64,000 nucleotides of DNA. Source: Natronomonas marina. Its GTDB lineage: Archaea; Halobacteriota; Halobacteria; Halobacteriales; Haloarculaceae. The position numbers and the translations under genes are program-made. The stretch covers positions 2,046,001 through 2,110,000 of the forward strand of contig NZ_CP101154.1 in NCBI RefSeq assembly GCF_024298905.1, read 5' to 3'. How positions within the stretch are numbered: position 1 is the stretch's first letter; each line of letters starts with the position of its first letter. This document shows positions 1-64,000 of the stretch, piece by piece. The notes beneath the pieces were generated by a model. That model saw nothing but the letters and a program-made list of their open reading frames with translations. It searched no databases and had not been told where the DNA came from.

Positions 1-1
1 G

Positions 2-385
2 AAGGGGATGGAACTGGGACTCGACCTCGTCGACGCCTTCGAGGAGGCCGACCTCGGTCTCTCGCGGGGCGTCATCACCGCCTCCTACCAGTTCGACGGC
101 CACGTCGAGGACTACGTGGCCGAGGAGCGCCAGATAGGCGAGTCCGGCCAGGTCGTCGAGCCGGAGCTGTACATCGCCGCCGGCATCTCGGGGGCCGTCC
201 AGCACAAGGTCGGCATGGACGAATCGGACACCATCGTCGCCATCAACACCGAGGCCGACGCCGACATCAAGGACTTCTCGGACTACTACATCCAGGGGGA
301 CCTCTTCGAGGTGCTGCCGCGGCTGACGGAGGCGCTGGAGGCCGGCGAGTTCTCGCGTGCGGTCGCGGAGGTGAGCGATGACTGA
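2..385 (+). CDS. etfA: Electron transfer flavoprotein alpha subunit (FixB/EtfA), C-terminal part
   Basis: This is the C-terminal 127 or so residues of EtfA/FixB; the start lies before the window. The FAD-binding signature of the family is visible: IGESGQVV, then ELYIAAGISGAVQH and VGMDESDTIVAIN, followed by the conserved ADIKDFSDYYIQGDL end. EtfA with EtfB accepts electrons from dehydrogenases and passes them to the FixC-type quinone oxidoreductase. That oxidoreductase follows with an 8-base overlap, so the genes form one operon. EtfB/FixA is expected just upstream, outside the window. Confidence 0.93.
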   Translation, partial: KGMELGLDLVDAFEEADLGLSRGVITASYQFDGHVEDYVAEERQIGESGQVVEPELYIAAGISGAVQHKVGMDESDTIVAINTEADADIKDFSDYYIQGDLFEVLPRLTEALEAGEFSRAVAEVSDD

Positions 386-2039
386 CGACTACGAGCACTA
401 CGAGGCGATAGTCGTCGGCGCCGGGCCGGGCGGGGCCGCCGCGGCGGCGACGCTGGCCGACCAGGGCGTCGAGACGCTCGTCCTCGAGCGTGGCGTCGAC
501 GCCGGCTCGAAGAACGTCTCGGGCGGCCTCATCTACGCCGAGGAGTCGGCGCCCTACACCATCGACTCGCTGTTCGATGGGTTCCGCGAGGAGGCAGCCG
601 AGCGGCCGATCTCGGAGTACTACATCCACAACCTGGCCGGCGAGAAGGTCAAGACGTTCGACCTCCACGACATCCACCACCACGACACCGAGTGGTGCGA
701 CGCGGTGCTGCGCCGGCACATGGACTCGTGGCTCGCCGAGCGGGTCCACGAGAAGACCCGCGAGACCGGCGGCGGGCTGTTGACGGAGGTCCGGGTCAAC
801 GGCCTGCTGCGGGAGGGCGGTGAGATCGTCGGCGTCACCTGCGACGAGATCGACCCGATAACGGCCGACGTCATCATCGCCGCCGACGGCGTCAACTCCG
901 AACTGGCACGGGACGCCGGCCTGATGGACTGGGAAGAACCGGACGAGTGGTTCCAGGGCGTCAAGGCCGTCGTCGACATGGAGCCCGACGTCGTCAACGA
1001 GCAGTTCGACGTGGCGCCGGACGACGGCGTCGCCCACCTCTTCTCGGGGGACCTCTTCCAGGGCGTCCGCGGCGGCGGGTTCCTCTACACGAACGAGGAC
1101 TCGCTGTCCATCGGGACGGTGTTCCACCTCGACTCGCTGGCCGAAGAGCGGGCCGAACCCCACGAGTTGCTCGACGCGCTGTTGACGCACCCACTGCTCG
1201 ACCAGTGGTTCGACGGCGAGTACCACGAACGGGAGTACTCGGCGAAACTCGTCCCCGACTCGAAGAAGGCGGCCCACCCCTCGCCCCACGAGGGCCGGCT
1301 GCTCTTGGTCGGCGACGCCGCCGGCCAGATGCAGGCCCAGGGGCCGATAATCAAGGGCATGAACCACGCCGTGAGCGCCGGCGGGCTAGCCGCCGAAGCC
1401 TTCGCGGAGGCCAAGTCCCGCGGGAATCCGGGGGCGGCCGGCGGTCTCTACGAGCGGAAGCTCGTCGACGAGGGCGTGATGGGCAAACTGCGCCCGAAGC
1501 GCTACCGGATGACCCGTGCGCTCTCCGAGAGCGACCTCGTGACGAAGGTAGGCAGCGGTCTCGTCGACTCCGCCGTCGGGCGGGCCGGCGTGAAACTGTT
1601 CGACGGCGCCATCGAGCGGGCGTTCAACTCCCCGTTCCTGCTGGGGATGATCCCGGACACCCGAACGTCGTACGTGACGGTGCCGCGGGTGGTCGCCGAG
1701 ACGCTCGGCGAACCGGTCGACGGCGAGAGCACCATCGAGCCGCCGGAACTGGACGACCGCATCGGCGACCTGACGTACGACGTGGGCGACCCCCACATCG
1801 AACTCGTCGACAACAGCTACGACGCCAGCGGGACGGCGGTGACGGCCTGTCCGGTCAGTGCCCGTGACTTCGGCGGCGGTTGCTACCGCGAGGAGACGGT
1901 CAAGACCAACGGCAGCGAAGAGCAGGTCGTCAGCCTCGACACCCAGCCCTGCGTCGAGTGCGGCACCTGCGCCATCGTCGCCGACACGGAGTGGGAACAC
2001 CCTGCCGGCGGCAAGGGCGTCGAGTTCAGGGACGGATGA
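378..2039 (+). CDS. fixC: Electron-transfer flavoprotein:quinone oxidoreductase, FixC fused to FixX ferredoxin
   Basis: The 553-residue protein has an N-terminal FAD dinucleotide-binding motif (GAGPGG near residues 14-19) and a second FAD motif (GDAAGQ near 312), as in FixC/ETF-QO. The last 70 residues form a ferredoxin-like FixX domain: a Cys-Pro pair near residue 489 and CVECGTC near 524, the pattern that binds one [4Fe-4S] cluster. In rhizobia FixC and FixX are separate proteins; here they are joined. It should take electrons from EtfAB and reduce membrane quinone. Its stop overlaps the next gene's ATG by four bases. Confidence 0.92.
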   Translation: MTDDYEHYEAIVVGAGPGGAAAAATLADQGVETLVLERGVDAGSKNVSGGLIYAEESAPYTIDSLFDGFREEAAERPISEYYIHNLAGEKVKTFDLHDIHHHDTEWCDAVLRRHMDSWLAERVHEKTRETGGGLLTEVRVNGLLREGGEIVGVTCDEIDPITADVIIAADGVNSELARDAGLMDWEEPDEWFQGVKAVVDMEPDVVNEQFDVAPDDGVAHLFSGDLFQGVRGGGFLYTNEDSLSIGTVFHLDSLAEERAEPHELLDALLTHPLLDQWFDGEYHEREYSAKLVPDSKKAAHPSPHEGRLLLVGDAAGQMQAQGPIIKGMNHAVSAGGLAAEAFAEAKSRGNPGAAGGLYERKLVDEGVMGKLRPKRYRMTRALSESDLVTKVGSGLVDSAVGRAGVKLFDGAIERAFNSPFLLGMIPDTRTSYVTVPRVVAETLGEPVDGESTIEPPELDDRIGDLTYDVGDPHIELVDNSYDASGTAVTACPVSARDFGGGCYREETVKTNGSEEQVVSLDTQPCVECGTCAIVADTEWEHPAGGKGVEFRDG

Positions 2040-2422
2040 GCGACGTTCCGGGACGTATCGCCGAGCTCTCGGAACGCGCGCGTCGGGACCGAGAGACCTT
2101 CGATCCGCCCCCGGACCCGCCGGACGAGGAGGCGGCCCTGGGGTACCTCACGGACGGCGTCGGCAAGGTCGTCGCCCTCTACATCGAGGCCCGCACCGGC
2201 GAGAACTTCCGGTTCGACGACGCCGAGTTCGCCCTGCTGGAGCGTGCGCTCAACGACTGGCTCGAACTGTACGCGGCCTGCTACGGGTCCGATCTGGAGG
2301 GGACCTACACGGTCCGGGAGGCGGCCGAACTGCTCGTCGACACCCACAGCATCCGCGAGACGGCCGTGATGCTGACGCACGTCCCGGAGCGGGACCACCG
2401 CGAGACCTGGTCGCACTACTGA
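2036..2422 (+). CDS. Uncharacterised protein at the end of the fix operon
   Basis: This 128-residue acidic soluble protein starts at the ATG that overlaps the fixC stop (ATGA), so it is translationally coupled to the electron-transfer operon. It has no membrane segment and only an isolated cysteine (ACYGS), so it is not an obvious cofactor protein. The C-terminal half (TYTVREAAELLVDTHSIRET) looks helical. I do not recognise the family. A role linked to the Etf/FixC system is inferred from position only. A GC-rich inverted repeat follows the stop and may end the transcript. Confidence 0.8.
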   Translation: MSDVPGRIAELSERARRDRETFDPPPDPPDEEAALGYLTDGVGKVVALYIEARTGENFRFDDAEFALLERALNDWLELYAACYGSDLEGTYTVREAAELLVDTHSIRETAVMLTHVPERDHRETWSHY

Positions 2423-2503
2423 GCGGCCGGCGGGCCGGCCGGAAGTAATCGAGCTACCGGTTGCGGCAATAATTTTATGTAGTGGTTGGTGTTACCGGGT
2501 GAC

Positions 2504-3241
2504 ATGCAGTTCTCCGACGAACTCGAGTTCAGTCACCGGGACCGCAAGGACATCTACGAGTACATCGAGCGGTACGGGACCGTCGACTACGAGGACGCGC
2601 GCCGGGCGCTGAACATGAGTCCGGAGGCGTTCGGCCACCACGTCGCCGTCCTCCGGCGGGACGGCGTCGTCTCGCGGACCGAAGCGGACGACCTGCAGGT
2701 CGCCTTCGAGGACGATAGCGAGGAGACGTTCGTCGACGAGGGACTGGAGGTGACCATCCGGCAGGCCCGCGAGGACGACCTGACGGGGCTGGTCGGCGCC
2801 ATCCGGGAGGCGCTCTCGGAGGAGACATACATCGAGGGCGAGACCATCGCCGACGTCGTCGAGAGCGAGGACGTCCTGCTGCGGCACAACGAGGTCCAGT
2901 CGCGGGTCTTCTTCGTCGCGACGGTCCACGGCGACGTGGTCGGGTGGGTCCACGTCAACGCGCCGGAGATAGAGAAACTCGCCCACACCGCCGAGTTGAC
3001 CGTCGGCGTCATCGACGAGTACCGGGAGCACGGCATCGGGACGAAACTGCTGGACCGCGGCGTCGACTGGGCGCTGGACAACGACTTCGAGAAACTGTAC
3101 AACAGCGTCCCGTCGACGAACGGGGAGGCCATCGAGTTCCTGGAGGAGCGCGGCTGGGACACCGAGGCCGTCCGTGAGGACCACTACAAGATCGGCGCGG
3201 AGTACGTCGACGAGGTGATGCTGGCCAAGCGACTCGGCTAG
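2504..3241 (+). CDS. GNAT-family N-acetyltransferase with N-terminal helix-turn-helix
   Basis: From the ATG at 2504 the protein has 245 residues. Residues 1-65 resemble a winged-helix domain (YEDARRALNMSPEAFGHHVAVL). A GNAT fold follows, with the acetyl-CoA loop region (VDEYREHGIGTKLLDRGVDW) and a C-terminal YNSVPSTNGEAIEFLEERGW typical of the family. A TATA-like element (TTTATGTA, about 2475-2482) lies 22-29 bases before this ATG, which supports a leaderless start. The earlier in-frame TTG at 2486 is therefore unlikely. The substrate is unknown; the DNA-binding domain suggests a regulator or an acetylase of a DNA-bound partner. Confidence 0.88.
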   Translation: MQFSDELEFSHRDRKDIYEYIERYGTVDYEDARRALNMSPEAFGHHVAVLRRDGVVSRTEADDLQVAFEDDSEETFVDEGLEVTIRQAREDDLTGLVGAIREALSEETYIEGETIADVVESEDVLLRHNEVQSRVFFVATVHGDVVGWVHVNAPEIEKLAHTAELTVGVIDEYREHGIGTKLLDRGVDWALDNDFEKLYNSVPSTNGEAIEFLEERGWDTEAVREDHYKIGAEYVDEVMLAKRLG

Positions 3242-3399
3242 GGGAGTTCCTCGTCGGCCGACTCGAGCGGGTCGGCGACGATGCCGTCCTTCTGTGCGTA
3301 CACTCTGGCGTGACCCGTACAGACGACCCTGTTTTCGTCCCACGGGACGTGGAGCCGGACCGCCGCCGGCTCCGAACAGCCCTCCTCGGTACACTCCAT
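3238..3399 (-). CDS. 53-residue zinc-finger microprotein
   Basis: A short reading frame of 53 residues begins at the ATG complementary to 3397-3399 and ends at 3238. It overlaps the GNAT gene tail-to-tail by four bases. Cys3 and Cys8 (CTEEGC) pair with Cys27 and His30 (CTGH), a plausible C-x4-C...C-x2-H zinc site. The rest is acidic and lacks a membrane segment. Small zinc proteins of this kind are common in haloarchaea, and several affect biofilm or stress behaviour. No function can be assigned here. Codon use with G/C at third positions supports coding. Confidence 0.72.
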   Translation of the reverse strand: MECTEEGCSEPAAVRLHVPWDENRVVCTGHARVYAQKDGIVADPLESADEELP

Positions 3400-3436
3400 G
3401 GCGGCCCTACGGCGGGCCGACTAACAGCCGTTGCGG

Positions 3437-3910
3437 TCAGACGACGAGCAGGAACCCGGCCAGCACCGTCGCGGTCAGGAGTACCTGCATGACCGTCGAG
3501 ACGAGGATGCCGGCGGTCGCGTAGGCGGCGGTCCGGGCGCCGCCCTCGACGTCGCCGTGGCGGCGGTACTCCAGGGCGAAGACGACGGCGAAGACGCCGA
3601 GGACGACGCCGATGGGGCCGAGCACGAACGCCAGGAGGAGGCCGCCGACGGCCGCGGCCGCCGTCGTCCCGAGGGAGGCGCCGCCGACGCGGGCGGAGAT
3701 GGCGCCGCCGAGCCAGTCGACGACCACCGTGAACAGCCCGAGCGTGACGAGGAGGACGACGACGAGGACCGCCGGCTCGCCGGTCGCCCACCAGTAGTAG
3801 AGGACGCCGGCCGTCGAGAGCAGGCCGCCGGGGACCAGCGGCAGGACGCTCCCGATGACGCCGGCGACGAGAAGGAGGAGCGCGACGAGGAACGGGTCTC
3901 CGTGGAACAC
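3437..3910 (-). CDS. DUF456-family membrane protein
   Basis: The 157-residue protein is almost entirely hydrophobic, with about four to five membrane segments. The spacing and the glycine-rich turns (VLPLVPGGLLSTAGVLYYWW, then GASLGTTAAAAVGG and FVLGPIGVVLGVF) match the DUF456 family of bacterial and archaeal inner-membrane proteins of unknown function. It stands alone between a microprotein and a cytochrome P450 on the same strand, 60 bases from the latter. Confidence 0.85.
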   Translation of the reverse strand: MFHGDPFLVALLLLVAGVIGSVLPLVPGGLLSTAGVLYYWWATGEPAVLVVVLLVTLGLFTVVVDWLGGAISARVGGASLGTTAAAAVGGLLLAFVLGPIGVVLGVFAVVFALEYRRHGDVEGGARTAAYATAGILVSTVMQVLLTATVLAGFLLVV

Positions 3911-3970
3911 GGATACGGGTTCGGGCGAGCGGTGAAAACGGTGGGGGTTCGGACGCGACCGGACGCGGCG

Positions 3971-5344
3971 TCACCGCTCGCGGACGGTCGCCCGCACGGG
4001 GTCGGAGGGCCGAAGCGTTATCGCCATGTCCAACTCCGGGTCCGGGTCGGAGACCAGTTCGAACTCCACGCGCTGGAGGACGGTCGGGACGACAGTCTTC
4101 AGTTCCTGCATCGCAAAGCGCATCCCGATGCAGTGGCGAGGGCCGCCGCCGAACGGGAAGTAGGCGTACTCCGGCAGCGAGTCCTCGAAGCCGTCGGTCC
4201 AGCGGTCGGGGTCGAACGTGCCGGGGTCGTCGTACCAGCGCTCGTCGGTGTGGACGAAGAACTGCGGCAGCGTCACGTTCGTCCCCGCGGGAATCCGGTA
4301 GCCGCCGAGTTCGACGTCCTCGCGAGCCGTCCGGAAGAGGATGTAGGCGGGCGGGTACAGCCGGAGCGTCTCGTCGACGACCCGCCCGGTGTACTCGAGG
4401 TCGGGGAGGTCCTCGACGGCGGGGCGACGGCCGCCGAGGACGGTCGCGTACTCCTCGTCGAGGCAGTCCCGGACGTCGTCGTGCTGGGCGACCAGGAGGA
4501 CGAGGTACGTCAGCGCCAGCGAGGTCGTCTCGTGCCCCGCGAAGAGGAACGTCGCCATGCTGTCTCTGAGTTCGGCCTCGGAGAGGTCCCCGCCGTCCTC
4601 GCGGGCCGCCATCAGGGACGCCAGCAGGTCGTCGTAGGCGTCGGTCGACCCGCGGCGCTCCGCGACGAGGTCGTCGACGAACTCCTCGAAGGTCGATGCC
4701 GCCCGCCGGAACCGGCGGTTCCGGGGCGTCGGCACCCACATCGGGACGAACGTCGACACCCCGTCGAGGTCGCCCCGGTCGTTGATGGCTGCCGCCATCT
4801 CGGTGACGACCTCGGCGTCCGCGGCCAACTCGAGGTCGAACAGCGACCGAGAGAGGATTCGCAGCGTCAGCCGCGAGAACGCGCGGTCGAGTTCGACCAC
4901 GTCGCCGTCGGTCCAGCCGTCGACCATCTCCTCGGCGTACCGGCCCATCGCCTCGCCGTAGGTGCGGATTCGCTCCGGCGTGAAGGCTTCCTGGGCGGCC
5001 AGTCGCTGACGCTGCCACTGCTCGCCCTCCGCCAGGAGCAGCCCCTCGCTCATGAAGTCGCCGCCGAGGTCCTCGAACCCGAACTTCTCGAAGGCGTCGT
5101 TGTCGGTCACCAGCACGCGCTCTACGAGTTCCGGGTGCAGCACGGTGCAGAAGTCCATGCGAGGGACGCTGTAGCTCACGACGTCGCCGTACTCGCTCAT
5201 CTCCTCGTAGAACCCGCGGGGGTCGGCGACCAGGTCCCGGACGTTCCCGAGCACCGGCAGTCCGTCGGGACCCGGCGGCGTCTCCGAGGGGAGTTCCGCG
5301 TCGGCGCCGTCCGCCTCGCGGCCGTTCGCCGTGCGTCGGGCCAT
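3971..5344 (-). CDS. Cytochrome P450
   Basis: The 457-residue protein has all P450 landmarks. The I-helix oxygen-binding motif is AGHETTS, the ExxR motif lies in DETLRLYPPAY, and the haem signature FGGGPRHCIG carries the thiolate ligand Cys405. There is no N-terminal membrane anchor, so it is a soluble prokaryotic-type monooxygenase. Haloarchaea carry a few such P450s (for example the CYP174 group); the substrate is not known. No ferredoxin or reductase gene is adjacent, so electrons must come from elsewhere. The divergent neighbour is a bacterio-opsin-activator-type regulator, a possible but unproven controller. Confidence 0.94.
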   Translation of the reverse strand: MARRTANGREADGADAELPSETPPGPDGLPVLGNVRDLVADPRGFYEEMSEYGDVVSYSVPRMDFCTVLHPELVERVLVTDNDAFEKFGFEDLGGDFMSEGLLLAEGEQWQRQRLAAQEAFTPERIRTYGEAMGRYAEEMVDGWTDGDVVELDRAFSRLTLRILSRSLFDLELAADAEVVTEMAAAINDRGDLDGVSTFVPMWVPTPRNRRFRRAASTFEEFVDDLVAERRGSTDAYDDLLASLMAAREDGGDLSEAELRDSMATFLFAGHETTSLALTYLVLLVAQHDDVRDCLDEEYATVLGGRRPAVEDLPDLEYTGRVVDETLRLYPPAYILFRTAREDVELGGYRIPAGTNVTLPQFFVHTDERWYDDPGTFDPDRWTDGFEDSLPEYAYFPFGGGPRHCIGMRFAMQELKTVVPTVLQRVEFELVSDPDPELDMAITLRPSDPVRATVRER

Positions 5345-5424
5345 ACCGGTCGTTCGGTCCCGCTCGCGGTGTCGCTTGTCCCGATATTCCTAGGCTTCTT
5401 TTGAATGCGGGTCCAGGACCGGGT

Positions 5425-6099
5425 ATGCGGTACGTGCGAATCCGGCTCGACCAGCCCGCGTGGATGCGGCACCCGATGCAGGAGTTCCTCGCGACCTCCG
5501 AGGCGATGCAGCGCGAGGAGATGCTGGCCTGGAACCTCTCGCGGGACGACGTCCAGTTCCTCCTGTTCTACGTGGAGGGCGACGTCGACGCCTACCGCGA
5601 GCGCGTCGCCGAGGTGGAGCAGGTCCGGTGGTGCGAGCTTTCCGTCGTCGACGAGGCGTCGTTTTACGCCTACGCCTGCGAGGAGTACACCGAATCACAG
5701 ACGGCGTTCTTCGAGCCGTTCGCGGAGTTGCGGCTCGTGGTCGTGCCGCCCGTCGTCTTCGACGGGAACGGGGACCTCCTGATGACCGTCGTCGGTCGGC
5801 CGACCGGGCTGACGACGCTGGTCGAGGACCTTCGCGCGGTGGCCGACGTCGGGGTCGAGGTGCGCCGCGTCGGAAGCTACGACCGACGCCACCAGCGCGC
5901 CCTCGGCGCGGTTACCGACCGCCAGCGGGAGGCACTGGCGACGGCGACGGAACTGGGGTACTACGGGTCGCCCCGCGAGGCATCGCTCGCCGACGTCGCC
6001 GCCGCGCTCGGCGTCGCGGCCGGGACGGCCTCGGAACTGCTCCGGGAGGCCGAAGCGAACGTGATGGCACGGCTGGTCGGGGACGACGACGGAGCCTGA
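5425..6099 (+). CDS. Bacterio-opsin activator-type HTH regulator
   Basis: The 224-residue protein belongs to the haloarchaeal family with an N-terminal sensor-like region and a C-terminal HTH_10 domain. The C-terminus (LTDRQREAL-type sequence VTDRQREALATATELGYYGS, followed by SLADVAAALGVAAGTASELLREAE) is the DNA-binding part. The start is the ATG at 5425; the upstream in-frame TTG at 5401 falls inside the promoter. It is divergent from the P450 gene with 80 bases between starts. Proteins of this type are transcription factors; the ligand is unknown. Confidence 0.88.
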   Translation: MRYVRIRLDQPAWMRHPMQEFLATSEAMQREEMLAWNLSRDDVQFLLFYVEGDVDAYRERVAEVEQVRWCELSVVDEASFYAYACEEYTESQTAFFEPFAELRLVVVPPVVFDGNGDLLMTVVGRPTGLTTLVEDLRAVADVGVEVRRVGSYDRRHQRALGAVTDRQREALATATELGYYGSPREASLADVAAALGVAAGTASELLREAEANVMARLVGDDDGA

Positions 6100-6110
6100 A
6101 ACGGGACCGT

Positions 6111-8372
6111 TCAGCGGTACCTGTCGGCCTCCTCGCGTGCGACCGCGGTCCCGTAGCGGTCCACGAGCGGCCGGTAGGCGTCACCGAGCGCGCGCATGCA
6201 GGTCCGCTCGGAGACGTAGCCGAGTTCGTCGGCGGTCTCGCTCCAGGGCCGCGCCTGCAGCACCTTCCGGACGAGCAGGCGCTCCTCGTCGTCGTCGAGG
6301 GCGCCGTCGAGGAGCGCCCGCAACGCCAGTCGCCGGAAGGGCCGGGGCGCGACGTCGTAGAGACCGGGACCGTAGGCGGCGCTGGCGACGAGGCGCCACT
6401 CGGCGTCCGTGAGGTCGAGCGGAACGATTCCGTCGGTGGCGGCGAGGGCGGCCCGCACGACGTCGGGGTCGGCGTCGTCGAGGGCGTCGGCCAGCACGCT
6501 CCCGACCCGCCGGCGGAACCACGCGGCGTGGCGGTCGGCGAGGTCCTCGCCGACCGCCGACAGCGGCCGGACCATCAGCGCCGAGTACTCGCCGCTCTCG
6601 TCGTTGCGGGTCGTCGAGAGGTGAACCGTCCGGTAGCCGTTGTCGGCCCAGAACTCCAGCAGACCGGGCGTGGCGCCGTAGCCGACGCCGAGGTAGTCGA
6701 CGGCGTCGGCGTCGAAGCGGCCCCCGGCAGGGCGGTCGGCGTCGGCGTCGAACTCCGCGGCGACGGCGTCCAGCAGGCGAGAGCCGAATCCCCGCGAGCG
6801 GGCCGCCCGGTGGGTGGCGATGCGCATCACGCGGAGACCGACCGGGGCGGCCGCCTCGGGGTCCCGTAGCTGGCTCGTCAGCACGTCGGGAAGCATGTTC
6901 CCCCGGACGCGCGCGCCCCCGTACATCTCGCGGCGCGTCTCCGCCGGGAGGCCGCCCTCGCGGGCCAAAAGTGCGACCGAGACGAGGTGACCGTCGACCG
7001 ACAGCGCCCGCAGCGCGATGTTGGGTGCGTCCAGCATCCGGGCGAGGTCGTCGGGTTCGGTCCGGTAGTGGGCCTCGACCAGCAGGCCGAACGCCTCCCG
7101 GAGGCGGTTCTCGTCGGCCGCGAGTTCGGCGGGGTCGAGTCGTTCGTAGGTGGCCGCCCCGGGCCTGGCATCGGCGACCAGCGGTTCGACGGCCGGCCGG
7201 GCATCCAAGAGCAGCGCCCGGAACAGCCACACTTCGACTGGGTCGGCCGCCGCGTACCGGATGGGGTCCCCGAGCGAAACGTCGGTCACGTCGCGGGCCG
7301 TCGCGAGGCGGTCCCGGAATCGGACGTCGAATCCCCGTCCGGCCCCCTCGTAGCCGTGGACGGTCGTCGCAAAGCAGGCCGACGGCGCGACCTCGAGCAG
7401 CGCCTCCAGCAGGCCGACCGGGAGCGCGGCCGACTCGTCGACGACGAGGACGTCGGCGTCGTCCTCGACCGCCTCGGGTGGCTTCCGGAACCGGACCCGG
7501 CCGCCGCCGTCGGCGAGGAGTTCGTGGGCGGCGTCGGTCTCGCGTCGGTCCGCCGCGAGCGCACCGAGCGTCTCAAGGGACTCGGCGGCCCGGTCGAAGA
7601 CCGCCGCGGCGTTGCGGTAGCCCGGCGCGGTAACCAGCACGTCCCGGCCCTCCGCCGCGAGTGCGGCGGCCGCCAGCCCCGCTGCGCTGGATTTCCCACG
7701 CCCGCGGTCGGCTTCGAGGACGACGGCGGTGCCGGACTCGCGGAGTCGCTCGCAGGCGGCGACGGCGTCGCGCTGATCCGCGGTCAGGCAGGCGTCGTAG
7801 ACGGCGCGGGGAAAGGCGGGCGAGTCGGGTGGGGCGACCGGCGACGACAGCCGCCGGGGTGCCGGGTCCGTCAGGCCGCTCCGCTCGACCGTCCCGGCGT
7901 CGACGTCGACGACGGCGACGCCGCGGTGGGCACGGAGCGTCCCGACGAGGCGCCGCCGGAAGACGCCGTCGACGTCGTCGAGTTCGAACGGCGGTACCGC
8001 GAGCGTCTCGTCGAAGCCGTCGCGGGTCGCCGGCCACGCATCGAGCGGCGGCGTCACGAACAGGAGCAGGCCGCCCCCGTCGACGGCGCCGGCGGCCCGT
8101 CCGAGCGCGTTCGGCCGGCAGGCGTCGTGGCAATCGACGACGACGCAGTCGTGGGTCTCCCCGAGCAGGTCGCCGGCCCGGTCCGGCGAGAGGCGCTCGC
8201 CGACCACGTCGCGCTCCGACAGCGACACCGCCGTCAGGTCGGCCGCCTCGCAGGCCGCACGGGCGGCCCGGTAGCCGGTCTCGCGGCCGCCGGCGAGGAC
8301 GAGCAACCGGCGCTCGTCGGTCGCGTCGGCCTCGGCCCGGAGGTCACGGGCCGTCGCACGCACAGCGTCCAT
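6111..8372 (-). CDS. tmcA: tRNA(Met) cytidine acetyltransferase TmcA
   Basis: The 753-residue protein has the TmcA order: an N-terminal DUF1726-like region, an RNA-helicase-like ATPase with a P-loop near residue 225 (DRGRGKSSAAGLAAAAL) and VVDESAALP as motif II, then a GNAT acetyltransferase domain (LRVMRIATHRAARSRGFGSR) and a C-terminal RNA-binding tail. It should use acetyl-CoA and ATP to make N4-acetylcytidine in RNA. The start is the ATG at 8372, where the conserved family N-terminus begins; the track upstream of it is not conserved-looking. It is tail-to-tail with the regulator gene, 11 bases apart. Confidence 0.93.
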   Translation of the reverse strand: MDAVRATARDLRAEADATDERRLLVLAGGRETGYRAARAACEAADLTAVSLSERDVVGERLSPDRAGDLLGETHDCVVVDCHDACRPNALGRAAGAVDGGGLLLFVTPPLDAWPATRDGFDETLAVPPFELDDVDGVFRRRLVGTLRAHRGVAVVDVDAGTVERSGLTDPAPRRLSSPVAPPDSPAFPRAVYDACLTADQRDAVAACERLRESGTAVVLEADRGRGKSSAAGLAAAALAAEGRDVLVTAPGYRNAAAVFDRAAESLETLGALAADRRETDAAHELLADGGGRVRFRKPPEAVEDDADVLVVDESAALPVGLLEALLEVAPSACFATTVHGYEGAGRGFDVRFRDRLATARDVTDVSLGDPIRYAAADPVEVWLFRALLLDARPAVEPLVADARPGAATYERLDPAELAADENRLREAFGLLVEAHYRTEPDDLARMLDAPNIALRALSVDGHLVSVALLAREGGLPAETRREMYGGARVRGNMLPDVLTSQLRDPEAAAPVGLRVMRIATHRAARSRGFGSRLLDAVAAEFDADADRPAGGRFDADAVDYLGVGYGATPGLLEFWADNGYRTVHLSTTRNDESGEYSALMVRPLSAVGEDLADRHAAWFRRRVGSVLADALDDADPDVVRAALAATDGIVPLDLTDAEWRLVASAAYGPGLYDVAPRPFRRLALRALLDGALDDDEERLLVRKVLQARPWSETADELGYVSERTCMRALGDAYRPLVDRYGTAVAREEADRYR

Positions 8373-8448
8373 ACCGACGGGTCGGCGCGAACTCGCAAGG
8401 GTCCACCGGTTGGGGACCGCTTTTGTGTGACGGCAGCGAGAGGGAAGC

Positions 8449-9471
8449 ATGGGGAACCGAGCCGACACGAACCGGCAGTGGTTGCTTGCGAGTCGTCCGT
8501 CCGGCGAACCGACGATGGAGAACTTCGAGATGGTCGAGACGGACGTCCCGACCCCGGGAGCCCACGAGGTACTGGTCCGGACCCTCTACATGTCCGTCGA
8601 TCCGTACATGCGCGGGCGGATGCGAGACGCCGAATCCTACGCGGAACCGTGGGACGTCGGCGACCCGATGCGGGCGGGCGTCGTCGGCGAGGTCGTCGAG
8701 TCGAACCACCCGGACTTCGAGGCCGACGACGTGGTGACGGGCGACCTGCGGTGGGCCGACTACGCCGTCTGCGAGGGGCGCGACCTGCGGACGGTCGACC
8801 CCGACCGGGGACCGATATCGGCGGCGCTGGGCGTCCTCGGGATGCCCGGTGTGACGGCCTACTTCGGGACGACGGACGTGGCCGAACCGACGCCGGGCGA
8901 CACCGTCGTCGTCAGCGCCGCCGCAGGCGCGGTCGGCAGCGTCGTCGGGCAGATAGCCGCCCTCTCCGGGGCTCGCGTCGTCGGCATCGCGGGCGCCGAC
9001 GAGAAGGTCGAGTGGCTCGAGTCGGTCGGCTTCGACGCCGCCATCAACTACGACGACGGCGACGTCTCGACGGCGCTGGAAGAGACCTGTCCGGAGGGCG
9101 TCGACGTCTACTTCGACAACGTCGGGGGGCCGATAACGGACGCCGTCTGGCCGCTGTTGAACGTCCGGTCGCGGGTCGCAGTCTGCGGACAGATCGCGCT
9201 CTACAACGCGACCGAACTGCCGACCGGTCCGCGGAAACTCGGCAAACTCGTCGAGACGCGGGGCACCGTCGAGGGGTTCCTTGTCCGCGACTACGAGGGG
9301 CGGTGGGGCGAGGCGCTCGACCGCCTCTCGACGTGGGTCGCCGACGGGGACGTCCAGTACCGCGAGAACGTCGTCGAGGGGCTTGAGAACGCCCCCGAGG
9401 CGTTCCTGGGCCTGTTCGAGGGGACCAAGATCGGCAAGCAACTCGTCAGGGTGGGCGAACGGTCGGCGTGA
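8449..9471 (+). CDS. NADP-dependent zinc-independent alcohol dehydrogenase/enone reductase (CurA-like MDR)
   Basis: The 340-residue protein is a medium-chain reductase of the leukotriene-B4-dehydrogenase/CurA type. It has [10 protein letters not shown] near residue 50, a glycine-rich NADP loop ([17 protein letters not shown] near residue 155) and no structural zinc cysteines. Enzymes of this group reduce the double bond of alpha,beta-unsaturated ketones with NADPH. The gene is divergent from tmcA. It is probably a stand-alone detoxification or lipid-derived enone reductase; the natural substrate is not deducible. Confidence 0.88.
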
Positions 9472-9559
9472 CCACTCCCCGGGTCCCGGAGGGGTGTCGC
9501 GGCCAGCGCGTCCGGGCGGTATTGTAAGAGTTAAATGTCGCGGCGACCCACCACGAGAT

Positions 9560-9742
9560 ATGAGTAGCGAGAGTGCCCAACGGAGGGAGCGCAAGTGCAT
9601 CTCCTGCGGGATCAACATCTCGGGGACGAACGCGGCGAAGTTCAAGTGTCCCGACTGCGGACACCTGATCTACCGCTGTGCGAAGTGTCGCAAGCAGAGC
9701 AACCTCTACGAGTGCCCGGACTGCGGGTTCATGGGGCCGTAA
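9560..9742 (+). CDS. Double zinc-finger microprotein (HVO_2753 family)
   Basis: This 60-residue protein carries four zinc knuckles: CISCG, CPDCG, CAKC and CPDCG. The arrangement matches HVO_2753 of Haloferax volcanii, a two-zinc microprotein whose loss alters swarming and biofilm. As in Haloferax, it sits directly before the elongation factor 1-beta gene, two bases apart. A TATA-like GAGTTAAATG about 25-30 bases before the ATG fits a leaderless transcript. Its molecular partner is unknown; the linkage to translation is conserved. Confidence 0.9.
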
Positions 9743-9744
9743 TC

Positions 9745-10011
9745 ATGGGCAAGGTCGCAGCCAAGATGAAGGTCATGCCGGAGAGCCCCGACGTGGACCT
9801 GGACGCCCTCCAGGACCGCCTCGAGAACGCCCTGCCGGAGGGCGCGAAGATCAGCCGCGTCGACCGCGAGGACGTCGCGTTCGGTCTCATCGCGCTGTTC
9901 CCGACGGTCATCATCCCCGACGAGGGCGGCGGCACCGACGCCGTCGAGGACGCCTTCGGGAGCGTCGAGGGCGTCGAGAGCGTCGACGTCGACGAAGTCG
10001 GCCGCATCTGA
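9745..10011 (+). CDS. aef1b: Translation elongation factor 1-beta (archaeal aEF-1beta)
   Basis: The 88-residue protein matches the length and pattern of archaeal EF-1beta: [19 protein letters not shown] at the start, the [12 protein letters not shown] core and a C-terminal acidic strand ([12 protein letters not shown]). It is the guanine-nucleotide exchange factor for EF-1alpha. The start ATG lies two bases after the stop of the zinc microprotein, so the two genes share a transcript. A GC-rich hairpin (GCCCGC/GCGGGC, 10115-10131) lies about 100 bases downstream and may help end it. Confidence 0.93.
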
Positions 10012-10172
10012 GGCCCCTTCTCCGCGTTCGACCGTCGACGGCGGCGGGATCGACCGCTCGTGTCCGTTACTTTGATAGTTCGTAGTGTGGATACTTCGCA
10101 CGCGGCCGCAGCGGGCCCGCAGCGAGCGGGCGCTCGGGGAAGGAGCGCGGCCGGAACGCACCTTTTATGTGT

Positions 10173-10190
10173 GGGACCTGATTAGGTCCC
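10173..10190. promoter_or_regulatory. 18-bp palindrome between TATA box and start of rpl21e
   Basis: A perfect inverted repeat, GGGACCT-GATT-AGGTCCC, lies between a TATA-like element (CCTTTTATGTG, from 10161) and the rpl21e ATG at 10198. If transcription starts about 25 bases after the TATA box, the palindrome covers the start site, where an archaeal repressor would block. If the RNA starts earlier, it would form a leader hairpin close to the start codon. No factor is known to me for this site. Confidence 0.6.
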
Positions 10191-10197
10191 TTCAAGA

Positions 10198-10491
10198 ATG
10201 CCCAGTTCCAACGGACCTCGGCAGGCGACGCGGAACAAGCTACGAAACAACCCCAGAGAGCGGGGCACCTCCCCGCCGCAGCGGTCCGTCGAGCGCTACG
10301 AGGACGGCGAGAAAGTCCACCTCAAGCTCGACCCCTCGGTCCCGGACGGCCAGTTCCACCCCCGGTTCAACGGCCGAACCGGCACCGTCGTCGGCCAGCA
10401 GGGCAACGCGTTCCAGGTCGAGATCGTCGACGGCGGCGTGACAAAGACCGTCATCGCCGCCGCCGCACACCTCCGCCGGCAAGAGGAATGA
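10198..10491 (+). CDS. rpl21e: 50S ribosomal protein L21e
   Basis: The 97-residue basic protein has the L21e pattern: [20 protein letters not shown] at the N-terminus, then [20 protein letters not shown], the RTGTVVG turn and a C-terminal strand. It belongs to the large ribosomal subunit. The stop overlaps the start of rpoF by four bases (ATGA), a ribosomal protein/RNA polymerase pairing that is conserved in archaea. The start ATG follows the short spacer after the 18-bp palindrome. Confidence 0.95.
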
Positions 10492-10844
10492 CGATATTCA
10501 AGGAGGTCCTCGACGAGGAGTATCTCACCACGCCCGAGGCGAAGGAACTGCTCGCCGAGATCGAAAACGAGCGCGCCCTCGACGAGGATCGGGAGATGCG
10601 GTACGAACTCGCCCGCGCCATCGAGCACGTCAACCGCTTTGCCTTCCTGAACGTCGAGGAGTCCCGGGAACTGGTGGAGGAACTGCTGGCTATCGAGAAG
10701 GTCGACGAGGCGACCGCCTACAAGATAGCGAACCTCCTTCCCGAGGACCGCGACGAACTCCGTTCGGTGTTCGCCCAGGAGCGGTACTCGCTGTCGGGGG
10801 ATGAACTCGACGAGGTTCTCGACGTCGTCGCCAAGTACGCCTGA
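10488..10844 (+). CDS. rpoF: DNA-directed RNA polymerase subunit F (Rpo4)
   Basis: The 118-residue helical protein is RpoF, the archaeal Rpb4 homologue. It has an N-terminal tip region ([17 protein letters not shown]) and a C-terminal HRDC-like part ([20 protein letters not shown]). Together with RpoE it forms the polymerase stalk. Translation is coupled to rpl21e. A strong hairpin begins 18 bases after the stop. Confidence 0.94.
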
Positions 10845-10862
10845 TACGGGTTGTTGTAGTCT

Positions 10863-10905
10863 TTTACCGGTGATCGCCCGTGCGGGATCGGCGATCACCG
10901 GTAAA
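10863..10905. terminator. Perfect 16-bp stem-loop after rpoF
   Basis: Two 16-base arms, TTTACCGGTGATCGCC (10863-10878) and GGCGATCACCGGTAAA (10890-10905), are exact reverse complements separated by 11 bases. The structure lies between the rpoF stop and the TATA box of the next gene (TTTTAAATA, 10938-10946). It could be an RNA hairpin that ends or stabilises the rpl21e-rpoF transcript. Haloarchaeal terminators are usually plain U-runs, so such a long stem is unusual; a protein-binding operator is the alternative. Confidence 0.65.
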
Positions 10906-10969
10906 TCGTTACGACGATCCGTATGAGTCGGCACCCGTTTTAAATACCGCCTCCCCGTACCTACGGCGT

Positions 10970-11545
10970 ATGAGCGATTCCGGAGCCGACACCGAACCCA
11001 CGACGGCCATCGTCGTGGACTTCCTGCCGCGAGGGAGCCCGTCAGACGACCGGCCCCAGTACGAGAAGTCGCCGGTCGCGTTCGCGCTCGGCGAGACGGA
11101 TTTCCGTCTGGTCGAGATCGCTCTGACCGACGACGCCGGCGTCAACATCGGCGACCGGGTACAGATCGACCCGCCCGGCGACGACGTCAAGGACCTCCAC
11201 GACGTCGAGTACGCCGATCTCACCAGCACGGCCGAATCGGAGATCAAGCACGCGATAAACGAGATCATCGACGCCGACGCCAGGCGGTTCGTCGACTTCT
11301 ACAACGACGCCCAGCCGATCACGACCCGGCTGCACATCCTGAACCTGCTGCCCGGCATCGGCAAGAAACTGCGGAACAACGTCCTCGACGAGCGCAAGCG
11401 CAAGCCCTTCGAGAGCTTCGAGGAGATAGAGGAGCGGGTCTCGGGACTGCACAACCCGCGGGACGTGCTCGTCGAACGCATCCTCGAGGAGCTCCGCGAA
11501 GAAGACCTCAAGTACCGGATCTTCGCTCGCCGGTCCGACGAGTAG
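10970..11545 (+). CDS. DUF655 family protein with helix-hairpin-helix
   Basis: The 191-residue protein is the archaeal DUF655 family. The N-terminus (TAIVVDFLPRG and VAFALGETDFRLVEI) forms a beta domain, and the C-terminus contains a helix-hairpin-helix (NLLPGIGKKLRNNVLDERK) suited to nucleic-acid binding. A strong TATA box (TTTTAAATA, 10938) 24-32 bases before the ATG indicates a leaderless start at 10970. It precedes rsmA, a linkage seen widely in archaea, so a role in RNA or ribosome biogenesis is likely but unproven. Confidence 0.9.
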   Translation: MSDSGADTEPTTAIVVDFLPRGSPSDDRPQYEKSPVAFALGETDFRLVEIALTDDAGVNIGDRVQIDPPGDDVKDLHDVEYADLTSTAESEIKHAINEIIDADARRFVDFYNDAQPITTRLHILNLLPGIGKKLRNNVLDERKRKPFESFEEIEERVSGLHNPRDVLVERILEELREEDLKYRIFARRSDE

Positions 11546-11612
11546 ACCGCCGTGCGGCCAGGAGCACCGAATGGTGAACCATATACGGCCCCCCGGCGTA
11601 GGACCGGGAAAG

Positions 11613-12440
11613 ATGCGGGACCCCGACGCACTCCTCGCCCGTGCCGGCGTCCGCGGCGACCCCGACCGCGACCAGCACTTCCTCGTCGACGACCGGGTCC
11701 TCGACCGGCTGCCGGGCTACCTACCCGACGACGCCGACACCGCCCACCTGCTGGAGATCGGCGCCGGTACCGGCGCACTCACCGACCGCCTGCTTGGGGC
11801 CGCCGACCGCCTGACCGTCGTCGAGCGGGACCCGACGCTCGCTACATTCCTCGAGACGGAGTTCGCCGACGCCGTCGCTGACGGAACGCTGACCGTCATC
11901 GAGGGCGACGCCCTGGAGGTCGAGTTGCCGGACTTCACCGCCTCGGTGTCGAACCTCCCGTACGGCGTCTCCTCGGAGATAGCGTTCCGGCTGCTCCCCG
12001 AGGAGCGACCGACGGTGCTGATGTTCCAAAAGGAGTTCGCCGAGCGGATGGCGGCCGAGCCGGGGACCGACGAGTACGGCCGGCTGTCGGTGACCGCGGG
12101 CCACTACGCCGACATCGAAATCGTCGAGCCGGTGCCGAAGGAGGCCTTCTCGCCGCCGCCGGCCGTCGAGAGCGCAGTGGTCCGGACGACGCCGAGCGAA
12201 CCCGAATACGAAGTACCCGACGACGAGCGGTTCGAGGCCGTGGTGCGGGCAGTCTTCACGCAGCGACGGAAGACGATGCGGAACGCGATCCGCAACACGA
12301 CCCACATCTCGGGCATCGAGGAGCCCGAGGCCGTGGTTGAGGCGGCCGACGAGTCACTCATGAGCAAGCGGGCCGGCGAGGTGCCGCCGGCGGCGTTCGC
12401 CCGCCTGACCCGGACCGTCGTGGAGGTCCAGCGCGCATGA
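11613..12440 (+). CDS. rsmA: 16S rRNA adenine-N6 dimethyltransferase RsmA/KsgA
   Basis: From the ATG at 11613 the protein has 275 residues. It shows the KsgA hallmarks: DQHFLVDDRVLDRL, the SAM motif LEIGAGTGALTDRLL, the catalytic SNLPYGVSS and PKEAFSPPPAVES. It dimethylates two adjacent adenines near the 3' end of 16S rRNA. An in-frame ATG also occurs at 11571, but a TATA-like CATATACG (from 11579) sits about 30 bases before 11613, which favours the shorter leaderless start. Confidence 0.94.
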   Translation: MRDPDALLARAGVRGDPDRDQHFLVDDRVLDRLPGYLPDDADTAHLLEIGAGTGALTDRLLGAADRLTVVERDPTLATFLETEFADAVADGTLTVIEGDALEVELPDFTASVSNLPYGVSSEIAFRLLPEERPTVLMFQKEFAERMAAEPGTDEYGRLSVTAGHYADIEIVEPVPKEAFSPPPAVESAVVRTTPSEPEYEVPDDERFEAVVRAVFTQRRKTMRNAIRNTTHISGIEEPEAVVEAADESLMSKRAGEVPPAAFARLTRTVVEVQRA

Positions 12441-12474
12441 CCGAGAGCCGACCCCACACGCTCGGATAGCCGCC

Positions 12475-13995
12475 ATGTCAGCGACGCCAACGCTCCTGAT
12501 ACCCTGGTACTGGCGGTGGGTCCAGCGGCTCCAGGGCGTCATCGACACCCGGCCGAAACAGTACCTCGCGACGCTCGCCATCCCCGTCGGGTTCGTCGGC
12601 GCCGTCTTCCTGATATACCTCGGCGGCAAGCCGCTGAAGCGACGGTTCACGTCCGAGCTCGTCGAGATCGCGCGCACACTGACCATCATGGGCGTGGCGC
12701 TGGTCGACGCCGTGCTGTTCGTCATCATCTGGCGGCGGTTCGGCGACGCCATCACCGAACTCGACAGCTTCGGGAGCCGACTGGTCCCGGGAACCCAGAC
12801 GGCGGTGAACCTCTACATCGGCTTCATCGCACTCCTGGGGACGTACATGCTGACGCGGGTGACCAAACGGGTCATCCGCTACTGGTCGGAGGGCGGTCGC
12901 ATCTCCCCCCACCAGCGGGAACTGTCCCACCACCTCGTCCAGATGTCGCTTTTCTTCGTCGCTGCGCTTTTCATCTTCGGGCTGTTCGGCCTGGATCCCG
13001 CCGACCTCTTTCTGGGGGCCGGCGTGCTCGGCGTCGTGTTGGGCCTCGCCGCCCGGAAGACGCTCGCCAACGTGCTCTCGGGGATGATCATCCTCTTCGG
13101 CCGGCCCTTCGAGGCCGGCGACTGGATAACCGTCGGCGAACAGGAGGGCATCGTCACCGACATCACCGTCTTCAACACCCAGGTGCGGACGTTCAACGAG
13201 GAGCACCTCCTCATCCCGAACGACCTCATCACCGACAAGGAGGTCATCAACTACTCGAAGACCGAGCGACTGCGGCTGATCACGGAGGTCGGCATCGACT
13301 ACGACGACGACATCTCGGAGGCCGCGACCATCGCAAAGCGGACGATGGAGTCCTGTGAGGCGGTCGCCGACTCGCCGAACCCGGACGTCGTCCTCGAGTC
13401 CTTCGGCGACTCCTCGGTGGTGCTCCGACTCCGCTACTGGATCGACCGCCCGACCATCCAGCGGAAGCTCAGCGCCCAAAACGAGGTCATCGAGGCGGTC
13501 AAGGCCGCCTTCGAGGCCGAGGACATCAGGATACCGTTCCCCCAGCGGGAACTCATGGGTCGCTCCGAGACCGACGGCCTGAAAGTTTCGACCTCGGGCG
13601 ACGGCTCGGTGGACGGGCGCGTCGAGCGAGCGGTCCGCCCGGCGTCGACGGGGGGAACCGACACCTCGACCGCCGTCAGGGAGCCGGTCGAAGACGAGTA
13701 CGGCGGCGGCGGCGACCCCGACGGGGACGAAGACGACACCGACGACGGCGACGGCGAGGCGGATGACGACCTCGAGAGCGCAGCACAGCTCGTCGAGGAC
13801 GGGGAGGCGGACGTGTCGAGTCCGCACCCGCGTCGGGAGGGCTCGGAGGTGTACCCGGCCACCGAGGACGACACCCTGACCGAACCCGTCGAGGACGAGC
13901 ACGGGAAACGCAGCCGGCCGGGGGTAGAGAGCGACGACCAGTCCGGCGCTTCGGAGTCCGACGACTCCGAAGACGACGGGGAACCGAACTCGTGA
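12475..13995 (+). CDS. Mechanosensitive ion channel, MscS family, with long acidic tail
   Basis: The 506-residue protein has about five membrane segments in residues 30-205. The last is a Gly/Ala-rich pore helix (GAGVLGVVLGLAARKTLANV) followed by the MscS beta domain (FEAGDWITVGEQEGIVTDI) and the alpha/beta cytosolic domain. Residues from about 365 on are a low-complexity acidic tail that contains two near-copies of EPVEDE(Y/H)G. The core should form a tension-gated channel. The tail is unlike bacterial MscS and may be an adaptation to high cytoplasmic salt. The stop overlaps the next gene by four bases. Confidence 0.92.
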   Translation: MSATPTLLIPWYWRWVQRLQGVIDTRPKQYLATLAIPVGFVGAVFLIYLGGKPLKRRFTSELVEIARTLTIMGVALVDAVLFVIIWRRFGDAITELDSFGSRLVPGTQTAVNLYIGFIALLGTYMLTRVTKRVIRYWSEGGRISPHQRELSHHLVQMSLFFVAALFIFGLFGLDPADLFLGAGVLGVVLGLAARKTLANVLSGMIILFGRPFEAGDWITVGEQEGIVTDITVFNTQVRTFNEEHLLIPNDLITDKEVINYSKTERLRLITEVGIDYDDDISEAATIAKRTMESCEAVADSPNPDVVLESFGDSSVVLRLRYWIDRPTIQRKLSAQNEVIEAVKAAFEAEDIRIPFPQRELMGRSETDGLKVSTSGDGSVDGRVERAVRPASTGGTDTSTAVREPVEDEYGGGGDPDGDEDDTDDGDGEADDDLESAAQLVEDGEADVSSPHPRREGSEVYPATEDDTLTEPVEDEHGKRSRPGVESDDQSGASESDDSEDDGEPNS

Positions 13996-14570
13996 CCCTC
14001 TCGGACCGACGGGAGATGCCGACGGTGTACGAACCGGCCGAGGACTCCCGGCTCCTGGCCGACGTGGCGGTCGAAGAGGTAGACGGCGACGACTCGGTAC
14101 TGGAGGTCGGCGTCGGCTCGGGCTACGTCGCGGCGCGGATCACCGAGGAGACCGGCGCCCGCGTCCTCGGTAGCGACATCAACCCCGACGCCTGCGCGGC
14201 CGCCCGCGAGGCCGGCGTCGAGACGGTCCGGGCGAACCTGCTGGACCCGTTCGTCGACGGGAGCTTCGACGTCGTGGTCTGTAACCCACCGTACCTGCCG
14301 ACGCCGCCGGAACGCGAGTGGGACGACCCGCTGGAGCACGCCCTCTCGGGTGGCGAGGACGGCCGCCGCGTCGTCCGGCCGTTCCTCCGGGACGTGGGAC
14401 GCGTCCTCGCGCCGGGCGGCCGCGCCTACCTCCTGGTCTCGACGCTGACGGACCTGGAGGCGGTCTCGGAACTGGCGGCGGCCGCCGGACTCTCGACGCG
14501 GGAACTGGCCGACGAATCGTTCCCCTTCGAGCGGCTGGTCGTCCTCGAAATAACCATAGATAATACCTGA
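13992..14570 (+). CDS. HemK2/PrmC-type protein (N5-glutamine) methyltransferase
   Basis: The 192-residue protein has the SAM-binding motif LEVGVGSGYVAARI (near residue 36) and the catalytic NPPY (near 97), typical of methyltransferases that modify the GGQ glutamine of release factors. Its short length without the PrmC N-terminal domain matches archaeal/eukaryotic HemK2 (Mtq2), which works with Trm112. The GTG start overlaps the MscS stop (GTGA), showing translational coupling; an ATG eight codons later is possible. Confidence 0.88.
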   Translation: MTLSDRREMPTVYEPAEDSRLLADVAVEEVDGDDSVLEVGVGSGYVAARITEETGARVLGSDINPDACAAAREAGVETVRANLLDPFVDGSFDVVVCNPPYLPTPPEREWDDPLEHALSGGEDGRRVVRPFLRDVGRVLAPGGRAYLLVSTLTDLEAVSELAAAAGLSTRELADESFPFERLVVLEITIDNT

Positions 14571-14610
14571 GTAGGAAATATTAAACTCCGTCATTCCGTA
14601 GCGACGGGTA

Positions 14611-15597
14611 ATGACGGAGGTAATCGCGACGACGCCCGGGTTGTTCCCGCTGCCCGACTGGGCGAAAGAGGAGCTTTCGGACCTGAAGGGTCACCAGAAG
14701 GACGACCTGATATCCGGCGACGAAGGCGAGGCGGTCCTCGAGGCCTACGACCGCGCACGCAACGAGGTCGTCGAGACCCAAGAGGCGGCCGGCCTGGACC
14801 GCATCGTCGAGGGGCAGTTGCGGTGGGACGACATGCTCGCCCATCCCCTGGTCGTCCACGACAACGTCGAGACCCGCGGTATCGTCCGCTACTACGACAA
14901 CAACAACTTCTACCGGGAGCCGGTGGTCACCGGCGAGTTGAGCTACGACGGCGACGTCGCCGCGGAACTCGACGCCGCCGGCGCCGTCGACCAGGCCGTC
15001 CTGCCGGGACCGTACTCGCTGTCGGAGCTTGCGACCGACGAACACTACGGCGACGAGGCCGCGTTCCTCGACGGCGTCGCGGAGTTCCTGGCCGGCGAAA
15101 CCGAGGCCCTGCCCGAGGTCGAGACGCTGTTTCTGCTCGAACCGTCGCTGGTGACTGACCCACCGGGAGACGGCGAGGACAGGCGGGCCAGCGCCGCAAT
15201 CGACCGCGTCGCCGCGGCCGCCGACGCCGACACCGACGTCGTCGTCCACACCTACTGGGGCGCCATCCCGGAGAAGCCCTACGCCCACCTGATGGACGCC
15301 GACGTCGACGCCATCGGCTTCGACTTCGTCAACGACCACGAGGAAAACGTCTACAACATCCAGGAGTACGGGACCAAGGAGTCGATAGCGGTCGGCGTCG
15401 TCGACGGGCAGAACACGCTCGTCGAGACGCCCGCCGAAATCGCCGAGCGCGTCGAGTGGGTCGAAGAGAACGTCCCCGCTCAGTCATTCGAGACGGTGTA
15501 CGCGACGGCCAACACCGAACTGTTCTACCTGCCGGTCAACAGGTTCGAGGCCAAACTGGAGGCGCTGGCCGCCGCCCCCGCGGAGGTGTCCCGATGA
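14611..15597 (+). CDS. MetE-like protein lacking zinc ligands
   Basis: The 328-residue protein has the fold pattern of the cobalamin-independent methionine synthase barrel (ATTPGLFPLPDW start, VLPGPYSLSEL, GVVDGQNTLVE). The metal-binding residues are not kept. The His-x-Cys pair is HTY (His213, Tyr215), and the SPDCG segment has become TANTE (Thr302 in place of Cys). It is therefore unlikely to activate homocysteine alone. It is followed at once by an intact MetE domain (four-base overlap), so a subunit or substrate-binding role is inferred. A TATA box (AATATTAAAC, about 14577-14586) fits a leaderless ATG at 14611. Confidence 0.85.
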   Translation: MTEVIATTPGLFPLPDWAKEELSDLKGHQKDDLISGDEGEAVLEAYDRARNEVVETQEAAGLDRIVEGQLRWDDMLAHPLVVHDNVETRGIVRYYDNNNFYREPVVTGELSYDGDVAAELDAAGAVDQAVLPGPYSLSELATDEHYGDEAAFLDGVAEFLAGETEALPEVETLFLLEPSLVTDPPGDGEDRRASAAIDRVAAAADADTDVVVHTYWGAIPEKPYAHLMDADVDAIGFDFVNDHEENVYNIQEYGTKESIAVGVVDGQNTLVETPAEIAERVEWVEENVPAQSFETVYATANTELFYLPVNRFEAKLEALAAAPAEVSR

Positions 15598-16646
15598 GCG
15601 ACCTTCCCGACACCCGCGAGCAGTTCCGCCCGCCGGAACACCCGACCGACCACTTCCTGATGACGACGGTCGTCGGCTCCTACCCCAAGCCGAAGTGGCT
15701 CAACCGGGCGAAGGAACTGGCCGAGGACGACGACCACGACTTCGACGACGAGGACCTCGCCGAAGCGCTGGACGACGCCGCCCGCCTCATCACCGACGAA
15801 CACGTCCGGGCAGGTCTGGACGTCGTCGTCGACGGCGAGATGCGGCGCAACGAGATGGTCGAGTACTTCGCCGACCGCATCGACGGCTACGAGTTCAACG
15901 GCCCCGTCAAGGTGTGGGGTCACAACTACTTCGACAAGCCCTCCGTCGTCGAGGAGGTCGGCTACGACGAGCCGTGGCTCGTCGACGAGTTCGAGTTCAC
16001 CACCGGCGTCGCCACCCGACCCGTGAAGGTCCCGATCACCGGGCCCTACACGCTGGCGTCGTGGTCGTTCAACGAACAGTACGACACCGAGGAGGAACTG
16101 GCCTACGAACTGGCCGACCTGGTCAACGAGGAGATCAACCGCCTCGTCGAGGCCGGCGCGCGCTACATCCAGATCGACGAGCCCGCGCTGGCGACGACGC
16201 CGGACGACCACGCCATCGTCGGAGAGTGTCTCGAACACATCGCCGACGGCGTCCCCGAGGACGTCCGGCTCGGACTGCACGTCTGCTACGGCGACTACTC
16301 CCGCATCTACCCCGAGATCCTGGACATGCCCGTCCACGAGTACGACCTCGAACTCGCAAACGGCGACTACGAACAGCTCGACGTCTTCAAAGAGCCCGAG
16401 TTCACCAAGGACCTCGCATTGGGCGTCGTCGACGTCCACGATTCGGAGGTCGAGTCCGTCGAGGAGATAAAGGAGAACATCGTGCGGGGCTTCGAGGTCG
16501 TCCCGCCGGAGCGGCTGACCGTCTCGCCGGACTGCGGCGTGAAACTGCTGCCCCGCGAGGTCGCCTACCGGAAGATGGAGAACATGGTCCAGGCCGCCCG
16601 TGAGGTCGAGGCCGAACTCGACGCCGGCGAGATAGACGTCGCGTAA
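15594..16646 (+). CDS. metE: Methionine synthase, cobalamin-independent catalytic domain (MetE-type)
   Basis: The 350-residue protein contains the zinc site of MetE: His229 and Cys231 (HVCYG), an acidic ligand region YDLELAN and Cys314 (SPDCG). The VVGSYPKP start and PITGPYTLASWSF are also family marks. Archaeal MetE has only this C-terminal half of the bacterial enzyme and uses an unusual methyl donor. It is translated together with the preceding degenerate paralogue (ATGA overlap). The stop codon is embedded in a repeated 15-mer discussed separately. Confidence 0.92.
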   Translation: MSDLPDTREQFRPPEHPTDHFLMTTVVGSYPKPKWLNRAKELAEDDDHDFDDEDLAEALDDAARLITDEHVRAGLDVVVDGEMRRNEMVEYFADRIDGYEFNGPVKVWGHNYFDKPSVVEEVGYDEPWLVDEFEFTTGVATRPVKVPITGPYTLASWSFNEQYDTEEELAYELADLVNEEINRLVEAGARYIQIDEPALATTPDDHAIVGECLEHIADGVPEDVRLGLHVCYGDYSRIYPEILDMPVHEYDLELANGDYEQLDVFKEPEFTKDLALGVVDVHDSEVESVEEIKENIVRGFEVVPPERLTVSPDCGVKLLPREVAYRKMENMVQAAREVEAELDAGEIDVA

Positions 16647-16657
16647 CACCCGCTTTT
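16643..16657 (+). repeat. 15-bp repeat at the 3' end of metE (copy 1)
   Basis: GTAACACCCGCTTTT contains the TAA stop of metE and a T-run. The same 15 bases occur in inverted orientation at 16884-16898, containing the stop of ndk. The simplest reading is a matched pair of convergent terminators, each ending in a T-run. Confidence 0.6.
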
Positions 16658-16883
16658 TGCACCTCCGTCGGGCCGCTTCGCAGCCCCCGGTCGGGGAAAA
16701 CGGAGGGAAAAGCCGTGTCCCGTTCCTGCCGCGTGCCGCCGGCGCGTCGGTCACTCGTCGCTACCTGCGCTCGGTGACCGCGTAGCGGAGTGCGAACCTC
16801 GCTCCGCGAACGCCGTTCCGTACCTGTTACGACGAGTGGTGTCCGCGCGGCCCGGAGGGGTGCGCGAGGACACCCGATGAACT
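16647..16883. other. Non-coding gap between convergent genes
   Basis: These 237 bases hold no convincing reading frame on either strand. They contain a CGGTCAC/GTGACCG inverted repeat near 16749-16780 and GC-rich, possibly structured sequence, and are bounded by the inverted 15-mers. A small non-autonomous element with terminal repeats is possible, but no target duplication is evident because the repeats include the stop codons of the neighbouring genes. Confidence 0.4.
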
Positions 16884-16898
16884 AAAAGCGGGTGTTAC
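16884..16898 (-). repeat. 15-bp repeat at the 3' end of ndk (copy 2)
   Basis: This is the exact reverse complement of the 15-mer at 16643-16657. Read on the minus strand it contains the TAA stop of ndk and then CACCCGCTTTT. Both convergent transcripts would thus end with the same sequence. Confidence 0.6.
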
Positions 16899-17356
16899 TC
16901 GTAGAGCCAGGTCTCGTCGATGCGCTCGTAGTCGAGCAGTTCCTCGTCGTCGAAGAACAGCCCGATTTCGCGCTCGGCGGAGCCGGGCTCGGTGTCGGAG
17001 CCGTGAATGACGTTGCGGCCGAGGTCCAGCCCGAAGTCGCCCCGGATGGTGCCCGGGTCGGACTCGGCGGGGTCGGTCTCGCCCATCATGGTCCGGACCT
17101 GCGCGACGGCGTCGGCGCCCTCCCAGACCATCGCAAACACCGGGCCGGCAGTGATGAACGACTTGAGGTCCTCGAAGAACGGCTTGTCGACGTGCTCGGC
17201 GTAGTGCTCGCGGGCCAGCTCGTCGTCGATGCGCATGAACTTCCCGGCGACCAGCTTCAGACCGCGGTCCTCGAACCGGGAGATTATCTCCCCGATCAGA
17301 CCGCGCTGGACGCCGTCCGGCTTGACCATCACGAAGGTACGTTCGGTCTCGGCCAT
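16895..17356 (-). CDS. ndk: Nucleoside diphosphate kinase
   Basis: The 153-residue protein is a full-length [20 protein letters not shown] at the N-terminus and the active-site NVIHGSD with the phosphorylated His118. It transfers the gamma phosphate from ATP to other nucleoside diphosphates. It is the last gene of the L7Ae-S28e-L24e-Ndk operon, starting one base inside the L24e stop. This gene order is conserved in haloarchaea. Confidence 0.96.
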
Positions 17357-17799
17357 CAGGCCTCGACCTCCTCGTCGTCGGTCTCGGCGTCGTCCTCCGT
17401 GTCGTCTTCCGTGTCGTCGGCCTCGGTATCGGCCTCGTCGTCACCGTCGGGTTCGTCGTCTGCGGCCGCAGCCTCGTCCTCCTCGTCGGCGTCCGCTTCC
17501 GTCTCGTCGTCGACCGCCTCGGTCTCGGACTCCTCGGCTGCCTCGAGGTCGGGCGTCTCGGCCTCGGTGGTGGTCTCGGCTTCGGCGTCCTCGTCGGCCT
17601 CGTCGGCCGTCTCGGCCGCCGGAGCGCCGGCACCGGCCTCGGTCCACTCGACGTCCCGGGGCTCGCGGTTCAGGTCGGCGTTCTTCTCGCACTTGGCCGA
17701 ACAGTAGTGCGTGATGGTGCCGTCGTTGGCGACGAACATCGTCCCGGTACCGGGCTCGATGTCGGCCCCGCAGTAGTCGCAGGCTCTGGTCTGTGGCAT
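17356..17799 (-). CDS. rpl24e: 50S ribosomal protein L24e with a long acidic C-terminal extension
   Basis: Residues 1-55 are L24e: a zinc finger with Cys7, Cys10, Cys33 and Cys37 (CDYC and CSAKC) and the conserved [14 protein letters not shown]. Haloarchaeal L24e is normally 60-70 residues; this one has 147 because about 90 residues of Glu, Asp, Ala and Thr follow. The tail stays in frame up to the ndk start and has no internal start codon. It would sit on the ribosome surface. Expansion by slippage in GAG/GAC-rich DNA is a likely origin. Confidence 0.9.
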
Positions 17800-17801
17800 C
17801 G

Positions 17802-18026
17802 TTACTGACCTCCGATGGAGTCGGCCTCGCGAGCGGTCTCGCGAAGTTGCAGGATGTCGCCGACGCGCACCGGCCCGAGGACGTTCCGGGCGATGATGCG
17901 GCCCTGGTTTTCGCCCTCCTTGATCCGGCACTTGACCTGCATGGCTTCGCCGTGCATGCCGGTCTTGCCGACGACTTCGATCACTTCGGCAGGGGTCGCG
18001 CCGCCCCCTTCTTCTTCAGCGCTCAT
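17802..18026 (-). CDS. rps28e: 30S ribosomal protein S28e
   Basis: The 74-residue protein ends with the S28e core: [20 protein letters not shown] and [16 protein letters not shown]. The OB-fold protein lies in the small subunit. It follows rpl7ae by 10 bases and precedes rpl24e by two bases on the minus strand. Confidence 0.95.
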
Positions 18027-18036
18027 CCTCGGTCAC

Positions 18037-18399
18037 CTACCGGAGCTCCTCGAGCTTCTCGGCGATGTCCTCGACGTCCGCGGAGGCCTCGCCGGCGTCG
18101 ACGATGGCCGCCGCAGCGCTACCGACCTCGAGACCGGCCGCGTGACCGATATCGTCCTGCGTCTCGATGAAGACGTACGGCGTCTCCTTCTCGTCGGCTA
18201 TCTCCGGGAGGTGCATGACGACCTCCTCGGGACTGACGTCCTCGGCGATGAAGACGAGTTCGGCGTTGCCGCGCTCGACGGCTTTCGTCGTCTCGTTGGT
18301 CCCTTTCTTCACGGTACCCGTGTCCCGGGCGACCTCGAGCGCCTCGATGGCGTCGTCCTCGAGGTCGGCCGGCACGTCGAAATCTACGTACACTGACAT
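18037..18399 (-). CDS. rpl7ae: Ribosomal protein L7Ae (kink-turn binding protein)
   Basis: The 120-residue protein has the L7Ae signature ([20 protein letters not shown], then [20 protein letters not shown]). It binds kink-turns in rRNA, in C/D and H/ACA guide RNAs and in RNase P. It is first in a four-gene operon. A GGGAGGAG sequence about 12-19 bases before the ATG could act as a ribosome-binding site, in contrast to the many leaderless genes nearby, because a leader of about 150 bases precedes it. Confidence 0.95.
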
Positions 18400-18576
18400 T
18401 GTCTGTAGTTGCTCCTCCCACGCGCGGGCTCGCGCTCCCCCGCCGTCGAACGCCGCGCGGCACCGGTGCCGCGGGCGGTTCTCGCGCCCCGACGGACGCG
18501 TTTGTCCTGAATCCGGCTAGGAGCATCACAACCCCGCGTAGGCTGTACTCCTTCGTACTGCATCACTGCATAAAAG
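18400..18576 (-). promoter_or_regulatory. Promoter and ~150-nt structured leader of the L7Ae operon
   Basis: On the minus strand a TATA box (CTTTTATGC, 18568-18576) would start RNA near 18547, leaving about 150 bases before the rpl7ae ATG. The leader contains the perfect 16-bp palindrome GCGGCACCGGTGCCGC (18457-18472), extendable with small bulges to a stem closed by GAAC/GTTC. A Shine-Dalgarno-like GGGAGGAG follows. L7Ae is known to repress its own mRNA through a leader kink-turn in Sulfolobus. A GUGAUG reminiscent of a C box is present, but I could not draw a convincing kink-turn. Confidence 0.5.
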
Positions 18577-18707
18577 AGCTTTTGAACGGACGCGGGCGTG
18601 CGAAAGCTCCGCAGGGCCGAGTCGCGCGAGTCGGGACCGGACGGCCGCCGGCCGACTGCCCGTACCGTCCGGTGAGACGACATGATTTTCATAGATACTG
18701 ATGAATA
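18577..18707. other. Intergenic DNA between L7Ae promoter and dpsA operator
   Basis: I see no gene in these 131 bases. The stretch is GC-rich near the ribosomal promoter and turns AT-rich from about 18682 towards the dpsA control region. The two promoters are divergent. Confidence 0.5.
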
Positions 18708-18725
18708 TTTTTGGATAGCCAAAAA
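18708..18725. promoter_or_regulatory. DtxR/Idr-like metal-regulator palindrome upstream of dpsA
   Basis: TTTTTGG-ATAG-CCAAAAA is a perfect 7+4+7 inverted repeat, 54 bases before the dpsA ATG and directly upstream of two TATA-like elements (CTTTATCAA at 18729 and GGTTTAAGT at 18745). Its core fits TTTTGGNNNNCC(A/T)AAA, shared with sites at 19625-19640 and 23886-23901. The shape matches binding sites of archaeal DtxR-family iron/manganese repressors (Idr/SirR). The factor itself is not in the window. Confidence 0.65.
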
Positions 18726-18778
18726 CTCTTTATCAAGACGGGAAGGTTTAAGTTGGTTGCGCACCTACTTTCACCCGT

Positions 18779-19327
18779 ATGAGCACCCAGGAAACCGTCC
18801 GTCGTCAGGCCGGTAGTGTCGAGGAGAGCGAGGCGCTCCGAATCGACGAGGACAAGGCCGAACAGATCGTCGACGCACTGAACACCGACCTCGCCGCGAG
18901 CTACGTGCTGTACCACCAGCTCAAGAAGCACCACTGGAACGTCGAGGGCGCGGAGTTCCTCGAACTCCACGAGTACCTCGGCGACGTCGCCGAGGACGTC
19001 GAACTCGCCGCCGACCTGTTCGCCGAGCGCGCCCAGGCCATCGGCGGCGTCCCGCTGTCGGGCGGTTCGACCTTCGAGGAGCACGCCCCCGTCGAACCGG
19101 AGGGCGACGACGTCTACGACATCCGGACCTCGCTGGCCAACGACTTGGAGATGATGGGCACGATGATCGAGACGATGCGGGACCACATCGCCCTGGTACG
19201 TGACCTCGGCGACTACACGACCGAGGAGATCCTCCGCGACGAACTCGAGACGCTCGAGGACCACGCTCACCACCTCGAACACTACCTCGAGGACGACACC
19301 CTGGTCCTCGAGTCGGCAACGCACTGA
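18779..19327 (+). CDS. dpsA: DNA-protecting ferritin-like protein DpsA
   Basis: The 182-residue protein is haloarchaeal DpsA. The intersubunit ferroxidase residues are seen in HQLKKHHWNVEG and in LHEYLGDVAEDVELAADLFAERAQAIGGVP. The family forms dodecameric shells that oxidise and store iron and protect DNA from peroxide chemistry. A TATA box (GGTTTAAGT) about 30 bases before the ATG fits a leaderless transcript. The upstream palindrome suggests control by iron or manganese. Confidence 0.95.
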   Translation: MSTQETVRRQAGSVEESEALRIDEDKAEQIVDALNTDLAASYVLYHQLKKHHWNVEGAEFLELHEYLGDVAEDVELAADLFAERAQAIGGVPLSGGSTFEEHAPVEPEGDDVYDIRTSLANDLEMMGTMIETMRDHIALVRDLGDYTTEEILRDELETLEDHAHHLEHYLEDDTLVLESATH

Positions 19328-19450
19328 GAGCGACCTCCTTTCCTGTGCGACGCGTACGCTACGCCTATTCGGTTCGGTACTCGACGGCCGACAGCGCAGA
19401 GACTCGGGGCCGAGTCCGGTAGGAAAGAGAGGTCTCCGCGCGGTCGACGG

Positions 19451-19591
19451 CTACCGCTCGATATCGACAGTGTAGTCCGTCGCTATCCACCCGTCGCTGT
19501 TGTCGGGTTCAGTGAAGACCGTCCGCTCCGGCGACGTGGAGTGCGCTTGAAGCCCGACCGTCCGTTCGTCCCGTTCCGGGGTAGCTGCCAT
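19451..19591 (-). CDS. 46-residue haloarchaeal small protein under a metal-type operator
   Basis: The short frame starts at ATG 19591 and ends with TAG at 19451-19453. The C-terminal VFTEPDNSDGWIATDYTVDIE recalls a widespread family of tiny haloarchaeal proteins ending in an N-x-x-x-W-I-x-[ST]-D-x-x-V motif; I know no function for it. A CTTTAGAC element (about 24-31 bases upstream) can serve as TATA box for a leaderless start, and the DtxR-like palindrome at 19624-19641 lies directly upstream of it. The next gene on this strand is independent. Confidence 0.65.
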   Translation of the reverse strand: MAATPERDERTVGLQAHSTSPERTVFTEPDNSDGWIATDYTVDIER

Positions 19592-19623
19592 TACCGGATA
19601 CTCTGCCCCGAGATGTCTAAAGC

Positions 19624-19641
19624 GTTTTGGTAGACCTAAAC
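19624..19641. promoter_or_regulatory. DtxR/Idr-like palindrome upstream of the 46-residue gene
   Basis: GTTTTGGTAGACCTAAAC is an 18-base imperfect palindrome with the core TTTTGGNNNNCCTAAA seen also at 23886-23901. It lies 33 bases before the ATG of the small minus-strand gene, just upstream of its TATA-like element. It overlaps the stop codon of the KaiC-like gene at 19636-19638. Given dpsA 300 bases away, iron or manganese control is the likely reading. Confidence 0.6.
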
Positions 19642-20238
19642 CTCGACCCACTCGGAGGTGTCCGTCTCGTCGGGGAATCGCCACCGCTGGTGGGTGGTCC
19701 CCCCCCGTCGTCGCACCTCGACGACGGCGTCGACGGCCTCGAAGAGCGTCCGTGGGACCGCCTCCGGCATGGCCGGGAGGTGGAAGTGGACGACAGTTCC
19801 GGTGTCGCGGGCGGCCTCCCGGATCGACTCCAGTGCCGAGGACAGCGTCGGTCCGTCGCTCGTGTCGACGAACGGTCGGAGCGAGTCGAAACAGACCCGC
19901 GGCGTCTCGGCGTCCCCGGCCCGCCTTCGGATCGCCGCTTCCAGATCCCCGGCCAGCGAGGTGATTCCGGGCGTCGCGCCGGAGCCCCCGGCCGACGCGG
20001 AACTGCGGGTGGTGAACGGCCGTTCTATGACCTCCGCCGCCTCCGCGTCGTCGTCGCGGACCGAGTTGTCGGTGTCGACGAAGACGCGCGCCCCCTCGCC
20101 GGCGAGGAACCGGTCGCAGACGTCTTCCTGTGCGTCGCTGGCGGCCCCCACCACCAGCACCGACCCACCCTCGCGCTTCAGCGATGCGAGCCCCTGTGCG
20201 ACGCTCGCGTCTGCGGGAGGGCTCGAGTCGAATTTCAT
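19636..20238 (-). CDS. KaiC/HTR-like haloarchaeal protein, uncharacterised
   Basis: The 200-residue protein resembles the haloarchaeal HTR-like (DUF7504-type) family: an N-terminal strand with a degenerate P-loop-like SVLVVGAASDAQEDVC, VFVDTDNSV, PRVCFDSLRPFVDTSD and a C-terminal VDAVVEVRRRGG strand that mimics the RecA/KaiC fold. A proper Walker A lysine is absent, so ATP hydrolysis is doubtful. A GTTTATAATC TATA box (about 20264-20273) 26-35 bases before the ATG supports a leaderless start. The function is unknown. Confidence 0.75.
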   Translation of the reverse strand: MKFDSSPPADASVAQGLASLKREGGSVLVVGAASDAQEDVCDRFLAGEGARVFVDTDNSVRDDDAEAAEVIERPFTTRSSASAGGSGATPGITSLAGDLEAAIRRRAGDAETPRVCFDSLRPFVDTSDGPTLSSALESIREAARDTGTVVHFHLPAMPEAVPRTLFEAVDAVVEVRRRGGTTHQRWRFPDETDTSEWVEV

Positions 20239-20328
20239 CGCTCTGAATGCTGAATAAATCTCCTAGATTATAAACGTTCCGGGCGATTCCGACCGTATCG
20301 TTTTGGGTCTCGACCGCCCAGGGCCGGT

Positions 20329-20961
20329 ATGGACGACACCGACGACCTCCAGGCGTCCGTCCGCGAACTCTCGGCGACGCTCGAGGAGCTTCGAGCGGAG
20401 CTTCGCGGCCCGCCGACCGGTCCCCTCGGCCTCCCGAGGCCGCCGAAACCGGGGGAACTCCTCCGGCTGACCGAGGAGTACACCATCCCCGCGCTCGTCT
20501 CCGTGCTGGAGACGAACATTCGGCTACTGGAGTTGCTCGCCGCCGCCCTCCGCGTGGCCGACGGCCGTCCGCTGGCGGAGAGTTCCGGAAGCGACGCGCT
20601 CGCCGACGTCGGCGAGCGCTCCCTGGAGGGCGTCCGGCGAGGCGGAGAGGGACTGGCAGCCGCCAGCCGGGCGACCCTCCAGCGGCTGGACGACGCGTTG
20701 GCGGACCTCGAGAACGCCGCGGCTGGCGAACCAGCCGAGAACCCGGAGGTACGCCAGCTACTGTCGGAGGCACGGAACCTTCGAGCCGAGGTGGACGAGG
20801 GACTGGCCGCCGCCTCGAAGGATCGCCCCGATTCGACCGAGACCGACCACGAGCCGGTCGACATCGACGTCGACGAGGAGCTGGAGACCCTCCGTCGACA
20901 GGTCGACGGACCGGACGACGAACCCGGTGACGGAGGCGATGAAACTGGAAACGGAAGTTAA
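20329..20961 (+). CDS. Haloarchaeal protein with helical core, uncharacterised
   Basis: The 210-residue protein begins with a coiled-coil-like segment (DDLQASVRELSATLEELRAEL), then the proline-rich linker GPLGLPRPPKPGELLRL and a long amphipathic helix (TIPALVSVLETNIRLLELLAAALR). It ends in an acidic, probably disordered tail. The middle signature recurs in many haloarchaeal genomes, as far as I recall, without a known function. It could associate with membranes or with a larger complex. It is separated from the divergent KaiC-like gene by a 90-base promoter region. Confidence 0.75.
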   Translation: MDDTDDLQASVRELSATLEELRAELRGPPTGPLGLPRPPKPGELLRLTEEYTIPALVSVLETNIRLLELLAAALRVADGRPLAESSGSDALADVGERSLEGVRRGGEGLAAASRATLQRLDDALADLENAAAGEPAENPEVRQLLSEARNLRAEVDEGLAAASKDRPDSTETDHEPVDIDVDEELETLRRQVDGPDDEPGDGGDETGNGS

Positions 20962-20993
20962 ATTTATACGTCGCCCGGTGGTCCTGCCACCAC

Positions 20994-21437
20994 ATGTCGT
21001 CCGACGACGGTCCGTCCCTGGAGCTGTTCCTCCGGACGGACCCAGTGCCGGCGGTCGAATCCCAGCAACAGGAGATTCACTCGCGGGTGGCGGCCGTCGC
21101 CGAGGATGTCGCGGTCCGGTACCACCCGAAACGAGTGGCGTTCGACGCCGAACGGGACATCGTCGCACGCTTCGAGGCGGTCCGGGAGTGGGCCGACAGC
21201 GAGGGGTTCTCGCTGTCGCCGTTCTTCGAACAGCGCGAGGGCTACGACCCGGAGACCGGCCGGGTTCGGGAGCTACTCGTTTTGCCGGTCCTGTGGCTGG
21301 CCGTCGCCGACGGGGGGACTACCCGGGCGGCGTACCCCCACGTCGACGACGAGGTCCGAACCGTCTCCGAGGCCGTCTCCGGGCTCGAATCGACCGGACG
21401 GGTCGCCACCGCGGCTCAGACCGGCTCGAACCGGTAG
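20994..21437 (+). CDS. Conserved haloarchaeal protein, uncharacterised
   Basis: The 147-residue soluble protein has the pattern LELFLRTDPVPAVESQQQE, then a strand, WADSEGFSLSPFFEQRE and LLVLPVLWLAVADGG. I associate it with a common haloarchaeal hypothetical family, but not with a function. A TATA box (TTAAATTTATACG, about 20957-20969) overlaps the end of the previous gene and lies some 30 bases before the ATG, so the gene has its own leaderless promoter. It runs tail-to-tail into the OB-fold gene with a 22-base overlap. Confidence 0.75.
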   Translation: MSSDDGPSLELFLRTDPVPAVESQQQEIHSRVAAVAEDVAVRYHPKRVAFDAERDIVARFEAVREWADSEGFSLSPFFEQREGYDPETGRVRELLVLPVLWLAVADGGTTRAAYPHVDDEVRTVSEAVSGLESTGRVATAAQTGSNR

Positions 21438-21775
21438 CCGTCCCACGCCTGGCTCTCGGCGGCGCGGATGCCGGCCCCCGGGTCCCGCAGTTCCTCGCAG
21501 TGGACCGGCCGCACCTCGTCGCCCGTCTCGACGTCGCCCGTCGTCAACTGGCCGATGGCCCGGACCGGCGTCCCCTCGACGTCGAACTCGACGACAGCGA
21601 GGTGATTCGGCTCCCGCACGCCCGGCGGCGTCGCGTGCGACGTCGTCCACGTAATCACCTCGGCGGTGTACTCGCTCAAATCGACCGTCCCGACGGGTTC
21701 GCTGCCGTCCGGGCCGACGGGGTGTCCCGGGTAGGTGATGCTGCCGTCCTCGTACCGGTAGGCTTCCATCGTCAT
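21416..21775 (-). CDS. OB-fold small subunit of haloarchaeal beta-ketothiolase (DUF35-like)
   Basis: The 119-residue protein has an OB-fold core (LSEYTAEVITWTTSHATPPG, then NHLAVVEFDVEGTPVRAIGQL and TGDEVRPV) like DUF35 proteins that accompany archaeal thiolases. The zinc-ribbon cysteines usual in DUF35 are missing. Its start overlaps the thiolase stop by four bases. In Haloferax mediterranei the PhaA and BktB ketothiolases consist of such an alpha/beta pair, so this is the likely beta subunit. Confidence 0.82.
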   Translation of the reverse strand: MTMEAYRYEDGSITYPGHPVGPDGSEPVGTVDLSEYTAEVITWTTSHATPPGVREPNHLAVVEFDVEGTPVRAIGQLTTGDVETGDEVRPVHCEELRDPGAGIRAAESQAWDGYRFEPV

Positions 21776-22923
21776 CGTGCCTCCAGGATGGTGGTCGTGA
21801 CGCAGTTCCCGAAGCCCCCCACGTTGCAGGCCAGCCCCACGTCGGCGTCGACGCTCCGCTCGCCGGCATCCCCGGCGACCTGCTCGTATATCTCGTAGGC
21901 CTGGGCGACGCCGGTCGCCCCGAGCGGGTGGCCCTTCGACTTCAGGCCACCGGAGGTGTTGATCGGCAACTCGCCGTCCAGTTCGGTCGTTCCCGCCTCG
22001 ATCTCCCGCCAGGCCTCGCCCTTCGGGGCGAAGCCGAGCCCCTCCATCTGGAGGAACTCGAGGATGGTGAACATGTCGTGGAGTTCGGCCACGTCGACGT
22101 CGTCGGGGTCCAGGCCCGCCATCGAGAAGGCGGCCTCGCCGGAGTCGACGACGGCGCCCATCGTCGTCGGATCCGCACGCTCGTGGACGACGTGGGTGTC
22201 AGTCGCGCCCGCGACCCCGGAGACGACGGCGTAGTCGTCGGCGTACTCGCGGGCCCGCTCTGCGGGGCAGAACAGAAGCGCCGCCGCCCCGTCGGTCACG
22301 GGACAGAAGTCGTAGAGTCGAAGCGGGTCGGCTATCATCGGCGACTCCATGGCCGTCTCGATGTCGATTTCCTTCCGGAACTGCGCGTGGGGGTTCAACG
22401 CGCCGTTCTCGTGGTTCTTGACGGCGACTTTCGCGAGGCTCTCGCGGGGCGCGTCGAACCGCTCGAGGTAGTGTCGCGCCGTCAGCCCCGCGAAGGACGG
22501 CAGCGTCACGCCGTGTTTGTACTCGACGGGGTGGGTCAGCGAGGCGATTACGTCCGTCGACTCGCCGGTGGTCCGGTGGGTCATCTTCTCGCCGCCGACC
22601 AGAAGCGTCATTTCGGAGGCGCCGCTGGCGACGGACTGCCAGGCGGCGTAGATGCCGCCCCCGCCGGAGGCGGACGTCTGGTCGATCCGCTGGGTGTAGG
22701 CGGGGGTGGCCGCCAGGTCGTGTGCGAGGGCGTTCGGCACGCCGGTCTGGCCCTCGAACTCGCCGCTGGCCATGTTGGCGACGTACAGGTGGTCGAGTTC
22801 GTGGGGTTCGACGGCGGCGTCCGCCAGACAGTCGATGGCGGCGTCGGCGAGCAACTCGCGTATCCAGGCGTCGCGCTGGCCGAACTGCGTCATCGATGCC
22901 CCGATGACGGCTACGTCGGTCAT
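21772..22923 (-). CDS. Acetyl-CoA acetyltransferase/beta-ketothiolase alpha subunit, serine type
   Basis: The 383-residue protein is a thiolase of the SCP2-like archaeal branch. Where other thiolases have the nucleophilic Cys in a C-A-S-G context, this one has TSASG, so serine replaces cysteine. The two histidine motifs are kept (ELHDMFT and GHPLGATG). A Ser-His-His triad and a separate small subunit were described for the haloarchaeal PHA ketothiolases PhaA/BktB. It condenses two acyl-CoA units to a 3-ketoacyl-CoA. The next gene upstream on this strand is a PhaB-type reductase. Confidence 0.87.
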   Translation of the reverse strand: MTDVAVIGASMTQFGQRDAWIRELLADAAIDCLADAAVEPHELDHLYVANMASGEFEGQTGVPNALAHDLAATPAYTQRIDQTSASGGGGIYAAWQSVASGASEMTLLVGGEKMTHRTTGESTDVIASLTHPVEYKHGVTLPSFAGLTARHYLERFDAPRESLAKVAVKNHENGALNPHAQFRKEIDIETAMESPMIADPLRLYDFCPVTDGAAALLFCPAERAREYADDYAVVSGVAGATDTHVVHERADPTTMGAVVDSGEAAFSMAGLDPDDVDVAELHDMFTILEFLQMEGLGFAPKGEAWREIEAGTTELDGELPINTSGGLKSKGHPLGATGVAQAYEIYEQVAGDAGERSVDADVGLACNVGGFGNCVTTTILEAR

Positions 22924-22970
22924 GGTTCCGACTCGCGTGGCACGCCCCTAAGCGTTCGGGGCCGCGCCGA

Positions 22971-23714
22971 CTACCACTCCATGCCGCCGTTGACGGCGAG
23001 TATCTGGCCGGTCATGTAGCCGGCGTCCTCGCTGGCGACGAACCGGACGATGCCGGCGACGTCTTCGGGCGTGGCGAAGCGGTCCAGCGGGATGCGGCGG
23101 AGTATCTTCTCTTTGACCCGCTCGGGGACCGTCTCCAGCATGTCGGTCTCGACGAACCCGGGGGCGACGCAGTTGGCGGTCGACCCCTCGCTGGCCAGTT
23201 CCAGCGCCAGCGTCCGGGTGAAACCGAACAGACCCGACTTCGTCGTCGCGTAGTTGGCCTGCCCGTAGTTACCCTGCTGGCCGACCACGCTGGAGATGTT
23301 GATGAGCCGGCCGTCCTCGGCCGTCTTGATGTCCTCGAAGTAGGCGTTCGTGCAGTTGAACACGCCGCCGAGGTTCACGTCGATGACCTGCTGCCAGTCG
23401 GCGGGCGACATGTTCTCGAACTTCTTGTCGATGGTCATCCCGGCGTTGTTGACGAGGACGTCGGCCGGGCCGAACGCCTCGCGTGTCGCCTCGGCCATCG
23501 CTGCGACGGCCTCGGCGTCGGAGACGTCGGCCTGTGTCGAGACGGCGCTGCCGCCGGCCGCCTCGACGCGGTCGACCGTCTCCGCTGCCATCCCCTCCGA
23601 TGACCGGTAGTTGACGACGACGTTCGCGCCGTGCCGACCGAACTCCTCGGCTATCGCGCGTCCGATGCCCCGGGATGCGCCGGTGACGACGCAGGTCCGG
23701 TCTTCCAGCGTCAT
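22971..23714 (-). CDS. phaB: Acetoacetyl-CoA reductase (PhaB/FabG-type SDR)
   Basis: The 247-residue SDR has the NADPH motif TGASRGIG, NNAG, the catalytic SSVVGQQGNYGQANYATTK (Ser, Tyr, Lys) and ends in GYMTGQILAVNGGMEW, typical of PhaB/FabG. Next to the serine-type thiolase it should reduce 3-ketoacyl-CoA to (R)-3-hydroxyacyl-CoA for polyhydroxyalkanoate. The start at 23714 follows homologues. A TATA-like GGTTTTACG (about 23792-23800) would place RNA near the in-frame ATG at 23771, so a form 19 residues longer is possible. The PHA synthase is not in the window. Confidence 0.85.
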   Translation of the reverse strand: MTLEDRTCVVTGASRGIGRAIAEEFGRHGANVVVNYRSSEGMAAETVDRVEAAGGSAVSTQADVSDAEAVAAMAEATREAFGPADVLVNNAGMTIDKKFENMSPADWQQVIDVNLGGVFNCTNAYFEDIKTAEDGRLINISSVVGQQGNYGQANYATTKSGLFGFTRTLALELASEGSTANCVAPGFVETDMLETVPERVKEKILRRIPLDRFATPEDVAGIVRFVASEDAGYMTGQILAVNGGMEW

Positions 23715-23885
23715 GGGTTCCCCGCGCTCCGTTCGAGCGCGTCTCCAGATTCCGGTCTCGGCTCCATACATCAATGCTCCGATTCGAGCGTAAAACCGTT
23801 GTCCTTATTCTTCCTAATACTGTCCGAGCGGTGTCGGGAAACCGGACGCACCCCCGGAGGAGGCGACGGCGGAGAACCAAAGGTA

Positions 23886-23901
23886 TTTTGGCTTGCCTAA
23901 A
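23886..23901. promoter_or_regulatory. DtxR/Idr-like palindrome upstream of ABC ATPase gene
   Basis: TTTTGGCTTGCCTAAA is an imperfect palindrome with the same core as the site at 19625-19640 (TTTTGGNNNNCCTAAA) and related to the dpsA site. It overlaps the likely TATA element (GTATTTTG, 23883-23890) of the downstream gene, a position where a repressor would block TBP. It resembles the TTAGGC half-site of DtxR-family iron repressors. Confidence 0.62.
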
Positions 23902-23914
23902 GAACGTTCCGACG

Positions 23915-23968
23915 ATGGTTGTCGAACCGGCGAGCGAGTCGCGCTACGGTGGTGGGTGCCGTGTCTAG
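23915..23968 (+). other. Possible 17-codon upstream ORF overlapping the ABC ATPase start
   Basis: An ATG at 23915 opens a 17-codon frame that stops at 23966-23968, past the GTG (23961) where the ABC gene starts in another frame. The ATG lies about 28 bases after the TATA-like element, just where a leaderless message would begin. Translation of it could couple to, or compete with, the GTG start. It could equally be chance. Confidence 0.35.
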
Positions 23969-25100
23969 CGAGTCGCTACGGAGCACGGGCGTTGAGTTCG
24001 ACACGGGGAGCGGCCGGGAGACCGTCCTTGAACTCGACGGCCTCCGGAAGACCTACGACGGGACTCGTGTGATCCGGGACCTCTCGCTTTCGGTGTACGA
24101 CGGCGAACTGCTGACGCTTCTCGGACCCTCCGGGTGCGGGAAGACGACGACGCTGCGACTCATCGCCGGGCTAGAACGCCCGGACGGCGGGACCGTCCGG
24201 CTCGGCGGCGATGCCGTCTCCGGGAGCGAGTTCGTCGTCCCCGAGGAGCGCGACGTCGGCGTGGTCTTCCAGGAGTTCGCGCTCTTTCCGCACCTCACCG
24301 CCCGCGAGAACATCGCGTTCGGCATCGACGAGTGGAGCGAACCCGAGCGGAGCCGTCGGGTCGACGAGTTGCTGGCGCTCGTCGGCCTCGAGGAGCACGA
24401 CGACAAACCGCCGGGGGAGCTCTCCGGCGGCCAACAGCAGCGCGTCGCGCTGGCCCGGTCGCTGGCGCCGGAGCCGAGCCTCCTGCTGCTCGACGAGCCG
24501 TTCTCGAGTCTCGACGTCGACACCCGCGTTCGGATGCGCGAGGAGGTCCGCGAGATCCTGAAGGAGGCCGGCGTCACCGCGGTCTCGGTCACCCACGACC
24601 AGGAGGAGGCGATGTCCATCTCCGACCGGGTCGCCGTGATGAGCGACGGCGAGATACAGCAGGTGGGAACCCCGGAAGCGGTCTTCCAGCAGCCGAAGTC
24701 CCGGTTCGTCGCGGGCTTTCTCGGCCACGCTTCGTTCGTCTCCGGCGAGGTCGCGGACGGCTGCGTCGAGTCGGCGCTCGGCTGTATCCCCTTCGAGCGC
24801 GTCAACGGCCTCAGCGAGGAGTACCGGGGAAGTGACATCGACCTGATGATCCGACCCGACGACGTCCGTGCCGAAGCGGCCGGCCCCGAGGCGGCAAACG
24901 GCGTCGTCGTCCACCGCCGGTACCTCGGTCCGACGGTTCTCTACCGGGTCGAACTGGACTCCGGGGACGTGATCGGCTGTATGCACAACCACGCCGACAA
25001 GGTCTCGCTGGACGACCACGTCCGGGTGCGCCTGAACGCGGACCACGATCTGGCCTGGTTCCCGCAGGACGAACGGATCGTCCCCGAGTCGGCGGGGTAA
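23961..25100 (+). CDS. ABC transporter ATP-binding protein, iron/polyamine-type (FbpC/PotA-like)
   Basis: From GTG 23961 the protein has 379 residues. The ATPase has Walker A GPSGCGKTT, signature LSGGQQQR, Walker B LLLLDEPFSSLD and the switch THDQ, followed from about residue 240 by a TOBE-like domain. The 1-3 position and tail resemble FbpC/PotA/CysA-type importers. No permease or binding protein is adjacent, so it is an orphan subunit that must pair with components elsewhere. The metal-type palindrome in its promoter points to iron(III) or manganese uptake. No in-frame ATG exists; a TTG at 23919 is the only earlier start. Confidence 0.88.
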   Translation: MSSESLRSTGVEFDTGSGRETVLELDGLRKTYDGTRVIRDLSLSVYDGELLTLLGPSGCGKTTTLRLIAGLERPDGGTVRLGGDAVSGSEFVVPEERDVGVVFQEFALFPHLTARENIAFGIDEWSEPERSRRVDELLALVGLEEHDDKPPGELSGGQQQRVALARSLAPEPSLLLLDEPFSSLDVDTRVRMREEVREILKEAGVTAVSVTHDQEEAMSISDRVAVMSDGEIQQVGTPEAVFQQPKSRFVAGFLGHASFVSGEVADGCVESALGCIPFERVNGLSEEYRGSDIDLMIRPDDVRAEAAGPEAANGVVVHRRYLGPTVLYRVELDSGDVIGCMHNHADKVSLDDHVRVRLNADHDLAWFPQDERIVPESAG

Positions 25101-25131
25101 CCGCCACGGCGGAACTCGGTTGCCGTCGGCT

Positions 25132-25335
25132 CTACCTGAGATCGGCGACGAACGGCTCTATTTCTTCCGAGCAGCGCGCGTAGTCGGTCGCGTGGTCGGT
25201 TGCCGGCGGACGGTCCAGCGGGCGGTCGGGGTCCCGCCGGCTTCCACCGTCGGTGCGGGCAGTCGGGGAGGTGGTCTCGGAGGTGGTCGGCGTGTACGGG
25301 ACGAGCGGTGCGTCGTGGGTGTCTGGTGTCTGCAT
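25132..25335 (-). CDS. Small Pro/Thr/Asp-rich hypothetical protein (uncertain)
   Basis: A 67-residue frame (ATG 25335, TAG at 25132-25134) lies tail-to-tail with the ABC gene. The middle is rich in Thr, Pro, Asp and Arg and probably disordered; the end (YARCSEEIEPFVADLR) looks like a normal folded C-terminus. I recognise no family. The acidic C-terminal part and G/C third positions favour coding, but short length and odd composition keep this uncertain. Confidence 0.4.
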   Translation of the reverse strand: MQTPDTHDAPLVPYTPTTSETTSPTARTDGGSRRDPDRPLDRPPATDHATDYARCSEEIEPFVADLR

Positions 25336-25606
25336 GGGTTGTGGGGCGAAATGCGGTCGAACGGCGATGCTACGTCGAGGGAGAATCAGTCGCGTACGCG
25401 TACGGGCGTTTCGAGCATCGCGTACCCCACCCTCGGGACGCATACATAATACACGTTCATGTTGGTGCGGCGTTCGCGGCATCGGTGCGCCGTATCCCTC
25501 GCAGGTCCGGTCACCGTGACCCTGCCTTCGTACTCGAAGCCGACCCGCGAGGGGGCCCCGAGGGGCGCGCCTCGGCGGTCGTTTCGACCCGGGACGAGCG
25601 GATGTA

Positions 25607-25634
25607 TTGATATAGCAGTATGTAGTTTACGGGT
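25607..25634 (+). repeat. 28-bp inverted site, left copy (11-6-11 architecture)
   Basis: TTGATATAGCA-GTATGT-AGTTTACGGGT. Its reverse complement matches the site at 27624-27651 in 11/11 and 10/11 arm positions, whereas the central six bases differ at four positions. The two copies point at each other and bracket the HTH-type gene and the tyrosine recombinase gene. Two 11-base arms around a 6-base centre is the layout of dif/Xer-like recombination sites. Confidence 0.65.
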
Positions 25635-25930
25635 TCGCGTTGCGACGCCCCCGAATCCGCTATCAGCCCCAGTCCGACGACGAAAGCGACCAGACGCCGG
25701 GCAGCAGGCAACGGTCGACGCCCAGCGAGACACTCCCGTAATGGATGCGTGCCCCCTCGTGAAGGTCGTGAGAGCCCTGAGCCCCTGCCATGCAGCCACC
25801 CCCCAGGGAGCCCGAGAGCCGCCCCACGACAGTACCCCCACGCACGATACGATGTTACACCAGGGTCGAGGCTACCCGCGCCGGACTATCGACTGCGTTC
25901 CCCCACCGGCGCGAACGGCACCCTCGGCGT

Positions 25931-26067
25931 GTCGATACCGACGCCGGACGGCCCGGACTCGCGTCAGACGATATATCGGTCGATATGAAGCCAACCTCGG
26001 AAATATGAATCACTTTCGTCGATATACTACTGGCAACCGCCACCTGAGAGAATTATTCTGGTCGATA
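25931..26067 (+). repeat. Four direct copies of GTCGATA before the recombinase operon
   Basis: GTCGATA occurs at 25931, 25979, 26018 and 26061, all in the same orientation, 39-48 bases apart. The second copy abuts a CGATATATCG palindrome (25969-25978) and the fourth is part of the promoter inverted repeat. Such regular spacing suggests binding sites for a protein, perhaps the small HTH protein or the recombinase itself. Confidence 0.45.
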
Positions 26068-26080
26068 AAAGCCTTTATCG
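26063..26080. promoter_or_regulatory. Inverted repeat over the TATA box of the recombinase operon
   Basis: CGATAAA-AGCC-TTTATCG is a perfect 7+4+7 inverted repeat. It includes the TATA-like CTTTATC about 25 bases before the ATG at 26100 and about 50 bases before the ATG at 26127. Binding here would block the promoter; autoregulation by the first gene is plausible. Confidence 0.55.
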
Positions 26081-26126
26081 AGTTGTCTGACGTACTTTGA
26101 TGTGGAACCCGCTTGTGGCCGCAAAC

Positions 26127-26525
26127 ATGAGCGAGACCGACCGCGTCTCCGTCCAGACGTACGTGCCGGCCACACAGCGGGAACGGTGGCGGGCGGAGGC
26201 CGACGAACTCGACATGAGTCAGGCGGAATACGTCAGGGCGATGGTCCAGGCGGGAAGGCGGGGGTTCGAACTCGGGGACGCCGGGACAGGAAACGGCGTC
26301 GAAGCCGATCCTCCGGACGCTACCCCTGGGGGCGACGGCCTGAAAGACCGGGTCCTCGACGTTCTCGACGAGTCGGAGGTCGCCGGCTGGGACGAACTCC
26401 TGGCGGGCGTGACCGACGACATCGAGGAACGACTCGACGACGCCCTCGAAGAGCTGCAGGCCGAAGACCGGATCCGCTACAGCGGGCGGCGCGGTGGATA
26501 CACGGTGGTCGACGATGGGCGTTGA
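26127..26525 (+). CDS. Small DNA-binding-type protein (DUF5805-like) paired with recombinase
   Basis: The 132-residue protein has a ribbon-helix-helix-like N-terminus (VQTYVPATQRERWRAEADEL, then DMSQAEYVRAMVQAGRRGFEL) and a C-terminal winged-helix-like part (GLKDRVLDVLDESEVAGWDEL ... ALEELQAEDRIRYSG). This layout is what I know as the haloarchaeal DUF5805 family, usually beside a phage-type integrase. It overlaps the recombinase gene by 11 bases. By promoter position a leaderless start at ATG 26100 (nine residues longer) is possible. A regulator or recombination directionality factor is the likely role. Confidence 0.8.
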   Translation: MSETDRVSVQTYVPATQRERWRAEADELDMSQAEYVRAMVQAGRRGFELGDAGTGNGVEADPPDATPGGDGLKDRVLDVLDESEVAGWDELLAGVTDDIEERLDDALEELQAEDRIRYSGRRGGYTVVDDGR

Positions 26526-27546
26526 GGATCGCACCGGATCGCCGGCGCCCGACGACCCCGTGGGGTACTTCCTGCAGGACATGACGTTTCACGGCCGCAG
26601 CGACCGGACGAAGAGCGCCTACGAGCGAGTTCTCCGGGAGTTCGAGGCGTTCGTCGGAACGCGCGGCACGGACCTCGAGACTGCCACACAGCGAGAATGC
26701 ATGGCCTGGGTCCACTCGATACGGGACGAACACGCACCCAGTACCGTCGCCTCCTACGCCTCCTACGTCCACCGGTTCTACGCGTACATGACCCAGGTCG
26801 GCGCCTTCGAGTCGAACCCGATGGCACTGGTCACCGAGGAGATGGACGAATCCATCGATTCGGACCCCGCACGGCGGGAGATATCCGTCCCGGAGATGCG
26901 CTCGTTCGTCGCGGGAGTGGGTCACCCGCTCGAACGGGCGATCATCGGGACGCTCCTGAAGACCGGTATGCGGGTCGGCGAGTGCTGCAACCTGGACCTC
27001 CGAGACATCCACCTCGACGATTCCGAGGTACGGGAGGCGTACCCGACGGACCCACGGGGGTCACTCGACGGACGGCCGGACTCGGTGTTCGTCGCCAGCG
27101 AACCCACCAGGGGCGACGTCTACAACGACGAGGAGCGAACCGCATCCAACAAGCGAAAACGGGACACCGTCGTTCCGATCGACGACGAACTGAAGCACCT
27201 TTTAAAATCGTGGCTGGCGATACGCCCCGACAGCGACAGCCCGGCGCTGTTCTGTTCGACGAGCGAGTGGGGCAAGCGCGCCACCCCCTCGATGGTCCGG
27301 TCGTTCGTCGCCGAGCGGGCCGCCGAGCGGGGGTGGTACCGTGCTGGCGGCGACGCCGCCGAGAACGTCACCCCACATTACTTCCGGCACTTCTTCACGA
27401 CCCACCTGCGGGACAGGACGGGCGACCGGGGGATCGTGAAGTACCTGCGCGGCGACGTTGCCGCCGACATCATCGACACCTACACCCACAACTGGGGCGA
27501 CAGGGTGCGAGAGGTCTACGAGGCCAACGTCTACCGGCTGCTGTAG
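26515..27546 (+). CDS. Tyrosine recombinase (XerC/D-like integrase)
   Basis: The 343-residue protein has an N-terminal SAM-like core-binding domain (residues 15-110) and a catalytic domain with Arg153 (GMRVGE), His288 and Arg291 (PHYFRH) and the nucleophile Tyr323 (DTYTHN). The usual LGH histidine before the tyrosine is replaced: the segment reads YLRGDVAADIIDTY. This variant occurs, to my memory, in a conserved haloarchaeal integrase family. It may act on the two 28-bp sites flanking the gene pair. Confidence 0.9.
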   Translation: MGVEDRTGSPAPDDPVGYFLQDMTFHGRSDRTKSAYERVLREFEAFVGTRGTDLETATQRECMAWVHSIRDEHAPSTVASYASYVHRFYAYMTQVGAFESNPMALVTEEMDESIDSDPARREISVPEMRSFVAGVGHPLERAIIGTLLKTGMRVGECCNLDLRDIHLDDSEVREAYPTDPRGSLDGRPDSVFVASEPTRGDVYNDEERTASNKRKRDTVVPIDDELKHLLKSWLAIRPDSDSPALFCSTSEWGKRATPSMVRSFVAERAAERGWYRAGGDAAENVTPHYFRHFFTTHLRDRTGDRGIVKYLRGDVAADIIDTYTHNWGDRVREVYEANVYRLL

Positions 27547-27729
27547 CCGGCTCGGACCTCGCGTTTTTCCGGAATCTCCGTTTTCCGACCCAGGAGATCG
27601 GTCGTAATTCAGTCGCCCGGCCGACTCGTAAACTGTATGTTGCTATATCAAATTGGCGTCCTCGGGGACGGGCTACGGTGGGTTTTACAGCGTGGATTCG
27701 GACGAACGAGCGTTACTACGGCGGGTCGA
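27547..27729. other. Spacer between recombinase and dabA
   Basis: These 183 bases hold no convincing gene. T-runs follow the recombinase stop (GCGTTTTTCC near 27563 and CCGTTTTCC near 27580) and may end its transcript. The right 28-bp arm site lies at 27624-27651. The remainder precedes the 3' end of dabA. Confidence 0.5.
27624..27651 (-). repeat. 28-bp inverted site, right copy (11-6-11 architecture)
   Basis: On the plus strand this reads ACTCGTAAACT-GTATGT-TGCTATATCAA. It is the inverted partner of 25607-25634, with near-identical arms. The centre GTATGT is in the same plus-strand orientation in both copies, although the arms are inverted. A reading as decayed coding sequence (VN[YC][IM]LLYQ in both) is the main alternative. 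Confidence 0.65.
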
Positions 27730-30141
27730 CTAGTCGTCTGCGACGGCCGGAGCGTTCGGCGTTTCCGGGGGCGCTTCGGTCCGTTCGGTCACCGGCGTCC
27801 ACTCCAGAGACTCCTCGTAGTGGAAGGCGCGGTTGTCCCGAGTCGGATCGATCACCGTCAGTGACAGCCAGTCGTTGTCAAGAATTTCGGTCAGGCCCTC
27901 GTGGTCGGCCAAAACGTCGGTTACCCGCTCGACCGGCGCGTGGACGACCGTCGAGAGGCGGAGCGGCTGGTGGTGCGGTTCGTCGTCTGCGGCCATCAGC
28001 GACTGGAGCGGGAGTCCGGCCATCAGGTCGCCGCCGTTGCCCTGGTAGACGCCGACGTTGCCGACCGGGTTCTGGGTCACCTTCGACCCGCTGCCGTAGA
28101 CGGCGTTGTCGACCGTCGAGAAGTAGTACTGGGTGTTGATCCACTGGGTGACCACCATGGGACCGGTGAGGATGGCCTCCAGCGCGTCCCCGTCGGGATC
28201 GGTCGACCAATCGTACGAGTGGAGGAAGGCGCGGCCGTCGAGGTCACAGCCGCTCGTCAACTCGCGGGGGCCGATGACGAAACCGGCGTTGCCGGCCAGT
28301 CCCCACTCGGGGCGCGTCTCGGCCCAGTCGGCGGCACGGCGTTCCGTCTCGCCGACGCCGTCCGACCCGTCGGTCCCCATCACCTCGGCGCGCTCGGCAG
28401 CCGCGCTCTCACGAGCAGTAGCGAGGTCCCTGCGCAACTGATCGAGGTCGTCCGCGTGGCTCTCGGGCACGTCGTCCGCGAACAGTTCCAATTCGTCGGT
28501 CGTCGTGTTGTGCTGGCCGGCGACGAAGACCGTGTCCTCTGGGATGTCGAACCCGCGGTCGCGGAGTTCGGCCGTGACAGCCTCGTCGTTACAGATCGTC
28601 GCGAGAACGCGGGCGCTCGGGCCACCGGGATTGCCGGCACAGGCACCGCAGTCCAGACTCGAGTCGTAGGGGTTGTTTGCCGTCTCGCTGGCGTGGCCGG
28701 TGAAGACGACGAGGCGACCGAACTCCTCGAAACCCATCAACTCGAAGGCGGTCGCAGCGTACTCGACCTTCTCCTCGGTGGTCAACCCCACCGGCAGGTC
28801 GCCGGAGTAGGTGTGCTGGTGGTGGACGAGCGGCTCACAGAACTCGTGCTCGTCGGGCACCAGCTCGGCAGCGGCGTCGAGCAGGTCGTGGACACGCCCG
28901 GGGACGAGCGTCCGGGCCGCAAGCGAGAGACCGTAGCCGCTCCCGGCGGTCTCGACGTAGCCGTAGGCGGTCGCGGCGTTGGCCTCCAGTATCTCGATTA
29001 CTTCGTCGGCGGCCGCCCGGACGCCCGACCAGCGATCGTGGCGTGCCTGGGTCTCGTCGTCGGTCGGAAAGTCGGTGATGTGATGCTGCGGATCGAGGAT
29101 CGGCGGGCAGGCATCGACCGCCACATCGGTGTCGTATCCCCGATACTCCATCGGGATGCCGAAGAAGCCGGCGTACCCGTGAGTCTCGTAGTCGCCCGTC
29201 GCCTCGATGTGACGACGGATGATCTCCGAGCGGGTGTCGATACAGAAGACCAACTGGGCGTCCGGCCGCCCGGACGTACCGTCGTCGTCTATCGACCGGC
29301 TCCCTGCTGCGACGGTCCCGACGAGGTCGTCGCGGTAGGTCGCTTCCCACGCGCGAAGGAAGGCCCGAGCGAGTTCGTCGGCCGGGGTCACGTCGACGGC
29401 GTCGTCGGCCGGCTCGATGTCGGCGCCGACGGCGTCCAGCAGTGCCAGCCGTACCGCGAGGTACCCCTCCAGCGAGATCGGATACGTCGACTGCCACACG
29501 CCGCCGTCCTCGGCGCGACGCTTGACGAACCCGGACCAGCCCGGAAGCGCGGCCAGTTGCTCCTCGAAGATGGACACCCACTGGCTCTCCGGGTACGATT
29601 TCAGGACCGCCTCGATAGCTTCGGTCGCCGCCTCGGGTAGGTCGGCGACGACCCCATCGTCGGGGATCTCGCTGTCGTATTCGGCCATTCCCCGGAAGGC
29701 GGTGTAGAACCCCGCCTCGCGGTTCGGCATCATCCAGTGGGCGCTCCCCTCGTCGAGGAAGGCCGACAGCCACTTCGTCAGCACCCGGTCGACGTGGTCG
29801 GTGGCGGTGTCCGCGTCGTCCTCGGCATCGACGACGTCGGCCGCGTCGGCCATGCGGTCGAGCAGCGTCTCGGGGTCGTCCACGTAGCCTGCCTCGGCGA
29901 GCTCCGCTTCGAGGATCTCCGGGTCTATCTGGCCGCGTTCCAGCGCCGTCCGGAACGTCTCGGCGCTGGGGTAGCCACGCCCGCCCCACAGGGTCGCTGC
30001 CCGCTCGACGGCCTCCTCGAAGGGCCGGTCCTCGAACCCCGAGAGGGGGTTGGCGGTCACGAACGAGTGAATGGGCCACAGGGAGCCGACGGTCGTCGCC
30101 GCTTCGTCGATGCTGTCGCGGACGGCGGTTTCAGTACTCAT
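27730..30141 (-). CDS. dabA: DabA, zinc protein of the DAB inorganic-carbon uptake complex (DUF2309)
   Basis: The 803-residue cytoplasmic protein is the DUF2309/UPF0753 family. The beta-carbonic-anhydrase-like zinc ligands are all present: Cys300 and Asp302 (FCIDTRSE), His483 (GHASET) and Cys498 (LDCGAC). The 15-residue His-Cys spacing equals that in Halothiobacillus DabA. In bacteria DabA with DabB forms an energy-coupled CO2 hydration pump that accumulates bicarbonate. The gene starts 11 bases inside dabB. Confidence 0.92.
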   Translation of the reverse strand: MSTETAVRDSIDEAATTVGSLWPIHSFVTANPLSGFEDRPFEEAVERAATLWGGRGYPSAETFRTALERGQIDPEILEAELAEAGYVDDPETLLDRMADAADVVDAEDDADTATDHVDRVLTKWLSAFLDEGSAHWMMPNREAGFYTAFRGMAEYDSEIPDDGVVADLPEAATEAIEAVLKSYPESQWVSIFEEQLAALPGWSGFVKRRAEDGGVWQSTYPISLEGYLAVRLALLDAVGADIEPADDAVDVTPADELARAFLRAWEATYRDDLVGTVAAGSRSIDDDGTSGRPDAQLVFCIDTRSEIIRRHIEATGDYETHGYAGFFGIPMEYRGYDTDVAVDACPPILDPQHHITDFPTDDETQARHDRWSGVRAAADEVIEILEANAATAYGYVETAGSGYGLSLAARTLVPGRVHDLLDAAAELVPDEHEFCEPLVHHQHTYSGDLPVGLTTEEKVEYAATAFELMGFEEFGRLVVFTGHASETANNPYDSSLDCGACAGNPGGPSARVLATICNDEAVTAELRDRGFDIPEDTVFVAGQHNTTTDELELFADDVPESHADDLDQLRRDLATARESAAAERAEVMGTDGSDGVGETERRAADWAETRPEWGLAGNAGFVIGPRELTSGCDLDGRAFLHSYDWSTDPDGDALEAILTGPMVVTQWINTQYYFSTVDNAVYGSGSKVTQNPVGNVGVYQGNGGDLMAGLPLQSLMAADDEPHHQPLRLSTVVHAPVERVTDVLADHEGLTEILDNDWLSLTVIDPTRDNRAFHYEESLEWTPVTERTEAPPETPNAPAVADD

Positions 30142-31618
30142 TGTACTCCTCCTTGGAGGTCAACAGGGTATCCGACGACGGTTGGGTGGCGTTCAGTAGT
30201 GTCACGTAGAGACGCTGGCTCTGCTCGTGGACGCCGGTCTCGATGGCGACGTAGATGCCGACGAAGCCGACGGCGATGACGCCGTGGAGTAGGGTCAGTT
30301 CGGTCGTTGCCGTACTGACCGTCAGGAGGCCCGAGACACCTTCGTAGACCACGGCGTAGACGACGATGGCCGGGAAGAACACCAGGGGAACGGCTCCGTA
30401 GCGGGCTGGCGCCGGAAGTGAGGTTTGCTGGATCGCGCTGCGGGCCGCATGGAGCGTGGTGAAGACGACAAAGAAGGTCAAAAGGAGGCCGCTGTCGACG
30501 TTGGCTCCCTTCCCGGTCAGCACCGTAAACACCACGCCGCCGGCGAGACCGGTCACCAGCGCCACGAGGAAGCCAACGGCACTCGTCGTACGGCCGATCG
30601 TGTGCTCCGTGGTCTCGCTCGGAGTCGCGTGTTCGATCTGTTCGCCCGAACTGAGGAACTGGTAGGCCTTGTAGAAACCGTGCAGGACGAGGTGGGTGAT
30701 CGCGGCCCCGAAGAAGCCGAGTCCGGCCTGCATGATCATAAAGCCCATCTGGCCGACCGTCGAGCAGCCGAGTTTGCCCTTGATGTCCGTCTGGACCGAC
30801 TTCAGGAGCTTTCCGCCGCCAGCACTCGCCGCGCCGAGGGCGACTACCGCGAGCATGAGCGTGGAGTCGACGGTGATGACCGGGGCGAAACGGGCCAGCA
30901 GGATGCCGCCCGCATTGACGAAGCCGGCGTGCATCAGCGCGGACGCCGGTGTCGGGGCGGTCATCGAGGAGAGCAGCCAGCCGTGAAACGGTATCAGGGC
31001 GGACTGGATCATCGCCGCGAGCACGAGCGCGCCGGCGGCGATCAGCCACACCGGACCGCCGACCGTGTCGGTGGCCGCACCGATCCCGGAGACCGTCGTC
31101 GCGCCGGTCGTCCACCACAGTGCCGTCAACGCGACGCCCAGCAGCGCGCTACTGGCGAGGAAGTACTTGCGGGCGACCGCCGCGGCCGCCCGTGCCTGTT
31201 TCCAGCCCTCGTTGATACCGATGAGTTCCGCCATCAGCAGGCCCATCGCCACCCACAGGAACCCGAACAGTGCGACGTGATCGGCTGCGACGAGCGCCAT
31301 CACGGATGTGGTGAACCCGAACGTAGCGAGGAAGAACCTCGTTTTGTGGGTGCTTCCCGCCATGTAGCGGCGCGAGTAGCTGTGGACGATACCGCTGAAG
31401 AAGGTAACCACCACCCACATCAGGACGGTCAGGCCGTCGACGGCTACCAGACCGGGGAGTTCCCACCCCACGCCGAATCGGACGCTTACGATCAGGACGG
31501 CGATGCTCGCGGCGAACAGCGACCACACGAGCCACGTTAGTGCGACGGGCACGAACGGCGACTCGGCCGTCGTGTCCGGAAGTGATCCAACCGTCGTCGA
31601 TGAACTGTGTCCTGACAT
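30131..31618 (-). CDS. dabB: DabB, ion-translocating membrane subunit of the DAB complex
   Basis: The 495-residue protein has about 13 membrane helices and belongs to the NuoL/MrpA proton-conducting family: FSGIVHSYSRRYM, FHGWLLSSMTAPTPASALMH and the lysine/histidine-containing KLLKSVQTDIKGKLG...STVGQMGFM. It is encoded with DabA, as in bacterial DAB operons, and should couple cation flow to CO2 hydration. The ATG at 31618 lies about 80 bases after a TATA-like sequence (ATTTATTAATC, near 31702-31712). A leader with a hairpin therefore precedes it, unlike the leaderless genes around. Confidence 0.92.
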   Translation of the reverse strand: MSGHSSSTTVGSLPDTTAESPFVPVALTWLVWSLFAASIAVLIVSVRFGVGWELPGLVAVDGLTVLMWVVVTFFSGIVHSYSRRYMAGSTHKTRFFLATFGFTTSVMALVAADHVALFGFLWVAMGLLMAELIGINEGWKQARAAAAVARKYFLASSALLGVALTALWWTTGATTVSGIGAATDTVGGPVWLIAAGALVLAAMIQSALIPFHGWLLSSMTAPTPASALMHAGFVNAGGILLARFAPVITVDSTLMLAVVALGAASAGGGKLLKSVQTDIKGKLGCSTVGQMGFMIMQAGLGFFGAAITHLVLHGFYKAYQFLSSGEQIEHATPSETTEHTIGRTTSAVGFLVALVTGLAGGVVFTVLTGKGANVDSGLLLTFFVVFTTLHAARSAIQQTSLPAPARYGAVPLVFFPAIVVYAVVYEGVSGLLTVSTATTELTLLHGVIAVGFVGIYVAIETGVHEQSQRLYVTLLNATQPSSDTLLTSKEEYNEY

Positions 31619-31633
31619 CGTTCGGCTCTCTAA

Positions 31634-31658
31634 CGGGGTCCCGTGACCGTGGACCCCG
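31634..31658. promoter_or_regulatory. Hairpin in the dabB leader
   Basis: CGGGGTCC (31634-31641) and GGACCCCG (31651-31658) form a perfect 8-bp stem with a 9-base loop, ending 16 bases before the dabB ATG on the minus strand. As RNA it would sit next to the start codon and could limit ribosome access; as DNA it could be an operator downstream of the start site. Confidence 0.45.
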
Positions 31659-31726
31659 GTATACCGCTTCTGGTCGTCTCTACCCAGTATACGAACAGAC
31701 TGATTAATAAATCTATCTATATTCAC

Positions 31727-32012
31727 ATTCTGTTCCCAAATAATTGGTGATGGAACATTATGTTTCCGCGCCGGTGAGCGAGGGTGCCCCGTACGGCGAG
31801 GCCCGACGCGGGGACTCGCACACCGAAGGTGCGTCTCCGCTCGGCGACGGGTGGGCTGCTCCCGCTCACGCGGGCCGGGGTTCGGAACCCGCTGGGGGGA
31901 TTGGGCCGGGGGACCGGTGGAACAGCCCGGACGCCGAGCGGGGTCTCAGTTACCGAAGTGTTCGCTATTCGAGGCGGAAAAAGCATATCGGTATCGGATT
32001 CCGAACGCCGGT
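31727..32012. other. Non-coding region with several short hairpins
   Basis: No reliable gene is seen in these 286 bases. There are three perfect short stems: CACC-GAA-GGTG (31821-31831), CCCGC-TCAC-GCGGG (31861-31874) and GGGTTC-G-GAACCC (31878-31890). The region ends with the promoter of the amidohydrolase gene (AAGCATATCGG, from 31981). A structured RNA is possible. Confidence 0.45.
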
Positions 32013-33029
32013 ATGGAAGAAGTCGCGGGAACCGTTCTCGCCGGCCGGTCGTTCGAGCCGATCCGTGGCCACGTCGTCGTCGAGGACGGCCGGATTCAGG
32101 CCATAGAGGAGACGGAGACGGAGTCGACGGACATCGTGCTGCCGGCGTTCGTCAACGCCCACACGCACCTCGGGGACTCGGTCGCGAAGGAGGCTGCCGT
32201 CGGGCTGTCGCTCGATGAGGCCGTGGCACCGCCGGACAGCCTGAAACACCGCCAGCTCGCGGCTGCGGACCGGTCCGAACTCGTGGGGGCGATGCGCCGG
32301 ACGCTCCGATTCGCGCGGCGAACCGGTACGGTGTCCTGTCTGGACTTCCGCGAGTCCGGGACCGACGGGGCGAACGCGCTCCGTGAGGCGGCGCGGACCG
32401 TGGACGTCGACCCGTTCATCTTCGGGAGCGAGAGCCCGTCCGTCCTCGACGTCGCCGACGGGTACGGAGCCTCCGGTGCGAACGACGACGATTTCACCGA
32501 AGAGCGTGCTGCGTGCGAGCGCCGCGGGGTCCCCTTCGCCATCCACGCTGGTGAACCGGACGCGACCGACATCCATCCCGCACTCGATCTGGAGCCGGAC
32601 CTGCTCGTCCACATGGTACACGCCGAACGGGAACACCTCGACCGGGTCAGGTCCCAGTCGGTCCCGGTCGCGGTCTGTCCGCGTGCGAACACCGTCCTCG
32701 ACGTGGGGCGGCCCCCGGTCCGGGAACTGGTCGATCACACGACTGTCGCACTCGGCACGGACAACGTGATGCTGAATCCCCCCTCGATGTTCCGCGAGAT
32801 GGCGTACACGGCGAAGCGGTTCGACGTGACCCCACGGGAGGTGTTGCGGATGGCGACGACCGCGGGAGCCGAGATCGCCGGGCTCGACTGCGGTGTCATC
32901 GCTCCCGGCCGGCGGGCGGCACTCACCGTTCTCGACGGCGACTCGGACAATCTGGCCGACTCGGTGGATCCGGTGAGGGCGGTCGTCCGGCGAGCGACCG
33001 CGCTCGACGTCGAACGCGTCGTCGGTTAG
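32013..33029 (+). CDS. Amidohydrolase family protein (cytosine deaminase/SAH deaminase-like)
   Basis: The 338-residue protein is a metal-dependent amidohydrolase. It has the N-terminal metal motif VNAHTHLGD, FAIHAGE, VHMVHAE and the aspartate motif VALGTDNVM, followed by a C-terminal beta part (VIAPGRRAALTVLD). The set fits deaminases or hydrolases acting on rings, but the substrate is open. The ATG at 32013 is about 27 bases after a TATA-like CATATCGG, so a leaderless start is likely. It meets the Lrp-type regulator gene tail-to-tail with a four-base overlap. Confidence 0.88.
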   Translation: MEEVAGTVLAGRSFEPIRGHVVVEDGRIQAIEETETESTDIVLPAFVNAHTHLGDSVAKEAAVGLSLDEAVAPPDSLKHRQLAAADRSELVGAMRRTLRFARRTGTVSCLDFRESGTDGANALREAARTVDVDPFIFGSESPSVLDVADGYGASGANDDDFTEERAACERRGVPFAIHAGEPDATDIHPALDLEPDLLVHMVHAEREHLDRVRSQSVPVAVCPRANTVLDVGRPPVRELVDHTTVALGTDNVMLNPPSMFREMAYTAKRFDVTPREVLRMATTAGAEIAGLDCGVIAPGRRAALTVLDGDSDNLADSVDPVRAVVRRATALDVERVVG

Positions 33030-33499
33030 TTCCCGTTCCCGGAATCGAACTTGCCGAAGGGCGTCGTCTCGTGGCTCCGAACGAGGACCTCGTCCGCGAC
33101 GGTGAGCCCCATATCGAGGAGTTCCTGTGCGACGGGCGTAATATCGCTGTCCGACTCGCCGACGACGGTGACCAGGAGGTTCTGCTCGCCGGTGACCAAC
33201 TCCTGGACCGACACCACGCCGTCGATATCCAGAATATCGGGGAGGAGGTCGCCGCGTTCGGGTATCGACGCGGTACAGAAAAGCAGCATTCGGAGCGGAT
33301 ACCCCGATTTCTGATAATCGACGCTGGCGCTGTACCCCTTGATCACGCCGTCGGATTCGAGACGCTGAATCCGCTTGCGGACGGTACTGTCCGAGGTGCC
33401 GGTCCGCTCGGCGATGTCGCCGGACGACATGTTTCGAGCGTCCTCTTGGAGTGCGTACAGGATCGCCTTGTCCACGTCGTCGATTTCCTCGTCGGCCAT
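33026..33499 (-). CDS. Lrp/AsnC-type transcriptional regulator
   Basis: The 157-residue protein has the Lrp HTH at the N-terminus (DDVDKAILYALQEDARNMSS, then DIAERTGTSDSTVRKRIQRLE) and a RAM-like ligand/oligomer domain (VVSVQELVTGEQNLLVTVVGES). Such proteins sense amino acids or related small molecules. Its targets cannot be read from the sequence; the neighbouring amidohydrolase or dab genes are candidates by position. Confidence 0.9.
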   Translation of the reverse strand: MADEEIDDVDKAILYALQEDARNMSSGDIAERTGTSDSTVRKRIQRLESDGVIKGYSASVDYQKSGYPLRMLLFCTASIPERGDLLPDILDIDGVVSVQELVTGEQNLLVTVVGESDSDITPVAQELLDMGLTVADEVLVRSHETTPFGKFDSGNGN

Positions 33500-33691
33500 A
33501 CCACCGTGTCCGCGACAGAGCCACTTTACCTTTTGATGTCGGTGGGTTACCCCGCCGAGTTCCCTGCCCGTCTTCGCGGGAGTCGTGGGCGAAGGACGAC
33601 CCGCGCCCCCGGTGAGAGAGCCGCCGGCGTCGACGATTCGAGCAAAGAGGGCCGACAGTTCTCGGGGGCTCCACGTCGCAGGCGGGGCGGC

Positions 33692-34414
33692 TCAGAGCCC
33701 CGTGAACTTGTCCCGCCGGAAGAGATCGAGTTCGCTCACCATCGAGGGGGACCGCTCGGCCGCGAAGACGACCGCTTCGGCGACCTCCTCGGGTTCGGTC
33801 ACCTCCCCCTCCTCGAAACGACCTGCGAAACTCTCGCCCTCCTCGGAGCCGAACTCCGTGCGGACCTCGGAGGGGTTGACGACCGTCACGGCCACCTCCT
33901 CGCCGGCCTGCGCCGAGAGGCTCTTTGCGAACCCCCGCGTCCACCACTTCGTCGCCGCGTAGACCGGGTTGAACGAGCGGGGGTACTGCCCGGCGAAGCT
34001 ACCGATGAACACCGCCGTTCCCGCCGACTCCCGGAGGTGCGGCAGCGCCGCACGCGTCGTGAAGAACATCCCGTCGACGTTCGTCTCCATCATCTGCCGG
34101 TAGTCGGCCGTCGAGAGGTCCTCGACGGAACTACCCAGTCCCAGTCCCGCGTTGTTGACGAGAGTGTCGACCCCGCCGAAGGTCTCGACGGTGCGCTCGA
34201 CGAGCGTCTCGACGTCGCGTTCGTCTCTCACGTCGGTCGGGACCGCGATGGCGTCCGTGCCGAGGTCGTCGGCCAGCGCCGTGATGCGGTCCTCGCTGCG
34301 GGCCGCGAGCACGATTCGGGCGCCGGCATCCGACAGCGCCGACGCCGTCGCCCGCCCGATGCCGCTGCTCGCGCCGGTGACGATAGCCGCCGTTCCCTCG
34401 AGGTCTCCGGGCAT
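33692..34414 (-). CDS. Short-chain dehydrogenase/reductase
   Basis: The 240-residue SDR has TGASSGIGRATA, NNAG, and the catalytic tyrosine/lysine in YAATKWW, with VNPSEVRTEF after it. The active-site serine region is IGSFAGQYPRSFNPVY. It is a stand-alone gene with unknown substrate. The C-terminus (SELDLFRRDKFTGL) resembles SDRs that act on small alcohols or sugars, which is a weak hint only. The 190 bases between it and the Lrp gene contain nothing I can identify. Confidence 0.88.
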   Translation of the reverse strand: MPGDLEGTAAIVTGASSGIGRATASALSDAGARIVLAARSEDRITALADDLGTDAIAVPTDVRDERDVETLVERTVETFGGVDTLVNNAGLGLGSSVEDLSTADYRQMMETNVDGMFFTTRAALPHLRESAGTAVFIGSFAGQYPRSFNPVYAATKWWTRGFAKSLSAQAGEEVAVTVVNPSEVRTEFGSEEGESFAGRFEEGEVTEPEEVAEAVVFAAERSPSMVSELDLFRRDKFTGL

Positions 34415-34452
34415 ACACCGGACGTGGAGCGCCGTGGTAATAGCCGCTCGCC

Positions 34453-36774
34453 CTACCGGTCCAGCAGCGTCGCCAGCAGGTCCGTCGCCAGCCGTTTGTC
34501 GAGGGGGTCGTTGGCGTTGCCGCAGTGCGGCGACTGCACGCAGGCCGGACAGCCGTCCTCGCAGGGACAGCCCCGGAGCATCTCCAGCGTCGTCCCCGCG
34601 AGCGACGCGAACCTCTCGTAGCCGGTCCGGGCCAGCGCGACCCCGCCCGGGTAGCCGTCGTAGACGAAAATCGTCGGCGCGCCCGTCTCCGGGTGCAGCG
34701 GCGTCGACAGCCCCCCGACGTCCCGGCGGTCACACAGCACCGTCGCCGGGAACATCGAGATGAGAGCGTGTTCGGCGGCGTGGATGCCGCCCGGCAGGTC
34801 GCCACCGGCCTCCAGGGCGGCCGTCGCGTCGTCGGGGAGCGCGAAGAACAGCCCCCGCGTTTCGAGGCTCGTCTCGGGCAGGTCCAGCGCTTCGGTGCCG
34901 AGCGACTCGCCCGACGAGGCGTCGAACCGCTGGAATCCCGTGATTTGCTTCCGCATCTCGACGTCCGCGAAGGTGATTCGCACGTCCGGGCGGGTCGACA
35001 GCGCCTTCGAGTCCAGTCGCTCGGCGACCATTATCGCCTTCTCGTGGAGCACGCGGGTGAAGTAGTCCGCCCAGGTCGTCTGCAACTGCGCGACCCCCGC
35101 CCGCAGGTCGAGGTCCGTCACCTCGTAACTGCGGCCCTGGTGGTGGTAGATAGCGCCGGGGTGAGCGTCACGCAGGGCGTCGTCGAACGGGAGTTCCGCC
35201 ACGAGTTCGCCGTCCGGGCCGCGAAGCCGGACCTGCCGGTCGCCGATGTCTCGCAGGCTCACGTTCCCGTGGGGGTCGGCCCCGTCGTGGAGCCACCGAA
35301 CCCCGTCGTCGGTCTCGCGCCGCGAGAGCGCGCCCGCCTCGGTCAACTCCGCGACGACCGAGGGAAACCGGTCACCGAAGTGGCGGTCGTCGTCGGGGCA
35401 GAGCCACGACTCGTCGGCCGCCGCGCGGACGTGACCCGGCAGGAGCCGCTCGTTTTCCGGGTTCGTGACCGCCCGCTCGGGGTCGCCCTCGAAGAACGCG
35501 TCCGGGTTCCGCACGACGTACTGGTCGAGTTGGTCCTCGCCGGCGACGACGGCCACGAGCGAGGGGTCGGTCCCGCGGCCGGCGCGGCCGGCCTGCTGGC
35601 GGGCCGCCATCCGGGTGCCCGGATAGCCGTCCAGGACGACCGCGTCGAGACCGCCGATGTCGACGCCGAGTTCGAGCGCGTTCGTGCTCCAGACCCCGCG
35701 CACCTCGCCGGCCTTGAGACCCGCCTCTATCTCCCGGCGTCGCTCGTCGGTTAACGCCGCCTGGTAGGCCTCGACGGCGCCCGCCAGGTCGTGTTCGCCC
35801 CGCTCGCGGAGCCGACCCGCGCTCTCGGAGGCGTACCGTTCTGCGGTCTGCCGGGACGAGGTGAACACGAGCGTCTGGTAGCCCCGGGCGAGGAGGTCAC
35901 AGAACAGCCGCTCGGTCTCGGTGTGACTCGACCGCCGGCGGCCCCCGCCGGCGCCCTCGCCCCAGCCGTCGCCGTCGTACTCCGGCGGGTTCCACAGCAG
36001 CCAGTGGGTCGGCCCCGACTCGCTGTCGTCGCCGTCCACGAGTCGGACGCCGTCGGGGTCGCGGCCGGTGACCGTCGCAGCGTGCTCGACCGGGTTCCCG
36101 ATGGTCGCCGAACAGCAGACGAACTCGGGGTCGGCGCCGAACTCCCCACAGAGGCGGGCCAGCCGCCGGAAGACGAGGGCGACGTGGCTTCCGAAGACGC
36201 CGCGGTACTCGTGAACCTCGTCGACGACGACGGTTTCGAGGCGCTCGAAGAACCACGACCAGAGCCGTCGCGCGTGCGGCAACAGCCCGTAGTGTAGCAT
36301 GTCGGGCGTACAGCACAGCACCGTCGGCTGTCGGTCCCGTATCGCCGCCTTCTCCGACCGGGACTGTCGCCCGGTGTACTGTGCCACCTCGACGCCGCTC
36401 CCGAACCCCAGTTCGCCGGCCAGCGCCGACAGCGTCTCGGTCTGGTCGTCGACGAGCGCGACCTGCGGGGCGAGGTACAGCGCCGTCGCCCGGTCGTCGA
36501 GCGCCCGCTCGAAGGCCGGCACGGTGTAGGCGAGGCTCTTGCCGCTGGCCGTCGGCGTCGCCACCACGACGTCCTCGCCGCCCCGGACCGCCTCGATTGC
36601 CCGCGTCTGGTGGGTGTAGAGCCGGTCGATACCTCGCGCCTCCAGCGCCGACTCGAGTCGTGGGTCGAGGTCGAGTGCCTCGAAACGCGCCCCGCCGCCG
36701 CTTTCGACCTCGTGGACCCGTAACTGTCCCTCGTAGTACGGTCGGTCGCGGAGCCAGGCGACGGTCTCGTCCAC
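34453..36774 (-). CDS. DEAD/DEAH-box helicase of the Hrq1/MrfA type
   Basis: The 773-residue protein has Walker A TPTASGKSLAY, DEVH box (VVDEVHEYRG), SATIGNP, VFTSSRQTAERYA and ARQQAGRAGRGTDPSL in order. The C-terminal domain (DUF1998) ends in four cysteines (CPCEDGCPACVQSPHCG) that bind zinc. This architecture is shared by fungal Hrq1 and Bacillus MrfA, which act in repair of mitomycin and other DNA damage. A DNA-repair helicase is the likely role. It follows a possibly co-transcribed HisG-like gene by 24 bases. Confidence 0.92.
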   Translation of the reverse strand: MDETVAWLRDRPYYEGQLRVHEVESGGGARFEALDLDPRLESALEARGIDRLYTHQTRAIEAVRGGEDVVVATPTASGKSLAYTVPAFERALDDRATALYLAPQVALVDDQTETLSALAGELGFGSGVEVAQYTGRQSRSEKAAIRDRQPTVLCCTPDMLHYGLLPHARRLWSWFFERLETVVVDEVHEYRGVFGSHVALVFRRLARLCGEFGADPEFVCCSATIGNPVEHAATVTGRDPDGVRLVDGDDSESGPTHWLLWNPPEYDGDGWGEGAGGGRRRSSHTETERLFCDLLARGYQTLVFTSSRQTAERYASESAGRLRERGEHDLAGAVEAYQAALTDERRREIEAGLKAGEVRGVWSTNALELGVDIGGLDAVVLDGYPGTRMAARQQAGRAGRGTDPSLVAVVAGEDQLDQYVVRNPDAFFEGDPERAVTNPENERLLPGHVRAAADESWLCPDDDRHFGDRFPSVVAELTEAGALSRRETDDGVRWLHDGADPHGNVSLRDIGDRQVRLRGPDGELVAELPFDDALRDAHPGAIYHHQGRSYEVTDLDLRAGVAQLQTTWADYFTRVLHEKAIMVAERLDSKALSTRPDVRITFADVEMRKQITGFQRFDASSGESLGTEALDLPETSLETRGLFFALPDDATAALEAGGDLPGGIHAAEHALISMFPATVLCDRRDVGGLSTPLHPETGAPTIFVYDGYPGGVALARTGYERFASLAGTTLEMLRGCPCEDGCPACVQSPHCGNANDPLDKRLATDLLATLLDR

Positions 36775-36798
36775 GCGGTGGCTTGCCGCCGCGACGGC

Positions 36799-37713
36799 CT
36801 AACGGTTCCGCCCGTGGTCGGCGTCGACGCCGACGACGGTACCGTCCGCGGGAGCCTCCACCGGGTCGACCAGCCTCGCGGCCAGGTCCTCGGCCGGCCC
36901 GTCGGCCTCGGCGGGGTTCTCCAGCAGGACGGTCTCGCTGGGGAACAGTTCCTCGCCGACCCGGAGGCCGTGGTCGCGGGCCGTCGAGCCGGTGACCGTC
37001 AGGTACACCCCCAGCCCGACGGAGGCGATGGCAGCCTCCTCCTCGCGGTCGTCGGGGTAGCGGAACTCGACGCCGTCCATCGCGTGGGTTCCCAGCACCG
37101 CCCGCACGAGTCGCTCGTAGCGCGGCGAGATGGAGAGCGGGCCCTCGTAGTCGGCGACGAACGCCCGCGTCGGATTCTCGGCGAGGTCCGGCGTCGACAG
37201 CAGCGTGTGCTGGACGATGTCGCCGAGACCGCCAACGACCCGGACGTCCGTGTCCTTGGGGTCGATCCGGTCGTTGAGTTCCGACAGCGAGGACAGCGGC
37301 TCCGGCTCCAGGCGGACGACCTCCTCCAGCACCAGGTCCGCGCTGTCGAACCCGAGCGCGAACTCGTGTTTCCGGAGCGCGCGGAACGGCTCCTCGCGGC
37401 CGACGAGGTGGATTTCGTGGTCGCCGGCGTCGACGAGGAGGCTGTCGAAGACGACCCGGCGGGGCATCCCGGGTCGGCCGTCCCGCAGTAGCGTGAACTC
37501 CGGGGCGTGGCCGTCGGTGCTGCTGTAGTCGGCCAGCCGCTCGTAGACCGGCGACTCCGGCGTCTGTTCGCCCTTCGTGACGGCCTTCTCGTACCGGAGC
37601 GTCGAGGCCACCTCGTCGGCGACGGCCTCGACGCCGGCCACCGCCGCCACGCGTTCGAGGACGGCCTCCAGGGGCCGGCCCTTCCGCGGAACGGCGACGC
37701 GGAGCGTCGTCAT
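36799..37713 (-). CDS. HisG-like haloarchaeal protein, uncharacterised
   Basis: The 304-residue protein opens with TTLRVAVPRKGRPLEAVLERV, which resembles the N-terminus of ATP phosphoribosyltransferase (HisG). The middle (VVRLEPEPLSSLSELNDRID, then VRVVGGLGDIVQ) is compatible with the periplasmic-binding-protein-like fold of that enzyme. The rest is not HisG-like enough for me to call the reaction. A TATTTTAT-type TATA box (GGTTTTATCC, about 37736-37745) lies 24-30 bases before the ATG, supporting a leaderless start. Confidence 0.75.
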   Translation of the reverse strand: MTTLRVAVPRKGRPLEAVLERVAAVAGVEAVADEVASTLRYEKAVTKGEQTPESPVYERLADYSSTDGHAPEFTLLRDGRPGMPRRVVFDSLLVDAGDHEIHLVGREEPFRALRKHEFALGFDSADLVLEEVVRLEPEPLSSLSELNDRIDPKDTDVRVVGGLGDIVQHTLLSTPDLAENPTRAFVADYEGPLSISPRYERLVRAVLGTHAMDGVEFRYPDDREEEAAIASVGLGVYLTVTGSTARDHGLRVGEELFPSETVLLENPAEADGPAEDLAARLVDPVEAPADGTVVGVDADHGRNR

Positions 37714-37769
37714 TGTATGGGCCTGTCCCTCGATGGATAAAACCGCCGCGGTTCGAGTGTCCGGCCGGG

Positions 37770-38975
37770 CTACTCGTCGCCGTCCTCGAGTTCGATCTCC
37801 GGGTCGTCCGCCTCGTCGTCGGCCGCCTCCTCGTCGGTACCGTCGTCGTCCGTCTCGGCACCGCCTCCGGTTGCGATCCCTCCCAGTGCGGTCGCGAGTC
37901 GGTCGCGCATCTCGGCGACGTCGGCCAGTTCCGCCTCGAGTTCCTCGACGTCCTCCTCGAGAGCCTCGATCCGCTCGGAGGTCTCGGCCTCGATTTCGTC
38001 CTCGACGGCCTCGATGTCCTCCCGAACCGCCTCGAGTTCCTCGTCGACACCCTCGTCGACCGCCGCCCACAGCTCCTCGAGTTCGGATTCGATCTCCTCG
38101 AACCGCTCGGTCGTCTCCTGCAGTTCTTCGCGGAGGTCACCGATGAGCGTCTGTGCGTCGCCCTCCTCGTCGAGGAACTCCTCGAGGGCGTCCGTGTACG
38201 CCTGGAGGTCGGCCACCTCCGACTGGAGGTGCTCGATTCTGGCCTCGGTGCTGTCGTCGGCCGTCACGCCGAGCGCGTCGCGCAACTCCTCGAGGTCCTC
38301 GTCGTCGACGTCGCCGGCGCGAACCTCCTCGGCGAGGGCGGCCGCGAGCGATCCCTCGGCCACTCCAGGGGCGGCCGCGGCCGGCGCCGCGGCACTCCCC
38401 TCGGAGGCCTCCGCCTCGGCGCCGTCGTCCGTCTCGGCGTCCGATTCCTCCTCCGGTTCCGGGAGGTCGATGTCGAGGTCGGTCTCGTCTTCCTCGCCGG
38501 CGTCGTCGACGCCGACCTCGGTCACCGCGCTCTCGACGCCGTCGCCGGCCGGGGCCGGCTCCTCACCGTCCGACTCGTCGATGACGTCGCGGACGACGTC
38601 CCCGGAATCGCCGTCCAGGGGATCGACCGACTCGAGCGTCGGCTCGGTCAGGAACCGCTCGACGTCGGCGGCGTCCTTCCCCCGGAGTCCGTAGACCGTC
38701 ACGTACTCCTCGTTCGGTTCGAACTCCCGGGTGAAGACGATCGTCTCGTCCTCGACGTCCCAGAACTCCGCGCCGTACTTGGGATGAAAGCCGATGTCCT
38801 CGGTCGGGACGTCGTCGGGGACGGTGTCGACCAGTCGGACGGAGATCGCCTCGTCACGCTCCGAACGGACGGTAAAGGCGATGGCTGGGACGGGGAAGTC
38901 GTCCGGTTCGAACGATTTCTCCACCGTGACCCCCTCGTTCGATGCGACGACCTCCTCGGACTCTGCGTCGGCCAT
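37770..38975 (-). CDS. Large acidic coiled-coil protein, uncharacterised
   Basis: The 401-residue protein has three parts. Residues 1-110 form a compact beta-rich domain (VEKSFEPDDFPVPAIAFTVR, DETIVFTREFEPNEEYVTVYG). Residues 110-230 are a disordered acidic/Ala linker. Residues 240-365 are a long coiled coil with many Leu/Glu heptads, followed by an acidic tail. It has no membrane segment. The layout recalls structural or scaffold proteins, possibly chromosome- or cytoskeleton-related. A TATA box (GATTTATGA) 24-32 bases before the ATG fits a leaderless start. Confidence 0.8.
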   Translation of the reverse strand: MADAESEEVVASNEGVTVEKSFEPDDFPVPAIAFTVRSERDEAISVRLVDTVPDDVPTEDIGFHPKYGAEFWDVEDETIVFTREFEPNEEYVTVYGLRGKDAADVERFLTEPTLESVDPLDGDSGDVVRDVIDESDGEEPAPAGDGVESAVTEVGVDDAGEEDETDLDIDLPEPEEESDAETDDGAEAEASEGSAAAPAAAAPGVAEGSLAAALAEEVRAGDVDDEDLEELRDALGVTADDSTEARIEHLQSEVADLQAYTDALEEFLDEEGDAQTLIGDLREELQETTERFEEIESELEELWAAVDEGVDEELEAVREDIEAVEDEIEAETSERIEALEEDVEELEAELADVAEMRDRLATALGGIATGGGAETDDDGTDEEAADDEADDPEIELEDGDE

Positions 38976-39026
38976 ACCCTTCGGTGTTGGCTTATCTTCA
39001 TAAATCTATCCGAAGGTTTCGACCGC

Positions 39027-39854
39027 TCACAGATCCGTCGCGTCGCCTATCTCGAGGATCTCCAGATGCCGGGGGTGCTCGTAGCTCCTGACGTGGGGGC
39101 CCAGTGCAGAGGGGTCCGCCGTCAGCCCCTTCCACATGTCCCAGTGGGTTGGGACCAGCCGGTCGAGTTCCAGCTGTGCGGCGGCCTCCGCGGCGTCGTT
39201 CTCGTCGGCGTACCACGCCGTGTAGGTCGGTTCACGGGTCTCCTTGTCGAGTATCATGCCGGCCGAGCCGAACGCCACGACCCCCAGGTCGATGTCGTAG
39301 CGGTCGCCGACGTCGTCGAAGGCGTCGCTCGGTCGAGCGTCGCCGCCGTGGAAGAAGGTCCCGGCTTCGTGTTCGAAGACGTAGGCGACCGGGTGCTCGG
39401 CGTCCGGGTCGTGGGCCGCCTCGACGTGGACCTCGAAGGAGCCGACCTCGAAGGAGTCGCCCTCCGAAATCTCGGCGAGAGCGTCGTCGTCGAGGTCGTA
39501 CTCGTCGGTCCAGGGACGGGCCGCCTCGACGGACGCCGACGGGCCGTAGAAGGTCGCGTCCGTGCGCTCGAGGATGGGCGCCTGGGATGGCGCGTGGACG
39601 TGGTCGGTGTGCTCGTGGGTCGCTACCACCGCGTCGGCCGCCGCGACGTCGGCCGGGTCGAACGGGACGGGTATCATCCGGACGGTCCGGGGCGGGTCGC
39701 CGGTCCCGAGGTACGGGTCGACGAAGACGGTCGTCCCGTCGGCGGCCTTCAGGACGACGCCGTTGCAGCCGAGATACCACAGCCGGACGCCGTCGGGGTC
39801 GGCGTCGGCGACCGCGGTCGGGAGCCAGTCGCCCCAGTCGGAGTGGACGGTCAT
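39027..39854 (-). CDS. Metallo-beta-lactamase-fold hydrolase (UlaG-like)
   Basis: The 275-residue protein has the metal-binding motif THEHTDHVH, the FHGGDA segment and a late PTHWDMW, in the order of the UlaG/L-ascorbate-6-phosphate lactonase branch of the metallo-beta-lactamase fold. An alternative is a phospholipase-D-type or generic hydrolase. Substrate unknown. It is on the minus strand between the coiled-coil gene and the YlbF gene, each with its own start. Confidence 0.86.
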   Translation of the reverse strand: MTVHSDWGDWLPTAVADADPDGVRLWYLGCNGVVLKAADGTTVFVDPYLGTGDPPRTVRMIPVPFDPADVAAADAVVATHEHTDHVHAPSQAPILERTDATFYGPSASVEAARPWTDEYDLDDDALAEISEGDSFEVGSFEVHVEAAHDPDAEHPVAYVFEHEAGTFFHGGDARPSDAFDDVGDRYDIDLGVVAFGSAGMILDKETREPTYTAWYADENDAAEAAAQLELDRLVPTHWDMWKGLTADPSALGPHVRSYEHPRHLEILEIGDATDL

Positions 39855-39917
39855 GCCCGAGGGTGACGCGCCGCGGACAAAAAGGAACGCGATTTACCGG
39901 ATCGGTGCCGCCGGCCC

Positions 39918-40313
39918 TCAGTCCTCACAGCAGCCGCCCGCGGTCTGGCCGAAGTCGACGGCCAGCGGCTCGGAGACGAGTTCGTTGAGCTCCTGCAGCC
40001 GCAGTTCCAGTTCCGACTGGGCCTGCAGGAACGCCTCCATCTTCGGCTTCTCGTGGAGTTCCTGCTGGGTCTGCTGGAGTTCCCGCAGGTCGTCGTTGGT
40101 GGCGTCGCCGGCCTGCCGGGCCATCATGAACTCCTCGCGGAGGCGCTCGAAGGCCTGGATTTCCTTCTGGAGGTCCTCGTCGCTCTCGACGGTCTCCTTG
40201 GCCTCGAGGTACTCCCGGTAGACCGGGAGGTCGGTGATGGCCTCGCCGAGTTCGGCGGCGAGTTCGTCGACGTCTTCGGTGAGGTCGGTCTCGGCTTCGG
40301 TTTCGACGCTCAT
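39918..40313 (-). CDS. YlbF/YmcA family protein
   Basis: The 131-residue helical protein has the YlbF pattern (LGEAITDLPVYREYLEAKE, FERLREEFMMARQ, QAQSELELRLQELNELVSE) and ends with GGCCED, a Cys pair frequent in the haloarchaeal members. In Bacillus, YlbF, YmcA and YaaT form a complex with [4Fe-4S] clusters that regulates RNA turnover and development. The archaeal function is unknown; the C-terminal Cys pair could bind a metal. Confidence 0.85.
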   Translation of the reverse strand: MSVETEAETDLTEDVDELAAELGEAITDLPVYREYLEAKETVESDEDLQKEIQAFERLREEFMMARQAGDATNDDLRELQQTQQELHEKPKMEAFLQAQSELELRLQELNELVSEPLAVDFGQTAGGCCED

Positions 40314-40422
40314 TGTTCGCGCTTCGGGCCTCGGACGTTTAGAGGTGCCGGAAGCACGCAGGCGTGCCGTCTCCGGCCGAGAAGCGCGGGCGTTTTACGC
40401 GCCCGCCCACAATCGAACGCTA

Positions 40423-41490
40423 ATGAGCCAGGAACCGGACGCCGAGTACACCGACGGCGACCTGCGGAACACGGGGATGTCGCTGAAGCACGACCGGACG
40501 TGGGACTACGAACTCGACCGCATCGTCGAGGCGGTCGACGAGCGGGACGCCTCGACGGTCGGCCTGCAGTTCCCCGAGGGCCTCAAGCGCCGGGGACCGC
40601 GCGTCGCCGACGACCTGCGGGCTGCGCTGCCCGACGGCGCCGACGTGATGATATCGGGCAAGCCCTGCTACGGCGCCTGCGATCTGGACACCTACCTGAT
40701 GCGCCGGACCGACGTCTTCGTCCACTTCGGCCACTCGCCGATGAAGGAGTCGGAGAAGATCATCTACGTCCCGCTGTTCTCGAACGTCGAGGTGACGCCC
40801 ATCATGGAGGAGTCGCTAGCGGAGCTGCCCGACGCCGACGCCGAGGCCACAGACCGGCCGGCGGTCGGCCTCGTCACGACTGCCCAGCACATGAACAAGT
40901 TCGACGAGATGCGGTCGTGGCTCGAGGAACGGGGCTACGAGGTCGAGACCCGCCGCGGCGACGAGCGACTGACCCACGAGGGACAGGTGCTCGGGTGCAA
41001 CTACGCCTCGGCGGACGTCGACGCCGACCACGTCCTCTACGTCGGCGGCGGGAAGTTCCACCCGCTCGGACTGGCGATGGAACACCCCGACAAGAAGGTC
41101 GTCATCGCCGACCCGGTCAACAACGTCGTCACCGTCGCGGACACGGAGAAGTTCATGAAACAGCGCTACGCCGCGGTCCACAAGGCGATGGACGCCGAGG
41201 AGTGGGGCGTCATCTTCTGTACGAAAATCGGCCAGGGCCGCTGGGAGACCGCCCAGGAGATCGTCGAGGACAACGACGACGCCTACCTCATCACGATGGA
41301 CGAGGTGACGCCGGACCGCCTGACGAACTTCGGGCTGGACGCCTACGTCAACACCGGCTGTCCGCGGATCACGACCGACGACGGCCCGCAGTTCAAGCAG
41401 CCGATGCTGACCCCCCAGGAGTACCGCATCGCCATCGGCGAGGAGGACCTGGAGGCCCTGGAGTTCGACACCTTCCACGGCACCTGGTGA
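40423..41490 (+). CDS. dph2: Diphthamide biosynthesis protein Dph2
   Basis: The 355-residue protein is archaeal Dph2, with the three cysteines that hold the [4Fe-4S] cluster: Cys82 (GKPCYGAC), Cys192 (GCNYAS) and Cys313 (NTGCPR). It uses SAM in an unusual radical reaction that transfers a 3-amino-3-carboxypropyl group to a histidine of elongation factor 2, the first step of diphthamide. The ATG at 40423 agrees with a TTTTACGC TATA-like element (about 40393-40400). Confidence 0.94.
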   Translation: MSQEPDAEYTDGDLRNTGMSLKHDRTWDYELDRIVEAVDERDASTVGLQFPEGLKRRGPRVADDLRAALPDGADVMISGKPCYGACDLDTYLMRRTDVFVHFGHSPMKESEKIIYVPLFSNVEVTPIMEESLAELPDADAEATDRPAVGLVTTAQHMNKFDEMRSWLEERGYEVETRRGDERLTHEGQVLGCNYASADVDADHVLYVGGGKFHPLGLAMEHPDKKVVIADPVNNVVTVADTEKFMKQRYAAVHKAMDAEEWGVIFCTKIGQGRWETAQEIVEDNDDAYLITMDEVTPDRLTNFGLDAYVNTGCPRITTDDGPQFKQPMLTPQEYRIAIGEEDLEALEFDTFHGTW

Positions 41491-41541
41491 TTTCTCGCTG
41501 GGAGCGGTAGAAATAATACGCTGGCGGAACCGCTCGCCGGT

Positions 41542-42219
41542 ATGCTGCGCCCTCCAGGCGGTCGCTCGGTTCCGGTCGTCGCGTCCGTCGTCGCGGCGTT
41601 CGTTGCCGTCGACCCCGCCGCCGCACAGACGACGAACCCCGAAGCCGTCGGTACCTCGATCGTCCTGAACGCTATCGTGTCGGGGGTGTTCGGCCTCGTC
41701 GTCGCGGGCGGCATCGTCGCGCTTGCACCCGACTACGCCGAGCGGACGACCGACCGGATCCGCACGAACCCCGGCGGCACGTTCCTCTACGGTCTCGCCA
41801 TCGGCATCGCGGCAGTGATCGTCGGATTCCTCCTCGCGCTCACCATCGTCGGCATTCTGGTCGCCGTCCCGATGTTCATCGTCCTCGGTGTCGTCGGCTA
41901 CCTCGGCCACCTCGCGGCCGGCCGCTCGGTCAGCGACGACTGGGGCGTTGCGGTACTCGTCGCGGTCGTCCTGGCGGTCGTCACCGGTGCGATCCCCATA
42001 CTCGGTGGTCTCCTCGGGTTCGTCCTCTCGAGTCTCGGCATCGGTGCCGCCTACCTCGACTACAAGGACGACGGACGTTCCGGTCGCGGGCGAAAGTCCC
42101 GGAACCACGGCGGGCGCGACCGCCGTGTGCGGGACCGCGGTGACGACGATCGCCGGCCGATCGGGAACCACGACCGGTCGGGGACCGACGGCGAGGACGA
42201 CCCCGGCGGGCCGCGCTGA
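41542..42219 (+). CDS. Multi-spanning membrane protein with signal-like N-terminus
   Basis: The 225-residue protein starts with a cleavable-looking hydrophobic segment (residues 10-29, ending AAAQ). Then come about four membrane helices with glycine-rich turns (FLYGLAIGIAAVIVGFLLAL and AIPILGGLLGFVLSSLGIGA) and a charged, disordered C-terminal tail. The membrane part resembles the domain that accompanies bactofilin-like proteins in haloarchaea. The function is unknown. An AATAATACG element (about 41512-41520) fits a leaderless ATG at 41542. Confidence 0.78.
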   Translation: MLRPPGGRSVPVVASVVAAFVAVDPAAAQTTNPEAVGTSIVLNAIVSGVFGLVVAGGIVALAPDYAERTTDRIRTNPGGTFLYGLAIGIAAVIVGFLLALTIVGILVAVPMFIVLGVVGYLGHLAAGRSVSDDWGVAVLVAVVLAVVTGAIPILGGLLGFVLSSLGIGAAYLDYKDDGRSGRGRKSRNHGGRDRRVRDRGDDDRRPIGNHDRSGTDGEDDPGGPR

Positions 42220-42286
42220 ACCTCGCTCCGACCGCGCCGTCGGTCACCGGAAGACGTTTTCCGCCCGAACCGGAACTGCGAGTACG

Positions 42287-43609
42287 ATGTCCTCCAGCCG
42301 TCGTCGGTTCCTCGCCGCCGTCGGGGCCGCGCTCGTCGCGGGCTGTAACGAGTCGAGTCGGCCGACCAGGGAGCGGACGGTGACGCCGGTCGACGTACCG
42401 CGGTCGGAGGACGGCGCCCTCGAGGCGGCGGCCGAGATACCGGTTCCGTCGGTGCCGCCCGCGGCCGTCGTCGACGGCGACCACCGGGAGGCGGTCGTCG
42501 CGGCCGCCGAGGAACTCCTCGAGAGGGCCGAGCGCGAACTCGAGGCCGCAGCGGGGATCGACCTCGCCGAGATCGACGCCCCGCTGCGGGATCCGGAGGA
42601 CCCCTTCGAGGCAGCCCGTCGAGCGCTCGACGAACTCCGGGAAGGCCCCGATCCCAGGAACTTTCGGCGCTTCGACCGCGCGTTCGCGGACGCGGGTACC
42701 GTCCTCGGTTACGTCCGTGCGGAGGCCGACAGCCTCGACGCCGGGGCGGTCCGGGCGGCGGTCCGAAGGGAGCGTGACGGCTACGAGGGCCTGCAAGCGG
42801 ACGTCGAGTACCGCCTGACGACACCCGTCGTCCAGTACCTGCCGACGGTGGCCGTCGCCGAGTCCGCCCTCGGACACGCTGGCAACCGCCTCGACACCGT
42901 CGAGAACCGGGTCGGGGGTCTCGACGAGACGTCCGGGACGCCGTCTTCCTCGGAGATAGCCGCCGCGTGGCGTCGGGTCGAACAGTTCCGGCTGGCGAGG
43001 ACGAACGCGGCCGGCTTCCTCGGGACCGGGACGGAGCCGTCGGCTGCCCCCCGACGGGACGCCATCGAGAGCGCGGTCGAGCGACAGCTGAGCGCGCTCC
43101 GATCGCTGTCGGTGCCGGAGGCACCGGGTTCGGAGGCGGGAGCGGGACCGGAACGGGTACGGACGATCCTCTCGACGATCGGGTCCCGCCGCTCGGATCT
43201 CCTCGACGGGACCGGGCGCGACGTTTCGGAGGGCCCACGCCGGGTCGTGGAACTCCTGGAAGCGGTACGCGTTCGTGGGGAACTGGAGGCGTTCGGGACC
43301 GCCGCGGCGGTGACCGCCGACCGGATGGACCGCGGTCGGCTCCCTGCGGAGCTACTCGTCGAGGAAAAGCGACGTGCCACCGACCGCCTCGAGACCCTCT
43401 CGGCGGCCGCGCCCCTCCAGCGGCGGGTCGGCGCGCTCGCAGTGGACATGGTGACCTACGGCGACAGGCTACGGTCGGAACAGGGGACGAATCCCACCGC
43501 GACCGCCCACTTCATGTACGTCGGAGGGCGGGCGTTCGCCGACCGGGCGCTGACGCGGGGCGAGGCTCTGGCGGACGCACTGGAGGACCCGGACGGCCCC
43601 CGGAAGTGA
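42287..43609 (+). CDS. Tat-exported lipoprotein, uncharacterised
   Basis: The protein has 440 residues. The N-terminus SSRRRFLAAVGAALVAGCNES has a twin-arginine motif and a lipobox (VAGC), so it is a Tat-exported lipoprotein, as is usual in haloarchaea. The mature part is almost all helical, with arginine/glutamate heptads (EELLERAERELEAAAGIDLAEI). I do not recognise the domain. The upstream gene is a membrane protein on the same strand, 67 bases away, which suggests an envelope function. Confidence 0.82.
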   Translation: MSSSRRRFLAAVGAALVAGCNESSRPTRERTVTPVDVPRSEDGALEAAAEIPVPSVPPAAVVDGDHREAVVAAAEELLERAERELEAAAGIDLAEIDAPLRDPEDPFEAARRALDELREGPDPRNFRRFDRAFADAGTVLGYVRAEADSLDAGAVRAAVRRERDGYEGLQADVEYRLTTPVVQYLPTVAVAESALGHAGNRLDTVENRVGGLDETSGTPSSSEIAAAWRRVEQFRLARTNAAGFLGTGTEPSAAPRRDAIESAVERQLSALRSLSVPEAPGSEAGAGPERVRTILSTIGSRRSDLLDGTGRDVSEGPRRVVELLEAVRVRGELEAFGTAAAVTADRMDRGRLPAELLVEEKRRATDRLETLSAAAPLQRRVGALAVDMVTYGDRLRSEQGTNPTATAHFMYVGGRAFADRALTRGEALADALEDPDGPRK

Positions 43610-43665
43610 TATTACTATAGAACATACGAAAAGTTATAACAATTCCTGGCAAGTATTGTGTCACG

Positions 43666-44307
43666 ATGACAGACGGGAACACGGGGGCGACGCGGCGGCG
43701 ACTGGCACAGGAGCTGGCCGTCGTCGCGGGGTTTGACGACCCGCGGGCGCCGCTGGAGCAGTACCACACGCCGCCTGAGCTTGCGGCCCACATCGTCCAC
43801 GTCGCCGACCTCCAGGGCGACGTCGAGGGGCGGACCGTCCTCGACCTGGGATGCGGCACCGGAATGCTCGCGCTGGGTGCGGCTCTGCGCGGACCCGACC
43901 GGGTCGTCGGTCTCGACGTCGACCCGGCGCCGCTGTCGACGGCGACGGAGAACGAGCGCCGTGTCGGCGCGACGGCCGACGTCTCGTGGGTCCGGGGCGA
44001 CGCGACGCGGGTGCCGCTGTGTCCCGCCGGGGAGGTCACGGTCCTGATGAACCCGCCGTTCGGCGCCCAGTCGGGCAACGAGGGCGCCGACCGCGCCTTC
44101 CTCGAGACCGCCGCCGAAGTCGCGTCCGTCTCGTACTCGGTACACAACGCGGGCAGCGAGTCGTTCGTCGAGGCCTTCGCGGCCGACAACGGCGGGGAGG
44201 TAACCCACGCCTTCGCCGCCGAGTTCGACCTCCCGCGGCAGTTCGACCACCACACCGAGGAGACCCGGACCATCGACGCCGAGGTCTTCCGGATCGAGTG
44301 GGTCTAG
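43666..44307 (+). CDS. METTL5-like rRNA/tRNA adenine-N6 methyltransferase
   Basis: The 213-residue protein has the METTL5 features: LEQYHTPPELAAHIVHVA before the SAM motif LDLGCGTGMLALGAAL, and the NPPFG catalytic motif. METTL5 modifies a single adenine in the small-subunit rRNA in eukaryotes; archaeal members are expected to act on RNA too. A TATA-like AGTTATAACA (about 43632-43641) lies some 25-30 bases before the ATG, consistent with a leaderless transcript. Confidence 0.88.
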   Translation: MTDGNTGATRRRLAQELAVVAGFDDPRAPLEQYHTPPELAAHIVHVADLQGDVEGRTVLDLGCGTGMLALGAALRGPDRVVGLDVDPAPLSTATENERRVGATADVSWVRGDATRVPLCPAGEVTVLMNPPFGAQSGNEGADRAFLETAAEVASVSYSVHNAGSESFVEAFAADNGGEVTHAFAAEFDLPRQFDHHTEETRTIDAEVFRIEWV

Positions 44308-45938
44308 CTCGACCGCCTGGCTATCCTGACCCGCGTCTCGCCGCGCTCGACGTAGAGGTTCCGCTGTTCGCGCCGGAGTCGTAGCCCGCCGGCGGCCGTC
44401 TCGTTGCCGGCCGACGGCAGCGTCGCCCGTCCGAGCGTCTCGTTGTTCCGGGTCACGACGGCCGCGAAGGCGTCGCCCGACGGCTCGATGGTGACGTTCC
44501 GGCCGTCGACGCGTGGGCCGGCAGTGGTGTTGCCGCTCCGGTAGACGACGCGGCCTTCGCCGCGGTCGCGGGCCAGGCGGACGTGATAGACCGGCGGACC
44601 GCCGGCGACGTTCCACCCGTTCCGGGTGACGTGGACGTTCTCGGTCCAGGTGAGGCCGCCGAGACGGACGGTGCCGCGGTTCCTGGAGGCGAGACGGCCC
44701 TTCGAGAACACCTCCCACCAGATGTTGCGCCGCTCGGAGACGACGATAACGCCGCTGGCCTCGATGCCCTCCGTCGAGGCGTCGTTGCCCGGGATGGGAA
44801 CCGCCGGGATGTACTGGTTCTGCACCCCCTCGGCGTAGAACACGGTGTAGTCGCGGACCTCGACGGCGTCGGCCGTCTCGAACCCTGCGGCGGGGTCGTC
44901 GACGACGAAGAGGTTGAAGGGGACGGCGACGACGGCGACGGCCACGAGTACGGCGAGCAGGAGACCGTAGGCCGCCTCCCGGCGCGAGAGGTCGATACTC
45001 GACAGCAGCGTGCGGTCGGAGGCGGTCGCGCCGACGGCGACCGCGGCCGAAAGCAGGAAGACCAGCGCCGTCCCGAGCGCCCTGAACAGCCGGAACCGGT
45101 CGGAGCCCTCGATGGTGTAGACGGCCCACAGCCCCCGGTCGACGGCGACCAGCAGCGCCGCCAGCCAGACGTGGGTCGGGTTCGGCCGGACCCCCCGACG
45201 GTACAGCACCGCGATTCCGGCGACGATGCCGACGAATAGCCCGAGGGCGTGTCCCTGAATGGCGACGTCGGACCACCACGGCGTCACGAACGTCTCGCGT
45301 GCGGTGCGGGCGATCTCGGGGTAGCGGAGCGCCCGGTAGACGAGGTCGACGACGCCCGTGGCCACGAGGCCGACGACCGCCGCCAGCGGGTACCGGACCA
45401 GGGCGAAGCCGACGAACGCGAAGACGACCCCGGAGAAGCCGACGACCGGGCCGAGCGCGAACAGGCCGGTGAGGAGACCGGTGACGAAGACGGCGACCGT
45501 CCAGGCGGCGATGCGGGCGAAGGGGTTGGTCGAGAGCGAGGAAAACGAGGCGCTGCCCCGCTCGCGCGGGAAGTGACTCCAGGCGTACTCGGCGACCGAG
45601 CCGAACAGGAGCGTCCCGACGACGTTGCCGACGAGGTGGTTCAGCCCGCTGTGCGCGAAGGCGGCCGTGGCGATGCCGGTCGGGTAGAAGTACCCCCACG
45701 CGCGGAACGGGACGACGACCGGGTCCCGCGGATGGACGAGACCGCGCTGGACGAACAGGTAGAACCCGACGATTCCGACGACGGCCACGAACGTCCCCCA
45801 CGGGACGCCCGCGACGAGTCGCCTGCGGGCGAGCAGGCCCCAGCGTCCGCCCGGGCGCGAGAGAACGGCGACGGCGACAAGCGAGACGACGATACCGCTC
45901 GCCACGAGTAGCTGCCAGCCGACCGCCGGAACCTCCAT
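44304..45938 (-). CDS. Rhomboid-family intramembrane serine protease
   Basis: The 544-residue membrane protein carries a rhomboid core: HSGLNHLVGNVVGTLLFG on one helix, the active-site GFSGVVFAF (serine) and the HALGLFVG histidine helix. Other helices and a large beta-rich extracellular C-terminal region (from about 330 on) follow. Rhomboids cut membrane proteins within the bilayer. The ATG at 45938 is 27 bases after a TTATTTG TATA-like element, supporting that start. The C-terminal 200 residues are not usual for the family. Confidence 0.87.
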   Translation of the reverse strand: MEVPAVGWQLLVASGIVVSLVAVAVLSRPGGRWGLLARRRLVAGVPWGTFVAVVGIVGFYLFVQRGLVHPRDPVVVPFRAWGYFYPTGIATAAFAHSGLNHLVGNVVGTLLFGSVAEYAWSHFPRERGSASFSSLSTNPFARIAAWTVAVFVTGLLTGLFALGPVVGFSGVVFAFVGFALVRYPLAAVVGLVATGVVDLVYRALRYPEIARTARETFVTPWWSDVAIQGHALGLFVGIVAGIAVLYRRGVRPNPTHVWLAALLVAVDRGLWAVYTIEGSDRFRLFRALGTALVFLLSAAVAVGATASDRTLLSSIDLSRREAAYGLLLAVLVAVAVVAVPFNLFVVDDPAAGFETADAVEVRDYTVFYAEGVQNQYIPAVPIPGNDASTEGIEASGVIVVSERRNIWWEVFSKGRLASRNRGTVRLGGLTWTENVHVTRNGWNVAGGPPVYHVRLARDRGEGRVVYRSGNTTAGPRVDGRNVTIEPSGDAFAAVVTRNNETLGRATLPSAGNETAAGGLRLRREQRNLYVERGETRVRIARRSS

Positions 45939-45997
45939 GCCGACGGCCAGGGGCGGGACCGACAAATAAGCCGACGGTTCCGACCCTCCGCCCGGCG

Positions 45998-47014
45998 TCA
46001 GGCGCCCGGTTCGACGACGAGTTTGCCGAAGGCGTCCCGCCGGAGCATCTCGTCGAAGGCCTCGCCCGTCTCAGCCAGCGCGTAGGTCCCCCCGACGGGC
46101 GGGTCGAAGGCCCCATCCGCGAGCAGCTCGACGAGCGTCGCCAGTTCGGGCTGGGTACCCATCGTCGAGCCGACGATCTCCTCGTGTCGCAGGAAGAAGG
46201 GCCCGAGTTCGAACTCCGAGGTGGGAGCGGCCGTCCGCCCGCAAATGACCATCGTCCCGCCGCGCCGCATGACCTCGAGACCGGCCTGCGTGAACTCGCC
46301 GCCGAGGTGGTTGACGACGGCATCGGGCTGGCCGACCGCCCGCACCGCCCGGACCAGTTCCTCGGGGTCGGCCGACTCGACGGTGTGGGCACAGCCCAGT
46401 TCCTCGAGGCGCTTTAGTTTGCGCTCGGAGGTGGAGGTGCCGACGGCCTCGGCACCGAGTACGTCCGAGAGCTGGACGGCGGCGACGCCGACGCCGCCCG
46501 TGGCGCCGGGGACGAACACGAGGTCCGTCGGGCCGACGTCGGCGACCTTCAGCATCCGCCAGGCGGTGAGGTAGGCCGTCGGTAGCGCCGCCGCCTCCGG
46601 GAAGCCGACGCTCTCGGGGAGCGGAATCAACCGGTCGGCTTCGACGAGCGCCTGTTCGGCCAGCGCGCCGTGGTACAGCCTGAACGCCTCACAGAGCGTC
46701 TCCGGGCCCTCACGGCAGTACTCGCAGGTCCCGCAGGTCTCGTTGGGACACAGAAGCACCCGGTCTCCGGCCTCGACCGCGGCACCCTCGCCGGCCGCCC
46801 GGACGACGCCGGCGGCGTCCAGCCCCGAGACGAAGGGGAGCGCCCCTTCCGAGACCAGCGCGGAGTCGCCCTGCAGGATCCAGAGGTCGTGGCGGTTGAT
46901 GGAACAGGCCTCGACGTCGACGACGGCCTCGCCGGGACCGGGGTCGGGGTCGGGTCGTTCGCGTATCGCTACCTCGTCGCCGTCGCCGAAACCGGTGAAC
47001 GCTGCGACGCGCAT
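45998..47014 (-). CDS. Zinc-type alcohol dehydrogenase/quinone reductase-like MDR
   Basis: The 338-residue MDR has the structural zinc cysteines (CPNETCGTCEYCREGPETLC) and a GATGGVGVAAVQL cofactor loop. The catalytic zinc cysteine position near the N-terminus is CSINRHDLW, which is modified. Members of this group reduce quinones or oxidise alcohols with NAD(P). It sits in the acyl-CoA-rich part of the window, where several redox enzymes of unknown substrate occur. The annotation as a zinc-binding dehydrogenase is safe, the substrate is not. Confidence 0.87.
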   Translation of the reverse strand: MRVAAFTGFGDGDEVAIRERPDPDPGPGEAVVDVEACSINRHDLWILQGDSALVSEGALPFVSGLDAAGVVRAAGEGAAVEAGDRVLLCPNETCGTCEYCREGPETLCEAFRLYHGALAEQALVEADRLIPLPESVGFPEAAALPTAYLTAWRMLKVADVGPTDLVFVPGATGGVGVAAVQLSDVLGAEAVGTSTSERKLKRLEELGCAHTVESADPEELVRAVRAVGQPDAVVNHLGGEFTQAGLEVMRRGGTMVICGRTAAPTSEFELGPFFLRHEEIVGSTMGTQPELATLVELLADGAFDPPVGGTYALAETGEAFDEMLRRDAFGKLVVEPGA

Positions 47015-47061
47015 ACCGTCGCCTCGGGCGGCCCCGAGTTAGGTGTTTGCCAGCCCCTGGC

Positions 47062-47298
47062 TCACGCCCAGGCCGCCTGTCGAGCCCCGTCGACGAGGAC
47101 GACACAGTCGCTGGTCACCGTCACCTCGTGGTCCGGCAGTTCGAACGAGAGCGTCCAGGTGGCATCGTCGTGGGCGGCCAGCAGCCGGATGGCGTCGGTG
47201 TCGACGTGGTCCTGGAGCGACATCTCCATCTCGTTCGGGTCGACCCCCTTGGCGTCGGCGACGGCCTCGACCACCGGCAGGACGGGAGGGGCATTCAT
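47062..47298 (-). CDS. HalOD1 output-domain protein
   Basis: The 78-residue protein is a stand-alone HalOD1 domain: VVEAVADAKGVDPNEME, LQDHVDTDAIRLLAA, then WTLSFELPDHEVTVTSD and VVLVDG. HalOD1 domains are found as small proteins or as output parts of haloarchaeal signalling proteins. The ATG at 47298 is preceded by an AAATAATTTG element about 20-29 bases upstream. The role of this free-standing copy is unknown. Confidence 0.85.
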   Translation of the reverse strand: MNAPPVLPVVEAVADAKGVDPNEMEMSLQDHVDTDAIRLLAAHDDATWTLSFELPDHEVTVTSDCVVLVDGARQAAWA

Positions 47299-47395
47299 GA
47301 CGACCCTTTGGAATCGCCCATACAAATTATTTTCCTAGCGGTTTCACGAATCGAAAACGCCGGTCGCCTCGAACCCGGCGTCGGGCGTCGAGCCG

Positions 47396-48478
47396 TCACA
47401 GCCCCATCTCCCCGTCGATTATCATCTTCGCCTGCTCGGCCAGTGCGGGGACGCCCTCGCGCATCTTCGGGTACATCGGATCGTCGGAGTTGCCCTCCAG
47501 GTACCGTCGGAAGAACATCTCGCCGAGGCCCGCCAGTTTGTAGACCGCCAGCGCCCAGTAGAACCGCGGATTGTCGAACTCGAAGCCGGTCTTGCGCTCG
47601 TAGCGGTCGATCAGCTCCCGTCGGGTCGGGTAGCCCTCCCGCTCCATGAACGTCGAGGCCAGCGTCGGCGTCGGCGGCTCCGGGTCCTTCGGCTCCCGCC
47701 AGTACGAGAGCATCCACCCGAGGTCGGTGAAGGGATCCCCGAGCGTCGACATCTCCCAGTCGAAGATGGCCGCGATCTCGGGGTCGTCGCCGGGGCCGAA
47801 CATCACGTTGTCCAGCTTGTAGTCGCCGTGAACGAGCGTCGAGGGGTACTCGTCGTCGTCGGGGACGTTGTCGTACAGCCAGTTCATCACGTCGTACAGC
47901 GCGTCGACCTCCCGCTCCTCGGCGGTGACCTCGAAGGCCCAGGTGAGCTGTTCGGACCACCGACGGACCTGTCGCTGGGTGAACCCCGGCGGGTAGCCGA
48001 AGTCGCCGTGTTCGAGGCCGACCGCGTCGTAGTCGACCTCGTGGATCTCGACGAGGCGGTCGACCATCTCGTGACCGATGGTCTCGCGGGCCTGGGGGTT
48101 CCCGAAGCGGTCGGGCTCCTCGTCGCGCAACACGTCGCCGTCCTCGCGTTCCATCGCGTAGAAGTCGCTGCCGAGGACCGCGTGGTCCTCGCAGGCCAGC
48201 ACGGTCGTCGGGACCCTGACCGCGGTGTCCTGCAGGGCGTCGATGACGCGGTACTCCCGGAGGACGTCGTGGGCGTTCTCGGCGGTCTCGCCCGGCGGCG
48301 GCCGCCGGACGACGAGTTCGCGGTCGCCCCAGGTGACGAACAGTGTCTCGTTGGAGTGGCCCTCCTGGTGGTGGGCGACCTCGAAACGGTCGGCCGGCCC
48401 GAGCTCGTCGGCCAGATACGACTGCAGCGACCGCTCGTCGACGATGCGGTCGAAGTACTCCGAGTCAGGGTCCGTCAT
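47396..48478 (-). CDS. Aminoglycoside-phosphotransferase-like kinase (ACAD10/11-type)
   Basis: The 360-residue protein has the kinase-like fold: LVHGDYKLDNVMFG is the catalytic loop and FDWEMSTLGDPFTDLGWML the Mg-binding motif. In many haloarchaea and in mammals (ACAD10/11) such domains phosphorylate 4-hydroxyacyl-CoA so that acyl-CoA dehydrogenase can act. The divergent neighbour is an acyl-CoA dehydrogenase whose promoter shares a 10-bp element with this gene, so the two are likely partners in catabolism of hydroxy fatty acids. Confidence 0.88.
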   Translation of the reverse strand: MTDPDSEYFDRIVDERSLQSYLADELGPADRFEVAHHQEGHSNETLFVTWGDRELVVRRPPPGETAENAHDVLREYRVIDALQDTAVRVPTTVLACEDHAVLGSDFYAMEREDGDVLRDEEPDRFGNPQARETIGHEMVDRLVEIHEVDYDAVGLEHGDFGYPPGFTQRQVRRWSEQLTWAFEVTAEEREVDALYDVMNWLYDNVPDDDEYPSTLVHGDYKLDNVMFGPGDDPEIAAIFDWEMSTLGDPFTDLGWMLSYWREPKDPEPPTPTLASTFMEREGYPTRRELIDRYERKTGFEFDNPRFYWALAVYKLAGLGEMFFRRYLEGNSDDPMYPKMREGVPALAEQAKMIIDGEMGL

Positions 48479-48501
48479 CGACCCGCCCCTCCGAACCTAC
48501 T

Positions 48502-48511
48502 AACATTGTAA
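48502..48511. promoter_or_regulatory. 10-bp element AACATTGTAA at the phosphotransferase promoter
   Basis: AACATTGTAA lies 24-33 bases before the phosphotransferase ATG, in the TATA-box position (minus-strand TTACAATGTT). An exact inverted copy lies at 48584-48593. The divergent promoters thus share a core element in mirror orientation, suggesting common control by one regulator. Confidence 0.55.
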
Positions 48512-48583
48512 GCGAACGTGTTCACCCAGACGTATATATCCGCCGCTACATCTCGGTGACCGGACAGCTATCCGCCGGTCCTT

Positions 48584-48593
48584 TTACAATGTT
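48584..48593. promoter_or_regulatory. 10-bp element TTACAATGTT at the acyl-CoA dehydrogenase promoter
   Basis: The reverse complement of AACATTGTAA, here 19-28 bases before the ATG at 48612, in the TATA position. With its twin it flanks an 72-base centre. It could be a TATA variant, a regulator half-site or both. Confidence 0.55.
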
Positions 48594-48611
48594 GTGCGCC
48601 GAACCCCGGTC

Positions 48612-49826
48612 ATGGAGTACCACGACTCCGAGACGGCCGAGGCGCTGGCCGCACGGGCCCGGGAGTTCGTCGACGAGGTAGTCATCCCCACCGAGCGCGA
48701 ACACCTCGGCGGCGGTCCCGTCGGCGAGGACGTCGTCGCCGAGTTGCGCGAGGAGGCACGAAAGCGGGACGTTTACTGCCCGCAGATCGACGAGGAACAC
48801 GGCGGGATGGGCCACGACCTCCGGGACGTGCTGCCGCTGTTCGAGGAGGCCGGTCGGTCGCTGCTCGGCGCGGCCGCGATGCGCGTCGACGCCCCCGACG
48901 AGGGCAACATGCACACGCTGGAACTGGTCGGCACCGAGGAACAGAAAGACGAGTGGCTCGAACCGCTCGTCGCCGGCGAGATCCGGTCGGCCTTCGGGAT
49001 GACCGAACCCCGCCAGGGCGCCGGGTCGGACCCGAAGATGCTGGCCACCACCGCCGAGAAGGACGGCGACGAGTACGTCATCGACGGCCACAAGTGGTGG
49101 ACCACGCAGGGCAGCCACGCCGACGTCATCCTGTTGATGGCCGTCACGGACCCCGACGTCCACCCCTACAAGGGCGCCTCGATCGTCCTCGTGCCGACCG
49201 ACGCCGACGGCGTCGAGATGGTCCGGGACATCCCGCATCTCGGCCCCGACATGGACGGCCACGGCCACGCCGAGTTCCGCTTCGACGGCGTTCGCGTCCC
49301 ACAGGAGAACCTGCTGGGCCAGGAGAACATGGGCTTCGCCATCGCCCAGCAACGGCTCGGTCCCGCCCGGCTGACCCACTGTATGCGCTTTTCGGGGATG
49401 GCTCGCCGGGCGCTCACCATCGCCAAGGCCTACATGAGCGACCGTGAGGCGTTCGGGTCGACGCTCGACGAGAAGCAGTCGCTCCGCTACGACATCGCGG
49501 ACAAGGAGACCGAACTCCACGCCGCCCGGACGATGGTGCGACACGCCGCCGAGGAGATCGCCCGCGGCGAGCAGGCCCGCGTCCCCGTCTCGATGTCGAA
49601 GGTGTTCGCCGCCAACGTCACCCAGGAGGCCATCGACCTCGCCGTCCAGTGCTGCGGCGGCGCCGGCATCTCTCGGGACCTCCCGCTGGCGGACTTCTAC
49701 GAGGGTGTCCGGGCGTTCCGCATCGTCGACGGCGCCGACGAGGTCCACCAGCGGGTCATCGCCCGCGACGCCTTCGAGGATGCCGACGAGCACACACACG
49801 AACTGGAGAACGTTCCGACGTTCTGA
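48612..49826 (+). CDS. Acyl-CoA dehydrogenase
   Basis: The 404-residue protein is a full acyl-CoA dehydrogenase: FGMTEPRQGAGSDP and DGHKWWTTQGSHAD are the FAD/substrate region, GFAIAQQRLGPAR, and VQCCGGAGISRDLPLADFYE at the C-terminal end. The position of the catalytic base, a glutamate in most family members, is not certain from my reading. The gene is divergent from the ACAD10-like phosphotransferase and shares a promoter element with it. Electrons would pass to EtfAB. Confidence 0.92.
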   Translation: MEYHDSETAEALAARAREFVDEVVIPTEREHLGGGPVGEDVVAELREEARKRDVYCPQIDEEHGGMGHDLRDVLPLFEEAGRSLLGAAAMRVDAPDEGNMHTLELVGTEEQKDEWLEPLVAGEIRSAFGMTEPRQGAGSDPKMLATTAEKDGDEYVIDGHKWWTTQGSHADVILLMAVTDPDVHPYKGASIVLVPTDADGVEMVRDIPHLGPDMDGHGHAEFRFDGVRVPQENLLGQENMGFAIAQQRLGPARLTHCMRFSGMARRALTIAKAYMSDREAFGSTLDEKQSLRYDIADKETELHAARTMVRHAAEEIARGEQARVPVSMSKVFAANVTQEAIDLAVQCCGGAGISRDLPLADFYEGVRAFRIVDGADEVHQRVIARDAFEDADEHTHELENVPTF

Positions 49827-49842
49827 AGCCCCTCTCGTGGGT

Positions 49843-50613
49843 TCAGGTCGCCGTCCACCCGCCGTCGACGGTGAAGACGCTCCCCGTGCAGTAGGCGGAG
49901 GCGTCGCTGGCCAGGAAGACGGCGATGCCCTTGAGATCGTCCGGTTCGCCGAGGCGACCCAGCAGGGTCTCGTCGGCCATCTGCTCGTGCATCTCGTCAA
50001 GGCCGCTGTCCTTCCGGAAGGCGCCGCCGCCGATGTTCGTGTGGGTCCACCCCGGCGCGACGGCGTTGACGCGAATCTCTGGCGCGAGGTCGGCGGCGGC
50101 CTGTTTCGTCAACTGGACGACGCCGCCCTTCGAGGCGACGTAGGCGGCGACGCCGGGCCAGTCGGAGGCCACGTCGCCGAGCACCGAGGCCGTCGTGACG
50201 ATGCTGCCGCCGTCCTCCATCGCGGCGGCGGCCTCCCGGACGGTGTAGAAGACGCCGTCGAGGTTGACGTCGAGTACCACGTCCCACTCCTCCAGGGGAT
50301 AGCGATCCAGCGGGAGGCTCAATCGTCCGATGCCGGCGTTGGCGAAGACGACGTCCAGGCCGCCGAACGCCGCTTTCGTCTCCTGGACCATCGCCGCGAC
50401 CTGCTCGGGGTCGGAGACGTCGGCCTCGACGGTGGTCGTCTCGGCGTCGAGATCCGCGGCGACGTCCGCCAGCCCATCGCCGTCGACGTCCGCCAGCGCG
50501 AGGTCGGCACCGACATCCGCACAGGCCTCCGCGTACCCTCTCCCGATGCCGGATGCCGCGCCCGTAATCAGTACCACGTCGTCGTCGAGCCTGAAGCGGT
50601 CGAGTACGCCCAT
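49843..50613 (-). CDS. Short-chain dehydrogenase/reductase
   Basis: The 256-residue SDR has TGAASGIGRGYA, the aspartate (ADVDGDGLADV) that suggests NAD, FANAGIGR in place of NNAG, and the catalytic YVASKGGV. It ends in the common YCTGSVFTVDGGW. It is tail-to-tail with the acyl-CoA dehydrogenase, 16 bases apart, and could be a 3-hydroxyacyl-CoA dehydrogenase; this is inferred. Confidence 0.88.
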   Translation of the reverse strand: MGVLDRFRLDDDVVLITGAASGIGRGYAEACADVGADLALADVDGDGLADVAADLDAETTTVEADVSDPEQVAAMVQETKAAFGGLDVVFANAGIGRLSLPLDRYPLEEWDVVLDVNLDGVFYTVREAAAAMEDGGSIVTTASVLGDVASDWPGVAAYVASKGGVVQLTKQAAADLAPEIRVNAVAPGWTHTNIGGGAFRKDSGLDEMHEQMADETLLGRLGEPDDLKGIAVFLASDASAYCTGSVFTVDGGWTAT

Positions 50614-50714
50614 GGACGCCAACAGTGGCCGGGGGGATTTGGCCGTTGTCCCGGTCGCGGAGCGTGGGGCCCGCCACCGGAAGACTTTCGGCCGGATGGC
50701 CGCATCTACGGCGC

Positions 50715-51569
50715 ATGCGTCGCCGTCAGTTCCTCGCGAGTGGAACCGCCCTCCTCGCCGGCGCAGTCGCCGGCTGTGCCCATCCCGACGTCGTGCTGGA
50801 CCTCGAGGCGGCCGACGCCTCGGACGTCGCCAGCGAGGTGTCGATAGCGCCCGACCCCGAGTCCGAAGAGTACCGCGTCGTCGCGTCGGCCGTCGAGAAC
50901 GGGTCGGCGACCCGGAGCGGCCGGGGGGAGCTCTTCGACGACGGCGAGACCGTCCGGGTCGGGGACGCCTTCTACGAGGTCTCCGAGACCCGCACCGAGC
51001 AAAACGAGGTGACCGTCTACGCGGTCCGGATCGACTTCGACCCGGCGGACACGACGGCCGACCTCGGCGAGATCGCATTCGAGGACCTCCCCGAAGCGGA
51101 CCGCGAACGACTGGGTCGGCTGGTGTCGGAGGAGGACCCGCCGGACGGGGAGGGCTACGACGTCGGCGTCGGCTACGGGACCGCCGAAGAAGCCGGCGAC
51201 TCCGTCTTCGTCCCCGAACAGCAGTACGACATCCTGGTCTACGAGGGGAACCGCTATCGGGTCGGCGTCGAGTCCCGGCCGGCCGAGTCCGGCGAGTACC
51301 GCTACGAGGTCACCGAACGCGCCGGGAGCGTCGAGGCCTTCGCCGACCAGGTCCGGGACCGGTACCTGTTCACCCTCTCGGGGCTGTCCGAGGCCGAACG
51401 CGAGGTCGTCGAGGCGTCCATCGACGGCGCGCACTTCGAGGACACCAACGCGTTCCGGTCGGTGGTCGACCGGCTCCGGGACCACGAGGGTATCGACGTG
51501 CAGGATTTCTACGGGACCTGGCTGCTGGAGTACGAGAGCGACGAGTACATCGCCTACGCCGAGTGGTAG
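50715..51569 (+). CDS. Tat lipoprotein, uncharacterised
   Basis: The 284-residue protein begins RRRQFLASGTALLAGAVAGC, a twin-arginine signal with a lipobox cysteine, so it is a membrane-anchored outer-face lipoprotein. The mature part is acidic and probably beta-rich, with two long glutamate/tyrosine stretches (EEYRVVASAVENG, TEQNEVTVYAVRID). I do not recognise the fold. It is adjacent to a DUF502 membrane protein on the other strand. Confidence 0.82.
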   Translation: MRRRQFLASGTALLAGAVAGCAHPDVVLDLEAADASDVASEVSIAPDPESEEYRVVASAVENGSATRSGRGELFDDGETVRVGDAFYEVSETRTEQNEVTVYAVRIDFDPADTTADLGEIAFEDLPEADRERLGRLVSEEDPPDGEGYDVGVGYGTAEEAGDSVFVPEQQYDILVYEGNRYRVGVESRPAESGEYRYEVTERAGSVEAFADQVRDRYLFTLSGLSEAEREVVEASIDGAHFEDTNAFRSVVDRLRDHEGIDVQDFYGTWLLEYESDEYIAYAEW

Positions 51570-51577
51570 CTCGGAGT

Positions 51578-52273
51578 TCAGGCCTCCTCGATCCGCTGTT
51601 GCATCCGCTCGCCGATGGTGGGGTCGTCGTCGTCGCTGATCGTGACGCCGCTCGTGATGATGGCCTGTAGCCCCTCGTCGACGCCGACGTCGATGTCGTG
51701 GACACGGTCGCGGGAGACGTAGATGACGAACCCGCCCATGACGGGGTTGGGTCCCATCGGGAGAAAGAGGCTCATCATGCCCTCCTCGTCGTGGTCGACG
51801 CTCCGCTCGAGGTGGTCGGGCGCGTCGGCGGTCACGAAAGCCATGGTGTAGGAGCCCTCGCTGGGGTACTCGACGAGTTTCACGTCGCGGAAGCTCTCCT
51901 CGCCGTTGGCGACGGTCTCGCTCATCTCCCGGAACCCACCGTAGACGTCGCCGACGCCGGGAATCGTCTCGACGGCACCGTGGAAGTACTCGGCGGCCAC
52001 GGATCCGCGCGGGGCCGTCTCGACGGCGGCGCCGAGAAGCACCACGACGGCGAGCGCCAGCACGAGCGTGAGCAGATCGGCCGGCGTCCCGCCGACGCCG
52101 GTGTAGGTCTCGATGGTCGAGGAGACCGGCGCGAGGTATCCCGAGAGGAACTGGAGGACGAAGGCCGCGATGCCGACCGTCAGAAGCGTCGGTACCACGA
52201 GAACGGCACCGGTCACGAAGTAGCTCTTGAGCTGCTGTCGTGTCGTTCGGTCGTCGATGAACGGGTCGTTCAT
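51578..52273 (-). CDS. DUF502-family membrane protein
   Basis: The 231-residue protein has two N-terminal membrane helices (residues 18-45 and 66-88) separated by a short extracellular loop, and a cytoplasmic domain with IPGVGDVYGGFREMSETV and FLPMGPNPVMGGFVIYV, the DUF502 signature. It is also found in plants (LAZ1-like/COV) and bacteria. A membrane transport or trafficking role has been suggested, but nothing specific is known for archaea. Confidence 0.88.
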   Translation of the reverse strand: MNDPFIDDRTTRQQLKSYFVTGAVLVVPTLLTVGIAAFVLQFLSGYLAPVSSTIETYTGVGGTPADLLTLVLALAVVVLLGAAVETAPRGSVAAEYFHGAVETIPGVGDVYGGFREMSETVANGEESFRDVKLVEYPSEGSYTMAFVTADAPDHLERSVDHDEEGMMSLFLPMGPNPVMGGFVIYVSRDRVHDIDVGVDEGLQAIITSGVTISDDDDPTIGERMQQRIEEA

Positions 52274-52345
52274 GGGTTCGCTCCCGTGCGCCCGGATAAT
52301 AATTCGAGGGGGATTCGCCGTCGGACGGTGCCCGACCCCACGGCG

Positions 52346-53125
52346 TCAGAAACTGAAGAGGTCGATGCCGCCGGTGACGCCGATGACCTGTCCGGTGACG
52401 TAGTTGGACTGCTCGCTGGCGAGGTAGGCGACGAGGTTGGCGACGTCCTCCTCCTTGCCGAGCTGTCGCATCGGAGTGGCCTTGGCGATGCGGGCGAAGT
52501 GCTCGTCGACCTGTTCGAGCTGTTCGATGGGGAGGTCGGCGAGCTGGCCGACGACGATGCTCGGCGTGATGATGTTCGAGGTGACGCCGTGCTGGGCACC
52601 CTCCAGGGCGAGCGTCTTCCCGAAGCCGATGAGGGCGGCCTTCGTCGCCGAGTACGATAGCTGGCCGAAGCCGCCCTGCCAGCCGGCCATCGAGGACATG
52701 TTGACGATGCGGCCCCACTCCCGTTCCTTCATGTTGGGGTAGACCTCGCGGGTGATGTTGTAGGCGCCGGTGAGGTTGACTGCGATGTCGCGGTCCCAGA
52801 TGTCGTCGTCGAAGTCCTCGACCTTGTCCCGGGCGTCGACCATCCCGGCGTTGTTCACCAGCACGTCGATGCCGCCAGTCTCCTCCTCGAGGGCGGCGAC
52901 GGTGTCGGCGACGTCCTCGCGGTCGGTGAGGTCACACTCGACGGCGTGGGCGGTGCCGCCGTAGTCGTCCTCGACTTCGTCCGCCACGTTCTCGGCCTTC
53001 TCGAGGGCGACGTCGAGGATGACGACCTCGGCACCCTCCTCGGCGAGTACGCGACAGTCTTCGCTCCCGATGCGTCCGGCCCCGCCCGTCACGAGGGCGG
53101 TCTTGTCGTCGAGTCCCAGATCCAT
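52346..53125 (-). CDS. Short-chain dehydrogenase/3-oxoacyl-reductase-like SDR
   Basis: The 259-residue SDR has TGGAGRIGSEDC, aspartate after the second strand (ILDVALEKA; NAD-type), NNAG, the catalytic SMAGWQGGFGQLSYSATK and ends in NYVTGQVIGVTGGIDLFSF. Its size and sequence match the FabG/PhaB-like branch used in fatty-acid or 3-hydroxyacyl-CoA chemistry. Start at 53125 has a purine-rich, no-SD context and the ATG is where family homologues begin. Confidence 0.88.
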   Translation of the reverse strand: MDLGLDDKTALVTGGAGRIGSEDCRVLAEEGAEVVILDVALEKAENVADEVEDDYGGTAHAVECDLTDREDVADTVAALEEETGGIDVLVNNAGMVDARDKVEDFDDDIWDRDIAVNLTGAYNITREVYPNMKEREWGRIVNMSSMAGWQGGFGQLSYSATKAALIGFGKTLALEGAQHGVTSNIITPSIVVGQLADLPIEQLEQVDEHFARIAKATPMRQLGKEEDVANLVAYLASEQSNYVTGQVIGVTGGIDLFSF

Positions 53126-53198
53126 TGCATTGCGGGTATCCGCTGGTTACAGGATAAGGGTTCCGACGGGCATACGAGGGTCGTTTAGTAGGCGTCCG

Positions 53199-53891
53199 TC
53201 AGCGCCGGACGCCGACCACGTCGACGAGCTCCGGCAGGGCCGTAATCTCGTGGGTCGCCTCCGGCCCCCAGGCGTCCTCGCCGTAGCCGGCGGCCGCGAG
53301 GCCGACCGCGGCCGCGCCCGCGACGTCGTGCTCGTAGCGGTCCCCGACCATCACCGTCGCGGCCGGGTCGACGCCGGTCCCCTCCAGGGCGTCGCGGAAC
53401 ATCCGCTCGTCGGGCTTGGTGTAGCCGACGGCCTCGGAGGTCGTGACGTGCTCGAAGCAGTCCCGGATACCGAACGTCGACAGCATGTTCTCGGCCTCGC
53501 GGGTGTCGATGTCGGAGACGACGGCCTGGGTGACGCCAGCCTCGGAGAGCGCCTCGACGGTGTCGACGGCGCCGTTTTCGGCCCGGAGGGTCCCGCTCGT
53601 CGCCTCGTCGAGGGTCCGCTCCCAGCCGTCCGGCGGATCGCCGTCGAACAGCGCCGCGGTCGCCTTCCGGTAGCCCTCGCGGGCGGTGCGGTACTCCGTG
53701 CCCTCGCGGCCGCGGAAGTGCTCGCCGAGGGCCGACTTCCACGCCTCGAGGGCGGGGTCGGGCTCGAGATCGTGTTCGGCCGCGAGTTCGCCGACGAAGG
53801 CGGCGTACCCCTCCCGGACGGAGGATAGCTCGACGATGACGCCGCCGATGTCCCAGAAGACGGCCTCGTACCGACGCGACGCGTCGCTCAT
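53199..53891 (-). CDS. HAD-superfamily hydrolase
   Basis: The 230-residue protein is a HAD phosphatase-like enzyme with a helical cap (residues 20-95). Motif I is FWDIGGVIV, with the nucleophilic Asp but Gly where the second Asp of DxD is common. VVSDIDT is motif II, a Lys in KPDERMF is motif III and VGDRYEHDV is motif IV. The missing second Asp fits the YihX/epoxide-hydrolase-like branches, so the reaction may not be a standard phosphatase. It overlaps the upstream metallo-hydrolase by four bases. Confidence 0.87.
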   Translation of the reverse strand: MSDASRRYEAVFWDIGGVIVELSSVREGYAAFVGELAAEHDLEPDPALEAWKSALGEHFRGREGTEYRTAREGYRKATAALFDGDPPDGWERTLDEATSGTLRAENGAVDTVEALSEAGVTQAVVSDIDTREAENMLSTFGIRDCFEHVTTSEAVGYTKPDERMFRDALEGTGVDPAATVMVGDRYEHDVAGAAAVGLAAAGYGEDAWGPEATHEITALPELVDVVGVRR

Positions 53892-54850
53892 ACGCTGTAG
53901 TGTCGGACGCCGTCGGTGGGTTCGGCCGACACCTCGCCGGTCCGCTCGAGGTGGGACAGCGCGCTCATCGTCTCGGGGATGAGATACTTGATGTCCCGCT
54001 CGCCCGCGAGCGTCATGGCGACGCCGGGCGCCGTCGAGTAGCCGTCGGCGACGAGCTCTCGGACCTGCCGGAGACGGTCGTCGAGGCTCCGTCGGTCCCG
54101 CTCGACGGAGCCCGCGAGGTCGGTGTGGACGGGCCCGTGGCCGGGGTAGACCCGGGCGACCTCGAGCGCGGCCAGGCGGTCGAGAGCGGTGTAGAAGGCG
54201 TCGAACGCCTCGCGGTGGCCGTCGTCGAGACCGTCGTGCAGGAGGACCGGTCGGAGCGGCTCCATCGCCATGTCGCCGGAGAACAGGACGCGATCGCCGT
54301 CGATCTCGGCGGAGTAGCTCAGGTGGTCGGCCTGGTGCCCCGGGACGTGGACCGCCCCGACCTCGAGGCCGCCGACGTCGGTGGTGTCTCCGGGGTCGAT
54401 CCAGCGGTCGACGGCCCCGGGGTCGAGCAGTTCCGCGTTCCGCTCCAGTGACTCGACGGCCATCTCGACGGCCGTCTCGCACTGTTCTTCGGGGAAGCCC
54501 GCCTCGGTGCAGTTGCGACGGACGCGCGTCTCCACGTCGTCGGGATCGCGTGCCAGTCGTTCGCGGACGCTCGCCGGCGCGTACACGGTCGGATCGCCAT
54601 CCTCCAGCACCGTCGGTACCTGCCCGATGTGGTCGACATGCGGGTGGGTGACGACGAGGTGCTCGATGTCACCCGGTTCGTAGCCGTGTCCCGCGAGACG
54701 GTCGCGGAACGCCGCGTCGTTGTCGGGCGTGGCGGCGTCGACGAGAACCGGCTCCGGTCCCTCGAGGAGGTAGCAGGCGACGTCGCCGGGCGGCCAGTCC
54801 ACCTCGAAGGCGAGCCGGTGGACGCGGCCCAGTGTGCTTCGAGACTCCAT
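53888..54850 (-). CDS. Metallo-beta-lactamase-fold hydrolase
   Basis: The 320-residue protein has THPHVDHIG (HxHxDH), the second histidine motif VPGHQADHL, FSGDMAME and a C-terminal winged-helix-like tail (DGYSTAPGVAMTLAGERDIK, MSALSHLERTGEV). The layout (lactamase core plus C-terminal HTH) resembles glyoxalase II-like or LACTB2-type thioesterase/hydrolases. It is coupled to the HAD gene by a four-base overlap. The substrate may be an acyl-thioester, but this is inferred. Confidence 0.88.
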   Translation of the reverse strand: MESRSTLGRVHRLAFEVDWPPGDVACYLLEGPEPVLVDAATPDNDAAFRDRLAGHGYEPGDIEHLVVTHPHVDHIGQVPTVLEDGDPTVYAPASVRERLARDPDDVETRVRRNCTEAGFPEEQCETAVEMAVESLERNAELLDPGAVDRWIDPGDTTDVGGLEVGAVHVPGHQADHLSYSAEIDGDRVLFSGDMAMEPLRPVLLHDGLDDGHREAFDAFYTALDRLAALEVARVYPGHGPVHTDLAGSVERDRRSLDDRLRQVRELVADGYSTAPGVAMTLAGERDIKYLIPETMSALSHLERTGEVSAEPTDGVRHYSV

Positions 54851-54978
54851 TCGCCGGAAGGACGCCACCCGCAAATATAAGACTTCGTTTTGAAACGTCC
54901 GATTTTTACTTTCCATTGTTAGATACAAACTCCTCGTACTTACCTTTATTAACACACGCGCAGAAGCACCAGCCGAAC

Positions 54979-55029
54979 ATGACAGCGACATCGAACTGCG
55001 TCGCCGCGGCGCGTGGGCGACGATGCTAG
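54979..55029 (+). other. Possible 16-codon upstream ORF overlapping the SDR start
   Basis: An ATG at 54979 lies about 32 bases downstream of a strong TATA-like element (CTTTATTAAC, 54944-54953) and reads 16 residues to a TAG at 55027-55029. The SDR gene begins at ATG 55023 in another frame, so the two overlap. A leaderless or short-leader mRNA would meet this ATG first. Coupled translation is possible; so is chance. Confidence 0.4.
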
Positions 55030-55799
55030 AGCAGTACAGCGTCGAAGGCAAGACGGCCATCGTCACCGGATCGAGCCAGGGCATCGGCGAGGTGACCGCG
55101 AAACGGTTCGCCGACGGCGGCGCCGACGTCGTCGTCACCTCTCGCTCGCAGGAGAAGATCGACGAGGTCGCCGCCGACATCAACGACAGCGACCGGCCGG
55201 GCGAGGCCATCGCCGTCGAGTGCGATGTCCGCGACCGGGACGCCGTCGAGGCCCTCGTCGACGCCACCGTCGAGGAGTTCGGCGGTCTCGACACGATGGT
55301 CAACAACGCCGGCGCCTCGTTCATGGCCGGGTTCGACGACATCTCCGAGAACGGCTGGAAGACCATCGTTGACATCAACCTCCACGGCACGTTCCATTGC
55401 TCGCAGGTCGCCGGCCAGCGGATGCAGGACGGCGACGGCGGCACCATCATCAACTTCGCCTCGGTCGCGGGGACCGACGGATCGCCGTACATGAGCCACT
55501 ACGGGGCCGCCAAGGCCGGCGTTGTCAACCTGACGCGGACGCTGGCCTACGAGTACGCCGACCACGGCATCAGGGTCAACTGCATCGCACCGGGGTTCGT
55601 CGCCACGCCGGGCGTCGCCTCCCAGATGGGCGTCTCCGCCGACGAGGTCGACCGCAGCGAGGTGAAACGTCGGATGGGCGTCTCCGAGGAGATCGCCGAC
55701 ATCGTCCAGTTCCTCGCCACCGAGGCCTCCTCCTACATCGTCGGCGAAACTATCACGGCGAAAGGCTTACCGAGCATCGAGGAGAGCCCGGACGTATGA
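55023..55799 (+). CDS. Short-chain dehydrogenase/reductase (FabG-like)
   Basis: The 258-residue SDR has TGSSQGIGEVTA, NNAG, the catalytic serine in NFASVAGTD and YGAAKAG, and ends with the extended SYIVGETITAKGLPS. The motif set is that of FabG/3-oxoacyl reductases. A possible upstream ORF overlaps the start, and the promoter TATA box is at 54944-54953. The gene is followed 22 bases later by an F420-type oxidoreductase on the same strand, so the two may be co-transcribed. Confidence 0.88.
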   Translation: MLEQYSVEGKTAIVTGSSQGIGEVTAKRFADGGADVVVTSRSQEKIDEVAADINDSDRPGEAIAVECDVRDRDAVEALVDATVEEFGGLDTMVNNAGASFMAGFDDISENGWKTIVDINLHGTFHCSQVAGQRMQDGDGGTIINFASVAGTDGSPYMSHYGAAKAGVVNLTRTLAYEYADHGIRVNCIAPGFVATPGVASQMGVSADEVDRSEVKRRMGVSEEIADIVQFLATEASSYIVGETITAKGLPSIEESPDV

Positions 55800-55821
55800 G
55801 CCGACTCCGGAGGTCGAACCC

Positions 55822-56823
55822 GTGACCGAACGCGACGTCTCGCTCCCGGTGGCCGCCCAGCCGAGCGTCGACGCACTCGTCGAACAGGCCCAACTCGGGG
55901 AGTCACTCGGCTACGACACGGCGTGGCTCCCCGAGTCGTGGGGACGAAACACCGTGTCGACGCTCTCCTGTATCGCACGCGACACCGACGAGATCGACAT
56001 CGGGAGCTCCATCCTGCCGGTGTACTCGCGGTCGCCGGCGCTGCTCGGTCAGTCGGCCGCGACGCTGCAAGAGGTCTCCGACGGCCGATTCCGGCTCGGA
56101 CTCGGTCCCTCGGGACCGATCGTCATCGAGAACTGGCACGGCGTGGAGTTCGGGAACCCGCTGCGGCGGACCCGCGAGACAGTCGAGATCGTCAAGCAGG
56201 TCACGAGCGGCGAGACGGTCGACTACGACGGCGAGTACTTCGACCTCGAGGGGTTCCGGCTGCGGTGTGCCCCACCCGACCCGGCGCCGCCGGTCGAGGT
56301 CGCCGCGATGGGTCCGAAAGCCGTCGAGTTGGCCGGCCGGTTCGCCGACGGCTGGCACGGGGTCATGCTGACCCGGGACGGTATCGAGGACCGACTCGAG
56401 GACTTCGAGCGCGGCGCCGACCTCGGCGACCGGGACCGCAGCACCCAGCGCGTGACCCTGTCGCTGACCTGCTGTGCGCTCGATGACGCCGAGCGCGCAA
56501 AGCGGCTGGTCAAGCAGCACGCTGCCTTCTACATCGGCGGGATGGGCACCTACTACCGCGACAACCTCGCCCGGCAGGGTCACGAGGAGATTGCCCACGA
56601 GATATACGACGACTGGCAGGCCGGCGACCAGGAGGCGGCCGTCGCGGCGTTCCCCGAGGACCTGCTCGAGGAACTGGCCGCCTGGGGGACGCCCGAAGAG
56701 GCCCGCGAGCGCTTCGAGCGGTTCGCCGAAATCGACGGCGTCGACGCCGTCTCGGTGTCGTTCCCGCGGGCCGCCGACCTCGATGCCATCGAGTCGACGA
56801 TGCGGGCGCTGGCGCCCGAGTGA
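55822..56823 (+). CDS. LLM-class F420-dependent oxidoreductase (TIGR04024/NP1902A-type)
   Basis: The 333-residue protein is a luciferase-like (LLM) TIM-barrel oxidoreductase of the haloarchaeal TIGR04024 group: LPVAAQPSVDALVEQAQ, YDTAWLPESWGRN, SILPVYSRSPALLGQ and RFRLGLGPSGP. The family uses coenzyme F420 in place of FMN; the substrate is unknown. The GTG start is set by length and neighbour spacing (22 bases after the SDR stop). It could work with the SDR in the same transcript. Confidence 0.88.
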   Translation: MTERDVSLPVAAQPSVDALVEQAQLGESLGYDTAWLPESWGRNTVSTLSCIARDTDEIDIGSSILPVYSRSPALLGQSAATLQEVSDGRFRLGLGPSGPIVIENWHGVEFGNPLRRTRETVEIVKQVTSGETVDYDGEYFDLEGFRLRCAPPDPAPPVEVAAMGPKAVELAGRFADGWHGVMLTRDGIEDRLEDFERGADLGDRDRSTQRVTLSLTCCALDDAERAKRLVKQHAAFYIGGMGTYYRDNLARQGHEEIAHEIYDDWQAGDQEAAVAAFPEDLLEELAAWGTPEEARERFERFAEIDGVDAVSVSFPRAADLDAIESTMRALAPE

Positions 56824-56902
56824 GCGCCACCGGGAACGGCCAGCCCGTCCCGGCGACCCCGGATGGATGAACTATTTATCGGTGGCACCGGCAGGGAACC
56901 TC

Positions 56903-58597
56903 ATGACGGACGCCTACACGGGCGCGGACCTGTTCGTCGACGCGCTCGAGCAGTACGGGGTCGAACACGTCTTCGGTAATCCCGGTACGACGGAGCTACC
57001 CATCATGAACGCCCTCGCGGACAGCGACGTCGAGTACGTTCTCGGTCTCCAGGAGGACATCGCCACCGGGATGGCCGCCGGCTACGCCTCCACGCGGCGC
57101 TACCACGCCGACGGCGACCCGTCGGTCAACCCGCTGGGCGTCGTGAACCTCCACATCACCCCCGGCCTGGCCCACGGTCTCGGCAACGTCTTCGGCGCGA
57201 TGTACGGCGGCGCGCCGGTGCTCGTGACCGCGGGCAACCACGAACTCGACTTCCGGCACGAGGAACCGCTACTGACCGGCGACCTCGAGGAGATGGTGAG
57301 TCAGTTCTGCAAGTACTCCGCGGAGGTGACCCACGTCGACGCGCTGCCGACGCTGCTGCGTCGGGCCGCCCGAATCGCGCTGACCCCGCCGACCGGTCCG
57401 GTCTTCCTCTCGTTGCCCGCTGACGTGATGCAGACCGAGACCGACGCCGACCCCGAACGGCTCGGGTCGATCCCCGACGCCGGGTCGGGCGACCCCGACA
57501 ACGTCGAGGCCGCCGCCGACTACCTCGTCGAGGCCGATCAGCCGGTCCTCGTCGTCGGCGACCACGTCGCCCGCGCCGGCACCGACGCCGTCGAGGCCGC
57601 CGTCAGACTCGCAGAGGCGGCCGGCGCCCGCGTCCACGGCGAAATCCTGGCCTGCGAGGTCAACTACCCCACCGAGCACGACCAGTGGATCTCCTTTATC
57701 GGCCCCGACGAGGACATCGCCTCGATGCTGATGGACACCGACACGCTGGCGCTGGTCGGCTGTTCGACCAACACGACGCTTCTGCGCCACGAGAACCCCC
57801 TCGTCTCGGAGGACACGACGATCGTCCAGGCGTCCAGCGACGCCCACGAGGTGGGCAAGAACCAGCCGGCCGACGCGGCCGTCGTCGGCGACCCCGGTCG
57901 CGTGATGGACGCCATCGCCGAGCGCGTCGAGGAGCGCCTCGACGAGGCCGAACGCCAGGAGCGCATCCAGTACGTCCAGACGATGAAGGCCGGCCTCGAG
58001 TCCACGATGAAGCAGATGGGCGAAGACGAGAAACCCGAGGGCGACACCCGATCGTCGAAAGCCGAACTCGTGGACAACATGAAGGCCGTCGACCCGGACA
58101 CCTACATCGTCGACGAGGGCGTCACCTCGAAGTTCGCGCTTCTGACCCGCTTTCCCTTCGAGGCCGAGCAGTACCTCTCCAACAAGGGCGGTGGCCTCGG
58201 CTACGGGCTCCCCGCCGCCGTCGGCGCCGCCATCGCCGAGTCGATGCGGGACGACCCCAGGACCGTCGTCGGCTACATCGGTGACGGCTCCTATCTGTAC
58301 TACCCCAACACCATCTACTCGGCGGTCCGCCACGACGTCGACTTGACCGTCGTCGTCCCCGACAACCGCAACTACCGCATCCTCAAGGACAACACGGTGA
58401 AGATGATGGGCGGCGAGGACGACGACTACGAGTTCGTCGGCATGGACTTCGACCCGCACGTCGACATCCCGGCCAACGCCGAGAGCCACGGCGCCCGCGG
58501 CCACCTCGTCGAGACGCCCGAGGAGTTCCCCGAGGTGTACGAGGCGGCGCTCTCATCCAGCGGCACCGACATCATCGACGTGCTCGTCCACGACTGA
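56903..58597 (+). CDS. Thiamine-diphosphate enzyme, benzoylformate-decarboxylase/acetolactate-synthase type
   Basis: The 564-residue protein is a ThDP enzyme. It has the N-terminal FGNPGTTELP and the catalytic glutamate in LQEDIATGMAAGYA, a central domain and the C-terminal motif GDGSYLYYP with a following asparagine (NTIYSA). It resembles benzoylformate decarboxylase and 2-hydroxyacyl-CoA lyase more than acetolactate synthase. The gene is next to acyl-CoA genes, so a role in 2-hydroxyacid or 2-hydroxyacyl-CoA cleavage is inferred. A TATTTATC element about 25-30 bases upstream fits a leaderless ATG. Confidence 0.87.
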   Translation: MTDAYTGADLFVDALEQYGVEHVFGNPGTTELPIMNALADSDVEYVLGLQEDIATGMAAGYASTRRYHADGDPSVNPLGVVNLHITPGLAHGLGNVFGAMYGGAPVLVTAGNHELDFRHEEPLLTGDLEEMVSQFCKYSAEVTHVDALPTLLRRAARIALTPPTGPVFLSLPADVMQTETDADPERLGSIPDAGSGDPDNVEAAADYLVEADQPVLVVGDHVARAGTDAVEAAVRLAEAAGARVHGEILACEVNYPTEHDQWISFIGPDEDIASMLMDTDTLALVGCSTNTTLLRHENPLVSEDTTIVQASSDAHEVGKNQPADAAVVGDPGRVMDAIAERVEERLDEAERQERIQYVQTMKAGLESTMKQMGEDEKPEGDTRSSKAELVDNMKAVDPDTYIVDEGVTSKFALLTRFPFEAEQYLSNKGGGLGYGLPAAVGAAIAESMRDDPRTVVGYIGDGSYLYYPNTIYSAVRHDVDLTVVVPDNRNYRILKDNTVKMMGGEDDDYEFVGMDFDPHVDIPANAESHGARGHLVETPEEFPEVYEAALSSSGTDIIDVLVHD

Positions 58598-58850
58598 CGC
58601 CCGCGGTTTCCGCCCGGGTCTCGGGCCCATCATTTAAATACCGACACGGGGCCAGACGGTCCGTGCTCTGAGGAATCGCTGACGGGCCGCCGAGGCGGGA
58701 GATTGGTGACGGGAGTCACCGGAACGTGAGCGGCGAGCGGGCCGCGAGCGCGACCCACGGCCGGTCAGTACCGGAGGTCGCCTGTTCGCAAGCCAACACG
58801 AGGAGCGTCGAAACGGCAACGGTTTCACGGGGCCGCGCGACCGTTCGGTC
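58598..58850. other. Non-coding region with strong TATA box and hairpin
   Basis: A strong TATA box, ATTTAAATA (58632-58640), lies 210 bases before the GTG of the DMT transporter gene, so any RNA from it would have a leader near 190 bases. The leader has a perfect hairpin GGTGAC-GGGA-GTCACC (58705-58720). I see no reading frame that fits haloarchaeal composition. A small RNA or a long leader is possible. Confidence 0.5.
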
Positions 58851-59753
58851 GTGTCCCGGCTGTCCGCTACCGCGCTGTTCGTGACCCTCGCGACGATGTG
58901 GGGGCTGTCCTTCCCCGCGATCTCGGTGGGTCTGGAGTACCTCCCGCCGCTGCTGTTCGCGGCGTTCCGCTACGACACCGCCGCGTTGCTGTTGCTCGGC
59001 TACGCCGTCGTCGCGACGGATAGCTGGCGCCCAGTCGGCCGGAACAACCTCGAGGCCGTCCTGTGGGGCGGACTGTTCCTCGTCGCCGGCAACGGCCTGC
59101 TGTTCATCGGCCAGCAGACCGTCTCGAGCGGCGTGGCGGCCATCCTGCAGGCACTCGTCCCCATCGTGACGGCGCTGTTCGCGCTGGCACTGCTGGACGA
59201 GCGGCTCTCGGCGGTCGGGAGCGTCGGCGTCGCCCTCGGCTTCCTCGGTATCGGCCTCATCGTCCAGCCGGACCCGAACAACCTCCTGGCCGGCGACACC
59301 GTCGGCCGGCTCATCGTCCTCGGGCAGGTCGTCAGCGTCGCGCTCGGCGGCGTCCTCGTCGACCGGGCCGCCCCGTCGATGGAGCGGGTCGCCATGACCG
59401 GCTGGGCGATGCTCGTCGGCGGCGTCGTTCTCCACTTGCTGAGTCTCGGCGCCGGCGAACGGGTGCCGGCGACCCTGGCGGCTCCGCCCGCCCTCGGCGC
59501 CGTGATCTATCTCGGCGTCTTCTCGACCGCGCTGGCGTTCCTCATCTACTTCACGATCCTCGAGGAGCGCGGTGCCTTCGAGACCAGCCTCGTGGCGTAT
59601 CTCGTTCCGCTCGTCGCAACCGCCGCCGGCATCTTCCTCCTGGGGGAGTCGGTCGGCCTCCTCTCTATCGTCGGATTCGTCGTCGTCTTCGCGGGGTTCG
59701 CGCTCCTGAAACGCCACGCGCTCGTCGACCTGGTCGCCGCCGGCGTCAGTTGA
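58851..59753 (+). CDS. EamA/DMT-family transporter
   Basis: The 300-residue protein has ten membrane helices in the two EamA repeats (GLSFPAISVGLEYLPPLLF, then QQTVSSGVAAILQALVPIVTAL; second repeat with VYLGVFSTALAF-type sequence). It is a drug/metabolite transporter family member; substrate unknown. The start is GTG at 58851 (VSRLSAT), since no ATG occurs before it in a sensible position. It overlaps the CoA-transferase gene tail-to-tail by eight bases. Confidence 0.86.
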   Translation: MSRLSATALFVTLATMWGLSFPAISVGLEYLPPLLFAAFRYDTAALLLLGYAVVATDSWRPVGRNNLEAVLWGGLFLVAGNGLLFIGQQTVSSGVAAILQALVPIVTALFALALLDERLSAVGSVGVALGFLGIGLIVQPDPNNLLAGDTVGRLIVLGQVVSVALGGVLVDRAAPSMERVAMTGWAMLVGGVVLHLLSLGAGERVPATLAAPPALGAVIYLGVFSTALAFLIYFTILEERGAFETSLVAYLVPLVATAAGIFLLGESVGLLSIVGFVVVFAGFALLKRHALVDLVAAGVS

Positions 59754-60915
59754 CGACGCCCGCCTCCCGAAGCCGTTCGAGGTCGCTCTCGTCGACTCCG
59801 GCCGCCGCCAGAACCTCCTCGGTGTGTTCGCCGTGGGCCGGCGCCTCGTCGGTGCCATCCCTGGAGACGTCGGTGCCGCATACCGGAATCCCCACCCGTG
59901 GCGCTCCGTCCTCGGGGCGCTCGATGTACCCGCGGGCCTCGATCTGGGGGTGCTCGAACGTCTCCGTTGGGGTGTAGACGCCGTCGACCGCCGCGTCGAC
60001 GTCGGCCATCGCCTCTGCCCACTCGTCGCGGGTTCTCGACCGGAATATCTCGGTCAACTCCTCGCGGAGCGCCTCGCGTTCGGCCGGGTCGCTCGTCATG
60101 TGCTTGCCGGCGAGGTCCGGGCGGTCGATCGCCTCACAGAAGGCCGCCCAGAACTTGGGTTCGAGCGCGCCGAGCGTGACGTATCGGCCGTCGGCGGCCT
60201 CGTAGACGTCGTACCAGGGAAACGCCCCGGTGAGCGGCGTCTCGCCGGGGCGGGGGTCACCGTCGCCGAGCGCCTCGGGTGCGATCGCCTGCGAGAACGA
60301 AACCACGGCGTCGGTCAGTGCCACGTCGAGATACTCGCCGCCGGTGTTGCCGAGTTCGCGCGACAGGAGCGCCGAACAGATCGAGAAGGCCGCGAGCAGT
60401 CCGCCGGCCATGTCGGCGATCTGGTACCCAGGCATCTGCGGAGCCTCGTCGACGTCCGTCCGGGTCATGTCGAGCAGACCCGCGAGACCGACGTAGTTGA
60501 CGTCGTGGCCGGGCCGGTCGGCGTAGGGACCGCTCTGCCCGTAGCCCGTGAGCGAACAGTAGACCAGATCCTCCCGATAGTCGGTCAGCGTGTCGTAATC
60601 GACGCCGAGACGTTCGGTCACGCCGGGCCGGAAGCTCTCGATGACGACGTCGGCGTCGGCGACGAGATCGTAGAACGCGTCGCGGCCGGCGTCGTCCTTG
60701 AGGTCGATAGCGACGCTTCGCTTGCCCCGGTTGACCGCGTCGAAGACGGCGCCGACGCCGTCGTCGGTCGCCGGAGGCATGTGCCGGGCGTAGTCGCCCG
60801 CGCCGGTGTCTTCGATTTTCACCACGTCCGCGCCCGCGTCGGCGAGCAACTGGGTCGCGTACGGTCCGGGGAGCAGTCGCGTGAGGTCAAGCACGCGAAC
60901 GCCGTCGAGTCGCAT
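59746..60915 (-). CDS. CaiB/BaiF-type CoA-transferase (class III)
   Basis: The 389-residue protein has the class III CoA-transferase motifs: VLDLTRLLPGPYATQLLADAGADV, the catalytic aspartate segment GYQIADMAGG, and GRYVTLGALEPKFW. Such enzymes move CoA between organic acids (carnitine, formyl, bile acid and others). The specificity is not visible here. A GCTTATGTG TATA-like element (about 60938-60946) fits a leaderless ATG at 60915. It is divergent from an acyl-CoA dehydrogenase that could use its product. Confidence 0.9.
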   Translation of the reverse strand: MRLDGVRVLDLTRLLPGPYATQLLADAGADVVKIEDTGAGDYARHMPPATDDGVGAVFDAVNRGKRSVAIDLKDDAGRDAFYDLVADADVVIESFRPGVTERLGVDYDTLTDYREDLVYCSLTGYGQSGPYADRPGHDVNYVGLAGLLDMTRTDVDEAPQMPGYQIADMAGGLLAAFSICSALLSRELGNTGGEYLDVALTDAVVSFSQAIAPEALGDGDPRPGETPLTGAFPWYDVYEAADGRYVTLGALEPKFWAAFCEAIDRPDLAGKHMTSDPAEREALREELTEIFRSRTRDEWAEAMADVDAAVDGVYTPTETFEHPQIEARGYIERPEDGAPRVGIPVCGTDVSRDGTDEAPAHGEHTEEVLAAAGVDESDLERLREAGVVN

Positions 60916-60974
60916 GGGTGGCGGTGTTCGCCTCGTCACATAAGCCTGCCGTCGGGCGGGAACCGACCCCGCGT

Positions 60975-60992
60975 GGAACGTTTAAACGTTCC
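60975..60992. promoter_or_regulatory. 18-bp perfect palindrome over the acyl-CoA dehydrogenase TATA box
   Basis: GGAACGTTTAAACGTTCC is a perfect 18-base palindrome whose centre is the TATA box (GTTTAAAC). It lies 49-66 bases before the ATG at 61041 and 60-77 bases from the divergent CoA-transferase start. A repressor bound here would directly compete with TBP. Confidence 0.68.
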
Positions 60993-61040
60993 GGCGTGAC
61001 GGCGCACAGGGTTCAAGAGGCGGCCGTCGTATGTGAGGGT

Positions 61041-62264
61041 ATGGCAACGCAGGAGGCCCAACAGGCGGGCATCAACTTCGAGACGGACGAAGAGACGAAC
61101 CTCATTCTCTCCAGCCTCGAAGAGTTCATCGAGCGAGAGGTCGAGCCGCTCGAGGACGAGTTGGGCGAGACGTGGTCGAATCCACGGAAGCGACACGAAG
61201 ACGACGGCCGGCTCGTCCCCGAAGTGCAGGAGGCTATCCAGAAGGTCCGCGAGGCCAGCGGCGAGGCCGGCTTCTACGCGATGAACCTCCCCGAGGAGGT
61301 CGGGGGGGAGGGCGTCTCCAACGTCACCTGGTACCGGGCGATAAAGCACGTCGCCTCGACCGGGCCGGGGCTGTCGGAGTACGTTCTGGCCGGGCCGGAG
61401 GGACCGAAGCCACTGCTGGCACAGGCCGAGGGCGAGCAAATCGAGGAGTACCTGAAGCCCTGCGTCCGCGGCGAGAAGTCGACCGCCTTCGCACAGACGG
61501 AGCCCGGCGTCGGCTCGGACTCGCCGAACATGTCGACGACCGCCGAGAAGGACGGCGACGAGTGGGTGCTCGACGGCCGCAAGCAGTGGATAACCAACGC
61601 GCCGTACGCCGACTTCGTGCAGGTGTTCGCCCGGACCTCGCCCATCGAGGAGATGGGGCGGTACGGCGGCATCACCTGCTTCATCGTCGAGGACGACGAG
61701 TACGAGGTGGCCTCGCTGAACAACGCCGTCGGGATGACGGGCATGCAGGGCGAAATCGCCCTCGACGGGGTGCGGATTCCCGACGACCGGGTGCTCGGTA
61801 CGGAGGACGGCGCCTTCTACGACGCCATGGAGTTCCTCTCGCTCGGACGACTCGAGATCGGCGGACGGGCGCTCGGACACGCCGAGTTCCTCATAGAGCA
61901 AGGCGTCGAGTACGCAAACGAGCGGGAGGCGTTCGGCCGACCCATCGGCAAGTTCCAGGGAATCTCGCACAAACTCGCCCGCGCTCGGGCCAACGCCTTC
62001 GCCGCGGACGCCGCCGCGCTCCGGCTCGCGTGGCTGATGGACAACGGCGAACAGGCCATCCAGGAGTCCTCCATCGTGAAGTACCTCGCCTCGAACGTCA
62101 TGTTCGACATCGCGGACGACGTCGTCCAGGTTCACGGCGGTAACGGCCTCTCCGAGGACAACCCCTTCATGGACGAACTCCAGACCGCCCGCATCCTCCG
62201 CATCGTCGAGGGGACCGACGAGATCCAGCTGAACACCATCGCCAAGGAACTCGGCGTGAACTGA
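61041..62264 (+). CDS. Acyl-CoA dehydrogenase
   Basis: The 407-residue protein is a full acyl-CoA dehydrogenase (FAQTEPGVGSDSPNMSTTAE, LDGRKQWITNAPYADF, and EGTDEIQLNTIAKELG at the C-terminus). In the family the catalytic glutamate is within RILRIVEGTDEIQ-type or earlier sequence, so the late Glu is a candidate. The palindrome in the promoter suggests it is switched on by its substrate or a related acyl-CoA. It would pass electrons to EtfAB and then to the FixC-type protein seen at the window start. Confidence 0.92.
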   Translation: MATQEAQQAGINFETDEETNLILSSLEEFIEREVEPLEDELGETWSNPRKRHEDDGRLVPEVQEAIQKVREASGEAGFYAMNLPEEVGGEGVSNVTWYRAIKHVASTGPGLSEYVLAGPEGPKPLLAQAEGEQIEEYLKPCVRGEKSTAFAQTEPGVGSDSPNMSTTAEKDGDEWVLDGRKQWITNAPYADFVQVFARTSPIEEMGRYGGITCFIVEDDEYEVASLNNAVGMTGMQGEIALDGVRIPDDRVLGTEDGAFYDAMEFLSLGRLEIGGRALGHAEFLIEQGVEYANEREAFGRPIGKFQGISHKLARARANAFAADAAALRLAWLMDNGEQAIQESSIVKYLASNVMFDIADDVVQVHGGNGLSEDNPFMDELQTARILRIVEGTDEIQLNTIAKELGVN

Positions 62265-62265
62265 G

Positions 62266-62547
62266 ATGTCGCTCCGGTCCGCCGCTCCGCCGTGGCCGCG
62301 AACCGTCCGTGCGGAACTGGCGGCGACCGACTGGGACCGCCACCCCGTCGTCGACGTGGTCACGTTCGCGCCAGCCACCTCCCGCGGCCTGGAGGGAGAC
62401 CGCCAGCGAATCGAGGTGTACCGCTACCGCGAGGCGCCCGAACTCGCCGTCTACGAGAACGACGAGCGGACCTTCCACGTCGAGCGGCTGACCCGCCCGC
62501 TGTACGAGCGTCTCGCGGACGGTCCGGCGGCGGCCGGAACCGATTAG
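62266..62547 (+). CDS. Small conserved hypothetical protein
   Basis: The 93-residue protein starts one base after the acyl-CoA dehydrogenase stop, so it is likely on the same transcript. It has two or three predicted beta strands (HPVVDVVTFAP and QRIEVYRYRE) and an acidic surface. I do not recognise the family. Coupling to the acyl-CoA dehydrogenase is positional only. Confidence 0.7.
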   Translation: MSLRSAAPPWPRTVRAELAATDWDRHPVVDVVTFAPATSRGLEGDRQRIEVYRYREAPELAVYENDERTFHVERLTRPLYERLADGPAAAGTD

Positions 62548-62571
62548 TTCCCCGTCGTCGTCGGGCCGACC

Positions 62572-63030
62572 ATGCTGGGACTGCTCAGGGGCGTCGTGCG
62601 CGGCGCGGTCGCGTGGCTGGTCGGCTGGGCGCTCACCTTCGCGGCTGTCGTCGTCGGCGTCGTCGACAGGAGCGGGGTCGACGGCGCGGCCGCGGCCTAC
62701 GTTCGCGCCCACGCCGTGCCGCCGGAGGCGACCGCCGGCGTCGCTATCCCCGTCGTCGCGGTCGGCGTCGCAGGCCTCCGTGCCGGACGCAGCACCCGAT
62801 CCGGCGTGACCGGCCGGGTCCGGTCGCTCGTCCAGTCGGTCCGCGGGACCGAGCGCAACCGGGCGAAGACCGCCGCCGTCGCCGGCGGCCTGCTGGCGGT
62901 CGGGTACGCGGTCGTCGGCGTCGCCCTCTCCCTCGTCGTCGGTGGCGCGGTCGGCGGCGCTCTCGTCGGCGGTATCGCGTACGGACTGGCCGTCGGCGTG
63001 CCGACCGCCGTCGTCGGCGCCTTTTACTGA
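62572..63030 (+). CDS. Small membrane protein, uncharacterised
   Basis: The 152-residue protein has about four membrane helices: residues 10-30, 45-70, 97-120 and 125-150. A basic segment lies between the second and third (RAGRSTRSGVTGRVRSLV, then RGTERNRAK). The glycine/valine-rich helices resemble small haloarchaeal membrane proteins of unknown function. It overlaps the redoxin gene tail-to-tail by seven bases. Confidence 0.75.
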   Translation: MLGLLRGVVRGAVAWLVGWALTFAAVVVGVVDRSGVDGAAAAYVRAHAVPPEATAGVAIPVVAVGVAGLRAGRSTRSGVTGRVRSLVQSVRGTERNRAKTAAVAGGLLAVGYAVVGVALSLVVGGAVGGALVGGIAYGLAVGVPTAVVGAFY

Positions 63031-63509
63031 GCGGGCAGGTCCTCGACGGCCGTCTCTATCTCCTCGCGGGGCACCGGATGAATCCACTCGTCGGTGTCCC
63101 AGGCGTGCCGGACGACGCCCTCGCCGTCGAGGACGAATATCGCTCGGCGGGGCGTTCTCGTGCCAGCCATCCCCTCGCGCTCGACGAGGAGGTCGTACGC
63201 CGAGGCGACGTCGCCCTCGAGGTCGGAGAAAATCGAGAAGGGGCTGTCGAGTTGCCTGAGGAACTCGTTGATCGAGTAGGGACCGTCCCGGACGACGCCG
63301 GAGACGGTGACGCCGTCGAAGGCGTCCCAGTCGGCCTTCTCGTAGCGAATCCACCAGTTCTGTGCGATGGCCGAGAAGACGAAGCCGTCGAAGACGAGGA
63401 CCGCCCCCCGCTCGCCGATGCGGTCGGCCAACGCCGTCGCCCTGAACGTCTCGCCGTCACACAGCAGTGCCTCGAACGCCGGAGCCCGCTCGCCGACTGA
63501 CGGTGGCAT
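63024..63509 (-). CDS. Peroxiredoxin-fold protein without peroxidatic cysteine
   Basis: The 161-residue protein follows the AhpC/TSA fold (PSVGERAPAFEALLCDGETFR, then VLVFDGFVF, SPFSIFSDLEGDVASAYDLL and RRAIFVLDGEGVVRHAW). Where active peroxiredoxins have a cysteine in the F-T-x-x-C motif, this one has FVFSAIAQNWW, so the peroxidatic cysteine is missing. Only Cys17 remains, outside the usual site. It may have a structural or binding role. A glutaredoxin gene starts 84 bases away on the other strand. Confidence 0.85.
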   Translation of the reverse strand: MPPSVGERAPAFEALLCDGETFRATALADRIGERGAVLVFDGFVFSAIAQNWWIRYEKADWDAFDGVTVSGVVRDGPYSINEFLRQLDSPFSIFSDLEGDVASAYDLLVEREGMAGTRTPRRAIFVLDGEGVVRHAWDTDEWIHPVPREEIETAVEDLPAQ

Positions 63510-63592
63510 ACGGCCACATCCGACCGTCGGAACTTAAACACGGTGTCCGTGGGCGGCGCCGGATTTTTGCCCCGGCGGCCGAAGGTGTGGGT

Positions 63593-63868
63593 ATGTCCAT
63601 CACGCTCTACCGGCTGGAGGGCTGTCCGTTCTGCGAGTTCGTCGTCGACAAACTGGACGAACTGGACCTCGAGTACGACAGCGTCTGGGTCGAGGGTCCC
63701 CACTCGAAGCGCGACGAGGTGAAGGCCATCACCGGCCAGCGACAGGTGCCGGTCGTGGTCGACGACGACTACGGCGTCTCGATGAGCCAGTCGTCGCGCA
63801 TCTTCGAGTTCCTCGAGACGACCTACGGCGACGCCGACTCGCCCGAGGAGGTCGAGGCGGCGTTCTGA
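63593..63868 (+). CDS. Glutaredoxin-like protein
   Basis: The 91-residue protein is a glutaredoxin/GST-N-type thioredoxin fold: SITLYRLEGCPFCEFVVDKLDEL holds the CPFC active site, and QRQVPVVVDDDYGVSMSQSS the cis-proline and glutathione-binding region. Haloarchaea lack glutathione and use gamma-glutamylcysteine, so the partner thiol differs from the bacterial one. It is divergent from the peroxiredoxin-like gene. Confidence 0.9.
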   Translation: MSITLYRLEGCPFCEFVVDKLDELDLEYDSVWVEGPHSKRDEVKAITGQRQVPVVVDDDYGVSMSQSSRIFEFLETTYGDADSPEEVEAAF

Positions 63869-63892
63869 CTCCGGCAGGACCGTCGCGGCCGC

Positions 63893-64000
63893 TCACTCGT
63901 CTATATCGTGGGGGTTGAGCCCGGGGTCCTCGACCGGCGGCGCGCCGACCGAGAGGACGACCCCTCGGTCGTCGCCGGTGTAGCGGTGGCCGTGGCCGAT
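63893..64000 (-). CDS. C-terminal end of an unidentified protein (partial)
   Basis: The last 35 codons of a minus-strand gene that starts beyond the window. It reads IGHGHRYTGDDRGVVLSVG and ends PGLNPHDIDE. The His-rich start and VVLSVGAPP end are compatible with a cupin, but the piece is too short for a reliable call. It is tail-to-tail with the glutaredoxin gene, 24 bases apart. Confidence 0.55.
   Translation of the reverse strand: MGHGHRYTGDDRGVVLSVGAPPVEDPGLNPHDIDE

Follow-up and report, generated by a model that had tools for sequence, protein, structure and literature searches.

A candidate Xer/dif-type locus with two inverted sites around a tyrosine recombinase gene pair in haloarchaea

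How haloarchaea resolve chromosome dimers and complete replication is an open question, and the locus described here bears on both processes. Haloferax volcanii has 12 xerC/D-like genes according to a 2020 review, which assigns them no site and no proven role and leaves Xer function and dif open (PMC7776575). In the main text of the 2010 paper on archaeal dif sites, Thermococcales, Methanosphaera, and Sulfolobales are covered and haloarchaea go unnamed (PMC2958812). No report of a haloarchaeal dif site was found in the open-licence papers searched. The window analysed here is a stretch of 64,000 nucleotides from Natronomonas marina (contig NZ_CP101154.1, positions 2,046,001 to 2,110,000), in which a first-pass annotation had marked a recombinase gene pair lying between two inverted 28-bp sites. 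This arrangement raises the question of whether such sites are used by the recombinase and what purpose they would serve.

Two inverted sites and the genes between them

The inverted pair is indeed present. The 28-bp 11-6-11 core of the upstream site, at positions 25607-25634, reads TTGATATAGCA GTATGT AGTTTACGGGT on the + strand and is directed at the recombinase. The core of the downstream site, at 27624-27651 on the − strand, reads TTGATATAGCA ACATAC AGTTTACGAGT as its reverse complement and is also directed at the recombinase, 77 bp past the stop codon of that gene. Aligned in inverted orientation, the two sites agree at 21 of 22 arm bases and at 2 of 6 centre bases, which confirms the match originally described. 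When the alignment is extended over 44 bases, more common bases appear on the inner side, GAC among them. Inner accessory motifs are located here (GACG at 25644-25647 on the + strand and GACT at 27614-27611 on the − strand), and with these included the dif-like sites span 25605..25647 (+) and 27611..27653 (−). A search of the entire 3.99-Mb genome with a free centre and at most 3 mismatches recovered the two sites of the window as the sole matches, and a reversed-pattern control recovered 0.

As had been annotated, the sites enclose a gene for a DUF5805 protein and a gene for a tyrosine recombinase. The latter (26515..27546, +; 343 aa; Pfam PF00589 and PF02899) and the DUF5805 gene overlap by 11 bp. 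Judged by sequence, the closest named family of this Xer-type enzyme is archaeal XerA: the top NCBIfam model is XerA_Arch (NF040815, an equivalog model), and the best fold matches of a structure model of moderate confidence are the archaeal XerA structures 5hxy and 4a8e. When the catalytic residues were checked against the R-K-H-R-H/W-Y set, R153, the K213 region, H288, R291, and Y323 were found to be invariant, and the counterpart of the third catalytic His in XerD and XerA is an invariant Asp, D314 (35 of 35 orthologues aligned). We did not file the enzyme as XerA because its score of 122 bits is below the curated cut-off of 220, because it is accompanied by two sites, and because of this invariant Asp.

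The DUF5805 protein (26130..26525, +; 131 aa; Pfam PF19121, E 1.1e-28) is a candidate DNA-binding partner. Its AF2 model (pLDDT 79, pTM 0.39) yields only weak PDB matches, and the predicted fold comprises an N-terminal helical segment resembling a ribbon-helix-helix (RHH) and a C-terminal segment resembling a winged helix, both of a kind that may bind DNA. No literature on DUF5805 was found among open-licence papers. Between the upstream site and this operon lies a gene-poor stretch (25648..26129, no strand assigned) for which no conserved function was found, and a search of the same interval for an acidic open reading frame of the halophile type likewise found none. Nucleotide homology in relatives begins approximately 440 bp before the recombinase start that was used in that comparison.

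Conservation and distribution of the sites

A position weight matrix was grown from the sites of the window and then applied to 81 loci, of which 80 are from named haloarchaea and one is that of the window. The DUF5805 gene lies immediately upstream of the recombinase gene in all 81, and an inward-facing pair of sites brackets the two genes in 73. In these 73 loci, the counterpart of the upstream site is on the + strand at a median of 1.4 kb before the recombinase, and the − site is at a median of 61 bp after its stop codon. Among the eight loci where no pair was scored, three end near the recombinase (L044, L065, and L069), four retain one site or a weak second site, and one (L086) has none. 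Over the 1.32 Mb scanned, 165 of the sites exceeding 30 bits have the location and strand expected, and 7 lie elsewhere, likewise facing inward; note that the matrix was trained on these same loci and that 165 versus 7 is no independent error rate. A further set of loci, obtained afterwards in a different way and in part from other species, exhibits the same site pattern in most cases.

The conserved unit comprises AT, the 28-bp core, Y29, G31, and, on the inner side, RACR at positions 38-41. The core fits the 11-6-11 length and layout that had been proposed, but its arms are only weakly symmetric, and 28 bp is not the size of the whole unit, since the conserved motif runs on to approximately 43 bp. 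A search of 33 complete genomes with the extended motif gave 27 matches compared with 0 for the reversed control, and 17 of the 27 are within 15 kb of the recombinase, as worked out by hand. Together with the pairs found in 73 loci, these matches support the proposal that sites of the Xer/dif type are linked to this recombinase family. The alternative offered with it, a decayed coding repeat (VN[YC][IM]LLYQ), was rejected because the sites flank the gene pair in many genera and the 43-bp motif is kept while the flanking genes differ. Coupling sequences like those of Tn916 were also considered and rejected, as the outer arms are conserved as much as the inner arms.

The centre has the consensus N-Y-A-T-R-Y, in which AT is near invariant, and is nearly its own reverse complement (73 pairs). 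Read in the same site orientation, the two centres are identical in 3 of the 73 pairs (2.9 expected from shuffling), and exact reverse-complement centres occur in a single pair, that of the window itself (1.6 expected). The first-pass annotation was correct that GTATGT is read on the plus strand in both sites, but the significance attached to this does not stand: because centre agreement among the 73 pairs is at the chance level, the common plus-strand centre of the window is a coincidence.

Weaker matches to the core, read by hand across nine genomes, exhibit no obvious inward bias genome-wide, the inward and outward ones being about equal in number. Separately, some loci (L115, L117, and L124; L119 and L120; L113 and L130, with the window's own genome at 1.35 Mb) carry weaker convergent pairs or single sites, scoring 22-45 bits, in conserved chromosomal neighbourhoods of DHH-family genes and gcvPB. 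These sites have little of the RACR extension, and they may be promoter-like chance sites or relics.

A profile search detected the recombinase in 391 of 391 haloarchaeal genomes (at least 90% complete), representing 87 of the 87 genera of the order sampled, nearly always as one copy. In a phylum-wide sample at E<=1e-25, all 33 genomes with a match belong to the haloarchaeal order, and no match at this threshold was found in the other genomes of that sample. Only 2 of 72,556 plasmids carry the recombinase, and both are approximately 1 Mb in size. The gene pair is therefore no ordinary mobile element, contrary to the initial suggestion, since it is a chromosomal pair that is near-universal and almost always present once. 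Two cases concern large replicons. In Halomarina halobia, the cassette is present on the chromosome and on a 1.16-Mb plasmid (L045 and L049), as though there were one per large replicon. The 987-kb record of Natrinema thermotolerans labelled plasmid unnamed6 (L193) holds the cassette and dph2, and may be a piece of the chromosome.

Chromosomal position and orientation of the cassette

The most conserved orc1 gene, which gives one strong match per genome, served as the inferred marker of the main origin, haloarchaea having several origins. In 33 complete chromosomes from 22 genera, the recombinase is located at a median of 157 degrees from this gene and at 140 degrees or more in 26 of 33, a distribution that departs from uniform placement (KS p 3e-11; p 3e-7 for genus means). 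The control gene gcvPB is at a median of 115 degrees from orc1 and reaches 140 degrees in 6 of 30 chromosomes, and the two positions differ in a paired comparison (Wilcoxon p = 2e-5). Note that the placement of gcvPB also departs from uniformity (KS p 0.001), and gene position is therefore partly inherited. Nevertheless, the recombinase is clearly nearer the pole than gcvPB. With orc1 as the proxy, the locus is roughly opposite the main replication origin.

In an all-against-all comparison of flanks, homology on both sides was found for 46 locus pairs that share one cassette orientation and for 13 in which the cassette is inverted relative to both flanks, as in Haloferax marisrubri compared with Halogranum amylolyticum. 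The 72 loci linked in this way fall into two consistent orientation classes of 41 and 31, an assignment that satisfies 98.9% of the alignment weight. When orientation is placed on the recombinase tree, at least 6 changes are needed, at least 4 of them forced by well-supported branches, compared with 23 for shuffled labels; two flips inferred within Halorubrum rest on one-sided flank matches. The tree was built without the window row, and the Natronomonas relatives of the window on it have its orientation state. By these comparisons, cassette flips appear recurrent and not fast. Of the switch envisaged at the outset, inversion of the bracketed segment in evolution is supported, but a fast switch was rejected because orientation is clustered on the tree.

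One junction falls at a site. The sequence lying outside the downstream site in Halorubrum distributum matches that lying outside the upstream site in Halorubrum sp. Boch-26; both sites contain ATATAGCGACATAC, and similarity stops directly after the 6-bp centre, with approximately 25 bp immediately outside the core being less similar. In several species pairs, insertions of 0.6 to 4 kb adjoin the sites on their outer side, and in two Halorubrum pairs the bracketed DNA is the sole common sequence within 8 kb. The upstream site was also seen as tandem direct copies around extra DNA (-2424 and -1311 in L035; -4403 and -1127 in L111; -4955 and -1065 in L112; -4.6 kb and -0.8 kb in a Halorubrum), an arrangement compatible with insertions at the site. 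Because the cassette inversions are bounded by the sites, they point to recombination, and the flips and insertions beside the sites imply breakage there.

Proposed function and alternative readings

We consider that this is probably a haloarchaeal Xer/dif-type chromosome-maintenance locus near the replication terminus, composed of two inverted dif-like sites, a recombinase, and a DNA-binding partner, and we regard it as the best candidate so far for separating joined chromosome copies in haloarchaea. Which protein binds which element, the catalysis, and dimer resolution are what we infer. The recombinase would bind both arms of the 28-bp core and exchange strands across the 6-bp centre, and DUF5805 or another factor would bind the inner RACR element and thereby give the site its polarity. 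Each site would recombine chiefly with the corresponding site of a sister or dimeric chromosome, separating joined copies, and occasional recombination between the two sites of one chromosome would flip the cassette. Since nearly every haloarchaeon sampled has defined sites together with a single recombinase and a single partner, the question is directly testable.

The nearest known counterpart is the archaeal XerA/dif system of Pyrococcus abyssi, Thermoplasma, and Sulfolobus, which shares a chromosomal Xer-type recombinase of the nearest fold and family, a 28-bp 11-6-11 site (compared by length and layout), a location away from the main origin, and, as reported for Sulfolobales, a site near the gene (PMC2958812, PMC8371274). 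Unlike that system, the haloarchaeal locus has two inward sites instead of one, an asymmetric motif of approximately 43 bp with an inner RACR, and a DUF5805 partner, and its enzyme falls short of the XerA equivalog cut-off and carries Asp in place of the third catalytic His. Several features count against the Xer/dif reading: there are two sites per locus in 73 of 81 loci, the centres of paired sites agree only at chance, the arms are asymmetric, the enzyme is below the cut-off, and the Asp is found in every aligned sequence. Four Xer-like genes of H. volcanii, which may or may not include this recombinase, can be deleted (PMC7776575).

Other Xer systems offer partial parallels. XerS/difSL and XerH/difH likewise rely on a single recombinase, and the XerS site is genetically linked to its gene, but each has one site where the haloarchaeal locus has two; we know of no DUF5805-like partner in either. 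The dif (pdif) modules of Acinetobacter resemble the cassette in that genes are bracketed by Xer-type recombination sites. In contrast to the fixed, chromosomal haloarchaeal locus with its own recombinase, they are mobile, reside on plasmids, and use the XerCD of the host. To our knowledge, neither an inward pair of sites nor recurrent cassette flips have been described for any dif system.

A more specific form of the Xer/dif reading, which we put forward tentatively and judge rather unlikely, is a two-site chromosome resolution free of FtsK, in which inward terminus sites polarised by DUF5805 would coordinate fork convergence with sister recombination in polyploid archaea and the cassette inversions would be an evolutionary trace.

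Quite unlikely, in our view, is a polar replication fork trap, in which inward sites admit forks to the terminus and block their exit, with DUF5805 as the terminator protein and the recombinase as its partner. In RTP/Ter of Bacillus subtilis and Tus/Ter of E. coli, inverted polar terminus sites lie beside the gene of a DNA-binding protein, and no recombinase is involved. The haloarchaeal locus resembles these systems in having inward polar sites near the terminus and an adjoining gene for a predicted DNA-binding protein. The strict inward polarity in 73 of 81 loci, which extends to the outlying sites, the location opposite the most conserved orc1, the possible winged-helix segment, and the constant adjacency of DUF5805 to the recombinase would all suit a trap. 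However, the core matches recombinase sites and similar cores lie beside plasmid recombinases in 4-kb loci in which no DUF5805 gene was found, the site-bounded inversions point to recombination, and the weaker distal matches, read by hand, have no obvious inward bias.

A DNA inversion switch, whereby the recombinase flips the cassette and alters expression of neighbouring genes, is very unlikely. It would account for a recombinase bracketed by its own inverted sites, for the occurrence of both orientations among the species (41 and 31 of 72 loci), and for the Halorubrum junction. It is poorly reconciled with the clustering of orientation on the tree, with centre identity at chance, and with neighbour genes that vary between genera. 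We are equally doubtful that DUF5805 or the recombinase uses the sites as operators, for autoregulation or DNA architecture, and that the sites never recombine. Independent evolution of paired centres, the Asp at the third catalytic His, and a RACR extension that could be a repressor site agree with operators, but the downstream site lies past the recombinase stop codon, and breakage beside the sites is implied by the flips and insertions. Finally, an integrative element of 2 kb, whose attL/attR hybrids would have GTATGT as their direct overlap, is extremely improbable and was rejected. In its favour, when the window is considered alone, rejoined centres would yield two symmetric sites; against it, the recombinase is near-universal and nearly single-copy, reverse-complement centres are at the chance level (1 of 73 pairs, 1.6 expected), and Natronomonas relatives have the same flanks and orientation.

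The comparison with plasmids also bears on how the Xer/dif-type sites might be read. In part of the members of a second, plasmid tyrosine recombinase family, a related core lies approximately 250 bp upstream of the recombinase, and no DUF5805 gene was found in the 4-kb loci checked. The core is thus tied to recombinases, and the RACR extension would be read by DUF5805 or another factor. The plasmid-family cores are themselves candidate sites for plasmid multimer resolution. In L134, L136, L139, L141, and L146 (also L127), the related 28-bp core is near -249 and approximates TTTGTATAGCG ATATAC GATATACA, with a conserved extension of its own that differs from the RACR type.
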